A stretch of 45,555 bases of DNA, taken from contig JACSRS010000076.1 in the NCBI GenBank assembly GCA_014879655.1, forward strand, positions 1 through 45,555. Reading direction: 5' to 3'. The notes beneath the pieces were generated by a model. That model was not told the origin of the DNA. It made no database searches and saw only the letters and a program-made list of their open reading frames with translations. Made by a program: the position numbers and the translations under genes. The stretch comes from Burkholderiaceae bacterium. Lineage in GTDB: Bacteria; Pseudomonadota; Gammaproteobacteria; Burkholderiales; Burkholderiaceae_C. Position 1 is the first letter of the stretch. Each line of letters starts with the position of its first letter. Of this stretch, positions 1 to 45,555 are shown piece after piece.

Positions 1-1632
<1,632 letters not shown>

Positions 1633-1727
1633 TCAGGTGTCCATCCGTTTGCTTAGCTCGGCAGACAGGCAAAACTGGTACGACTGTTGCTTTGTGGGAA
1701 AATACGGGCTAACCTTAAGTCCTGACT

Positions 1728-3107
1728 ATGAGCGATGCCATGTCGACCCACCAACGCTTGATGCGCACATCGACCCTGACGACCAAGCCAGGTCAGGGTT
1801 GGGCGCGCGCGTTGCAGTCCCTGCTTTCGGGTGTCGTCATCACGTTTGCTGGCATCGTAGCGGCCCAGTCTCCTGTGAACCAAAGCCCAGGCACTGCAGT
1901 CGATCGGGCGGGTGAAGTGGTGTTCGTCGCTGGCTCCGTTTCGAGGCAAACATCCGGTGGAGCCACTGGCCCTGTGGCAAAGGGCGACGCGCTGGCCCAA
2001 GGTGACGTGATTGCTGCTTTGGCCGATGGTTATGTTTACGCGCGCATGGCAGATGGTGGTTTGCTGGTGGTCCGGCCCCGGTCTTCACTTCGCATTGACC
2101 GTTGGCGGTTTGATCCGGCCAATCCGGCTGCTTCTGAAATCAAATACACCTTGACAGGTGGCGTTGCGCGTTACGTGTCAGGGCGGGGTTCTCAGGCTGC
2201 GAAGGACGGGTTTCGATTCAATACGCCGATCGCGGCCATCGGTGTCAGGGGAACCGATTTCACTGTGCTGGCTGAAAATGCATTGACCCGTGTGGTGGTC
2301 AGAAGCGGCGGGGTGGTCGTCAGCCCGTTGGGTGGCAGTTGCCGCGTTGACGCGCTGGGCCCCTGTGATGGCGCTTCGGCAACGGAACTGTTTGCCTCCG
2401 CACGGGAGAAAATGATTCAGATCAAGCAGGGCGATGTGCGGCCTGAACTGGTCGACACCAACGTCGTGCCAGCGCCTGACAGGACCAGTCCGCCTGCACC
2501 ATCCGAGCCGGTTGCGTCGCGCCGGGGACCGGCTGTTACAGAAGCCGTCATTCAGGACTATCGTGCAAGGCAGACCCTTGAATCCTATGTCCCGCCTGCC
2601 CAGTCGCCGCAAGCGTCTTTTGATCCGGTCTGGGGCCGCACTGCCATTGAGCCGGGTTCAGCAATTTCGCCGACCAACTACGCATCTGTGGTAGGTGGGC
2701 GCTCCCTCATCGCATCCAACCGCAGTTTCGTGCTCGCGGCAACAATGCCAACCTCAATGGCGTTGCCGGATTCAGGTATAGGGGACTTCAAGTTGAATGC
2801 CCATCAAGGTGTCGTCATTGATAAATCAACCTCCCGCCTGGTCGACTCGGTCGCAAGCAATGGGTCGCTTCGCATTGATTTTGACAACCGGCGTTTCCAG
2901 ACTGCTTTCGACTTGAAGGCAAACGATGTGTCGGCAAGAATCCAGGGGCTTGGCTCCGTTGGGTCGGACGGTACATTGTTGTCGGCGCCATTCAGTTCGC
3001 CGACCCTGATCCAAGGTGTCGTTGCGGGGTCTGAAGCAGCGTATCTCTATCAGCGCTCCCTCTCGCCGACGCTTGATGCGGCCGGTGCGATGTCCTGGAA
3101 GAAATAG
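1728..3107 (+). CDS. FecR-domain periplasmic protein
   Basis: 459 residues. A hydrophobic stretch near residues 27-47 ending in AAQ looks like a signal peptide or anchor; ATG codons at 1740 and 1761 are alternative starts that would give a more ordinary signal peptide. Residues about 60-180 form a FecR-like beta domain, including GDVIAALADGYVYARMADG and FNTPIAAIGVRGTDFTV, the last being the FecR family core. The remainder is Pro/Ala/Ser-rich and low in recognisable motifs. FecR domains sense or transmit signals in the periplasm, and stand-alone versions are often next to CHASE2 cyclases. Here the CHASE2 cyclase starts 21 bases downstream, followed by an outer-membrane barrel, suggesting a three-gene envelope-sensing unit. 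The ligand is unknown. Confidence 0.82.
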   Translation: MSDAMSTHQRLMRTSTLTTKPGQGWARALQSLLSGVVITFAGIVAAQSPVNQSPGTAVDRAGEVVFVAGSVSRQTSGGATGPVAKGDALAQGDVIAALADGYVYARMADGGLLVVRPRSSLRIDRWRFDPANPAASEIKYTLTGGVARYVSGRGSQAAKDGFRFNTPIAAIGVRGTDFTVLAENALTRVVVRSGGVVVSPLGGSCRVDALGPCDGASATELFASAREKMIQIKQGDVRPELVDTNVVPAPDRTSPPAPSEPVASRRGPAVTEAVIQDYRARQTLESYVPPAQSPQASFDPVWGRTAIEPGSAISPTNYASVVGGRSLIASNRSFVLAATMPTSMALPDSGIGDFKLNAHQGVVIDKSTSRLVDSVASNGSLRIDFDNRRFQTAFDLKANDVSARIQGLGSVGSDGTLLSAPFSSPTLIQGVVAGSEAAYLYQRSLSPTLDAAGAMSWKK

Positions 3108-3128
3108 CATCCCGCTGGTCTTCTGGCC

Positions 3129-5063
3129 GTGGGTGACAGTAAATTTCCCAGTTGGATGACGGGGCGTTTTCTCGCCCTCTTGAGCATTGCCGTTTTCGCT
3201 GCTGCGATGCAGTGGTCGGCGACGTTGAGCAAGGCGCTGCTGCCTGCTGAGTATCTGATTTCTGACGGGTTTCAGCGGTATCTGGCAAGCGACGAACCGG
3301 AGTCGCGGATCCTGATTGTTGACATTGACGAAGCCAGTATCCGGCAGATCGGTCCCTGGCCATGGCCGCGTCACATCATTGCCGATCTGGTTGAAGACCT
3401 GCTGGTCAATTACCGCGCCAAAGCAGTGGGCCTGGACATCGTGTTTCCGTCGCGCGCGTCAGATGTTTTCGAGGGCGACCAGCGACTGGCAGCGCTTGCG
3501 CAAAACGCGCCGGTTGTATTTGCACAGGCGTTTGATTTCGTCGCAAGGGACGACAGCCTTGAAGCCGGTGTTCCGGTTTTCAGCCGTGCTCCCGGATTCG
3601 GCGTCATCAATCCGGCGCAAGCAAGAGCCGCGACTGGTTTTGTCGCCAACCATGAAGGGCTTTCGAGTGCCCGATGCGTCGGAAACATCGGCATCAGCCC
3701 TGACTCGGACGGGCGCATTCGCCGGGTGCCACTCGCTACCAGTTGGAGAAACCAGGTCAGTCATCTGCTTCCGTTGGCCATGATTGACTGCATCTCAGAT
3801 ATCGGGACGAAGGGTCGGCCTGTTGCTTGGGAAAGCGATGCAGCATTCCTGTCAGGGCCGGAATGGAAGATCCCGTTCAAGCGTCAATTGACCGCATATC
3901 CTGTAGTCTCGGCGGTGGACATTCTGTCCGGTCAGGTGAGCGCGCGTTCGCTACAAAATCGGTGGGTACTGGTGGGTTCGTCTGCATTGGGGCTCAATGA
4001 TCGTGCATCCACTCCGCTCGCCGCCAGCACGTCGGGTGTTATGGTCCATGCGGCGGCACTGACCTCTTTGCTGGACTTTCAGGACGGACGTTATCCACGT
4101 TCAGACTTGGATGGCCGTTGGCTGGGCACCCTCTGGATCGTCATATCCATCTGGTTGCTTGGGTGGATTCTTCGCCATTTCAGGGCCTGGTCCATTCTTC
4201 CGGCGGTCCTGGTTTTGGGCCTCTCGTGGTTGGCCCTGGCGCTGGGTTTGCTGTCGCTGGACATACAGGTCAGCGTCCTTCCACCACTGGTGGCCTATGC
4301 CCTGATCATGTTGCTCGTTCCCATCGAATGGTGGCTGCTCCAGCGGCAGCAAAGCCGCCTGCTCGGTTCATTCGCAACCTACGTGGCACCTTCGGTACTG
4401 CAGGAAATGCTCAGACAGGGCGTCGAGCATCCGCTGGAACCCAGGCTGAGAGAGATCACGGTTCTAAATGCGGACATGCAAAATTACACGGGTATCACCC
4501 GTGAAAGCAATCTTGAAGACGCGGCAAATTTGACCCGGGAGTTTCTCCGGTGTCTGACGGGACCGGTACTCGAGTTTGGCGGTACGCTGGACAAGTACAC
4601 AGGAGACGGACTGGTGGCCTTCTGGGGGGCGCCTTTGCCCTGCGAAGATCACGCTTTGCGAGCTGTTCAGGCCGGCGAGAACATCATTCGCGATGTCCGC
4701 CATTGGAACGAAGGACGGGTCCAGCGCGGAATGCTGCCGGTCAGGGTCAGGGTTGGAATCGAGTCGGGCGCCGCACTGGTTGGTGATCTGGGAACGCCAT
4801 TTCGGCGCACCTACACGGCTGTGGGGGATTGCATCAATTTGGCTAGCAAGTTACAGGCGGCGGTCAGAAACCACCCGGTCGACCTTGCGATCGGCCCGAA
4901 CGCAACTCGCGCGTGTTCCGCACGGCGAGACCTGGTTTCCGTTGCAACTGAACAACTGGCCAGCGCGGGTGGCTCGTTGCAGATGTGGACAATACAGGGC
5001 CTGCCATGTTCAACCCCCGCCCCCGTTTCGGTGCGACCAGCCCCTTCGACCGCCGCGCCTTGA
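3129..5063 (+). CDS. CHASE2-domain class III adenylate/guanylate cyclase
   Basis: Inner-membrane nucleotide cyclase of 644 residues. A first membrane segment (about 10-30) leads to an extracytoplasmic CHASE2 sensor (about 40-310, with ILIVDIDEASIRQIGPWPWPR). Three membrane helices follow (about 330-405), then a cytoplasmic class III catalytic domain (about 440-610). The metal aspartates are visible in NADMQNYT and KYTGDGLVAFWG. The Lys of DKYTGDG with Thr in RRTYTAVGD matches the class IIIb pattern that usually means ATP. The transition-state Asn is present in GDCINLASK, but the usual Arg four residues on is Lys, so activity may be reduced. Start is GTG 3129; ATG 3156 is an alternative. It lies between the FecR and barrel genes, close to a Crp-type gene. 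Confidence 0.9.
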   Translation: MGDSKFPSWMTGRFLALLSIAVFAAAMQWSATLSKALLPAEYLISDGFQRYLASDEPESRILIVDIDEASIRQIGPWPWPRHIIADLVEDLLVNYRAKAVGLDIVFPSRASDVFEGDQRLAALAQNAPVVFAQAFDFVARDDSLEAGVPVFSRAPGFGVINPAQARAATGFVANHEGLSSARCVGNIGISPDSDGRIRRVPLATSWRNQVSHLLPLAMIDCISDIGTKGRPVAWESDAAFLSGPEWKIPFKRQLTAYPVVSAVDILSGQVSARSLQNRWVLVGSSALGLNDRASTPLAASTSGVMVHAAALTSLLDFQDGRYPRSDLDGRWLGTLWIVISIWLLGWILRHFRAWSILPAVLVLGLSWLALALGLLSLDIQVSVLPPLVAYALIMLLVPIEWWLLQRQQSRLLGSFATYVAPSVLQEMLRQGVEHPLEPRLREITVLNADMQNYTGITRESNLEDAANLTREFLRCLTGPVLEFGGTLDKYTGDGLVAFWGAPLPCEDHALRAVQAGENIIRDVRHWNEGRVQRGMLPVRVRVGIESGAALVGDLGTPFRRTYTAVGDCINLASKLQAAVRNHPVDLAIGPNATRACSARRDLVSVATEQLASAGGSLQMWTIQGLPCSTPAPVSVRPAPSTAAP

Positions 5064-5130
5064 CTTCTTTCAGTCCCAGGAAAAAACAGACATCAGGTGA
5101 TCCAGCTTGGGTCGGCGGGAGCGTCAGTCC

Positions 5131-6264
5131 GTGAAGACCGCCGCTTTTCTGGTGTTGGCTCTGACGCTGACCGTAGCAGCTCGTGGCATTGAGCGCGCCG
5201 TCCCCGCTGACGATAGCGATGCCAAGGCCTTCGGAGCTGAGGTGTTGCAGTTGGCCATCGACAACTGCCTGAACGGTGATGCGGTACAGGCGCTGGCCTT
5301 GTTCAAGGCGATTCGTGAGCAACTCGACCCTCCGGTTGCAGTTCGGCAAATCATTGACGCTTACGAGGTCACTGGTTGCCGGCCAAACAGCAACGTGCTG
5401 GGTCGATGGGGCTTTCAGGTTGGCTTCGGCGGGGACAGTAACGTGAATCAGGGAATTTCCGCGACCTCGCTGACGCTGGGTTCTGGCAGCAACCCGCTGG
5501 AACTGCCCCTTGGCGATGCCTATCGGCCAAAATCCAGCCTCTATGCCGTTGTCGGAATCGACAGGACGTTCGGTTTGGGTACAACTGGAACCGGTCAGTT
5601 GACGCTTCAGAGCAGGGCCAACCAGGCCGTTCCCGAACTGAACCTGACCAGCGCGCTGGCGGCAGCAGCCATGCCCTTTGAATTTTTCGGCAGGCCGGGC
5701 CGGATTCAACTGGACGTTGGCGCGACCTGGCTGGGCGGCCAGTATTACCAGCGGGCTGGTGCTTTGGGACTCCAGTGGCTTCCATCACTCACAGATCGTT
5801 CCTGGATGGCCAATCTTGCGACGATACGGACGAACTATTCCACCCAGAGCAACCAGGACAGCCAACTGGTTGAGGCTGGCGTCTGGCGCGAGCGCATGGT
5901 TGCTCTCGGTGTCGGCCTATTCGGTGGTGTTTCCGGGTTGTATGACCATGCCATCAATCAACGCGCGGGCGGCGACCGTTACGGCTGGCGATATCAGTTC
6001 GGGGCCTCGGCAGCATGGGGCAACTGGCAGATTCAGCCGAGGGTCAACGTGCTCGCCTGGCGAAGCAGTGAAGTGTTTGCGCCCGGTCTGATCGATGAAG
6101 TCCGTCAGCACCGGATTGCTCTGTTGGATGTTCAGTTGATCCGGCCTGTTTCGGCCAACCAGCAGATCGTCGTCGAGTGGCGAGCCAGAATTGCCAACGA
6201 CAACGTGCCGCTTTATGCCTACAGGGGACAGACGCTCGCTATTTACTGGCGTTACCAGCAGTAG
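5131..6264 (+). CDS. outer-membrane beta-barrel protein with short N-terminal helical region
   Basis: Start GTG 5131 is preferred over an upstream TTG (5107) because a GGAG lies ten bases before it and it opens directly into a signal peptide (VKTAAFLVLALTLTVAARG). After a helical segment (about residues 35-80, ALFKAIREQLDPP), the rest alternates polar and hydrophobic residues in short strands rich in W, Y and G and ends YWRYQQ, as expected for an outer-membrane barrel. The helix-plus-barrel layout recalls DUF560/Slam-type surface lipoprotein assembly proteins, but I cannot confirm that family by eye. It follows the CHASE2 cyclase by 67 bases and probably shares its transcript. Its 3' end overlaps the 3' end of the convergent Crp-type gene by 26 bases. 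Confidence 0.68.
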   Translation: MKTAAFLVLALTLTVAARGIERAVPADDSDAKAFGAEVLQLAIDNCLNGDAVQALALFKAIREQLDPPVAVRQIIDAYEVTGCRPNSNVLGRWGFQVGFGGDSNVNQGISATSLTLGSGSNPLELPLGDAYRPKSSLYAVVGIDRTFGLGTTGTGQLTLQSRANQAVPELNLTSALAAAAMPFEFFGRPGRIQLDVGATWLGGQYYQRAGALGLQWLPSLTDRSWMANLATIRTNYSTQSNQDSQLVEAGVWRERMVALGVGLFGGVSGLYDHAINQRAGGDRYGWRYQFGASAAWGNWQIQPRVNVLAWRSSEVFAPGLIDEVRQHRIALLDVQLIRPVSANQQIVVEWRARIANDNVPLYAYRGQTLAIYWRYQQ

Positions 6265-6952
6265 TTGACGCTGCTGGTTTTTCGCCAGACGGTCGTTGGG
6301 CCAGCAGGCCAAGACGTTCGGGCCGTCGTACGATCAGCCGCCCATTGTCTTTTTCCACAATCCCTTCATGAATCAACTGGGCAATCGCGCGTGAAACCGT
6401 TTCCCTGCTGGTGTTGACCATGATTGCCAACTCGTGTTGTTTGGGGACGTTTTGAATGACGATGATTCCCCCGGGCATGGGCTTGCTCAGTTGCCGCAAC
6501 AGGGCGTAGACCCTCTGGAAGGCGCTGGGCAACGCCAGCAAGACCCTGAAATCGGTCAGCGTGCGCACCAGCCCGGCGATATGTCGCATCATGGCTTCTG
6601 CAGTTCCTGGCAGACGATAGAAGAGATCTCGCGCGGCTGACTGAGGGACGATTCCGATCAAGGACGGCTCAATGGCCACGATGTGGGCAGACCGGGGGCG
6701 ATCATCGATCACACTCAGTTCACCGAAAAAAGACCCGGGATTGAAGAGGTTCAGCCCGACCTCCTGCCCGTCCTCTGCAACATCCATCACTTGCAGTCGC
6801 CCTGAAAATAGCAGGTACAGACCTTCAGCAGGATCGTTCTTCCGGCACACAACCTCGCGACGCTCGTACTGCTTCAACCGCACGACAGCAGCCACCTCGC
6901 GCAGTTGGTCGTCGGGCAACTGGGCAAAAATCGAAAACTTGCGCAGGTCCAT
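6239..6952 (-). CDS. Crp/Fnr-family cyclic-nucleotide-responsive transcription regulator
   Basis: 237 residues from ATG 6952 (TTG 6988 would add 12). N-terminal cyclic-nucleotide-binding barrel carries FGELSVIDDRPRSAH, with the Glu (78) and Arg-Ser (87-88) that hold the cAMP phosphate in E. coli CRP. There is no N-terminal cysteine cluster for an Fe-S centre, so it is not a classical FNR. The C-terminal winged helix has NTSRETVSRAIAQL; its SRETVSR matches the CRP recognition-helix SRETVGR (Arg, Glu and Arg contacting TGTGA). That fits the perfect TGTGA-N6-TCACA site found upstream of the S-layer-like gene. It is divergent from wzm and convergent with the barrel gene. Binding of cAMP, as opposed to another nucleotide, is inferred. 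Confidence 0.9.
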   Translation of the reverse strand: MDLRKFSIFAQLPDDQLREVAAVVRLKQYERREVVCRKNDPAEGLYLLFSGRLQVMDVAEDGQEVGLNLFNPGSFFGELSVIDDRPRSAHIVAIEPSLIGIVPQSAARDLFYRLPGTAEAMMRHIAGLVRTLTDFRVLLALPSAFQRVYALLRQLSKPMPGGIIVIQNVPKQHELAIMVNTSRETVSRAIAQLIHEGIVEKDNGRLIVRRPERLGLLAQRPSGEKPAASTTAGNASK

Positions 6953-7152
6953 GTGTGCGAACAGGTTCGAAGACCAAGACGGGGCCAATCGGTAGCCTAA
7001 AATGATTGGTTTGTCCGACGGATTGTACGGCGCGAGTGCGTACCATCATGCTCCTTATCAAAAGCCTGGATTCTTGCGATTGACTGCGGCACTGCCCGTG
7101 CCTGCCCGATGCTGTGCTGCATGGGGAATTTGAAAAAACCGCAAACTCGCAA

Positions 7153-7962
7153 ATGGAGAACAGCATTTTTCTTGACCGAATGATCGAACTCCGCAAATAC
7201 AGAGGCTTCATTGTTGGAAGCATCAGGCGGGATTTCCAGTCACGTTACCAGAATTCCATATTGGGTGCGATGTGGGCCATATTGAACCCGTTGGCAATGA
7301 TAATGGTGTATACGGTCGTATTTTCCCAGATAATGAAAACCAGACTCCCGGGTTTGGACAATGGTTTCGGGTACAGCATCTATTTGTGTGCAGGCATTTT
7401 TACCTGGGGGTTGTTTCAGGAAATTCTGACAAAATCGTCCAGCATGTTTCTCGACAATTCGCATTTGTTGAAGAAGCTGCGATTTCCGAAAATATGTCTG
7501 CCAATCATAATAGTGGGCTCCGCGAGTCTGAATTTTTTGATCATATTTTCGCTTTTCACCTTATTTCTGGTAGTAAGCGGAAGTTTTCCCGGGGTTTCTT
7601 TTGTGGCGCTGCTTCCGGTCCTGTTGTTGCTGATCACATTTGCCACGGGGCTCGGTCTGATCGTGGGTGTGCTGAACGTTTTCTTCCGCGATGTCGGGCA
7701 CGCATTCGGCGTGCTCCTGCAGTTCTGGTTCTGGCTCACACCCATCGTCTATCCCCTCGGCGCCCTGCCAGAACGATATCAGTCGCTGCTGATGATCAAT
7801 CCCATGACAACCATCGTGATGGCGTGCCAGCGCATTCTGACGAGTGGTCAGTGGCCGAACTGGGAGCGTCTGGGAGTTGCGGCAGTATTGTCCCTGTTGC
7901 TTTGCGCGCTTGGGTTGAGCCTGCTTCGGCGTCACGCTGCAGAACTGATGGATGAGCTCTGA
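7153..7962 (+). CDS. wzm: O-antigen/polysaccharide ABC exporter, permease subunit
   Basis: Integral membrane half of an ABC-2 type exporter, about 269 residues with six predicted membrane helices. The N-terminus reads RRDFQSRYQNSILGAMWAIL, the amphipathic segment typical of Wzm/TagG permeases, and the C-terminal part contains FWFWLTPIVYP and the family NPMT motif. I prefer ATG 7153; an upstream GTG at 7114 is in frame. It would move undecaprenyl-diphosphate-linked polysaccharide across the inner membrane with the ATPase encoded immediately downstream (TGA at 7960-7962, next ATG at 7963). The first 500 bases are clearly richer in A+T than the rest of the window, a sign that this exporter may have been acquired horizontally. 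Confidence 0.92.
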   Translation: MENSIFLDRMIELRKYRGFIVGSIRRDFQSRYQNSILGAMWAILNPLAMIMVYTVVFSQIMKTRLPGLDNGFGYSIYLCAGIFTWGLFQEILTKSSSMFLDNSHLLKKLRFPKICLPIIIVGSASLNFLIIFSLFTLFLVVSGSFPGVSFVALLPVLLLLITFATGLGLIVGVLNVFFRDVGHAFGVLLQFWFWLTPIVYPLGALPERYQSLLMINPMTTIVMACQRILTSGQWPNWERLGVAAVLSLLLCALGLSLLRRHAAELMDEL

Positions 7963-9192
7963 ATGAGCGCGATCGCGATCAGTGGCGTGGGTAAGTCCTT
8001 CAGGCAGTATGCCAGTCGCAGGGACCGGCTGCTCGAATGGCTTTCGCCCGTCGGCCCGAAGAGGCATACGTTGCGCTGGGTGCTTGAAGACATCGATTTC
8101 CAGGTTCAGCCTGGCGAAGTGGTCGGAATCGTTGGCGTCAATGGCGCTGGCAAAAGTACCTTGCTGAAGTTGTTGGCGGGCACTTCATTGCCCTCCACCG
8201 GGCGCATTGAGCTCTCGGGCCGTGTTGCTGCATTGCTGGAACTGGGGTTGGGATTCCATCCGGACTTTACCGGGCGTCAGAATGTGCATCTGACGGGCCA
8301 GCTCCTGGGGTATTCCGAAAGCGAGCTGAATCAAGTAATGCCGGAAATCGAGGCATTCGCTGAAATTGGAAACTACTTCGATCAGCCCTTGCGAATTTAC
8401 TCGAGCGGCATGCAGGTGCGACTGGCGTTCAGCATCGCAACAGCCATCAGGCCTGATATTCTGATTGTCGATGAGGCACTCTCAGTCGGCGATGTCTATT
8501 TTCAGCACAAGAGTTTTGAGCGTATTCGGAATTTCAAAAATCAGGGCACTACGATTTTGCTGGTTTCGCACGACAAGAACGCCATTCTGTCGATATGTGA
8601 TCGCGCACTGTTGTTGAACCGGGGGAAAATCGTCGTTGACGATCAACCTTCGGTGGTGATGGATTATTACAACGCCTTGCTTTCTGAAAAGCAAGGCGTA
8701 CGAATTGACTTGTTGAAAACACCAGACGGGCGAACTCAAACCGTATCGGGCAGCGGAGAGGTGACGTTGCACGATATCAGGTTGCTCAATGACAGCAACG
8801 AGCCGGTCGACACGATCGACGTGGGGCAATTCGTCAAACTTCGAATCAGCCTGTATGTTCATCAGCCCGTCGATCAATTGGTTCTGGGGTACCTCATCAA
8901 GGACCGCCTGGGGCAGCCGGCATTTGGCACCAACACCCACTATCTGGACCGCACCCTCGTAGGCCTTGCCGAAGGTGAAGTCGTCACATATGAATTTGCC
9001 TTTCAGGCGGCGCTGGGACCCGGGCATTACTCCGTCTCAACTGCCCCGGTCAGTACCTCGGACCACCTGACAAACAACTATGAATGGCGGGACTTGGCAC
9101 TGATGTTTTCCGTTGTGAACATGTCCAGGCCGCACTTTGAGGGGCTCTGCTGGCTGCCGCCCGAACTGGAGGTCAGCCGATCATGCACATGA
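7963..9192 (+). CDS. wzt: O-antigen ABC exporter ATPase with C-terminal substrate-recognition domain
   Basis: 409 residues. The nucleotide-binding domain has Walker A GVNGAGKST (about 57-65), signature YSSGMQVRLAFS, Walker B ILIVDEAL and switch VSHD. Residues about 250-405 form an extra beta-sandwich domain like the Wzt C-terminal domain, which in the E. coli O8/O9a type exporters binds the capped non-reducing end of the O-antigen. Presence of this domain implies a chain-terminated polymer, which fits the methyltransferase gene that follows. The gene abuts wzm and overlaps the next gene by four bases if that gene starts at 9189. With gmd/rmd on the left edge, the arrangement resembles the D-rhamnan (common polysaccharide antigen) clusters of Pseudomonas. 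Confidence 0.93.
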   Translation: MSAIAISGVGKSFRQYASRRDRLLEWLSPVGPKRHTLRWVLEDIDFQVQPGEVVGIVGVNGAGKSTLLKLLAGTSLPSTGRIELSGRVAALLELGLGFHPDFTGRQNVHLTGQLLGYSESELNQVMPEIEAFAEIGNYFDQPLRIYSSGMQVRLAFSIATAIRPDILIVDEALSVGDVYFQHKSFERIRNFKNQGTTILLVSHDKNAILSICDRALLLNRGKIVVDDQPSVVMDYYNALLSEKQGVRIDLLKTPDGRTQTVSGSGEVTLHDIRLLNDSNEPVDTIDVGQFVKLRISLYVHQPVDQLVLGYLIKDRLGQPAFGTNTHYLDRTLVGLAEGEVVTYEFAFQAALGPGHYSVSTAPVSTSDHLTNNYEWRDLALMFSVVNMSRPHFEGLCWLPPELEVSRSCT

Positions 9193-10994
9193 TTTCCTAC
9201 GCGCAGAACTTTGAAGACGTCATGCTATGGCGTCTGTTTCACGACATCGGCGCGGGTATTTATGTTGACGTCGGCGCCAATGACCCGGTCGTCGATTCTG
9301 TGACCTGCTGGTTTTATCAGCAGGGATGGCGAGGCATCAATATCGAACCGGTTCCCTCGTGGCACCAGCGCCTGGTGGTGGCCAGACCGGCCGACATCAA
9401 CCTGCAGGTGGCAGTGTCTTGTGAAACGGGGTACGTCACGCTGTACGACGTTCCCAGCACCGGGCTGGCGACGATGAACCAACAGTTTGCCGCCGACCAC
9501 CAGCGCGGCGGAGAGACGGTTTCCGAGATTCGTGTGCAGTCGGTGCAACTGGATGCGTTGCTGGCAGAACATCTTGGTGACTCCACCATTCATTTCCTGA
9601 AAATAGATGTCGAAGGTGCCGAGCGGGATGTGTTGCAGAGCACGCGCCTCGACCGGTTCAGGCCCTGGGTGATCCTCGTGGAGGCCACCGAACCGCGCAG
9701 ACCGGTTCCCAACCATGAAACCTGGGAGCCGTTGCTGACCGACCGCGGCTACGCGTTTGCCTATTTTGACGGGCTGAACCGCTGGTACGTGGCCAAGGAG
9801 CATTCGCACCTGGCGGCGGGGCTCTCGACGCCCCCCAACACCTTTGACGACTTCGTCCGGCACGCGCAGTGGCAGGCACACAAACAGGTTCTGGAGTTGC
9901 AGGACCAGATCCGCCACTTGAACGGCGTCAACGAGCAGTGGCAGCGGCGCACAGCGCAAGTTGAATCCGAGCGGGACGCCTGCCAAAGCGAACTGGCAGG
10001 CCGGATTCAGCAACTGCGGGACGTCGAAAACAGCACATCCTGGCGCATGACAGCACCTGTCCGCAAGTTGCGGCAGCGACTGCGCGCAAGGCCGGTCGAA
10101 GAGGGGGGCTTCCATTTGCCGCCAGTGGCTGAAATTGAGATCGTTGAGCCGGTTGCGCAGCCGCCGAAGCCAGAACCCGCTGCGCCCGAGCCCCAGCACC
10201 CATTGCCGGATTCGCCAGCCCGCTCAGTCACAGCCGGTGACCTGCTGCTGCATCAGATCAGCGCCTATTGGCGGCGTATCGACCATGATGCACTTGGCAA
10301 TGCTGCGCCCGTGCAGCTCAGCTGCCCGTTGTGCGGGCACAACGCGTCTGGCGCAGAGTTTGCGGCGCTCCACGCACAGTGCCGATTTGGCGGCGGGCGG
10401 TTGCAGCGCCACCAGTGCCCGGCTTGCGACGTTATTTTCGGCCCCTCCAAGATGCTGGATCTCAATGCCAGCGAACTGAGCCAGGAATATGACTGGCACT
10501 ATCGCCTGTTTGCCGAGGGCGACTCGACCGCGCAGGAACTCCGGGCGTTCCATTCCCTGGAACCACGGCGGGAGGGCGTCTACCTCAACTATGGCGCCGG
10601 GGCCTGGTCTGCATCGGTGAAGATCTTGCGCGAACAGGGCTGGAATGTGCTGGCGTATGAGCCAACCGGATCTGCACAGAATGCGCCAGCGCTGATCACC
10701 CAGCGCGATCAACTGGCATCGATGCGCTTTGACGGCATTTACTCAAACAACGTGTTGGAGCATTTCCGCCATCCCGTTGACGAACTGCGCTTCCTTTCGG
10801 GGCTGCTGCTGCCAGATGGGAAGATGAGCCACGCAACGCCCTGCTACGAATACCTCTACGAATACACGCGATTTCACCTTTTCTTCTATCTGGGGCGATC
10901 GCGGCAACTGCTGGCCGAGCGGGCCGGGCTGACCTTGTGCAGCTATGAGAGAGATGGTGAATTCATGAACGCGGTGTTTCAGCCGATCCAGTGA
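9189..10994 (+). CDS. two-domain methyltransferase: FkbM-type domain, coiled coil, C-terminal zinc-ribbon SAM methyltransferase
   Basis: 601 residues from ATG 9189, which overlaps the wzt stop as ATGA (ATG 9183 is also possible). Residues 1-195 are an FkbM methyltransferase (MISYAQNFEDVML, YVDVGANDP, FLKIDVEGAE). A coiled coil (about 215-285) ends in STSWRMTAPVRKLRQRLR, a tail often seen in O-antigen enzymes, then a Pro-rich linker (about 310-345). The C-terminal half starts with two zinc-type pairs (CPLC near 379, CPAC near 411) and continues as a SAM-methyltransferase-like fold (YLNYGAGAWS, NVLEHFRHPVDELRFLS). Likely methylates the growing or terminal sugar of the O-antigen; a terminal methyl cap would suit the Wzt recognition domain. 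Which domain does what is unknown. Confidence 0.83.
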   Translation: MISYAQNFEDVMLWRLFHDIGAGIYVDVGANDPVVDSVTCWFYQQGWRGINIEPVPSWHQRLVVARPADINLQVAVSCETGYVTLYDVPSTGLATMNQQFAADHQRGGETVSEIRVQSVQLDALLAEHLGDSTIHFLKIDVEGAERDVLQSTRLDRFRPWVILVEATEPRRPVPNHETWEPLLTDRGYAFAYFDGLNRWYVAKEHSHLAAGLSTPPNTFDDFVRHAQWQAHKQVLELQDQIRHLNGVNEQWQRRTAQVESERDACQSELAGRIQQLRDVENSTSWRMTAPVRKLRQRLRARPVEEGGFHLPPVAEIEIVEPVAQPPKPEPAAPEPQHPLPDSPARSVTAGDLLLHQISAYWRRIDHDALGNAAPVQLSCPLCGHNASGAEFAALHAQCRFGGGRLQRHQCPACDVIFGPSKMLDLNASELSQEYDWHYRLFAEGDSTAQELRAFHSLEPRREGVYLNYGAGAWSASVKILREQGWNVLAYEPTGSAQNAPALITQRDQLASMRFDGIYSNNVLEHFRHPVDELRFLSGLLLPDGKMSHATPCYEYLYEYTRFHLFFYLGRSRQLLAERAGLTLCSYERDGEFMNAVFQPIQ

Positions 10995-13573
10995 CTGCCC
11001 AGATGACCGATACCGCAATCTTCACCATCGTCAGCAACAACTACCTCCATTTCGCCCGGACCCTGTTGCAAAGCGTGGCTCGTCACCATCCGCAGGCCCG
11101 AAGGTACTGTGTCATTGTCGATGTCGACCTTGAGCCCGCCGCTGCATTGCATGACGAGTTCCAGTTGCTGTCCATCGGCGAGCTTGACTTGCCCGATGGC
11201 GACGACTTTCTCTTTCAATACACCGTTCTTGAGCTCAACACTGCGGTCAAGCCCTGGGCATTGCAGCATCTGCTGAAGGCGGGGCACGACAGAGTCATCT
11301 ACATCGACCCGGATATCCAGCTCTACCGTCCCATGGACGAGGTCACCGGCTTGCTGGCCAGTGAGAGCGCCCAGATCGTTCTCACCCCTCACCTGCTGGC
11401 GCCGATCGAAGACGACGCCCACCCCGGCGAACTCGATATCCGCCGAGCGGGCACCTACAACCTGGGCTTCTGCGCGGTCCGCAACACACCCGACACGCAC
11501 CGGTTTCTGGTCTGGTGGCAGGGCAAGCTCCGGCGCGATTGTGTGGTTGCGCACGACCGCGGGGTTTTTGTCGATCAGAGCTGGGTCGATCTGGTGCCAG
11601 GCTTGTTCGATCGTGTGGCGATCTTGCGGCACCCAGGCTACAACGTTGCCTATTGGAACCTTGCCCAGCGCCAATTCTCGGGCCAACCTGGCGACTTCCC
11701 GGGCTACAGAGTCAACGGGCAGCCTCTGGTGTTCTTTCACTTCAGCGGCCTCAACCCCCTGTCACCCGGCAAACTTTCCAAGCACCAGAGCCGGTACACC
11801 CTTGAAAGCACTCCGGTGCAGGTGCAGTCGCTGGTCGCAGACTATTGCGAGCGAGTGATCGGCAACGGTATCGATGCCTACGGCAAACTGCCCTACGGCT
11901 TCGGGTGTTTTCAGGATGGTTCGGCGATCACGGACGCCCAGCGCGCACGGTTTCGCACCGGCGCATCGCTGCGCCGGCAATCCGCAGGCAAGCCGTTCGC
12001 CAGGCCCGAACTGTTCAAGAGCGGGCAATATTCGGCCGTCCAGGCGGCAACCACCTCGCAGGCCGCATCGGATCTGCCGTTCAGCCTCGGCGGTCGACGC
12101 CTGCAGCGCATCTACCGGGAATTGCTGGGCCGTGCCCCTGATGACCAGGCCATTGCAGCCCGACTCAACGCTTGTGCATCGTCGCCCGGCGCGCTGAAGA
12201 CCTTGCTGTCGGTCGGCCTTTCCACCGAGGCGCGCAGCAGGCCTGGCTGGCTGCATCGGTTGATCAGCCTTGCTGCCGAGGTCGGTCTGACCCCCCGCTG
12301 GATGAAGGAGCACGTGCTGACGCCTCTGCTCCGGTGGTTACCCCAGCCGTCAATGCCGGAACCGCTGACGGATGCAAGCCCGCCTTCTTCCGGTGCCGCA
12401 CCGGGCGGGCGCCTTCAGCGCCTCGCGGGCATGCCTGCACCCGATGCAGCCTTCGCGCCGGGCATCAATATCGTGGGCTATGTCCGGGCCGAACTCGGTC
12501 TGGGTGAAGCCGTCCGGTCTCTCGCTCGTGCCTGTCACGCAGACACCATTCCGTTTTCGCTGACCGACGTGGGCTATCAGAGCCAGAACCTGCAACGCGA
12601 TACCAGCATCGAGCATATGGCCACCGCAGAGCGGTTCGCCATCGACCTGCTGTACGTCAACGCCGACCAGACCCCTGCAACTGTTGCCCAGTTGCATGCG
12701 AGTGGCAGGTCGCCCGGTCGATACACCATCGGTTTCTGGCACTGGGAGCAGCCCGAGTTGCCGCAGCAACTGTTGGGCGCTTTTGCGCACGTCGACGAAG
12801 TCTGGGTCCCATCCACTTTTGTGCGTGATGCCGTCGCTGCAGTATCACCGGTGCCGGTGTACCAGCTGCCGCATGCCGTCGAATTCGAACCCGGTCCGCA
12901 AGCCAGCCGAGCCGCGTTTGCGCTCCCGGACAACCGGATGCTGATACTGGTGATGTACGACTTCCACTCGTACCAGTACCGCAAGAACCCGCAGGCGGCC
13001 ATTGCTGCGTTCCGGCAGGCGGCCCGGCAATACCCCGAAATGGGCCTGGTGATCAAGACCATCAACGGTCAGCACCATGCCCAGGCACTCGCCGAACTGC
13101 GCGCCAGCGTGGCAGATCTGCCGCACGTTTACTTCATCGATGAATTCCTGACCCGCCAGCAGACCTGGGACCTCCAGTCATGCTGCGATGTCCTGCTGTC
13201 ACTGCATCGCGCCGAGGGATTTGGGCTGGCGCCCGCCGAAATGATGCGGCTGGGCAAACCGGTCGTGGCAACGGGCTGGTCGGCCAACATGGACTTCATG
13301 AACCCTGAAAACTCCATGCCGGTCCGCTACAGGCTCCAGCCGCTGGCCGAAGACGTCGGCGCCTACAAGGCAGGCCCTTTATGGGCCGAGGCCGACATTG
13401 ATCACGCCGCCGCTTGCCTGGTGCAATTGGCAACCGACCCCGCCCTCGCTCAGCGACTGGGCCGCCAGGCTGCGCTGGACATCCGGCGCCAGCTCGCACC
13501 AGTCGCGGTGGGCCGCCTCGTCAGCAAGCGTTTGCGGATGCTGGCACGGTGGTATCCACCGCTGGCCAACTGA
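10991..13573 (+). CDS. bifunctional glycosyltransferase with central DUF4214-like segment
   Basis: 860 residues. The start GTG 10991 overlaps the preceding TGA (GTGA); ATG 11003 is an alternative. Residues 1 to about 290 look like a nucleotide-sugar transferase with a metal-binding DxD in YIDPDIQLYRP. Residues about 370-416 (LQRIYRELLGRAPDDQAIAA) match the DUF4214 pattern, also found at the N-terminus of the S-layer-like protein encoded next. Residues about 490-850 are a GT-B, GT4-type transferase (GINIVGYVRAELGLGEAVR, FGLAPAEMMRLGKPVVATGW, with the family EGFG...E motif). It ends the Wzm/Wzt operon. Probable role is adding two different sugars to the O-antigen or its cap; action on the S-layer protein is an alternative. 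Confidence 0.85.
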   Translation: MTAQMTDTAIFTIVSNNYLHFARTLLQSVARHHPQARRYCVIVDVDLEPAAALHDEFQLLSIGELDLPDGDDFLFQYTVLELNTAVKPWALQHLLKAGHDRVIYIDPDIQLYRPMDEVTGLLASESAQIVLTPHLLAPIEDDAHPGELDIRRAGTYNLGFCAVRNTPDTHRFLVWWQGKLRRDCVVAHDRGVFVDQSWVDLVPGLFDRVAILRHPGYNVAYWNLAQRQFSGQPGDFPGYRVNGQPLVFFHFSGLNPLSPGKLSKHQSRYTLESTPVQVQSLVADYCERVIGNGIDAYGKLPYGFGCFQDGSAITDAQRARFRTGASLRRQSAGKPFARPELFKSGQYSAVQAATTSQAASDLPFSLGGRRLQRIYRELLGRAPDDQAIAARLNACASSPGALKTLLSVGLSTEARSRPGWLHRLISLAAEVGLTPRWMKEHVLTPLLRWLPQPSMPEPLTDASPPSSGAAPGGRLQRLAGMPAPDAAFAPGINIVGYVRAELGLGEAVRSLARACHADTIPFSLTDVGYQSQNLQRDTSIEHMATAERFAIDLLYVNADQTPATVAQLHASGRSPGRYTIGFWHWEQPELPQQLLGAFAHVDEVWVPSTFVRDAVAAVSPVPVYQLPHAVEFEPGPQASRAAFALPDNRMLILVMYDFHSYQYRKNPQAAIAAFRQAARQYPEMGLVIKTINGQHHAQALAELRASVADLPHVYFIDEFLTRQQTWDLQSCCDVLLSLHRAEGFGLAPAEMMRLGKPVVATGWSANMDFMNPENSMPVRYRLQPLAEDVGAYKAGPLWAEADIDHAAACLVQLATDPALAQRLGRQAALDIRRQLAPVAVGRLVSKRLRMLARWYPPLAN

Positions 13574-13592
13574 ATCGCAGGCCACTCCCGTG

Positions 13593-13602
13593 CCGTTAAC
13601 GG
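13593..13602. repeat. 10-bp palindrome after the glycosyltransferase gene
   Basis: CCGTTAACGG is a perfect palindrome 20 bases after the glycosyltransferase stop. It is too short and lacks a T-run, so it is a weak terminator candidate at best and could equally be a protein-binding site. It lies in the 275-base gap between the glycosyltransferase and S-layer-like genes. Confidence 0.3.
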
Positions 13603-13660
13603 TTGCCCCAGCTGTTGTAAAAATGCAAATCGGGCGGCCCGCGGTGGCTATTCTTCAAAA

Positions 13661-13676
13661 TGTGATGTTCATCACA
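13661..13676. promoter_or_regulatory. Crp-type operator upstream of the S-layer-like gene
   Basis: TGTGATGTTCATCACA is a perfect inverted repeat matching the CRP consensus TGTGA-N6-TCACA. It is centred at 13668.5. A TATATT hexamer at 13697-13702 would serve as the -10 element with a start near 13709, placing the operator centre at about -41. This is the position of class II CRP-activated promoters, where the activator replaces the -35 contact; no good -35 hexamer is seen, as expected. I saw no second copy this good elsewhere in the window. The local Crp-type regulator has a matching recognition helix. Confidence 0.8.
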
Positions 13677-13685
13677 TGGATTGCG

Positions 13686-13706
13686 GCTCAATGCTCTATA
13701 TTGAGC
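13686..13706. repeat. 7-bp inverted repeat overlapping the -10 region
   Basis: Arms GCTCAAT (13686-13692) and ATTGAGC (13700-13706) are perfect complements separated by seven bases. The repeat covers the proposed -10 hexamer, so a protein bound here would block RNA polymerase; it could be a repressor operator. It is mostly upstream of the predicted transcript start, which argues against an RNA hairpin. Confidence 0.45.
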
Positions 13707-13709
13707 ACC
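13697..13709 (+). promoter_or_regulatory. -10 element and predicted transcription start of the S-layer-like gene
   Basis: TATATT (five of six bases of the sigma70 -10 consensus) at 13697-13702, predicted start at about 13709, giving a 5' leader of about 140 bases. The position is inferred from the spacing to the Crp site. Confidence 0.55.
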
Positions 13710-13835
13710 AAGTCCCATTGGGGGCGGTGTGTGGATAAAACCACATATAGAAGACTGAGGCTGTTGGCGGGTGGCTCCGGACGGGTGTCTTGGGCTAGAC
13801 TGCCAAAGTCTTTGTAGTAGACAACTTTTTTCACT

Positions 13836-13841
13836 AAGGAG
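13836..13841 (+). promoter_or_regulatory. strong ribosome binding site of the S-layer-like gene
   Basis: AAGGAG lies seven bases before ATG 13849 and fixes that start. Reading the frame further upstream (to 13771) adds residues that do not resemble any secreted protein. The strength of the site fits a very abundant product. Confidence 0.85.
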
Positions 13842-13848
13842 CTTTCAT

Positions 13849-16800
13849 ATGGCTGCTATCAGCACCCCGGATCTGTACAAGGCTTATTTGGCCTACTTTG
13901 GCCGTCCGCCCGACCTCACGGGTCTGGGCTATTTCAGCAACAAGACCGAGGCTGAGGTCATTGCAACGTTCAGCGCCTCGCCCGAGTCGCAAAACCTTTT
14001 CGGCAGCCTGCCGATCCCCCAGCAGATCAACGCGATCTACAACAACCTGTTCAACCGTGATGCAGAGCCGGCCGGTCTGGAGTACTGGACGACCCAGCTG
14101 ACGCTCGGCAACATCACGCTGGCCGAGGCCTCGATGGCCATCCTGCGTGGCGCGCAAGGCACCGATGCTCAGACCGTTACCGCCAAGTACAACGCCCAGG
14201 TGGCTTTCACCGATGCGCTCGACACCTCGGCCGAAATCGCTGCCTACTCCGGCACCGAAGCCGCCGATGACGGCCGCGCCTTCCTGGCCACGGTTGACTA
14301 CCAGAACATCCCGACCAATGCCGAAGTGCAGGCCGCTGTTCTGGTCGCCACCACGCCCAACCCGCCCGTCACGCCGGTCCCCACGCTGGACATCGCTGTC
14401 AGCTCGACCACGGTCAACGAAGGCGGCACGGTCGTCTTCACGGTCGTGACGACCAACGTCGCCGCCGGCACCACCTATGTCTACAACCTCGACGGCGTCA
14501 GCGCAGCTGACATCGTCGGCGGCAACCTGTCCGGCACCGTCGTCATCGACAGCACCGGCAAGGGCTACGTCACCGTGGGCGTTACCAGCGACCTGCTGAC
14601 CGAAGGCAACGAAACCATGACGATGGTGATCGGCTCGTCGACGTCTGTTGGCGTCACGATCGAAGACACCTCGGTCACCCCGCCGCCGCCCCCGGTTGTG
14701 GACCAGACCTACGTGCTCACCGTCAACGCTGACGTCATCCACGCCGGTGCTGGCAACGACACGTTCGTTGGCACGCAGAACACCCTGCAGCTCGGCGACA
14801 GCCTGTTCGGCGGCGAAGGCAACGACACGCTCGACCTGTCCATCAGCGGCTCTGGTTCCTACGTCAACGGCTTTGCCACCGACAGCGTCGAGACCGTCAA
14901 GGTCAAGTCCCTGTCCACCTCGGACAGCACACTCGATGTGTCCGACGTCAAAGGCCCCGTGACCCTGATGTCCAACGAAACCGACGGTGCCTCGCTGACC
15001 TTCCATGACGTTCAGAGCATCAACGCCACCAACATCGTGGTGGTTGATACCGACGAATCGCATACGTTCCAGTACGACGTGGGCAACTCGGCCTCGAACA
15101 ACGACGTCGCTGAAATCGCCGTGCAGGAAATGCGCGCCGGCAGTTTCATCACGCTTGAAAACAACGGCACACCGGGCCAGTCGTTCGTCGACCAGATCAT
15201 TCTGGACTCCGCCGTTCGCGCCGATCCGGGCGTGCAGCCGTCCAACACGTTCAAGAACGACATGGGCCTGCGCGCCGGTGACGACCTCGACACGCTGACC
15301 ATCGTTGGCGACGCCGACCTCCTGATCACCAACGTTCTGGACCAGAACATCTCCCTGGTCGACGCCCACGCCCACACCGGTGCGCAAGGGGTCAACAGCG
15401 AAGTGCAGAACATCATCGGCAACCATTGGGAGCTGGAGCTGGACATGTCCAACTCCAACGATGGTCAGCCTTTCGCGGCCGACGGCGTTGCTGAAGTGAC
15501 CGTTCGCGGCTCGCAAGGCGACAACAAGATCGACTTCGGCAGCAACAACGGCCACGATGCAGGCACCACCCACAACAACAAGATCGTTGACTTCAACGGT
15601 GGCGCGGGCGTGCAAGACATCGACTCGTCCGCGTTCGTCGGCAACGACTGGCTGCGCACGGGTTCCGGCGAAGCTTCCGTCAATTCCGGTGCCGGCAACG
15701 ACACCGTGCTGACCGGCGCGCTGAACGACGTCGTCATCGCAGGTGCGGGCAACGACATGCTGGTTGACCAGGGTTCCACCTCCAACCTGTTCAACCACGG
15801 CAACATCTACAACCCCTGGTACTCGTCCAATGGCAACCAGTTCGACCTCGGCGCTGGCAACGACAACCTGACGGTTCTGGGCAACTCCAACAACACCGTG
15901 TCCGCCGGTGACGGCAACGACGTCATCAGCGTCGCGGGCAGCGTTGTCGACGGTTTTGCAAACGACCAGGTGTTCACCAACGTCATCAGCAACTACGACC
16001 TGGGCAACGGCAACGACCAGATCACCATCGGTGACAGCTATCGTGAAGGCCAGATTGACTTCTGGGCCGGCTCGCGCGGCAGCAACTACGTTTCTGGCGG
16101 TGCCGGCAACGACGCTATCAGCATCTTCCGTGATGGTGACCAGACCGTGATGGCCGGTGAAGGCAACGACGTTGTCCGCATCATCCAGGACGAGAACCAG
16201 TACAGCAGCGACCACTTTGATGGCACCACCCGCGACGGCAACCACTACGTGGACCTCGGCGACGGCAACGACAACCTGTTGATCACCGGCCGCAGCAACA
16301 CGCTGCTGACCACCGTCGTCATCGGCGGTTCCGGCAACGACGTCGTGCGCATCGACCAGGACCATGAGCTGAACGCCGACCTCGGCACGGGCAACGACTC
16401 GCTGCAACTGCGTGCCGAAGACCTGCAGAGCGACGACACCATCGACGGTGGCGCAGGCTATGACACCATCATCCTGAGCAACACCACCTACGGCGTGCAA
16501 ACCGGCCAGGTGCTGGCTTCCGAGACCCGCAAGGTCTCGCACGTTGAGCAGTTCAACCTGCTCGACGCCGGCATCGTGCTGACCGTCACCGACAACCTGG
16601 TGGACACCGCCGACAACAAGACGCTGACGGTCGACACCACCGGTTCGTCGTACAACGGCGATGTCACGCTGCCCATCGCGCTGCCCAATACCCTGTTCCA
16701 GGGCATGCTGTGGAACACCTACAGCCTGTGGGATGTGACCAACAACCTCACCAGCAACCTGGTGGCCGAGCGCACGCCGAACCCGGATCCGCTGCTGGCT

Positions 16801-19800
16801 GGCAACTCCAGCAACGACCTGGTGTTCTTCGTCTACGCACCCAACGTCTTCGTCCCCGCGCAAACCGTGGACCTGACCGCGCTGAACACTGTCGACTACA
16901 CCTTCGTCCTGACCGGTGGTGGTCTGCGTGACATCGTGATCGTCGACGAAGACGCACTGTCCACCGACCTGTACCTCAACTTTGACGGCGGCGCTGGCGC
17001 TGGCGGCGCTGACGCTCGCGAAGGCTGGGCTTTCACCGACACCCTGCAAGTGGTGAACGGTGCCAACATGACCGTGCAGGATCTGGAAAATGTGTTTGAC
17101 ATGGAGATCATCGATCTGGTCTCCACGCTGAACGCTTCCCAGACCTGGAACGTCGAGCTCGACAACCACGTCATCAACCAGCCCACCGGCACCAACGTGC
17201 TGACCATTCGTGTTGACCCGACCGTGCCCGCTGGCAGCAACGTTTACGTCACCTTCTCTGAAGACGACGTCAACCTCGCCACCAACGACGTCATCGTCGA
17301 GCGCAACGCCAACGTCAACGTGTACGTGGTGATCCGTGACTCCAACGGCAACGAAGTGGTGCACCTGGTCACCGAAGACCAGTACAACCGCACAGTCGAT
17401 GCATTCGAGTTCGCCAACACCGGCTTCCACGTCATCGTGAACAGCCAGCTGCTCTTCACCACGAGCTCCGACAACCTGTTTGGCAATGACGGCAGCAACA
17501 CCTTCATCGCCACCTCGATCAATCAGGTGCAGAACTCCGACATCGTCGACGGCAACGTGTACGTCATCGATCCGGACAACGTCACTGTGGTTCCGGGCGA
17601 TGACTCGTCGGACGACTTCGACACGGTTGAACTGCAGTTCGCAGTCGCGAACCAGAACGACAACCTGTGGGAGCAACTGAACGACGTGTCGATCTGGGAC
17701 GTTGAGCAAATCCGCTTCAACACCCAGAACCAGGTGCAGATGAACGGTCTGGGCGGTGAAGACTTCGCGATTGGCCTGGAATACCTGACCACCGGCATCG
17801 CCAGCGATCGCCTGCTCAACATGGAGCGCAGCGGCTTGGTGTTCACGCTGAACGCCGGCAACGACTACCTGTCGGTGAGCGATTACGGCGACTTCCAGCG
17901 CGGTTCGTTCTACGCCACGGTTTCCGGCGGTGAAGGCCGTGACACGGTCGTCGGTTCGATGGGCAATGACGTCCTGACGCTGGGTCTGGTGGAAGCGGTC
18001 AACGCCGGTTCCGGCGACGACTCCGTGTACTTCTCGACCGGCGGCACGATGCTGGAAAACAGCATTGGCGGCAACGACGGCGACGTCAGCGTCGACATGG
18101 GCATGGGCGAAGACTACCTGCAACTCGACAACAACGGTACCAACGGCACCGTGACGGTCTGGAACGCTGAAGACATCCAAGGCGGCGCCGGCATGGACAC
18201 CATCGTGGCCTATATCAATGCAAGCTCGACCTACGGTTCGGGTACGGCTTCGATGGAAATCTACGGCGCCAATGACGATGACCACATTACGGCCTTCGGC
18301 ACCTCCGGCACGTCTGTCTCTGTCTGGGGCGAGAACGGCAACGACACCATCAATGTCGATACCTCCAACCCGGGCAGCGGCTATGGTTTCTCGAACTATG
18401 TCTATGTCAGCGGTGGCAGCGGCAACGACGTGATCAATGTCGGTTCCTCTTCGCCCGCCTATGTTGAAGTCGACGGCGACAACGGCAATGACGTGATCAA
18501 CGTCTTTGCCAGCCAGTTCGCAGATGTTGACGGCGGCAGCGACAACGACGTGATCTCGGTCACCGTCGGCACCACCATCTGGGGCAACAGCGTCGACGCT
18601 GACGCATCGGTTGGCGGCGGCAGTGGCAACGATGACCTCACCGTCAGGGTGCAGGACGACGCAACCGTCTGGGGTGGCAGCGGTAACGACGTCATCTCCG
18701 TGACCTCTGACAACGACATCGCCAACGGTTCGGGTTCTGCTGGTTCCTACGTCTACGGCGAAGCGGGCAATGACACCATCAGCGTCTTCAGCCCCAACGA
18801 CACCGACACGCCTTTCACCATCACCGGTGGCCAGGGCAATGACCTGATCCAGTTGGGCGGCAACCGCAACGGCGTTGACACGCTGATGTTCGGCAACATT
18901 GCGTACTCTGCCTATCAGGTGGCGAGCAATGACCAGGGTCTGGATCACATCACCGGCTTCCAGTTCGAGAATTCGATCGTCGGTGGTGACCCGGTGCCTC
19001 TGACGCAAGACTTCATGAACTTCAGCGCGTTCCTGGGCAACACCATCAACACCGCGAATGAAATCGTGGTCGCTGGTACCTGGACCCGTGGCACGACCGA
19101 AGTGGCCAACACGGCAGCCGGCAACTCCATCGTGGTTCTGTCGGCACCTGCTGGCAGCAACTACGTGCTGGATGCCAATGACTTCAGCGTCAACCTGCCC
19201 AACACCATTCAGCTGAACGATAACAGTCGTGCAGTCGTGGTGGTGGGTCAGGACCAGACCGGCAGCGGTTCGGGCATCTCTGACTTTGACGTGTACTACG
19301 TCCAGGACATCGATTCCGGCGCTGGCCAGACCTGGGCCGTGACCAAGGTTGCAGATGTGCAGGGCGCCACGCGCGTCGGCATCAGCGAAGTGCTCGACAA
19401 CCTGACCGCCGGCCTGGCCGACGCAATGGTGGTCACGCCGACCAACACGACCATCAACGCCGGTAACGACCTGAACGACCTGACGGTCGTCTGGACGGAC
19501 CACGTGACGACGGGCGTATCGGTGATCAACTTCGATCCGCAGATCTCGGGCGCCCCCAACCACGAAGACATGTTCGACTTCTTCGCTGGAAGCAACAACT
19601 TCTTCGATGCGGGCACCCTGTTCTTTGACGTGAACGTGAACTCCAACACGGTTTACCTGATCAACAACGATGCAAACCCTGTTGGTGATGTGTCGACGTC
19701 AGGCGCCGGTGGTGACAAGTTCGTGATTTCGAACGGTGACGACGCGATCCTGTTGGCGGCTTCCAGCAATGGCAGCACCACGGCCAACGTCTACCACATG

Positions 19801-19908
19801 TTCGACAGCGACCCGTCGGGTGGTGTTACGGCTTCCCTGGTGTTGATCGGTACCGTCAGCCTCACCGGTGGAAACTTCGGTGACCTGGGTTCAGCCAACT
19901 TCGTCTGA
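13849..19908 (+). CDS. giant RTX/DUF4214 protein, probable surface-layer (S-layer) protein secreted by type I system
   Basis: 2019 residues, acidic, no N-terminal signal peptide and apparently almost free of cysteine. Residues about 5-125 hold two DUF4214-type half-repeats (LYKAYLAYFGRPPDLTGLGY and INAIYNNLFNRDAEPAGLEY). Residues about 180-285 resemble a Calx-beta/Ig-like sandwich (VNEGGTVVFTVVTTN, LLTEGNETMTM). Calcium-binding RTX nonapeptides (GGxGNDxUx, e.g. AGAGNDTFVG, GAGNDTVLTG, SGNDVISV) cluster near residues 300-330, 605-880 and 1340-1675. The last 340 residues lack RTX repeats and end hydrophobically (LTGGNFGDLGSANFV), as expected for an uncleaved C-terminal type I signal. Codons are strongly C-ending, a sign of high expression. 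Its own promoter, strong RBS and terminator, plus a downstream exporter and O-antigen genes, mirror Caulobacter RsaA. A large adhesin is the main alternative. Confidence 0.87.
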   Translation: MAAISTPDLYKAYLAYFGRPPDLTGLGYFSNKTEAEVIATFSASPESQNLFGSLPIPQQINAIYNNLFNRDAEPAGLEYWTTQLTLGNITLAEASMAILRGAQGTDAQTVTAKYNAQVAFTDALDTSAEIAAYSGTEAADDGRAFLATVDYQNIPTNAEVQAAVLVATTPNPPVTPVPTLDIAVSSTTVNEGGTVVFTVVTTNVAAGTTYVYNLDGVSAADIVGGNLSGTVVIDSTGKGYVTVGVTSDLLTEGNETMTMVIGSSTSVGVTIEDTSVTPPPPPVVDQTYVLTVNADVIHAGAGNDTFVGTQNTLQLGDSLFGGEGNDTLDLSISGSGSYVNGFATDSVETVKVKSLSTSDSTLDVSDVKGPVTLMSNETDGASLTFHDVQSINATNIVVVDTDESHTFQYDVGNSASNNDVAEIAVQEMRAGSFITLENNGTPGQSFVDQIILDSAVRADPGVQPSNTFKNDMGLRAGDDLDTLTIVGDADLLITNVLDQNISLVDAHAHTGAQGVNSEVQNIIGNHWELELDMSNSNDGQPFAADGVAEVTVRGSQGDNKIDFGSNNGHDAGTTHNNKIVDFNGGAGVQDIDSSAFVGNDWLRTGSGEASVNSGAGNDTVLTGALNDVVIAGAGNDMLVDQGSTSNLFNHGNIYNPWYSSNGNQFDLGAGNDNLTVLGNSNNTVSAGDGNDVISVAGSVVDGFANDQVFTNVISNYDLGNGNDQITIGDSYREGQIDFWAGSRGSNYVSGGAGNDAISIFRDGDQTVMAGEGNDVVRIIQDENQYSSDHFDGTTRDGNHYVDLGDGNDNLLITGRSNTLLTTVVIGGSGNDVVRIDQDHELNADLGTGNDSLQLRAEDLQSDDTIDGGAGYDTIILSNTTYGVQTGQVLASETRKVSHVEQFNLLDAGIVLTVTDNLVDTADNKTLTVDTTGSSYNGDVTLPIALPNTLFQGMLWNTYSLWDVTNNLTSNLVAERTPNPDPLLAGNSSNDLVFFVYAPNVFVPAQTVDLTALNTVDYTFVLTGGGLRDIVIVDEDALSTDLYLNFDGGAGAGGADAREGWAFTDTLQVVNGANMTVQDLENVFDMEIIDLVSTLNASQTWNVELDNHVINQPTGTNVLTIRVDPTVPAGSNVYVTFSEDDVNLATNDVIVERNANVNVYVVIRDSNGNEVVHLVTEDQYNRTVDAFEFANTGFHVIVNSQLLFTTSSDNLFGNDGSNTFIATSINQVQNSDIVDGNVYVIDPDNVTVVPGDDSSDDFDTVELQFAVANQNDNLWEQLNDVSIWDVEQIRFNTQNQVQMNGLGGEDFAIGLEYLTTGIASDRLLNMERSGLVFTLNAGNDYLSVSDYGDFQRGSFYATVSGGEGRDTVVGSMGNDVLTLGLVEAVNAGSGDDSVYFSTGGTMLENSIGGNDGDVSVDMGMGEDYLQLDNNGTNGTVTVWNAEDIQGGAGMDTIVAYINASSTYGSGTASMEIYGANDDDHITAFGTSGTSVSVWGENGNDTINVDTSNPGSGYGFSNYVYVSGGSGNDVINVGSSSPAYVEVDGDNGNDVINVFASQFADVDGGSDNDVISVTVGTTIWGNSVDADASVGGGSGNDDLTVRVQDDATVWGGSGNDVISVTSDNDIANGSGSAGSYVYGEAGNDTISVFSPNDTDTPFTITGGQGNDLIQLGGNRNGVDTLMFGNIAYSAYQVASNDQGLDHITGFQFENSIVGGDPVPLTQDFMNFSAFLGNTINTANEIVVAGTWTRGTTEVANTAAGNSIVVLSAPAGSNYVLDANDFSVNLPNTIQLNDNSRAVVVVGQDQTGSGSGISDFDVYYVQDIDSGAGQTWAVTKVADVQGATRVGISEVLDNLTAGLADAMVVTPTNTTINAGNDLNDLTVVWTDHVTTGVSVINFDPQISGAPNHEDMFDFFAGSNNFFDAGTLFFDVNVNSNTVYLINNDANPVGDVSTSGAGGDKFVISNGDDAILLAASSNGSTTANVYHMFDSDPSGGVTASLVLIGTVSLTGGNFGDLGSANFV

Positions 19909-19981
19909 TTGACTGAATTCGGTATCAGTTCGACCTCAATGACCTGATACCGGCTCAACGTTCAAGCAAGACGGACCCTCG

Positions 19982-20021
19982 GCCCCCACCTCTCACAAAG
20001 AGGTGGGGGCTGATTTTTTTT
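19982..20021 (+). terminator. rho-independent terminator of the S-layer-like gene
   Basis: A perfect 12-bp stem (arm GCCCCCACCTCT at 19982-19993, loop CACAA, complementary arm 19999-20010) is followed by TGA and eight Ts (20014-20021). It is the strongest terminator in the window. The small protein gene begins 14 bases after it, so that gene depends on read-through or a separate promoter. Confidence 0.95.
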
Positions 20022-20034
20022 GAAAGTGAAAACC

Positions 20035-20283
20035 ATGCCCAACATCAAGATTGACGGACAAGACTACGACGTCGACAAGCTGCCCGAAGAGGCTCGCAAG
20101 CGCCTGGAAATGCTCGCGTTTGTCGACCGACGAATCCAGGAACTCCAGCGTGAAATGATGGCCATGCAGACGGCGCGCAATGCCTATGCGGGATCCTTGA
20201 AGGAGGTGATGCCGGCGCCAGCCGCTGCAGCACCTGCAGGCTTGCCGCCCGGCGACACGATCCGGTTCAACACGCCCGGTTGA
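20035..20283 (+). CDS. small coiled-coil protein (DUF6447-like)
   Basis: 82 residues. Residues 1-20 (MPNIKIDGQDYDVDKLPEEA) form a short beta segment of the type seen in a small family I recall as DUF6447. Residues 20-60 are a charged helix likely to form a coiled coil (VDRRIQELQREMMAMQTARN), and the tail is Ala/Pro-rich. Function is unknown. ATG 20035 is chosen because the upstream in-frame TTG (20020) falls in the terminator's T-run. The gene sits directly behind the S-layer-like gene and its terminator, so a small amount of read-through would express it at a low fixed ratio. A role as secretion chaperone, assembly factor or regulator for the giant protein is a guess from position only. Confidence 0.72.
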   Translation: MPNIKIDGQDYDVDKLPEEARKRLEMLAFVDRRIQELQREMMAMQTARNAYAGSLKEVMPAPAAAAPAGLPPGDTIRFNTPG

Positions 20284-20395
20284 CGGCGTCTGTCGGCGGG
20301 TTGGCTGCCGGCGTATCCTTGATCATTGACATTGACCCGTTGCGCTCTGCGCGCGCAGCGGCTGCGTCCGAGAGTGCTTCCATCCTGACACCCGC

Positions 20396-21655
20396 ATGAA
20401 CATCCTGCTCGTCCATCAGAACTTCCCCGGCCAGTTCAGGCACCTCGCGCCCGCGCTGGTCGCCGACCCGCGCCACCGCGTCGTGGGTTTCACCATGAGT
20501 GCGGCCAGTTCGCCGCCGGGCATTCAGATGGTTCGGTACAAGCCGGGCCGGGGCAACACGCCCGGTGTGCACCCCTGGGTGTCCGACATCGAAAGCAAGG
20601 TCATCCGGGGTCATGTGGCTTTCAAGGCCGGCTGCAAGATGCGTGACGAGCACGGTTTTCAGCCGGACGTGATTTTTGCCCACCACGGCTGGGGGGAGTC
20701 CCTGTTCCTGAAAGAGGTCTGGCCTAAGGCCAGGGTGCTGATCTACTGCGAGTGGTACTACCCGCTGCACGGCGCCGATGTCGGCTTTGATCCGGAGTTC
20801 CTGAAGAACGATGCCGAGTCCTTGTGCAGGCTGCGCATGAAAAACACGCACAACCTGCTGTGCATGGAAGAAGCCGACGCCGGCATTTCACCCACCGAAT
20901 GGCAGGCCAGCACGCACCCCGCCTGGTTTCGTCCCCGCATCCGGGTGATTCATGACGGGGTCGACACCCGCCGCATTGCGCCCAATCCGCAGTTGCAAAA
21001 TCTCAAGCTGACCATACCGGCCGATGATGCCTGCCAGATCGCTGGCGGTGAAGTGGTGCTGAACCGGGGCGACGAGATCATCACCTTCGTCAACCGCAAT
21101 CTCGAACCGTACCGTGGCTACCACATCTTCATGCGTGCGTTGCCCGAGCTGCTGCGCAGGCGCCCCAAGGCTCGAGTGGTGATCGTGGGCGGCCACGGCA
21201 CCAGTTACGGCGCATGGCCGTCTCGCGGCACCTGGAAACAGATCTTTCTGGACGAGGTGCGCGGGGGGCTTGACCTGTCGCGCGTGCACTTCGTGGGCAA
21301 CCTGCCTTACAGCAGTTTCATTGGCCTGCTGCAGTTGAGCACAGTCCACACTTACCTGACCTATCCGTTTGTGCTGAGCTGGAGCCTGCTCGAGACCATG
21401 GCCTGCGAGGGCGCGATTGTTGCCAGCGATACGGCACCGGTGCGCGAAGTCATCACCGAAGGCGAGACCGGCCGGCTGGTCGACTTTTTCTCTCCTGGCG
21501 AACTGACCGACCGCATCTGCGAATTGCTCGACGACCCTGCCCAGCGCGCGCGTCTGGGCCGGCAGGCCCGCCAGCGGGTGGTTGAACGTTATGACCTGAA
21601 CAGCATCTGTCTGCCGGCGCAGATTGCGCTTGTCAACGAACTGGCACAGGGCTGA
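20396..21655 (+). CDS. GT4-family glycosyltransferase
   Basis: 419 residues with a GT-B fold. The N-terminal domain opens MNILLVHQNFPGQFRHLAPA; the C-terminal donor-binding domain has EPYRGYHIFMRALPELLRRR, VVIVGGHGTSYG, a GNLPYSSFIGLLQ acceptor-side segment and the SWSLLETMACEGAIVAS motif with the conserved Glu that binds the nucleotide sugar. No membrane segment is seen; a cytoplasmic or peripheral enzyme is expected. It follows the small DUF6447-like gene by 112 bases and ends convergently with the adenylate-forming homologue. Acceptor is unknown: O-antigen sugars or glycosylation of the S-layer-like protein both fit the position. Confidence 0.87.
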   Translation: MNILLVHQNFPGQFRHLAPALVADPRHRVVGFTMSAASSPPGIQMVRYKPGRGNTPGVHPWVSDIESKVIRGHVAFKAGCKMRDEHGFQPDVIFAHHGWGESLFLKEVWPKARVLIYCEWYYPLHGADVGFDPEFLKNDAESLCRLRMKNTHNLLCMEEADAGISPTEWQASTHPAWFRPRIRVIHDGVDTRRIAPNPQLQNLKLTIPADDACQIAGGEVVLNRGDEIITFVNRNLEPYRGYHIFMRALPELLRRRPKARVVIVGGHGTSYGAWPSRGTWKQIFLDEVRGGLDLSRVHFVGNLPYSSFIGLLQLSTVHTYLTYPFVLSWSLLETMACEGAIVASDTAPVREVITEGETGRLVDFFSPGELTDRICELLDDPAQRARLGRQARQRVVERYDLNSICLPAQIALVNELAQG

Positions 21656-21676
21656 CGCACCCGGCAACCGGCCAAT

Positions 21677-21699
21677 CTGCCGCAGGGCGGCTGCGGCAG
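21677..21699. terminator. hairpin between convergent genes
   Basis: CTGCCGCAG (21677-21685) and CTGCGGCAG (21691-21699) form a perfect 9-bp stem with a five-base loop, located between the convergent stops of the glycosyltransferase and the adenylate-forming homologue. There is no T-run on either strand, so it may act as a weak bidirectional terminator or mRNA end stabiliser. Confidence 0.5.
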
Positions 21700-21715
21700 G
21701 TTCGGGGGAACAGGG

Positions 21716-23242
21716 TCAGGCAGCGCCCGTCGGCACCGGGCCAGCGCCGGGTGCGTTGACCGGCGTCAGGGCCCGGCGCATGGCTTCGGCTGTGGCGCCT
21801 GCCAGTTTGTCGCGCAGCACCGCACCGTCCTTGCCGCGGGGCAGGGCGCCCACCCGCACCAGGTGAAACGGCAGCAGTTCAAACGGCAGTTCGGCAATGC
21901 GGCGCTTCAGTGCCTTCATGTCCTCGCCGGCACCCCCGGCAAAAACAACCACCGGCATGCTGCGCGCCCCGGGCAGCGGCTGCGACAGCACGCAAACTTC
22001 GTCCACCCCTTCCAGTTGGGCAATGGCTTCTTCAATCTCGCCGCGGGTGACCGGCTTGGTGGGTGCTTGCGACCTGGCGGCTGCCTGGGCCAGCGCGGCA
22101 TCCACGCCAGTGACGTGCAGCAGGCCATCCTCCGTGACCGTGCCCTGCAGGCCGGTGGCGCTCCACTGATCAGCCTCCCCGGCAGCCGCAGCGGTCGTAC
22201 CCGTGGCCGCTGGTGTGTGCAATTGCAGGCTGCCAGCCTGACCCGTGGGGCAGACTCGGCCCTGGGGGTCGACGGCGCGAATCGTCACGCCGGTCACCAC
22301 GCGCCCCATCGCCTGCGGATGCGCGGTCAGGTCGTCCACCGTGCCGGCGCAGAACACGCCAACCTCGGCGGTCGACAGCAGCAACGTGACCGACTCGGCC
22401 AGCAGTGCCTGGGCCTGCCGGGCACGGTCCACCGGCAACGGGCCGCCGGCGACAAACAGGCGCCGTTGCGCGCGGCCTGCTTCGGGGCTGCCGGCTGCCG
22501 CCGTCAACGCCGGCTCCAGCTGGTTGCGCGCCAGCAGCACACAGTCGGGCTGCAGGCGTTCCAGCACCTCGGGCAACGGCACTTGATCGGGCCCGATCAG
22601 CACGGCGCCGCCGACGTGCCAGGTCGCCAGCATGCATTCCTGCGCCAGCGGCGCGGCCATGGACAAGCGGCCCAGAAACCGCGTGGTCGACGTCAGGCCG
22701 CACTGCCGGGCGGCAGCCGCCAGGCGCGCCTCCAGCGCGGCGTCGTCCAGCACCACCGCGCGCACCTTGCCGGCCACCAGCGCGCCCGACAGCATGGCCA
22801 CAGCCGCCGTTGCCGCTGCCACATCGGGCGCAGGCAGACCGACCACCTTGCGCGTGATCTGCAAGGTCTTCAGGGTGTCGGCGTTGACGGAAATGGCCGG
22901 TACGCCAGCCAGCCGGGTCAGACCGGCGCCTTCGATGGCCAGGGTGTGCACGCGCCCGCCAGGCAGCGCGTGCAGATCGGCCACCGGCTGGCCGCCCAGC
23001 ACCACGGCGCGGGCGCCGATGCGCAACGCACCGAGCAGAAACACCGCCTGCCACAGCGTGGACTGCGGCAGACCCAGCCCCAGCCAGTCGCCCGGCTGCA
23101 CGCCGTTCTTCATCAGCAGGGCTGCAGCAGCATCGACACGCTGACTCATCAGCTCGTAGCTGATCGGCCCGTCGCCCCCGATCACGGCGGGCGCGTCAGG
23201 GTTTTGCAGGGCTTGGCGGGCGATGAAATCGGCAATGGGCAT
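21716..23242 (-). CDS. adenylate-forming (AMP-binding) enzyme homologue with degenerate active site
   Basis: 508 residues from ATG 23242, preceded by a GGAGA ribosome site. The overall plan is that of acyl-CoA synthetases: N-terminal PIADFIARQALQNPDAPAVI, GVQPGDWLGLGLPQS, then a large domain and a small C-terminal domain (RGEIEEAIAQLEGVDEVCVL). Three hallmark motifs are altered. The Ser/Thr/Gly phosphate loop reads LSGALVAGKVRAVV, the TGD motif reads TGL, and the C-terminal PRxxxGK reads PRGKDGAVLR, so the catalytic Lys is Ala. It is therefore probably not a normal ligase. It is divergent from the TnpB-like gene that opens the secretion operon. A binding or regulatory role, or decay to a pseudoenzyme, are both possible; no frameshift is seen. 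Confidence 0.72.
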   Translation of the reverse strand: MPIADFIARQALQNPDAPAVIGGDGPISYELMSQRVDAAAALLMKNGVQPGDWLGLGLPQSTLWQAVFLLGALRIGARAVVLGGQPVADLHALPGGRVHTLAIEGAGLTRLAGVPAISVNADTLKTLQITRKVVGLPAPDVAAATAAVAMLSGALVAGKVRAVVLDDAALEARLAAAARQCGLTSTTRFLGRLSMAAPLAQECMLATWHVGGAVLIGPDQVPLPEVLERLQPDCVLLARNQLEPALTAAAGSPEAGRAQRRLFVAGGPLPVDRARQAQALLAESVTLLLSTAEVGVFCAGTVDDLTAHPQAMGRVVTGVTIRAVDPQGRVCPTGQAGSLQLHTPAATGTTAAAAGEADQWSATGLQGTVTEDGLLHVTGVDAALAQAAARSQAPTKPVTRGEIEEAIAQLEGVDEVCVLSQPLPGARSMPVVVFAGGAGEDMKALKRRIAELPFELLPFHLVRVGALPRGKDGAVLRDKLAGATAEAMRRALTPVNAPGAGPVPTGAA

Positions 23243-23401
23243 GGGGTGTCTCCAGCGGGTCGGGTAAAGCCCGATTGTAGGAGGGCGCTCCCGCAAGCCG
23301 CCCGGCAGGCGCACAGAGGACAAGGCCATTGGTGTCGGCCATGCCCGCTTTTGAAGTCGCGCGCGGGGCCCATGCACGGCCACCGAACGCGGGGCCAACA
23401 G

Positions 23402-23418
23402 TTGTTGCGGCGCAACAA
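23402..23418. promoter_or_regulatory. palindromic operator candidate in the divergent promoter region
   Basis: TTGTTGCG (23402-23409), one central base, CGCAACAA (23411-23418): perfect 8-bp arms, 17 bases overall. It lies 74 bases before the TnpB-like start and 160 bases before the divergent adenylate-forming homologue, the right place for an operator serving one or both genes. The binding protein is unknown; the sequence is not a Crp site. Confidence 0.5.
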
Positions 23419-23457
23419 TTCTTGCTGCCGGACAAAATATCAGCCGCGTTTCAAAAA

Positions 23458-23496
23458 TTCATATAGGAAGCGGCTACACTTCGGTTCCTATATGAA
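23458..23496. repeat. perfect inverted repeat overlapping the TnpB-like start codon
   Basis: TTCATATAGGAA (23458-23469) and TTCCTATATGAA (23485-23496) are perfect complements with a 15-base centre; the A at 23457 and T at 23497 extend the arms to 13. The ATG start (23492-23494) lies inside the right arm and an AGGAAG lies in the left arm and loop edge. As RNA it would fold into a hairpin that hides the start codon; as DNA it would be a wide operator. A relic of a transposon-end hairpin is a third option. No other ribosome site is visible before the ATG. Confidence 0.75.
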
Positions 23497-24124
23497 TATT
23501 GTGATTCGCCTGCCGCTGAACACCAACGCCGAGCAGCACGCCCGCCTGCTGGCGTTGCAGCAGGCGTTTGCGCAGGTCTGCAACGCCATCACACCGGTTG
23601 TCTCGCAAACGCGGGTGTGGAACCGGGTGGCCCTGCACCACATGTTGTACAAGCAGCTGCGCGAACAATTCCCGGCGCTGGGCTCGCAACTGGTGTGCAA
23701 CGCGATCTACGCCGTCAGCCGGGTCAGCCGTTCGGTCTACCAGCATCCGGCCAGCCCGTTCAACCTGTCGCGCCTGCCGGCGGGCGCTTTGCCCACCATG
23801 CGTTTTGTCGACACCTCGCCGGTCTATTTCGACCGGCACACGCTCAGTTTTCGCGACGGCAAGCTGTCGCTGTTCACGCTCGACGGCCGCATGCGCTTCG
23901 ACCTGACGCTCAAACCCGCTGAAGAAGCCGCGTTTCGCGAAGGCAAATTGCGCGAGGTCATGCTGTCGCGCGAGGCGGGTGGGCGTTTTGTGCTGCGCTT
24001 CACGTTGGGCGACCCGCAAGCGCCCGATGCTGACGAGCCCGAAGAAGCGGCGCTGGCCGAAAAAACCGCTGCGCCATCCGGCAGCGAGATCCCTGAATAT
24101 GTCCTGGTCGAGGAAGTTGAATGA
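23492..24124 (+). CDS. TnpB-like N-terminal-half protein lacking the RuvC nuclease, first gene of the type I secretion operon
   Basis: 210 residues. Three blocks fit the N-terminal (WED/REC) half of IS200/IS605 TnpB proteins: residues 5-35 (RLPLNTNAEQHARLLALQQA, then FAQVCNAI), residues 41-82 (WNRVALHHMLYKQLREQFPA, then LGSQLVCNAIYAVSRVSRS) and residues 111-172 (VYFDRHTLSFRDGKLSLFTL, GR, then REVML...GRFVLRFTL). In TnpB the last block is followed by RuvC-I with its catalytic Asp. Here the chain instead ends in a 38-residue acidic tail (about 12 Asp/Glu), so no RuvC, zinc finger or nuclease is present. No tnpA is nearby. Its stop overlaps the ABC gene start (ATGA), a sign of functional coupling. 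Probable exapted RNA- or DNA-binding module; actual role unknown. Confidence 0.75.
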   Translation: MNIVIRLPLNTNAEQHARLLALQQAFAQVCNAITPVVSQTRVWNRVALHHMLYKQLREQFPALGSQLVCNAIYAVSRVSRSVYQHPASPFNLSRLPAGALPTMRFVDTSPVYFDRHTLSFRDGKLSLFTLDGRMRFDLTLKPAEEAAFREGKLREVMLSREAGGRFVLRFTLGDPQAPDADEPEEAALAEKTAAPSGSEIPEYVLVEEVE

Positions 24125-25878
24125 AGCCCCAAGCCCCACCGTCTGAATTGCGTGACGCGGTCACCCCGCTGCGCCCGTACTTCCGCAAAGCCATCATCTT
24201 CAGTCTGGTCGCCAGCCTGCTGCTGCTGGCGCCCACTGTCTACATGCTGGAGGTCTACGACCGTGTGGTCAACAGCCGCAGCCACATGACGCTGGCCATG
24301 CTGACCCTGCTGGTGCTGGGTGCCTACGTGGTGATGGAGGTGCTTGACTGGGCCCGCGGCGAGGTGATGGCGGAGGCCGGCCGCAAGCTGGACCAGAAGC
24401 TGTCGCAACGGACATTCCACGCGGTGTTCGACGCCAACCTCAAACGCCAGCCCGGTGGTGGCGTGCAGCCGTTCAACGACTTGCGCGTGCTGCGCGACTT
24501 TCTCACCAGCCCCGTGCTGGCAGGGGCCATGGAGGCGCCAACCGCCTTTGTGTTTCTGATCATCGTGTTTTCCATCAACCCGGCGCTGGGCTGGGCGGCC
24601 ACCGTGGGCGCCATCGTGGTGGCGGCGCTGGCCTGGCTGAACGAAAAGGCCACGCTGGAGCCCCTGCAGGAAGCCAACAAGACCAATGCGGCGGCTCAGT
24701 TGTATGTGGATGGCACGCTTCGAAATGCCGAAGTGATCGAGTCCATGGGCATGCTGCGCAACATCCACCGCCGCTGGGTGGCGCGCCAGCGCGAGTTTCT
24801 GGGACTGCAGGCCGTCGCGTCCGACCGCGGCGCCAGCTACCAGTCGATCTCCAAATACGTCCAGCTGACGCTGAACTCGGCCATGCTGGGCATGGGTGTG
24901 TGGTTGCAGCTCAAAGGGCATTTCACGGGCTCGGGCGGCATGATGATCGTCGCCGCCACACTGGGCGGCCGCATCCTGGCGCCCATCGTGCAGATCGTCT
25001 CGCAGTGGCGCACGGTGGTTACCGCGCGGGATGCCTGGACCCGCATGGACGGGTTCCTCGCCGCGCATCCGCCAAAGCCGGATGCCATGCTGCTGCCGCC
25101 GCCCCGCGGTGCGCTGCTGGTCGAAAGCCTGGTGGCCGGTGCGCCGGGCAACAACGCAGCCATCATCAGGAACGTGGCGTTCGCCCTGCCACCCGGCGAG
25201 GTGCTGGCCGTGGTCGGGCCGTCGGCGTCGGGCAAGACCACGCTGGCCCGCCTGCTGGTGGGGCTTTGGCCGGCCGCTTCGGGCAAGGTCCGCCTTGACG
25301 GTGCCGATGTCTTTACCTGGGACAAGACTGCGCTCGGGCCGTACATCGGCTACCTGCCGCAAGGCGTCGAACTGTTCGAAGGCACGCTGGCCGAGAACAT
25401 CGCGCGCTTCGGCGACGTCGACATGAAGAAGGTGCAGGCCGCTGCCGCCGCCGTGGGTCTGCACGAACTGATCGAGTCGCTGCCACAGGGTTATCAGAGC
25501 CCGGTCGGTCGCGACGGCTCCAGCCTGTCGGGTGGCCAGCGTCAGCGCGTGGCGCTGGCCCGGGCCATCTACGGTGACCCGGTGTTCGTGGTGCTCGACG
25601 AACCCAATTCCAGCCTCGACGAATCCGGCGACGCTGCGCTCGCGCAGGCCATCACCCTGATGAAGAGCCGGGGCACCTCCTTTGTGGTGATGACGCACCG
25701 CACCAGCGTGCTGGCCGTTGCCGACAAGATGCTGGTGCTGCGCGACGGCGTGCAACAGGCGTTCGGCCCGCGCGACGAAGTGCTGGCAGCCCTGGCCAAG
25801 ATGGCCCAGCAGGCCCAGCAACCCGCGCCGCGCCGCGATGGTCCCGCGCCCGCAAGCCGCGTCCCCGTTGCCGTCTGA
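24121..25878 (+). CDS. type I secretion ABC transporter (PrtD-like), first copy
   Basis: 585-residue fused permease-ATPase of the inner membrane. There is no N-terminal C39 peptidase domain, as in PrtD/RsaD exporters of RTX proteins. Membrane domain spans about residues 20-310 (TVYMLEVYDRVVNSRSHMTL). The ATPase has Walker A GPSASGKTT (about 366-374), signature LSGGQRQRVALARA (about 469), Walker B VFVVLDEP and switch MTHR, so all catalytic motifs are intact. Start codon overlaps the TnpB-like stop; a second, paralogous ABC gene follows after 24 bases. Expected to recognise the C-terminal signal of the giant RTX protein and energise its export. Confidence 0.94.
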   Translation: MKPQAPPSELRDAVTPLRPYFRKAIIFSLVASLLLLAPTVYMLEVYDRVVNSRSHMTLAMLTLLVLGAYVVMEVLDWARGEVMAEAGRKLDQKLSQRTFHAVFDANLKRQPGGGVQPFNDLRVLRDFLTSPVLAGAMEAPTAFVFLIIVFSINPALGWAATVGAIVVAALAWLNEKATLEPLQEANKTNAAAQLYVDGTLRNAEVIESMGMLRNIHRRWVARQREFLGLQAVASDRGASYQSISKYVQLTLNSAMLGMGVWLQLKGHFTGSGGMMIVAATLGGRILAPIVQIVSQWRTVVTARDAWTRMDGFLAAHPPKPDAMLLPPPRGALLVESLVAGAPGNNAAIIRNVAFALPPGEVLAVVGPSASGKTTLARLLVGLWPAASGKVRLDGADVFTWDKTALGPYIGYLPQGVELFEGTLAENIARFGDVDMKKVQAAAAAVGLHELIESLPQGYQSPVGRDGSSLSGGQRQRVALARAIYGDPVFVVLDEPNSSLDESGDAALAQAITLMKSRGTSFVVMTHRTSVLAVADKMLVLRDGVQQAFGPRDEVLAALAKMAQQAQQPAPRRDGPAPASRVPVAV

Positions 25879-25902
25879 CCCCCTGTTCCAGAAACTGAAA
25901 TC

Positions 25903-27636
25903 ATGAAAAAACCGGCCATTTTTGCCCGCAGTGAACTGGGACAGGTTCTGTGGGCCTTCCGGCGCGAGTTTCTCGTCGTCGGCATCTTCAGCATGGTTGC
26001 CAACGTGCTGATGCTCACCCCCACGCTCTACATGCTGCAGGTGTTCGACCGCGTGATGATCAGCCAGAGTGAAATGACACTGCTGGTGGTCACGCTGGTG
26101 ATGCTGTTCCTGCTGGCGGTGATGTCGTTTGCCGAGTGGTCGCGCACCCGGGTGCTGGTTCGCGCCAGCGTGCGGCTCGATGCAATGCTCAGCACGCGGG
26201 TGTTCAACGCGGCCTTCGAGTCGCATCTGGCGCAGACCGGTGCCAGCCCGTCGCGCGCCTTTGCCGACCTGAACGAAGTTCGCCAGTTTCTGACCGGACA
26301 GGGCATTTTTGCCTTTTTCGACACGCCCTGGACACCGATCTATATCGGCGTGCTGTTCCTGATGCACCCGGCGCTGGGCTTTCTGTCAATCTTCTTCGCG
26401 CTGGTTCAGGGCGCGCTGGCCTGGTTCGGTCACCGCAAGACCGTGGAGCCGGCGGTGAAGGCCATGCAGTCGGGCATGGAAACGCAGACCTACCTGCATG
26501 GCAAGCTGCGCAACTCCGAGGTGCTGGAGTCGATGGGCATGGTCAGCAATCTGCGTCCCCATTGGCACGCGCGCCACCAGACTTATCAGGACGATCATGC
26601 AAAAGCGCAGCGCCTGACCCAGAAGCTCACAGCCTGGAGCAAATTCGTGCGCTATACCCAGCAGTCGCTGGTACTGGGAGCCGGCGCCTTGCTGGTGGTG
26701 GACGGCCAGCTGACACCGGGCGCGATGATTGCCTCCAACGTGCTGATGACGCGTGCACTGGCGCCGATCGACCAGCTGGTCGGCTCGCTGCGCGGATGGG
26801 TGAGCGCACGCGCGGCCTACGGCCGGCTGGAGGAGCTGCTGGGGTTGTATCCGGAGCGCGATGCGGCGCTGATGCGGGTTCCGCCCACCGGTGCACTGAC
26901 GCTGCGCAATGTGATGGCCACGGTGCCGGGGCGCGATGCGCCGATTCTCAAGGGCATCAATTTTGAGGTTGCCCCCGGCACGCTGACGGTGGTGCTCGGC
27001 CCGTCCGGATCGGGCAAGTCGACGCTGGCGCGTACGATTCTGGGCATCTGGCCCGGGGTTTCGGGCGAGGTACTGCTTGACGAGCGGCCGATCGGTGGCT
27101 GGGATCGCAACGAACTGGGCCCGTATCTGGGCTACCTGCCGCAGGACATTGAACTGTTTGAAGGCTCGATTGCCGAAAACATCTCGCGCTTCGCCGAAGT
27201 CGATTCCGGCAAGGTGATTGCCGCCGCCAAGGCCGCCGGCCTGCACGAGATGATCCTGCGCTTCCCGAAAGGCTACGACATGCCGATCGGCGAGGCCGGC
27301 AACCTGCTGTCAGGCGGCCAGCGCCAGCGCCTGGGACTGGCGCGCGCGCTGTATGGCGATCCGGCGCTGGTGGTGCTGGACGAGCCGAACGCGAACCTCG
27401 ACGACGCCGGCGACGCCGCACTGATGAAGGCCGTCGTCAGCCTGAAGGCAGCGGGCAAGACCGTTTTCCTGATCACCCACCGCCCGGGCGTGCTGGCTGC
27501 GGCTGACCGGGTGCTCTTTCTGCGCGACGGCTACCAGGTCGCGTTTGGCACGCCCCCGGCGGTGATGGCGGCACTGAAAGCCGAGGCGGCCGGTCACCCG
27601 GATACCCCACCACCGGCGAATGCGCTGCCCGCCTGA
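25903..27636 (+). CDS. type I secretion ABC transporter (PrtD-like), second copy
   Basis: 577 residues, paralogous to the protein just upstream: compare TLYMLQVFDRVMISQSEMTL with the matching stretch there, and the near-identical GPYLGYLPQDIELFEGSIAEN region. It has its own complete ATPase set: GPSGSGKST (about 367-375), LSGGQRQRLGLARALYGDP, VVLDEP and LITHR. Both copies being intact suggests a heterodimeric exporter, or two exporters sharing one adaptor and channel. Other RTX substrates outside the window cannot be excluded. Spacing of 24 bases upstream and 54 downstream keeps it within the operon. Confidence 0.94.
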   Translation: MKKPAIFARSELGQVLWAFRREFLVVGIFSMVANVLMLTPTLYMLQVFDRVMISQSEMTLLVVTLVMLFLLAVMSFAEWSRTRVLVRASVRLDAMLSTRVFNAAFESHLAQTGASPSRAFADLNEVRQFLTGQGIFAFFDTPWTPIYIGVLFLMHPALGFLSIFFALVQGALAWFGHRKTVEPAVKAMQSGMETQTYLHGKLRNSEVLESMGMVSNLRPHWHARHQTYQDDHAKAQRLTQKLTAWSKFVRYTQQSLVLGAGALLVVDGQLTPGAMIASNVLMTRALAPIDQLVGSLRGWVSARAAYGRLEELLGLYPERDAALMRVPPTGALTLRNVMATVPGRDAPILKGINFEVAPGTLTVVLGPSGSGKSTLARTILGIWPGVSGEVLLDERPIGGWDRNELGPYLGYLPQDIELFEGSIAENISRFAEVDSGKVIAAAKAAGLHEMILRFPKGYDMPIGEAGNLLSGGQRQRLGLARALYGDPALVVLDEPNANLDDAGDAALMKAVVSLKAAGKTVFLITHRPGVLAAADRVLFLRDGYQVAFGTPPAVMAALKAEAAGHPDTPPPANALPA

Positions 27637-27690
27637 CGGCAACAGCACCCCACCCTCCGAACGAACGTTGAAAACTATTTCGAGTCTGTC

Positions 27691-29046
27691 ATGAGTACTG
27701 AAGAAAACCAGATTGTCAAAGCCTCGTCACCCGACGCCGGCAAAGCACCCCTCAAGGTCGTCGGCGACAGCGCGAGTGCCGCGCGCATCGGCCTGTGGGT
27801 GCTGGGGTTGGGTTTTGGCGGCTTCCTGCTGTGGGCCGCGCTGGCACCGCTGGACGAAGGCGTGCCCACCCAGGGCATGGTGACCATCGATACCAAGCGC
27901 AAGACGGTGCAGCACCAGGTGGGCGGCATCGTGAAGGAGGTGCGCGTCGGGGAGGGCGACCAGGTCAAGGCCGGCCAGGTGCTGATTCGCCTGGATGACG
28001 CCACCGCCAGCGCCAGCTACCAGGCGGTGCGCCAGCGTTACCTGAGCATGCGGGCGATGCAGGACCGGCTGCTGGCCGAGCTGGCCGGCCCGACCAAGGC
28101 CATCGTTTTCCATCCGGACCTGCAGGCGGCCGCGTCCGACCCGCTGATCCGCAGGCAGATGGACACGCAGGAACAGTTGCTGGCTTCTCGCCGCGCGTCC
28201 CTGCGGGCCGACTTGCAGGTGCTCGAGGAATCCATTCAGGGCCAGCAGGGCATGCTGCAATCCTACGAGAGCGTGATCAAGTTTCGCCAGAGCCAGCTGG
28301 CGCTGCTGAGCGAGGAACTGACGAACACCCGGGAACTGGTCAAGGAAGGTTACGCACCGCGCAACCGGCAGCTGGAGCTCGAGCGCATGGTGGCCGAGTC
28401 GTCGGCGGCAATCGCCGAACTCAGGGGCAACATCATCCGGGCGCAGCGCGCGATTCTGGAACTGAAACAACGTACCAACCTGCGCCAGCAGGAGTACCGC
28501 AAGGAAATCGAAAGCCAGCTGGCCGATGTCACGCGGGAAGCGCAGTCCGACGAAGAAAAAGTCACCGCCCTGCGCGAAGAACTGGAGCGGGTGGACATCA
28601 AGGCGCCCGTCGGCGGGCAGGTCGTGGGCCTGATGGTGCAGACGGTGGGTGGCGTCATCGGCCCGGGCCAGAAGATCATGGATATCGTGCCCGTGGATGA
28701 GCCGCTGCTGCTGGAGACCCGCATACCCCCGCACCTGATCGACAAGGTGCATGCGGGCCTGGAGGCGGACATCCGGTTCACCGCGTTCTCGCACTCGCCC
28801 CAGCTGGTGGTGGAAGGCAAGGTGGCGTCCGTTTCGGGCGATCTGCTGACCGAACCGCAGACCGGCGCCACCTACTTCCTGGCTCGGGTGGCGGTGACGC
28901 CCGAGGGCCTGAAGAAGCTCGGCCGCCACCAGATGCAGCCGGGCATGCCGGCGGAGGTGGTGATCAAGACGGGCGAGAGAACGCTGCTGACCTACCTGCT
29001 GCATCCGCTGACCAAGCGGATGGCGGCTTCACTGAAAGAGGAGTGA
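27691..29046 (+). CDS. type I secretion membrane fusion protein (HlyD/PrtE family)
   Basis: 451 residues. One N-terminal membrane helix (about 31-52, GLWVLGLGFGGFLLWAALAP) is followed by the adaptor half-lipoyl motif VQHQVGGIVKEVRVGEGDQV. A long periplasmic coiled-coil hairpin (about 110-290), the second half-lipoyl motif RVDIKAPVGGQVVGL and a beta-barrel domain follow. The near-C-terminal GMPAEVVIKTGERTLLTYLL is a signature of HlyD proteins of type I systems. It bridges the ABC transporters to the TolC-like channel, whose gene starts three bases after this stop. Confidence 0.95.
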   Translation: MSTEENQIVKASSPDAGKAPLKVVGDSASAARIGLWVLGLGFGGFLLWAALAPLDEGVPTQGMVTIDTKRKTVQHQVGGIVKEVRVGEGDQVKAGQVLIRLDDATASASYQAVRQRYLSMRAMQDRLLAELAGPTKAIVFHPDLQAAASDPLIRRQMDTQEQLLASRRASLRADLQVLEESIQGQQGMLQSYESVIKFRQSQLALLSEELTNTRELVKEGYAPRNRQLELERMVAESSAAIAELRGNIIRAQRAILELKQRTNLRQQEYRKEIESQLADVTREAQSDEEKVTALREELERVDIKAPVGGQVVGLMVQTVGGVIGPGQKIMDIVPVDEPLLLETRIPPHLIDKVHAGLEADIRFTAFSHSPQLVVEGKVASVSGDLLTEPQTGATYFLARVAVTPEGLKKLGRHQMQPGMPAEVVIKTGERTLLTYLLHPLTKRMAASLKEE

Positions 29047-29049
29047 GCC

Positions 29050-30387
29050 ATGCTGCAAAAGCACAAGCGCATGCTGTGGCTGGCCGCCGGACTGGCCGCC
29101 GCCACCCCGGCCTGGTCGCTGGATCTGCTGCAGGCCTATGAAACCGCGCTGGCGCAGGATGCGACCGTGCGCGCTGCCCGGGCAGCAGCCGACGCTGGCC
29201 GCGAACGCCTGCCCCAGGCGCGGGCGCAACTTCTGCCCAACCTGGCTTACAGCGGCCAGCGCAACGTCAACGACCTGACACGCGATCAGCCCAACAGCCT
29301 GGGGGTTCCCACGGTTTTCAAGGACCAGTACAACAGCCTGAATCAGACGCTCACGCTGCGCCAGCCGCTGTTTCGCCTGTCGCTCTGGGCCAACTACCAG
29401 CAGGCGCAGTACGTGGTGGACGACGTCAACGCCGTGCTTGAGCGCGAGCTGAAGAACCTCTCGGTCCGGGTGGCGACCGCCTACATGGAGGCTCTGCTGG
29501 CCAAGGACCAGCTGGACCTGGTGCTGGCGCAGAAGGTCTTTGTGACGACCCAGCTCGATGTGGCGAAAAAGACCTTCGCGGCCGGTTCGGGCACGCGCAC
29601 CGACATTGACGAGGCGCGAGCCCGGCTCGACATGAACCTGGCCCAGGAACTCGAAGCGCGGCAGAACCTGGAATTCACCCGTCGCCAGCTGGAAGTGCTG
29701 ATTTCCAGACCGGTTGACCAGATCGAGCCGTTGAACGTGAAGCGCATGCCCCTGCTGGACCCACAGCCCGCGTTGCTGTCGGACTGGATCGACCGGGCCG
29801 AACAGGCCAATCCGGACATTGTCTCGCTGCGCGCGCGGGCGCAAGCGGCCCGGCTGGAGGTCAACAAGGCGCAGGGGGGCCATTTCCCGACGGTCGACGC
29901 CGTCGCCCAGTGGGTCAACAGTTCCAGCGAAAACGTCAACACGCCCAATTCCAGCTACACGAACAAGACGCTGGGCATCCAGGTCTCGGTACCCTTGTTC
30001 TCGGGCGGCTACGTCAGCTCCACCGTGCGCCAGGCGGTGGCCGAGCAGCAAAGGGCCGACGAGACCCTCGAAGCGGCCCGGCTTGATCTGGGCGTCAGGG
30101 TTCACAAGGAGTTTCGCAATGTGACCGAGGGAATTGCCAAAGTCCGTGCGCTGGAGCAGGCGGTGGCGTCGGCCGAGCTGCTGGCCAGGTCCACCCGCAA
30201 GTCCTTCGAGGCAGGCAGCCGCACGCTGTCGGATGTGCTGAACACCGAGCAGCAAAAACAGCTGACCTTGCGTGACCTTGCGCAGGCCCGCTATCTGTAC
30301 ATGAGCGCCCGCATCCGGCTGTTTGCGCTGGCCGGAGAAGATCCGCGCACCGGTATCGAGCAGACCAATGCCTGGCTGGGCGAATGA
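29050..30387 (+). CDS. TolC-family outer-membrane channel of the type I secretion system
   Basis: 445 residues with a signal peptide (MLWLAAGLAAATPAWS, cleaved near residue 23) and the two-fold repeated helical layout of TolC proteins: LLQAYETALAQDATVRAARA early, and the second-half counterpart ANPDIVSLRARAQAARLEV. The strand segment SVPLFSGGYVSSTVRQA is the usual TolC loop-strand before the last long helix. It completes the export conduit and ends the operon. A GC-rich gap of 131 bases separates it from argB. Confidence 0.95.
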   Translation: MLQKHKRMLWLAAGLAAATPAWSLDLLQAYETALAQDATVRAARAAADAGRERLPQARAQLLPNLAYSGQRNVNDLTRDQPNSLGVPTVFKDQYNSLNQTLTLRQPLFRLSLWANYQQAQYVVDDVNAVLERELKNLSVRVATAYMEALLAKDQLDLVLAQKVFVTTQLDVAKKTFAAGSGTRTDIDEARARLDMNLAQELEARQNLEFTRRQLEVLISRPVDQIEPLNVKRMPLLDPQPALLSDWIDRAEQANPDIVSLRARAQAARLEVNKAQGGHFPTVDAVAQWVNSSSENVNTPNSSYTNKTLGIQVSVPLFSGGYVSSTVRQAVAEQQRADETLEAARLDLGVRVHKEFRNVTEGIAKVRALEQAVASAELLARSTRKSFEAGSRTLSDVLNTEQQKQLTLRDLAQARYLYMSARIRLFALAGEDPRTGIEQTNAWLGE

Positions 30388-30434
30388 TGCGGGGCACGCG
30401 CTGCCCGCGACCGGACCTTGGCGCAGGCCATTGA

Positions 30435-31424
<990 letters not shown>

Positions 31425-31440
31425 GCGCGGGTGCTGCGGT

Positions 31441-31461
31441 GCCCGCCGCCAACGGGCGGGC
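31441..31461. terminator. GC-rich hairpin after argB
   Basis: GCCCGCC (31441-31447) pairs with GGCGGGC (31455-31461) over a seven-base loop, 17 bases after the argB stop. No T-run follows, so it is only a possible terminator or RNA stabiliser in front of slmA. Confidence 0.4.
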
Positions 31462-31519
31462 GTGGGCGGGATCAGGCCCTGTGCGAGAATGTTTCGCACC
31501 CACGATGAGCGTCAGCGCC

Positions 31520-32164
31520 ATGACCGAATTCGACTCCACGCCCGCACCCCAACCCCCCGCTTCGGAAGCGGCCGAAGGCGTGCGCAAGCGCCCCAAGCCG
31601 GGCGAGCGCCGGCTGCAGATCCTGCAGGCGCTGGCAGCGATGCTGGAGCAGCCGGGCGCCGAGCGGGTGACCACCGCCGCACTGGCGGCGCGATTGCAGG
31701 TCAGCGAAGCCGCGCTCTACCGCCACTTTGCCAGCAAGGCGCAGATGTTCGAGGGGCTGATCGACTTCATCGAGCAGACGGTGTTTTCGCTGGTCAACCA
31801 GATCGTCGCCCGCGAAGACGATGGCGCGTTGCGCGCCGCCCGTGTGGTGACGGTGCTGCTGCAGTTCGGCGAGCGCAATCCGGGCATGGCGCGCGTGATC
31901 GCCGGCGATGCGCTGGTTCTTGAAAACGATCGCCTGCAGCAGCGCATGAACCAGCTCTTCGACAAGATCGAAGCCACGTTGAAGCAACTGTTGCGGGAAG
32001 CTGCGCAGGCTGGCCATTCGCAGACGCCGTCGGTCGATGCACAGGTGCGGGCGTCGGTGCTCATCGCGTTTGCGATGGGTCGCCTGCAGCGCTTCGCGCG
32101 CTCGGGTTTCCGGCGCTTGCCGACCGAGAACCTCGATGGCAGTCTGACCTTTTTACTATCATAA
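31520..32164 (+). CDS. slmA: TetR-fold nucleoid occlusion factor SlmA
   Basis: 214 residues from ATG 31520 (ATG 31505 is also in frame). The N-terminal helix-turn-helix reads VTTAALAARLQVSEAALYRH followed by FASKAQMFEGLIDFIEQTVF, the SlmA pattern within the TetR fold. SlmA binds chromosomal sites and blocks FtsZ ring assembly over the nucleoid. The genomic pairing with argB supports this call against a generic TetR repressor. The C-terminal part (RASVLIAFAMGRLQRFARSG) also agrees with the family. Confidence 0.9.
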   Translation: MTEFDSTPAPQPPASEAAEGVRKRPKPGERRLQILQALAAMLEQPGAERVTTAALAARLQVSEAALYRHFASKAQMFEGLIDFIEQTVFSLVNQIVAREDDGALRAARVVTVLLQFGERNPGMARVIAGDALVLENDRLQQRMNQLFDKIEATLKQLLREAAQAGHSQTPSVDAQVRASVLIAFAMGRLQRFARSGFRRLPTENLDGSLTFLLS

Positions 32165-32260
32165 GAGTAGCAATATAAAGCCATTCGACGCTGGGTTGCA
32201 TGCATTTTCTATTGAAAAATGGGCGGTGGAGCCGGCAGGGGGTGGCCGTTGGGCGAAGAC

Positions 32261-32947
32261 ATGATTGAAGTGATCAGCGCCACGCGGCTGACACGAGAGG
32301 TGTTCTGGCAGCGCTCGGCGCTGGGTTTGTCGCTGCGTCGGCTGGCGTCGGACCAACGGCTGGTGCCGCGCATCGCCTTTGAAAACCGGCGTGGTCTGCC
32401 CGAGGTCTTCAACGAGCGGATTGCAGCCACCGGCGGCCCGGACCTCCTGGTTTTCATCCATGACGACGTCTGGATCGATGACTTCTTTCTGGCCGACCGC
32501 GTGATCGAAGGCCTCGGTGCCTACGATCTGATTGGCGTCGCCGGCAACCGGCGCCGGCTTGCCGGCCAGCCGGCCTGGGCTTTTGCAAGCCGGGGCCCGG
32601 ATGGCCGGTTCCAATGGGATGAAAAAACCAACCTCAGTGGCGCCATCGCCAACGGCAAGACCCCTTTTGGCCGCATTTCACACTTCGGCCCTGCGCCGCA
32701 GGCGTGTGAACTGCTGGACGGGGTGTTTCTCGCAGCCCGCCGCGCGACCTTGCGGGAGCGCTCGGTCCGCTTTGATCCAGCCTTTGACTTCGACCTTTAC
32801 GACCAGGATTTCTGCCGCACCGCGAGAGCAAGCGGCATGCGTCTGGGCACCTGGCCAATTGCGCTGACGCATCAGAGCGGCGGCGCATTCGGCACGGAGC
32901 GCTGGACCCTGCGGTACCGGCAGTACCTGGAGAAATGGCGTGATTGA
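32261..32947 (+). CDS. GT2-like glycosyltransferase
   Basis: 228 residues from ATG 32261. The segment LLVFIHDDVWIDDFFLADRV contains the acidic metal-binding motif of a GT-A fold transferase, and the sequence around (IGVAGNRR, ELLDGVFLAARR, FDLYDQDFC) matches single-domain transferases often annotated as StrF-like or GT2-like. There is no membrane segment. It lies 96 bases after slmA in an AT-richer spot, and converges with a GT4 gene. Likely works on surface polysaccharide or glycoprotein; donor and acceptor are unknown. Confidence 0.8.
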   Translation: MIEVISATRLTREVFWQRSALGLSLRRLASDQRLVPRIAFENRRGLPEVFNERIAATGGPDLLVFIHDDVWIDDFFLADRVIEGLGAYDLIGVAGNRRRLAGQPAWAFASRGPDGRFQWDEKTNLSGAIANGKTPFGRISHFGPAPQACELLDGVFLAARRATLRERSVRFDPAFDFDLYDQDFCRTARASGMRLGTWPIALTHQSGGAFGTERWTLRYRQYLEKWRD

Positions 32948-32976
32948 CGCCGGTTGCGGCGCGCTGGTGCGCCGTA

Positions 32977-34638
32977 TCAGCCCGCCAGCACCCGCAGCAC
33001 ACCCATCTTGACCAGCCAGGTCAGCGACCGCAGGACCGCACCGCGTCGCGCGGCGGGAATCTGGCTCACCAGCGTGCCTGCCGGACGCGGTCCGTCCGCC
33101 GCCGCTGTCAGTACCGAGCGGGCCTCGTCGGTGGTCGGCAGCACGTGGCGGGCATACGCGACCATGTCGAGATGGCGCAGCGATTCAAGCCTGGCGACGG
33201 CTGCTTCCAGATCCGGCAGCGCCAGCTCGCAAAGGGTCTCGGGCGTCAGCCTGTGCGTCGGATAGCTGGCGAATGCGGCAAACGGGTCCATCCGGGCTGG
33301 CCAGGGGCTGCGCCGCGCCGCATTTTCCGTCTGGCTCGCCTGGCGGATGCCGGCCAGTTCGTCCCACAGCGCCTCGTACTGCGCAATGACGACCGACCAG
33401 TCATAGGTCTGCCGCGCCCGCTGGCGCCCCGCCTCGCCCATGGACCTGCACAGTTCGGGGCTGGAGAGCAGCCTGACGAAAGCGGCGGTGGCCGCTTCGA
33501 TGTCCACCGCCACCAATGTGCTGGTGTGGCCGCAGTACATGTCGTAGTTGTCGATTTCGAGCGCGTGGCGCATCGCCAGTTCGACCCCCGCACCGGCGCC
33601 GGGCATCAGCGTGGGAATGCGAAAGCCGTCGATACCATCTCGAACGGTGTCCTTGTAGCCGTTCCAGTCGGACACGACCACCGGCAACCCCGCCGCCATT
33701 GCCTCGATCGGCGTCAGGCCAAAGGTTTCCTGCAGGTTGTCCGACAGCGAGCAGAACATGTCGGCGCCGGCCCATGCCAGCCGGTACTGGTCGCGCTCGC
33801 GCCCGTCAACGGTGAGCACCCGCACGCTGGGGCAGGCCAGGCGCGCGGCTGTCTGAAAGGCTTGCGCCGCCGCCGGCGAACTGTGCTGGCCGCACTCCAC
33901 CAGCAGCACGTGCGTGCCGGCGGGCAGTTGCGCGGCGGCGCGCTCCAGCGCCTGATACATGGCCAGCGGATGGGCCTTGGCGTGAAAGGACAGCCGGCCC
34001 GAAAAGAGCACCACCCGGGTGTTGTCATCGGCGCCCAGCTGCTGGCGCGCCCGGATGCGGTCGTCCGGGCTGGCGGCGAAATCCGCGGTGTTCAGGCCCA
34101 GTGGTATCACCGGCAGTTGCGGCAGCACCAGGCGCTGGATACCCAGCCGCTGGCGCAGATAGTCCGCTTGCGCCTGCCAGAGCACGCGCACCGTGTCGCG
34201 GGCCACCGTGGAGGTGCAGATCAGTGCGTCCCAGGGCTGGACCGGCGCGACGAGGTAGTCGGTCAGCGCGTCCATCGGCGCGGTGGACGACAGCGTGTGG
34301 GTCAGTCCGCACACGCTCCAGCCGGTGTCGGCGAACAACGCGCGGCGCCGGCATTCATCGTTGAAGTTGGGGGCGGGGTAGTACAGCGTCCCGGCCTTGG
34401 CCAGACCCGCCGGTTGACGGCGATTCAGGATTTCCACCGGTTCCTGTCGGCCGGCCTCTTTCACCTTGCGGGCAAAGACGCGACCATGTTCGGGTTGGTC
34501 GACCATGGCCCGGAAGACCTGCGCGCGGCTGTGCGCGAGATAACCGCGCAAGAACGACTCACCGGCGGAATTGCGACCCATCAGTTTGGGGCCGTCAATG
34601 GAGTAAGCCTCCGGGAAAAAAAACAGAGCGGCGGACAT
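32977..34638 (-). CDS. GT4-family glycosyltransferase with C-terminal extension
   Basis: 553 residues. The N-terminus (MSAALFFFPEAYSIDGPKLM) resembles transferases that open with a protein- or sugar-acceptor loop. The GT-B donor domain has VVLFSGRLSFHAKAHPLAMY, a DMFCSLSDNLQETFGLTPIE motif with the catalytic-site Glu, and AMAAGLPVVVSDWNGYKDTV. About 150 residues beyond the donor domain (from around 405) have no motif I recognise. Converges with the GT2-like gene and diverges from the TetR gene at 34835. Together with the three other transferases in the window it argues for a complex surface glycan. Confidence 0.87.
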   Translation of the reverse strand: MSAALFFFPEAYSIDGPKLMGRNSAGESFLRGYLAHSRAQVFRAMVDQPEHGRVFARKVKEAGRQEPVEILNRRQPAGLAKAGTLYYPAPNFNDECRRRALFADTGWSVCGLTHTLSSTAPMDALTDYLVAPVQPWDALICTSTVARDTVRVLWQAQADYLRQRLGIQRLVLPQLPVIPLGLNTADFAASPDDRIRARQQLGADDNTRVVLFSGRLSFHAKAHPLAMYQALERAAAQLPAGTHVLLVECGQHSSPAAAQAFQTAARLACPSVRVLTVDGRERDQYRLAWAGADMFCSLSDNLQETFGLTPIEAMAAGLPVVVSDWNGYKDTVRDGIDGFRIPTLMPGAGAGVELAMRHALEIDNYDMYCGHTSTLVAVDIEAATAAFVRLLSSPELCRSMGEAGRQRARQTYDWSVVIAQYEALWDELAGIRQASQTENAARRSPWPARMDPFAAFASYPTHRLTPETLCELALPDLEAAVARLESLRHLDMVAYARHVLPTTDEARSVLTAAADGPRPAGTLVSQIPAARRGAVLRSLTWLVKMGVLRVLAG

Positions 34639-34791
34639 GCTGCATTTTAGGTGGGCACTTTCTGCACGGGCGAAGGTGCCCCGGACGCCGGAGCGGGCCA
34701 GCTTTCCCCCGTATTTACCCTGAGTTCCAGTAGGTTTGCGTCTCTAGAAGACCCTTGCGGGGGTGACGGCAAGTGGAATTGCTGCAAAATA

Positions 34792-34803
34792 GAACGATCG
34801 TTC
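34792..34803. promoter_or_regulatory. palindromic operator upstream of the first TetR gene
   Basis: GAACGATCGTTC is a perfect 12-base palindrome 31 bases before the TetR start at 34835. Its position in the 196-base divergent gap and its symmetry fit an autoregulatory TetR operator. It is followed by TTTTAT. The regulated genes are probably this repressor and the beta-oxidation operon downstream. Confidence 0.6.
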
Positions 34804-34834
34804 GTTTTATTTGCAACTCACACACACCGCCCGC

Positions 34835-35509
34835 ATGTCACAGCTCTCCGCCGGCAGCCCCCGCACCCCCGCCGAGCGACCCGCGCGCGGTGGGCGCGCC
34901 CTGCTCAAGGGCCAGCAGACCAAGGCGGCCATCATCGATGCAGCGCTGGCGCTCGCTGCGCAGGTCGGGCTGGAGGGCCTGAGCATCGGCGCGCTGGCCG
35001 AGGTGACCGGCATGAGCAAGTCCGGCGTGTTTGCGCACTTCGGTTCCCGCGAAGATCTGCAGATCTCGGTGGTGCGCGAGTACCACACCCGATTCGAAGA
35101 AGAAGTGTTCTACCCGGCGCTGCGGGTGGCGCGCGGTCTGCCCCGGTTGCGGGCGCTGTTTGCCAACTGGATGAAGCGGACCTCGGCCGAGATCGATTCG
35201 GGCTGCATCTACATCAGTGGCGCCGTCGAGTTTGACGACCGGCCGGGCCCGGTGCGCGATGCGCTGGCCGAGTCGGTGAACATCTGGCTGGCCGCCATGC
35301 ACCGTGCCGTGCTGCAGGCGCGCGACGAAGGCCATCTGCGCGCCGATGCCGATGCCGCCCAGGTGGCTTTCGAAATCCACGGGCTGATCCTGGCCCTGCA
35401 TTACGAAGCGCGTTTCCTGCGCGCACCCGGCTCGCTCAGGCGGGCCAACACCGGTTTTGACAACATTCTGGCGCGTTACGGCGCTGCGGATGCCTTTCGC
35501 AGCGCCTGA
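34835..35509 (+). CDS. TetR-family transcriptional regulator
   Basis: 224 residues from ATG 34835 (an upstream in-frame TTG at 34811 adds eight). Helix-turn-helix: LSIGALAEVTGMSKSGVFAH followed by FGSREDLQISVVREY, a subclass often found next to fatty-acid degradation genes. The C-terminal ligand domain (GCIYISGAVEFDDRPGPVRD) is the TetR_C type seen with acyl-CoA dehydrogenase operons. It sits 50 bases before fadE on the same strand, so it likely senses an acyl-CoA or fatty acid and controls the following operon and itself. The ligand is inferred from context. Confidence 0.88.
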   Translation: MSQLSAGSPRTPAERPARGGRALLKGQQTKAAIIDAALALAAQVGLEGLSIGALAEVTGMSKSGVFAHFGSREDLQISVVREYHTRFEEEVFYPALRVARGLPRLRALFANWMKRTSAEIDSGCIYISGAVEFDDRPGPVRDALAESVNIWLAAMHRAVLQARDEGHLRADADAAQVAFEIHGLILALHYEARFLRAPGSLRRANTGFDNILARYGAADAFRSA

Positions 35510-35559
35510 GTGCCGGGGCCCTTTCCACTGTTTGACTGATTGTTTCAAGGAGGTTTCAC

Positions 35560-37356
35560 ATGCCCACATACACCCCCCCGCTGCGCGACATGCAGTTCGT
35601 GATGCACGAGTTGCTCAACGTCACCGAGTCACTGAAGGTGATCCCCCAGCACGCCGAAATCGATGCCGACACCATCAATGCGGTGCTGGAAGAGGCCGGC
35701 AAGTTTGCGTCGGAAGTGCTGTTGCCGCTCAACATCAGCGGTGATGCCGAGGGCTGCTCGCTGGACCCGAAGACCCATGACGTGACCACGCCCAAGGGTT
35801 TCAAGGAAGCTTACGCCCAGTATGTGCAGGGTGGCTGGCCGGCGCTGAGCTGCGACCCCGAATACGGCGGCCAGGGCCTGCCGCTGGTGGTGAACCAGTG
35901 TTTCTACGAGATGATGAACTCGGCCAACCAGGCCTGGACCATGTACCCCGGCCTCACCCACGGCGCCTATGCCTCGCTGCACACGCACGGCACCGACGAA
36001 CAGAAGCAGACCTACCTGGGCAAGATGGTCAGCGGTGAATGGACCGGCACCATGTGCCTGACCGAGCCGCATTGCGGCACCGACCTGGGCCTGATGCGCA
36101 CCAAGGCCGAGCCGCAGGCCGACGGCACCTACAAGCTGACCGGCAACAAGATCTTCATCAGCGCCGGCGAGCATGACATGGCCGAGAACATCATCCACCT
36201 GGTGCTGGCCCGGCTGCCCGACGCGCCCCCCGGCATCAAGGGCGTGAGCCTGTTCATCGTGCCCAAGTTCCTGGTCAACAAGGACGGCAGCCTGGGTGCG
36301 CGCAACGGCATCTACTGCGGCGGCCTGGAGCACAAGATGGGCATCAAGGCCAGCGCCACCGCGCAGATCGTGCTCGACGGCGCGATCGGCACCATGGTCG
36401 GCCAGCCGAACAAGGGCATGCAGGGCATGTTCGTGATGATGAACGCCGCCCGCCTGGGCGTGGGCAACCAGTCGCTGGGCCTGACCGAAGTGGCCTACCA
36501 GAACGCGCTGGCCTATGCGAAAGACCGCATCCAGATGCGCAGCCTGTCCGGCCCCAAGGCCAAGGACAAGCCGGCCGACCCGATCATCGTGCACCCCGAC
36601 GTGCGCAAGATGCTGATGACCGCCAAGGCCTACGCCGAAGGCGGCCGGGCGCTGGAGATCTACTGCTCGGTGCTGCTGGAGCAGGTGCACGGCCACCCGG
36701 ACGAGAAGGTGCGCAAGGACAGCGACGAGATGCTGTCGCTGCTGACGCCCATCGTCAAGGCCTTCCTGACCGACAACGGCTGGCAGGCCACGACGATGTG
36801 CCAGCAGGTTTTTGGCGGGCACGGTTACATCAAGGAATGGGGCATGGAGCAGTTCGTGCGCGATGCCCGCATCAACATGATCTACGAAGGCACCAACACC
36901 ATCCAGAGCCTGGACTTGCTGGGCCGCAAGGTGCTGGGCAACAACGGCGCCACGCTCAAGAAATTCGGCAAGCTGGTCGGCGCGCTGGTGATGGAAGAGG
37001 GCGTGAACGAGAAGATGGCCGAATTCATCAATCCGCTGGCCTACCTGGGCGACCAGATGACCAAGCTGACCACCGAAATCGGCTTCAAGGGTTTCCAGAA
37101 CGCCGACGAAGTGGGCGCAGCCGCGGTGGACTACCTGCGCGTGGCCGGGCACCTGGTGTTCGGCTACTTCTGGGCGCGCATGGCGCAGGTGGCCCTGCGC
37201 GAGATCGCGGCCGGCAACACCGACCCGTTCTACGCCGCCAAGCTGCAGACCGCGCGCTTCTACTTCTCGCGCCTGTTCCCAGAGACCGCTTCGCTGATGC
37301 GCACGGCCCGCGCGGGCAGCAAAGCGCTGATGGAAACCGATCTGGCCCTGGCCTGA
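35560..37356 (+). CDS. fadE: acyl-CoA dehydrogenase (FadE-type, long form)
   Basis: 598 residues, longer than classic short acyl-CoA dehydrogenases because of a C-terminal extension, as in the DmdC-like/long-form group. Flavin-contact segments GTMCLTEPHCGTDLG and GNKIFISAGEHDM are present; the catalytic base is probably the Glu in MIYEGTNTIQSLDLLGRKV. A consensus AAGGAGGT lies five bases before the ATG. It performs the first oxidation of beta-oxidation, passing electrons to ETF. First structural gene of the fad cluster, followed by DUF2147, fadB, thioesterase and thiolase genes. Confidence 0.93.
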   Translation: MPTYTPPLRDMQFVMHELLNVTESLKVIPQHAEIDADTINAVLEEAGKFASEVLLPLNISGDAEGCSLDPKTHDVTTPKGFKEAYAQYVQGGWPALSCDPEYGGQGLPLVVNQCFYEMMNSANQAWTMYPGLTHGAYASLHTHGTDEQKQTYLGKMVSGEWTGTMCLTEPHCGTDLGLMRTKAEPQADGTYKLTGNKIFISAGEHDMAENIIHLVLARLPDAPPGIKGVSLFIVPKFLVNKDGSLGARNGIYCGGLEHKMGIKASATAQIVLDGAIGTMVGQPNKGMQGMFVMMNAARLGVGNQSLGLTEVAYQNALAYAKDRIQMRSLSGPKAKDKPADPIIVHPDVRKMLMTAKAYAEGGRALEIYCSVLLEQVHGHPDEKVRKDSDEMLSLLTPIVKAFLTDNGWQATTMCQQVFGGHGYIKEWGMEQFVRDARINMIYEGTNTIQSLDLLGRKVLGNNGATLKKFGKLVGALVMEEGVNEKMAEFINPLAYLGDQMTKLTTEIGFKGFQNADEVGAAAVDYLRVAGHLVFGYFWARMAQVALREIAAGNTDPFYAAKLQTARFYFSRLFPETASLMRTARAGSKALMETDLALA

Positions 37357-37402
37357 TCGGTGATTTCTCTTGTTTTATCAACTTTTTTGCTCAGGATCCA
37401 GC

Positions 37403-37840
37403 ATGAAAAGGTCGTTGATTGCTCTGATGTTCGTAGCGTTTTCGGGCGCGGCGCTGGCGCAGGCCACGCCGGCCGGGCTGTGGAAGACCATTGATGATGA
37501 CACCCAGAAAGAGAAATCTCTGGTGCGAATCACGGACAACGGCGGTGTCTACACCGGCACGATCGCCAAATTTCTGGACCCGGCGAACAAGCCCGACAGC
37601 GTCTGTGACAAATGCACGGACGACCGCAAGGACAAGCCGGTGCTGGGCATGGTGATCCTGCGCAACATCAAGGCCAGCGCAGACGACAAGGGCGTCTGGG
37701 ACGGCGGCGAGGTTTTGGATCCGAACAACGGCAAGGTGTATCGCGCCCGCCTCAAGCCCGTCGATGGCGGCAAGAAGCTCGAAATGCGCGGCTACATCGG
37801 CCCGTTCTATCGCACCCAGGTCTGGCTGCGCGTGGAGTGA
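37403..37840 (+). CDS. DUF2147-family secreted protein
   Basis: 145 residues. A clear signal peptide (MKRSLIALMFVAFSGAALAQ) is followed by the DUF2147 lipocalin-like beta domain: GLWKTIDDDTQKEKSLVRI, CDKCTDDRKDKPVLGMVILR, WDGGEVLDPNNGKVYRARLK, MRGYIGPFYRTQVWLR. The protein is exported to the periplasm; function is unknown, although the fold suggests binding of a small hydrophobic ligand. Its position inside the beta-oxidation operon, 46 bases after fadE and 32 before fadB, suggests a link to fatty-acid handling. Confidence 0.92.
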   Translation: MKRSLIALMFVAFSGAALAQATPAGLWKTIDDDTQKEKSLVRITDNGGVYTGTIAKFLDPANKPDSVCDKCTDDRKDKPVLGMVILRNIKASADDKGVWDGGEVLDPNNGKVYRARLKPVDGGKKLEMRGYIGPFYRTQVWLRVE

Positions 37841-37872
37841 CGCGGCCGAGGCCGCCAACCAATGGAAAACCA

Positions 37873-40272
37873 ATGAATCGATTTCAAGTTCGCAAAGTCG
37901 CCGTGCTCGGCGCCGGTGTGATGGGTGCGCAGATTGCTGCGCATCTGGTCAACGTGAAAGTTCCCGTGGTGCTGTTCGATCTGCCCGCGAAGGAAGGCCC
38001 GAAGAACGCCATCGTCACCCGCGCCGTCGACGGGCTGAAAAAACTCAAGCCCTCGCCGCTGGGCGTGGCCGACGACGCCGCGCTGATCCAGCAGGCCAAC
38101 TATGAAGAAGACCTGGAGCAGTTGCGCGAGTGCGACCTCATCATCGAGGCGATTGCCGAGCGCATGGACTGGAAGCTCGATCTGTACAAGAAGATCGCAC
38201 CCTTCGTCAGCCCGCACGCCATCGTCGCCTCCAACACCTCGGGCCTGTCGATCACGAAGCTGAGCGAGGCACTGCCCGAGGCGATCAAGCCGCGCTTTTG
38301 CGGCATCCACTTCTTCAACCCGCCGCGCTACATGGTGCTGGTCGAACTGATCAACACGCCGACCACCGACGCCGCCGTGCTCGACGACCTGGAAAGCTTT
38401 GTGACCAGCGCCCTGGGCAAGGGCGTGGTGCGGGCCCATGACACGCCCAACTTCGTGGCCAACCGTGTCGGCATCGCCGGCATGCTGGCGACGATCAAAG
38501 AGGTGCAGAACTACGGCCTGACCTGGGACGTGGTCGACGACCTGACCGGCAAAAAACTCGGCCGCGCCAGCTCCGGCACCTTCCGCACGGCGGACGTGGT
38601 GGGGCTGGACACGCTGGCCCACGTCATCAAGACGCTGCAGGACAACCTCGACGAAAAATCCGACCCGTTCTACGGCAGTTTCGGCACCCCTGACGTTCTC
38701 AAGACGCTGCTGGAAAAAGGTCACCTGGGCCAGAAGGCCAAGGCGGGCTTTTACAAGAAGCAGGGGCGCGACGTGCTGCGCTTCGAACCCGAGAGCCAGG
38801 AATACGTGCCGGCCGGCGCCAAGGCCGACGAGGTCTACGGCCGCATGCTCAAAAAGCCGGCGGGCGAACGTTTGAAGCTGCTGCGCAACAGCGAAGGCGC
38901 GCAGGGCCAGTTCCTGTGGGCCATCCTGCGCAACGGATTCCACTACGCCGCCGTGCACCTGGCCACCATTGCCGATAACGCCCGCGACGTCGATCAGGCG
39001 ATGCGCTGGGGCTTTGGCATGAAGCAGGGCCCGTTCGAGCTGTGGCAGGAAGCCGGCTGGCTGGAAGTGGCCAAGATGGTCCAGGAAGACATCGACGCCG
39101 GCAAGGCGCTTTGCAAGGCGCCGCTGCCCGAATGGGTGTTCAAGGGCCCGGTGGCCGAGGCCGGCGGCGTGCACACGGCGCAGGGTTCGTGGAGCGCGTC
39201 CAAGGGTGCGTTCATCCCGCGCCGCGACCTGCCGGTCTACCAGCGCCAGCATTTCCCCGAAGCGCTGCTCGGCGAAACGCTGCCGCGCTTCCAGAACGCC
39301 GGCACCACGCTGCACGAAGACGACTCGATCCGGCTGTGGACCCTGGACGATGAGGTCGTCATCGCCAGCCTCAAGAGCAAGATGCACGCGATCGACATGG
39401 ACGTGGCCGCTGGCCTGGAAAAGGCAGTGGAACTGGCCGAACAGTCCTACAAGGGCGTGGTGATCTGGTCGGGCGACGAGCCCTTCAGCGTCGGCGCCGA
39501 CCTGCAGGCCATGCTGCCGGGCTTCATGATGGGTGGCGCTGCCGCCATTGACGAAGCCGTGGCCGAGTTGCAGCGCGTGATGCTGCGGCTGCGCTATGCA
39601 AACGTGCCGGTGGTGGCCGCCGTGCGCGGCATGGCGCTGGGCGGTGGTTGCGAGCTGGCGGTGCATAGCGCCCGCCGCGTGGTGCACATGGAAAGCTACA
39701 TCGGCCTGGTCGAAGTGGGCGTGGGCCTGGTGCCCGGCGCCGGCGGCCTGACCTACATCGCCCGTCGTGCCGCCGAAAACGCCGCCACCAGCACCGGCAA
39801 GGATCTGCTGCCTTTCCTGACCGAAGGTTTCACCGCCGCCGCGATGGCCAAGGTGGGCACCAGTGCGATCGAGTCGCGCAAGCTGGGCTACCTGCTCGAC
39901 AGCGACCTGATCGTGCCGCACAAGGACGAACTGCTGTTCGTCGCCATCAACGAGGCCAAGTCCCTGTTTGACGGTGGCTACCGCGCGCCGCACAAGCGCC
40001 AGTTTGCGGTGTCCGGCCGCAGTGGCAAGGCCACCATCCTGGGCTCGCTGGTCAACATGCGCGATGGCGGCTTCATCAGCCAGCACGATTTCCACATTGC
40101 CGGCCTGATCGCCGGCGTGGTGACCGGCGGCGACGTGGAAGCGGGCACGCTGGTGACCGAGGAATACCTGATGACGCTGGAGCGCCGTGCGTTCTGTGAA
40201 CTGTTGGGGCACCCCAAGACCCAGGAACGGATCATGGGCATGCTCTCCACCGGCAAACCGGTTCGCAACTGA
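37873..40272 (+). CDS. fadB: bifunctional 3-hydroxyacyl-CoA dehydrogenase / enoyl-CoA hydratase (FadB/FadJ type)
   Basis: 799 residues with the dehydrogenase first: NAD motif VAVLGAGVMGAQIAAHL and the catalytic His of CGIHFFNPPRYM. A C-terminal crotonase domain follows (about 510-700). Both hydratase glutamates are visible, in GGGCELAV and GLVEVGVG, and oxyanion residues lie in VRGMALGGG. It carries out hydration and oxidation of enoyl-CoA. The domain order (dehydrogenase before hydratase) is opposite to E. coli FadB and is common in Burkholderiales and other bacteria. Same operon as fadE and the thiolase. Confidence 0.94.
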   Translation: MNRFQVRKVAVLGAGVMGAQIAAHLVNVKVPVVLFDLPAKEGPKNAIVTRAVDGLKKLKPSPLGVADDAALIQQANYEEDLEQLRECDLIIEAIAERMDWKLDLYKKIAPFVSPHAIVASNTSGLSITKLSEALPEAIKPRFCGIHFFNPPRYMVLVELINTPTTDAAVLDDLESFVTSALGKGVVRAHDTPNFVANRVGIAGMLATIKEVQNYGLTWDVVDDLTGKKLGRASSGTFRTADVVGLDTLAHVIKTLQDNLDEKSDPFYGSFGTPDVLKTLLEKGHLGQKAKAGFYKKQGRDVLRFEPESQEYVPAGAKADEVYGRMLKKPAGERLKLLRNSEGAQGQFLWAILRNGFHYAAVHLATIADNARDVDQAMRWGFGMKQGPFELWQEAGWLEVAKMVQEDIDAGKALCKAPLPEWVFKGPVAEAGGVHTAQGSWSASKGAFIPRRDLPVYQRQHFPEALLGETLPRFQNAGTTLHEDDSIRLWTLDDEVVIASLKSKMHAIDMDVAAGLEKAVELAEQSYKGVVIWSGDEPFSVGADLQAMLPGFMMGGAAAIDEAVAELQRVMLRLRYANVPVVAAVRGMALGGGCELAVHSARRVVHMESYIGLVEVGVGLVPGAGGLTYIARRAAENAATSTGKDLLPFLTEGFTAAAMAKVGTSAIESRKLGYLLDSDLIVPHKDELLFVAINEAKSLFDGGYRAPHKRQFAVSGRSGKATILGSLVNMRDGGFISQHDFHIAGLIAGVVTGGDVEAGTLVTEEYLMTLERRAFCELLGHPKTQERIMGMLSTGKPVRN

Positions 40273-40423
40273 TGAAGCTACTGTGCGACTCCCAGGCGTC
40301 GTTGGGCGGTGCTCGCAATCCTCACGTACCGAGGTATGGTCCGGTTGCTGCGCTCCGTCGGCCTAGCCTGGAAGCCGCTCGCTACGCTTCCTCAGCCGCG
40401 AACCCTGTTCATCCGTCAACGCA
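40273..40423 (+). repeat. intergenic element with imperfect hairpin between fadB and the thioesterase gene
   Basis: This 151-base gap contains an imperfect inverted repeat. Arms 40315-40330 and 40333-40348 pair at 12 of 16 positions, two as G-T wobbles, with a four-base internal mismatch. Its GCAATCCTCACGTACC half resembles a widespread intergenic repeat seen in many proteobacterial genomes; this is memory, not a search. No gene is visible. It may be an mRNA processing or stabilising structure within the operon. Confidence 0.45.
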
Positions 40424-40939
40424 ATGACAGAAGCTTTGATCGCTGCCCCCAACCGCATGCAGCGCCAGCTGGCCCGTGTGGACGAGGCGCCGGCTTTTTT
40501 GCGGCGCTTTGTGCGCAACATCGTGCTGCGCCGCGCCGTGCCGTTCACCGGCACGGCGGGGCTTGATTACGTGTCGATGACGCCGCAGCGGGTGGAGGTT
40601 GCCATTGCCAATGAACACCGGGTGCAGAACCACATCAAGGGTGTGCACGCGGCGGCGATGACGCTGCTGGCAGAAACCGCCACCGGCATGGTGGTGGGCA
40701 TGAATGTGCGCGACGACTGCGTGCCGCTGGCCAAGGAGCTGTCGGTGGCGTTTCGCAAACGGGCCACCGGCGCCCTGCGCGCGGTGGCCACCCTGACGCC
40801 CGCGCAGGTGCAGGCCATGCAGGCCAGCGACAAGGGCGAAGTGCAGGTGTCGGTCACGGTGACCGACGAGGCCGGCGTCGAGCCGGTCGAATGTGAATTT
40901 ACCTGGGCCTGGATTCCGTCCGGCCCGCGCAAGAACTGA
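40424..40939 (+). CDS. DUF4442-type hot-dog thioesterase-like protein
   Basis: 171 residues. A single hot-dog domain: VEVAIANEHRVQNHIKGVHA, then ALLAETATGMVVG-type helix (AAMTLLAETATGMVVGMNVR) and LAKELSVAFRKRATGALRAV. The layout is that of DUF4442/PaaI-like proteins, which hydrolyse acyl-CoA or bind acyl groups. Catalytic residue cannot be assigned with confidence. It lies between fadB and the thiolase gene (11 bases before the latter), so release of acyl-CoA intermediates is a reasonable role. Confidence 0.83.
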   Translation: MTEALIAAPNRMQRQLARVDEAPAFLRRFVRNIVLRRAVPFTGTAGLDYVSMTPQRVEVAIANEHRVQNHIKGVHAAAMTLLAETATGMVVGMNVRDDCVPLAKELSVAFRKRATGALRAVATLTPAQVQAMQASDKGEVQVSVTVTDEAGVEPVECEFTWAWIPSGPRKN

Positions 40940-40950
40940 AGGAAACCATC

Positions 40951-42159
40951 ATGGCCCAACAAGTCCAGGAAGCCTATATCGTCGCCGCCACGCGCACGCC
41001 CATCGGGCGCTCGCACCGGGGCTATTTCCGCAACATGCGTCCCGACGACCTGCTCGCCGTCGCGCTGCGCTCGGCGCTGGCCCAGGCGCCGGGGCTGGAC
41101 CCCAAGGCGATTGAAGACGTGATCTGCGGCTGCGCGATTCCCGAGGCGCAGCAGGGCCTGAACGTCGCGCGCATCGGCGCCATCCTCGCCGGTCTGCCCA
41201 ACACCGTGGGCGGCATCACCGTGAACCGTTTCTGTGCGTCCGGCCTGTCGGCGGTGCAGATGGCGGCCGACCGCATCCGTGTCGGCGAGGCCGACGTGAT
41301 GATCGCTGCCGGCACCGAGAGCATGAGCATGGTGCCGATGATGGGCAATACGCCCAGCCTGTCGCCCGCCATCTTTGCCAACACCGATGACGTCGAGAAC
41401 TACGGCATTGCCTACGGCATGGGCCTGACGGCCGAGAAGGTGGCCCAGCAGTGGAAGGTCAGCCGCGACGCGCAGGACGCCTTTGCCGTGCGCTCCCATG
41501 AAAAAGCCATTGCCGCCATGAAGGCAGGCGAGTTTGCCGCCGAAATCACCCCCGTTGAGGTGACCGACCGGCAGGTGAACCTGGAAACCGCTGAAGTCAG
41601 CACCAGTACCCGCACCGTGGAACTGGACGAAGGCGCGCGCCCCGACACCTCGCTCGAAGGTCTGGCCAAGCTGCGCACCGTGTTTGCCGCACGCGGTTCG
41701 GTCACCGCCGGCAACAGCTCGCAGACGTCGGATGGCGCCGGCGCGCTGATCCTGGCCAGCGAAGCGGCCGTCAAGCGCTTCGGATTGACGCCGCTGGCGC
41801 GTTTTGTCAGCTATGCCAGCCGCGGCGTGCCGCCCCACATCATGGGTATCGGCCCGATCGAGGCGATTCCGGCCGCGCTGCGCTACGCCGGCCTGAAGCA
41901 GGACGACATCGACTGGTTCGAGTTGAACGAGGCCTTTGCCGCGCAGTCGCTGGCGGTGATGAACACGCTGGGGCTGGACCCGGCCAAGGTCAATCCGATG
42001 GGCGGCGCCATTGCGCTGGGTCATCCGCTGGGCGCCACCGGCGCCATCCGCTCGGCCACTGTGGTGCACGCGCTGCAACGGCACAACAAGAAATATGGCA
42101 TGGTCACGATGTGCGTGGGCATGGGCCAGGGCGCGGCGGGTATCTTCGAACGCGTCTGA
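40951..42159 (+). CDS. fadA: acetyl-CoA acyltransferase (beta-ketothiolase)
   Basis: 402 residues. Nucleophile Cys in NRFCASGLSAVQMAADRI, catalytic His in GGAIALGHPLGATGAI, and second Cys in MVTMCVGMGQGAAGIFE give the complete thiolase set; NEAFAAQ is also present. It cleaves 3-ketoacyl-CoA with CoA to acetyl-CoA in the cytoplasm and closes the beta-oxidation cycle started by fadE and fadB. Start ATG 40951 follows AAGGAAACC. The 154-base gap to the next gene is GC-rich and holds no gene I can see. Confidence 0.95.
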   Translation: MAQQVQEAYIVAATRTPIGRSHRGYFRNMRPDDLLAVALRSALAQAPGLDPKAIEDVICGCAIPEAQQGLNVARIGAILAGLPNTVGGITVNRFCASGLSAVQMAADRIRVGEADVMIAAGTESMSMVPMMGNTPSLSPAIFANTDDVENYGIAYGMGLTAEKVAQQWKVSRDAQDAFAVRSHEKAIAAMKAGEFAAEITPVEVTDRQVNLETAEVSTSTRTVELDEGARPDTSLEGLAKLRTVFAARGSVTAGNSSQTSDGAGALILASEAAVKRFGLTPLARFVSYASRGVPPHIMGIGPIEAIPAALRYAGLKQDDIDWFELNEAFAAQSLAVMNTLGLDPAKVNPMGGAIALGHPLGATGAIRSATVVHALQRHNKKYGMVTMCVGMGQGAAGIFERV

Positions 42160-42313
42160 CGCAACGGGCGGCGGTGGGGGGCGTCAGTGCGGCGCCGTTT
42201 TGCCGCCGTTTGCGCCAGTGCCGGCGTGTGCTGGTGCCTGTGCGACAGCCGGGCCCGCCGCCTGCGCCTATGCTGTGGCCCCTGGCAGATGCCATCCCTG
42301 ACTGGAGCGTCGC

Positions 42314-42901
42314 ATGAAAACCGTTGATTTCTATTTTGACTTTGGCAGCCCGGCAGCCTATCTGGCCTGGACACAATTGCCGGCGATTTGCCAGGCGGCC
42401 GGCGCGCAGCTGGTCTGCAAGCCGATGCTGCTGGGCGGCGTCTTCCAGTCTACCGGCAACCGGTCGCCGATCTCGGTTCCGGCCAAAGGCAAGTACCTGT
42501 TTCAGGACCTGAACCGTTATGCGGCGCGCTACGCAGTGCCGTTCAGGTTGAACCCGAATTTCCCCATCAACACGCTGGTGCTGATGCGCGGCGCTGCCGG
42601 CCTGCTGGCGCGCGAGCCGCAGCGTTTTGACGACTACGCCCGCGCGGTGTTCAACGCCATGTGGGTCGACGGGCAGAACCTGAATGATCCGCAGGTGGTG
42701 GCGTCGGTGCTGCAGGCGGCCGGCTTTGATCCGGCCGCGTTCATGGCGCTGGTCAGTGACGCAGACGTCAAGGAGCGGCTGAAGGCGCTGACGCTGGAAG
42801 CGGTGGACCGCGAAGTTTTTGGCGCGCCGACGATGTTTGTCGGCGACCTGATGTTCTGGGGCCAGGATCGGCTCGAATTTGTGAAAGAGGCCTTGCAATG
42901 A
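42314..42901 (+). CDS. DsbA-family 2-hydroxychromene-2-carboxylate isomerase-like protein
   Basis: 195 residues with a kappa-class GST/DsbA-like thioredoxin fold. VDFYFDFGSPAAYLAW carries the Ser that replaces the redox CxxC and GAPTMFVGDLMFWG carries the cis-Pro loop, so it is a glutathione-dependent isomerase-like enzyme, not a disulphide oxidase. There is no signal peptide, so it is cytoplasmic. GGAG precedes the ATG. Its stop overlaps the start of the crotonase gene as ATGA. Real substrate unknown; such genes frequently accompany acyl-CoA catabolism. Confidence 0.88.
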   Translation: MKTVDFYFDFGSPAAYLAWTQLPAICQAAGAQLVCKPMLLGGVFQSTGNRSPISVPAKGKYLFQDLNRYAARYAVPFRLNPNFPINTLVLMRGAAGLLAREPQRFDDYARAVFNAMWVDGQNLNDPQVVASVLQAAGFDPAAFMALVSDADVKERLKALTLEAVDREVFGAPTMFVGDLMFWGQDRLEFVKEALQ

Positions 42902-43662
42902 GTGACATCCTGACCCACGTCGATGCCGGCGTGATGACCCTGACCTTCAACCGCATCGAGCGAAAGAATTCGATCACCGCCGCCATGTATGCCGCCCTGG
43001 CCGACGGACTGGCGCAGGCGCAGGCCGATGCGGCCATTCGCGTCGTCGTCTTCCAGGGCCACGAAACCGTGTTCAGCGCCGGCAACGACATCGGCGATTT
43101 TCTGAACCAGCCGCCGGCCACGGCCGAGTCGCCGGTGTTTCGCTTCTTGCGCGGCATCTCGACCTTCACCAAGCCGGTGATCGCGGCGGTCAGCGGCCCG
43201 GCGGTGGGCATCGGCACGACGATGCTGTTCCATTGCGATCTGGTCTATGCCGGCGACAACGCGGCGTTTTCAATGCCGTTCGTCAACCTGGGGCTGTGCC
43301 CGGAAGCCGCGTCCAGCCTGCTGGTGCCCCAGCTGATGGGCTACCACCGTGCCGCCGAGGCCTTGCTGCTGGGTGAGCCGTTCTTTGCCGAGGCCGCGCT
43401 GGAAGTGGGCCTGGTCAACCGCATCGTGCCACCGACCGAAACCAACGCCACGGCGCAGGCCGTCGCGCGCAAGCTGGCGGCCAAACCGATCAGCTCGCTG
43501 ATCGAGACCAAGCGCCTGATGAAAAAGGGTCAGACGGCGCAGGTGGCTGACCAGATGGCCGAAGAGGGTGTGAGCTTCGGCCGCATGCTGCGCGAACCCG
43601 CCGCCCGCGAGGCTTTCGGCGCGTTCATGGACAAGCGCAAGCCCGACTTCAGCAAGGTCTGA
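42898..43662 (+). CDS. crotonase-family protein, probably delta3-delta2-enoyl-CoA isomerase type
   Basis: 254 residues. Crotonase fold signatures are VVFQGHETVFSAGNDIGDF and KPVIAAVSGPAVGIGTTMLF. The two hydratase glutamates are absent: the GCE position reads GTT and the PE position reads PF. A Glu occurs in NLGLCPEAASSLLVPQLMGY, where delta3-delta2-enoyl-CoA isomerases place their single catalytic acid. An isomerase that moves double bonds for unsaturated fatty-acid degradation therefore fits better than a hydratase. Translationally coupled to the gene before it and followed by a TetR gene. Confidence 0.86.
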   Translation: MSDILTHVDAGVMTLTFNRIERKNSITAAMYAALADGLAQAQADAAIRVVVFQGHETVFSAGNDIGDFLNQPPATAESPVFRFLRGISTFTKPVIAAVSGPAVGIGTTMLFHCDLVYAGDNAAFSMPFVNLGLCPEAASSLLVPQLMGYHRAAEALLLGEPFFAEAALEVGLVNRIVPPTETNATAQAVARKLAAKPISSLIETKRLMKKGQTAQVADQMAEEGVSFGRMLREPAAREAFGAFMDKRKPDFSKV

Positions 43663-43693
43663 CGGTCGGTCCTGATGGATCGGCGATTTTCGC

Positions 43694-43707
43694 CAAGCAT
43701 TTGCTTG
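43694..43707. promoter_or_regulatory. palindromic operator upstream of the second TetR gene
   Basis: CAAGCA-TT-TGCTTG, perfect 6-bp arms, 35 bases before the TetR start at 43742. Position and symmetry suggest autoregulation and control of the coupled acyl-CoA dehydrogenase gene. Confidence 0.55.
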
Positions 43708-43741
43708 CTGAAAATCAACGGGTTTGTTATCGTCGCAGTCC

Positions 43742-44407
43742 ATGCCTGTAGCCGCCTCCGCCCATCCCGCTGAAGATTTTTCCCCTCGTCCCAGGGGGCG
43801 ACCCCGCAAGACGGCCGAAGGCCGCGACGATGGCAACCGCCGGCGCGAACTGGTGGCCGGCGCGGCGCGCCTGTTTCGACAGAACGGTTTTGCTGCCACC
43901 AGCACGCGCGATATTGCCGCCGCCGCCGGCATGCGTAGCGGCTCGCCGTTCTATCATTTCAAGAGCAAGGGTGATCTGCTGTACGCAGTGATGGAAGAGG
44001 GCATGCGCGCGGCCGTGGACAAGCAGGCCGCGGTGCTGCAGGCGCTCGCCGCGCAGGCGCCCGATCCGCGGCGCGATCTGGCAGCGTTGATCCGCCACCA
44101 TTTCGACGTGCTGCTCGGGCCGGGCAGCGACTTCATTCCGGTCATGCTCTACGAGGCCCGGTCGCTGACCGAGCCGCAGCGCGCCAGCCTGGCGCTGCTG
44201 CAGGCGCAGTACGAGGCGGCCTGGGCGCCGGTGCTGGCCGCGCTGCACGCGGCAGGTCAGTTGCGCTGTGACGTCAAGCTGGCGCGCCTGTTGATGCTGG
44301 GCGCGCTGAACTGGTCGGTGCAGTGGTACAAGCCCGGCGGCGCGGCCAGCCCCGACGATCTCGCCGATGCGGCGCTGGCGCTTTTCATTCAGGAGAACGT
44401 GGGATGA
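43742..44407 (+). CDS. TetR-family transcriptional regulator
   Basis: 221 residues from ATG 43742 (TTG 43724 is in frame). A basic N-terminal arm (RPRGRPRKTAEGR) precedes the helix-turn-helix FAATSTRDIAAAAGMRSGSP with FYHFKSKGDLLYAVMEEGM, the AcrR/TetR pattern. The C-terminal part resembles TetR_C domains of fatty-acid or acyl-CoA responsive repressors. The stop overlaps the ATG of the following acyl-CoA dehydrogenase gene (ATGA), so repressor and enzyme are co-translated, pointing to an acyl-CoA ligand. Confidence 0.87.
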   Translation: MPVAASAHPAEDFSPRPRGRPRKTAEGRDDGNRRRELVAGAARLFRQNGFAATSTRDIAAAAGMRSGSPFYHFKSKGDLLYAVMEEGMRAAVDKQAAVLQALAAQAPDPRRDLAALIRHHFDVLLGPGSDFIPVMLYEARSLTEPQRASLALLQAQYEAAWAPVLAALHAAGQLRCDVKLARLLMLGALNWSVQWYKPGGAASPDDLADAALALFIQENVG

Positions 44408-45555
44408 GCCCGGACACCACGCCGCTCACCGCTGCCGAGCGCGAGGCCATGGTTGACAGCGTTTGCCGCTTTGCCACGCAGGCCATTGCACCGCATGTGA
44501 ATCACTGGGACGCTGCCGGCGAGTTCCCGCGGCAGCTCTACACCGAGGCCGCGAAGCTGGGCCTGCTGGGCCTGGGCTACCCCGAGGCGCTGGGCGGCAC
44601 GCCGGCACCCTGGGCGCTGCGCAACGCGGTTTCGCTGGCGCTGTCGCGCCACGGCGGCAGCGGCGGCGTGCTGGCCAGCCTGTTCTCGCACAACATCGGC
44701 CTGCCGCCGGTGGTGGCGCACGGGTCGCCGGCGGTGCAGCAGGAGGTGGTGCCGCCGGTGCTGCGCGGTGAGCAGATCGCGGCGCTGGGTATCACCGAGC
44801 CGGGCGGCGGATCGGATGTGGCGGCGCTTCGCACCACCGCGCGGCGAGATGGCGACGAATACGTGATCGACGGCGAAAAGACCTTCATCACCAGCGGCAT
44901 GCGCGCCGACTGGATCACGCTGGCGGTGCGCACCGACCCGGCGAACCGGGGCGCCGGTGGCATTTCGATGATCGTGGTGCCGGGCGACGTGGCGGGGCTG
45001 TCGCGCACCCGCCTCGACAAGATGGGCTGGCTGTGTTCCGACACCGCGCAGCTGCGCTTTGACGGTGTGCGCGTACCGGCGCGCTACCTGCTGGGGCGCG
45101 AAGGCGGTGGCTTTCGCATCATCATGCACAACTTCAACGGCGAGCGGGTCTTGCTCTCGGCCGGCTCGCTGGGCTTCGCCCAGGCCTGCTACGACGAAGC
45201 GCTGGCCTGGGCGCGCCAGCGCCAGACCTTTGGCGCGCCGCTGACCGCGCATCAGGTGGTGCGCCACAAACTGGTCGACATGCAGATGCGCATCGCCTCC
45301 ACTCAGGCCTGGCTGGACGCGCTGTGCGCGCGCGCCGACGCCGGCGACGAAGGCGCCGAATGGGTGGCGCAGGTCTGCATGCTGAAGAACCACGCGACGC
45401 AGACCATGCAGTTCTGCGCCGATCAGGCGGTGCAGATCCTGGGCGGCATGGGCTTCATGCGCGGCACGGTCAGCGAGCGCATCTACCGCGAGGTCAAGGT
45501 CATGATGATCGGCGGCGGTGCGGAAGAAATCATGAAGGAACTGGCCGCAAGGCAA
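44404..45555 (+). CDS. acyl-CoA dehydrogenase (3'-truncated by window edge)
   Basis: 384 codons are visible and the end (EEIMKELAARQ) is within a few residues of a normal C-terminus. Flavin and substrate motifs are ALGITEPGGGSDVAALRTTA, GEKTFITSGMRADWI and NGERVLLSAGSLGFAQACYD. QILGGMGFMRGTVSERIYRE and the GGGAEEI segment at the C-terminus hold the likely catalytic Glu. This is a standard-length dehydrogenase distinct from the long-form fadE at 35560. Start ATG 44404 overlaps the TetR stop by four bases. Substrate chain length cannot be told from sequence. Confidence 0.93.
   Translation, partial: MSPDTTPLTAAEREAMVDSVCRFATQAIAPHVNHWDAAGEFPRQLYTEAAKLGLLGLGYPEALGGTPAPWALRNAVSLALSRHGGSGGVLASLFSHNIGLPPVVAHGSPAVQQEVVPPVLRGEQIAALGITEPGGGSDVAALRTTARRDGDEYVIDGEKTFITSGMRADWITLAVRTDPANRGAGGISMIVVPGDVAGLSRTRLDKMGWLCSDTAQLRFDGVRVPARYLLGREGGGFRIIMHNFNGERVLLSAGSLGFAQACYDEALAWARQRQTFGAPLTAHQVVRHKLVDMQMRIASTQAWLDALCARADAGDEGAEWVAQVCMLKNHATQTMQFCADQAVQILGGMGFMRGTVSERIYREVKVMMIGGGAEEIMKELAARQ

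What the first reader, a model, noticed from the sequence alone, without database searches (positions are those of the whole stretch)
23492..24124. RuvC-less TnpB-like protein built into a type I secretion operon
Three blocks of this 210-residue protein follow the N-terminal half of IS200/IS605 TnpB: residues 5-35, 41-82 and 111-172. The chain stops where RuvC-I with its catalytic Asp should begin and is capped by an acidic tail. No tnpA, zinc finger or second half is present. The ATGA overlap with the first exporter gene shows it is an integrated operon member, not a fresh insertion. Established: TnpB is an RNA-guided nuclease, and nuclease-dead TnpB derivatives (TldR) have become RNA-guided repressors near flagellin and transporter genes. 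Those keep a mutated RuvC; this one has lost it altogether. Inference: a minimal transposon-derived RNA- or DNA-binding module now regulates or assists S-layer export.
Basis: partly seen in the sequence, partly recalled or inferred. Interest (0 to 1): 0.92.

Follow-up and report, generated by a model that had tools for sequence, protein, structure and literature searches.

The report
Half a TnpB, now an operon regulator
Many related bacteria keep the DNA-reading half of a transposon's RNA-guided nuclease, without its cutting half, as the first or an early gene of a protein-export operon whose promoter carries a private DNA motif that looks like its binding site.

Summary
The 210-aa protein is the recognition (WED-REC-WED) lobe of a TnpB, ending just before RuvC-I: profile-profile match 99.9%, E 1.9e-31; the 21 PDB fold hits at E<=1e-3 are all Cas12f, TnpB, Cas12k or Cas12n. 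It forms one clade under purifying selection. In 44 of 44 non-redundant loci examined it directly precedes the ABC exporter gene of a type I secretion operon.

TTCATATAGGA occurs exactly twice in the 3.7-Mb genome, as an inverted repeat around this gene's -10 box and start codon. In 399 family genomes 34 of 38 strong loci carry it exactly, and paired copies occur nowhere else. It was absent from 11 related exporter loci lacking the gene. Two related full-length tnpB elements abut TTCAT, the motif's first five bases; TnpB reads its TAM with WED and REC (PMC10097598).

Best reading: a domesticated, nuclease-free, probably guide-free TAM-reading autoregulator. Binding and repression are inferred, not shown; RNA guidance is unlikely but not excluded. 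Paper searches listed no such protein.

The parts
23492..24124 (+). TnpB-derived WED-REC-WED protein (P0001, 210 aa), no RuvC or TNB domain; residues 1-175 align to the TnpB recognition lobe, 176-210 are an acidic tail with a conserved P-x-Y-x-x-V end
23457..23469 (+). left operator arm ATTCATATAGGAA (core TTCATATAGGA at 23458-23468), upstream of the predicted -10 box
   Evidence: read directly; one of only two exact copies in the genome; conserved in relatives
23485..23497 (-). right operator arm (inverse copy; core at 23486-23496), overlapping the predicted transcription start and the ATG
23475..23480 (+). predicted -10 box TACACT between the arms, 11 nt before the ATG, predicting a nearly leaderless mRNA
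   Evidence: TANNNT ending 6-11 nt before the ATG in 30 of 31 loci with a right arm at the ATG, against 56 of 1323 control windows
24121..25878 (+). type I secretion ABC transporter 1 (PrtD/RsaD-like by recall), ATGA overlap with the TnpB-derived gene
25903..27636 (+). type I secretion ABC transporter 2, about 44% identical to ABC1
27691..29046 (+). HlyD-family membrane fusion protein
29050..30387 (+). TolC-like outer-membrane factor
   Evidence: OEP, E 7.4e-57
13834..19908 (+). 2024-aa DUF4214/RTX-repeat protein, candidate cargo of the exporter
   Evidence: for the domains; the cargo role is inferred from general type I secretion knowledge

Best explanation
The gene is an old domestication of an IS200/IS605 TnpB from which the whole nuclease lobe (RuvC, zinc finger) was lost. 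What remains is the WED-REC lobe, the part that holds the TAM duplex in TnpB. I propose that it works as a guide-free, sequence-specific DNA-binding autoregulator of the type I secretion operon in which it lies. It would bind TTCATATAGGA sites (ancestral TAM TTCAT plus further bases; nearly palindromic, so possibly as a dimer) on both sides of the -10 box and over the transcription and translation start, and so block RNA polymerase until some signal, sensed perhaps through the tail, relieves it. Shown by computation: TnpB homology and domain limits, one clade, purifying selection, synteny, an operon-private motif, its position around a -10-like box. Inferred: that this protein binds the motif, that binding represses, that no RNA is needed, that the specificity descends from the TAM.
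For: Homology. One group of 44 with support 99/98, next to the TnpBs of G811 and Methylomarinovum. dN/dS 0.07-0.32 in 12 of 13 pairs. Exporter gene directly downstream in 44 of 44 loci examined, gaps -7 to 162 bp. Motif exactly twice in the own genome. In 399 family genomes 61 of 101 exact motif hits lie at the promoters of 34 of 38 strong loci; the other 40 are single and scattered over 38 genomes, no pairs. TTCATATA core within 130 nt of the gene start in 40 of 43 loci scanned. In the other three (L111, L112, L114) tolC precedes the gene and the motif lies upstream of tolC: two exact copies in L111 and L114, the 8-bp core only in L112. Motif absent (<=1 mismatch) from 11 exporter loci without the gene, 11 of the 13 such genomes. 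-10-like box in 30 of 31 loci. Copy number and orientation vary (inverted, direct, divergent, triple, single), which fits DNA sites and not an RNA hairpin. Related elements abut TTCAT: 6 of 6 complete left ends among 7 G078 copies, 2 of 3 G909 copies, the third masked. In ISDra2 the TAM duplex sits in the WED-REC cleft while the RNA scaffold is held by WED and RuvC (PMC10097598, passages).
Against: No binding, transcription or repression data. The motif could belong to another regulator inherited with the operon; only one exporter locus without the gene (G044, 66% identical ABC1) is a close comparison, the other ten being more distant and mostly single-ABC systems. The TAM was read from insertion sites, not assayed, and the nearest TnpBs gave no multi-copy TAM: G811 and G987 suggest GTCAT and TTCAC from single copies only, by eye, and Methylomarinovum gave none. 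A given 5-mer falls somewhere in an 11-mer on either strand with about 1.4% chance (by hand), and the link was noticed after the fact. ISDra2 TAM residues could not be mapped: its REC region was visibly misaligned. Start-to-start distance of the arms varies from 24 to 44 nt when inverted and 14 to 39 when direct, so cooperative binding is not evident. The twelfth base, needed for the dyad, is A in only 31 of 65 exact sites. Four of 38 family loci lack an exact 11-mer. In L114 a gap of roughly 0.7 kb separates tolC from the gene.
Confidence: 0.6

Rival explanations
1. RNA-guided regulator without RuvC: the operator is a TAM (TTCAT) plus a 6-nt seed target (ATAGGA) read by an unlinked short guide RNA held by WED-REC, a stripped-down TldR.
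For: The motif splits as a 5-nt TAM plus exactly 6 conserved bases; the TldR paper reports that mutations in seed nucleotides 1-6 relieve repression (PMC13418256, figure legend seen). The WED domain keeps part of the RNA-contact surface (PMC10097598, passages).
Against: RuvC, half of the scaffold-binding surface, is gone. No Rfam match above threshold near the gene, one sub-threshold hit (Rfam may not cover omega RNAs). ATAGGA outside the operator occurs 3 times in up to 3.4 kb around 43 loci against 28 expected, so no linked guide starting with it. Upstream sequence is not conserved beyond the promoter in 3 same-genus pairs and one cross-genus pair, though it is in 2 very close pairs. No TnpB zinc-finger protein found in the genome to bring an RNA in trans. 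The near-palindromic site and the perfect palindrome TTCATATATGAA in 3 loci suit protein recognition.
Confidence: 0.12
2. The motif is the operator of an unrelated regulator; the TnpB-derived protein does something else in secretion, for example binding cargo mRNA or the exporter through its tail.
For: Co-inheritance of gene and promoter alone could give the association; the tail ends in a conserved peptide.
Against: Of nine window genes tested against the loci, only this one and the exporter genes recur in nearly all; genes absent from the window were not tested. The motif tracks the gene rather than the exporter, and a decayed second copy in G402 away from the exporter also carries it, though by duplication. 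The fold is the TAM-binding lobe.
Confidence: 0.2
3. Decaying transposon remnant with no function.
For: It lacks the second half of TnpB and none of the curated families searched covers it.
Against: One group in 26 of 141 genera of the family sample (my count), open frames, dN/dS 0.07-0.32, fixed synteny, conserved operator.
Confidence: 0.01

Closest known systems
IS200/IS605 TnpB (ISDra2 TnpB; nearest found here: G811 and Methylomarinovum tepidoasis plasmid TnpB)
   Same: WED-REC-WED lobe; P0001 is 36-37% identical to these two over the lobe and other members reach 52% to G811; insertion-site pentamer TTCAT in two related elements equals the first five operator bases
   Different: No RuvC, TNB zinc finger, tnpA or transposon ends at the locus; no omega RNA found; an operon gene found once in nearly every genome that has it
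TldR (TnpB-like nuclease-dead repressors; PMC13418256, passages)
   Same: Exapted TnpB derivative tied to a non-transposon operon and a promoter; likely transcription control
   Different: TldR keeps a mutated RuvC and a guide RNA and represses flagellin promoters; here the nuclease lobe is absent, no guide was found, and the only exact motif sites in the genome are at its own operon promoter
Cas12f / Cas12m effectors
   Same: Top fold hits are Cas12f; Cas12m shows that DNA binding alone can silence (starts of abstracts in the listing: PMC10442227, PMC11013384)
   Different: Two-lobe, CRISPR-RNA-guided proteins
Ordinary autorepressors of efflux or secretion operons (recalled)
   Same: Usually the first gene of the operon, operator over its own promoter
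   Different: The DNA-reading domain is a TnpB/Cas12f recognition lobe; no classical transcription-factor fold is among the PDB hits with E<=1e-3

Membership tests
TnpB (IS200/IS605) | WED-REC recognition lobe | tested here: met
TnpB (IS200/IS605) | RuvC nuclease domain with catalytic Asp | tested here: not met
   alignment ends before RuvC-I; the frame stops after residue 210
TnpB (IS200/IS605) | TNB zinc finger (PF07282) | tested here: not met
   not in P0001; no PF07282 match in the whole draft genome
TnpB (IS200/IS605) | omega RNA overlapping the 3' end of the gene | tested here: inconclusive
   the 3' end abuts or overlaps the ABC gene and no Rfam match passes its threshold, but Rfam may not model such RNAs
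TldR | near full-length TnpB with inactivated RuvC | tested here: not met
   RuvC absent
TldR | adjacent guide RNA whose guide matches the target next to a TAM | tested here: not met
   no linked ATAGGA beyond 3 chance-like hits, assuming the guide begins right after TTCAT; an unlinked guide is not excluded
TldR | represses a promoter | not testable with these tools
   operator position fits repression
Type I secretion operon | ABC exporter, HlyD fusion protein, outer-membrane factor | tested here: met
   recurring in relatives
Autoregulatory transcription factor | conserved operator at its own operon promoter, specific to its presence | tested here: met
Autoregulatory transcription factor | direct binding to the operator | not testable with these tools
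   needs gel shift or footprint

The most novel reading that the evidence does not exclude
An RNA-guided nuclease has been reduced to a protein-only transcription factor. The WED-REC lobe of a TnpB, with the nuclease lobe and guide RNA gone, reads the transposon's own ancestral TAM (TTCAT, extended to TTCATATAGGA) as an operator. It would be a new class of DNA-binding regulator that inherited its specificity from a transposon's target motif.
Probability: 0.45. Interest if true: 0.93.

Novelty: new variant of a known kind. Interest (0 to 1): 0.86.

Why it matters
TnpB and Cas12 are usually studied as whole RNA-guided machines, and the exaptations I know of (Cas12, TldR) keep the guide RNA. A widely conserved, free-standing recognition lobe with its own operator suggests that TAM/PAM reading can become an independent, guide-free transcription factor. 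The question whether a WED-REC lobe can bind DNA specifically without RNA becomes testable with one 210-residue protein and one promoter of about 60 bp. It would also give a natural minimal PAM-reading domain and show how an export operon came under the control of a transposon relic.

Tried and rejected
Curated profiles (Pfam, NCBIfam, PHROGs) and the PDB sequence search gave no useful match; profile-profile, fold and whole-genome comparison showed the origin. The operator as an mRNA hairpin was rejected: the predicted -10 box lies between the arms, and the repeats are direct, divergent, single or triple in relatives. A regulon was rejected: only two exact sites in the own genome, and 4 extra hits in 3 of the 37 gene-bearing genomes are no more than the background of 40 scattered hits in 399 genomes. 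Mapping ISDra2 TAM residues by MAFFT was dropped because its REC region was misaligned. My first site logo counted overlapping reverse readings and is not used; the exact counts are. The phage protein in L099 had no second relative in viral contigs.

Rows left out of counts: 5 of the 43 match rows (G163, partial; G101, G027, G233 and a second G356 row, all E 3.7e-8 or weaker) were left out. In the synteny count the 44 loci are those with fetched DNA after removing duplicates from 51; seven strong loci (G127, G208, G249, G266, G273, G366, G432) were not among them, and the decayed copy L118, which is not beside the exporter, was excluded. Locus L021, cut at the contig end, was left out of motif counts (43 of 44). 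Of 13 exporter-bearing genomes without the gene, G007 and G088 were not fetched.

Full report
WHAT IS THERE. The ORF at 23492-24124 (+) encodes 210 aa and its stop overlaps the start of the ABC exporter gene (ATGA). Behind it lie a second ABC gene, HlyD and TolC genes. Upstream lie a divergent AMP-binding enzyme, a glycosyltransferase and a 2024-aa DUF4214/RTX protein that may be the cargo.

IS IT REALLY TnpB? Yes. P0001 has no Pfam or NCBIfam hit. Among 100 related genomes 10 match: the own one, 7 others with 53-63% identical proteins, G078 through 7 copies of a full-length IS605 TnpB (39% over residues 6-158, E 1.5e-22), and G027 with a weak partial match (E 2e-4) that I did not count. The G078 TnpB has Pfam's OrfB_IS605 and Cas12f1-like TNB domains. 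The family profile against eight TnpBs gives 99.9% probability, E 1.9e-31, over columns 1-175, against TnpB 3-173. An AlphaFold2 model from 9 sequences (mean pLDDT 87, pTM 0.83) finds in the PDB 21 chains at E<=1e-3: Cas12f, ISDra2 TnpB, Cas12k and Cas12n. The best has E 6.2e-6 and TM 0.59 by query length; ISDra2 TnpB has E 1.2e-4 and TM 0.50, rmsd 7.3. The published ISDra2 structure (PMC10097598, passages read) assigns WED to residues 1-12 and 117-176 with REC between. The protein is therefore the recognition lobe plus a short tail. No PF07282 match was found in the host genome, a draft of 96% completeness.

ONE OLD DOMESTICATION. In a tree of 44 family members and 8 TnpBs the members form one group (99/98), next to the TnpBs of G811 and Methylomarinovum tepidoasis (96/79, not a starred branch; several TnpB branches are long and the program warns of it). 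dN/dS is 0.07-0.32 in 12 of 13 pairs; the thirteenth could not be computed and some dS values are near saturation. In 399 genomes of the family 41 match at E<=0.001; 37 carry the strong form (38 loci), in 26 of 141 genera by my count of the table. In 369 genomes of the class the only strong match besides the own genome is G733. Order-level genomes G060, G857, G896, G901, G997 and G1026 have it too.

SYNTENY. The 15 homologues found first all precede ABC1-ABC2-HlyD-TolC. Over 44 non-redundant loci with fetched DNA the ABC1 gene follows on the same strand in 44, at -7 to 162 bp. In three genomes (L111, L112, L114) tolC lies in front of the gene instead, with a gap of about 0.7 kb in L114. G733 shows only one ABC gene.

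THE OPERATOR. The start region of the window reads ATTCATATAGGAA, 15 nt containing TACACT, then TTCCTATATGAAT, the second arm covering the ATG. TTCATATAGGA occurs exactly twice in the genome, here (reversed-pattern control 0). In 399 family genomes there are 101 exact hits; 61 lie at promoters of 34 of 38 loci, 25 loci having two or more. The other 40 are single, in 38 genomes, with no pair within 100 nt. Of the four loci without an exact 11-mer, G418 has a one-mismatch copy and G024 and G025 keep the core; G266 was not examined. The core TTCATATA is within 130 nt of the start in 40 of 43 loci scanned. In the other three it is upstream of tolC: two exact copies in L111 and L114, the 8-bp core only in L112, where chance matters more. 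So the motif appears to follow the operon promoter. Eleven exporter loci without the gene (11 of the 13 such genomes) have none at one mismatch or fewer; only G044 of these is a close orthologue. A TANNNT box ends 6-11 nt before the ATG in 30 of 31 loci with the right arm at the ATG, against 56 of 1323 control windows. The mRNA should thus start at or just before the ATG, and a bound right arm would cover the start of transcription.

LINK TO THE TAM. Of seven G078 copies six have a complete left end, and all six abut TTCAT. In G909, 52% identical in TnpB, two copies abut TTCAT and the third is masked. IS605 elements insert next to the sequence that TnpB later reads as TAM (established knowledge). 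In ISDra2 the TAM duplex lies in the WED-REC cleft and the RNA scaffold on WED plus RuvC. Losing RuvC would therefore keep the DNA cleft and remove much of the RNA seat. TTCAT is exactly the start of the operator. The match is post hoc (about 1.4% for any position and strand, by hand) and the TAM of the nearest TnpBs is not established: single copies of G811 and G987 suggest GTCAT and TTCAC (by eye).

MECHANISM. I propose a guide-free autoregulator that binds TTCATATAGGA on either side of the -10 box. Five of the six base pairs of TTCATATAGGAA are symmetric, though the last A is present in only 31 of 65 exact sites; three divergent loci have the perfect TTCATATATGAA. This would suit a dimer. 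An RNA-guided version (TAM plus 6-nt seed, as the TldR seed in PMC13418256, legend seen) is possible, but no linked guide was found. Binding, sign of regulation and absence of RNA are inferences.

NOVELTY. I searched the held papers with six sets of terms; none of the titles and abstract starts listed describes a RuvC-less TnpB regulator or a TnpB in a type I secretion operon. Listings were capped at 12-20 rows where more papers matched, and I read only passages of two papers. 'Truncated TnpB' in the listing appears in a genome-editing title (PMC10951260, listing only). Most subscription papers are not held. TldR and Cas12 are the nearest exaptations; a defining feature of TldR, the mutated RuvC, is not met here, nor is the two-lobe build of Cas12.

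Noticed in passing
L099:4950-5417 (viral contig IMGVR_UViG_3300023313_000004): A phage contig encodes another stand-alone 155-aa protein resembling a TnpB recognition lobe without RuvC (29% identity), next to a 235-aa protein; possibly a second, independent loss of the nuclease lobe.
   Followed up: partly
L118:3354-3968 (-), genome G402: A second, decayed copy of the gene with its operator lies away from the exporter, with similarity only to about residue 130.
   Followed up: partly
L026:9045-9998, genome G009: Here the ATG inside the operator would give the protein an N-terminal extension of about 80 residues.
   Followed up: no
L120:4392-8498, genome G044: A close exporter orthologue (ABC1 66% identical) lacks the gene and the motif; an ORF that looks like a subtilase by eye and a 136-aa ORF lie upstream instead.
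   Followed up: partly
L101:1700-2980 (MT839988.1, 'Bacteriophage sp.', human faecal): The record carries an IS605 tnpB that looks almost identical to that of genome G078 (by eye), so the phage label may reflect a transposon-bearing contig.
   Followed up: no
window 20020-20283 and L110:4936-5178: An 87-aa protein near the exporter in the window has a 39% identical relative near the exporter in distant genome G733, a possible further conserved partner.
   Followed up: no
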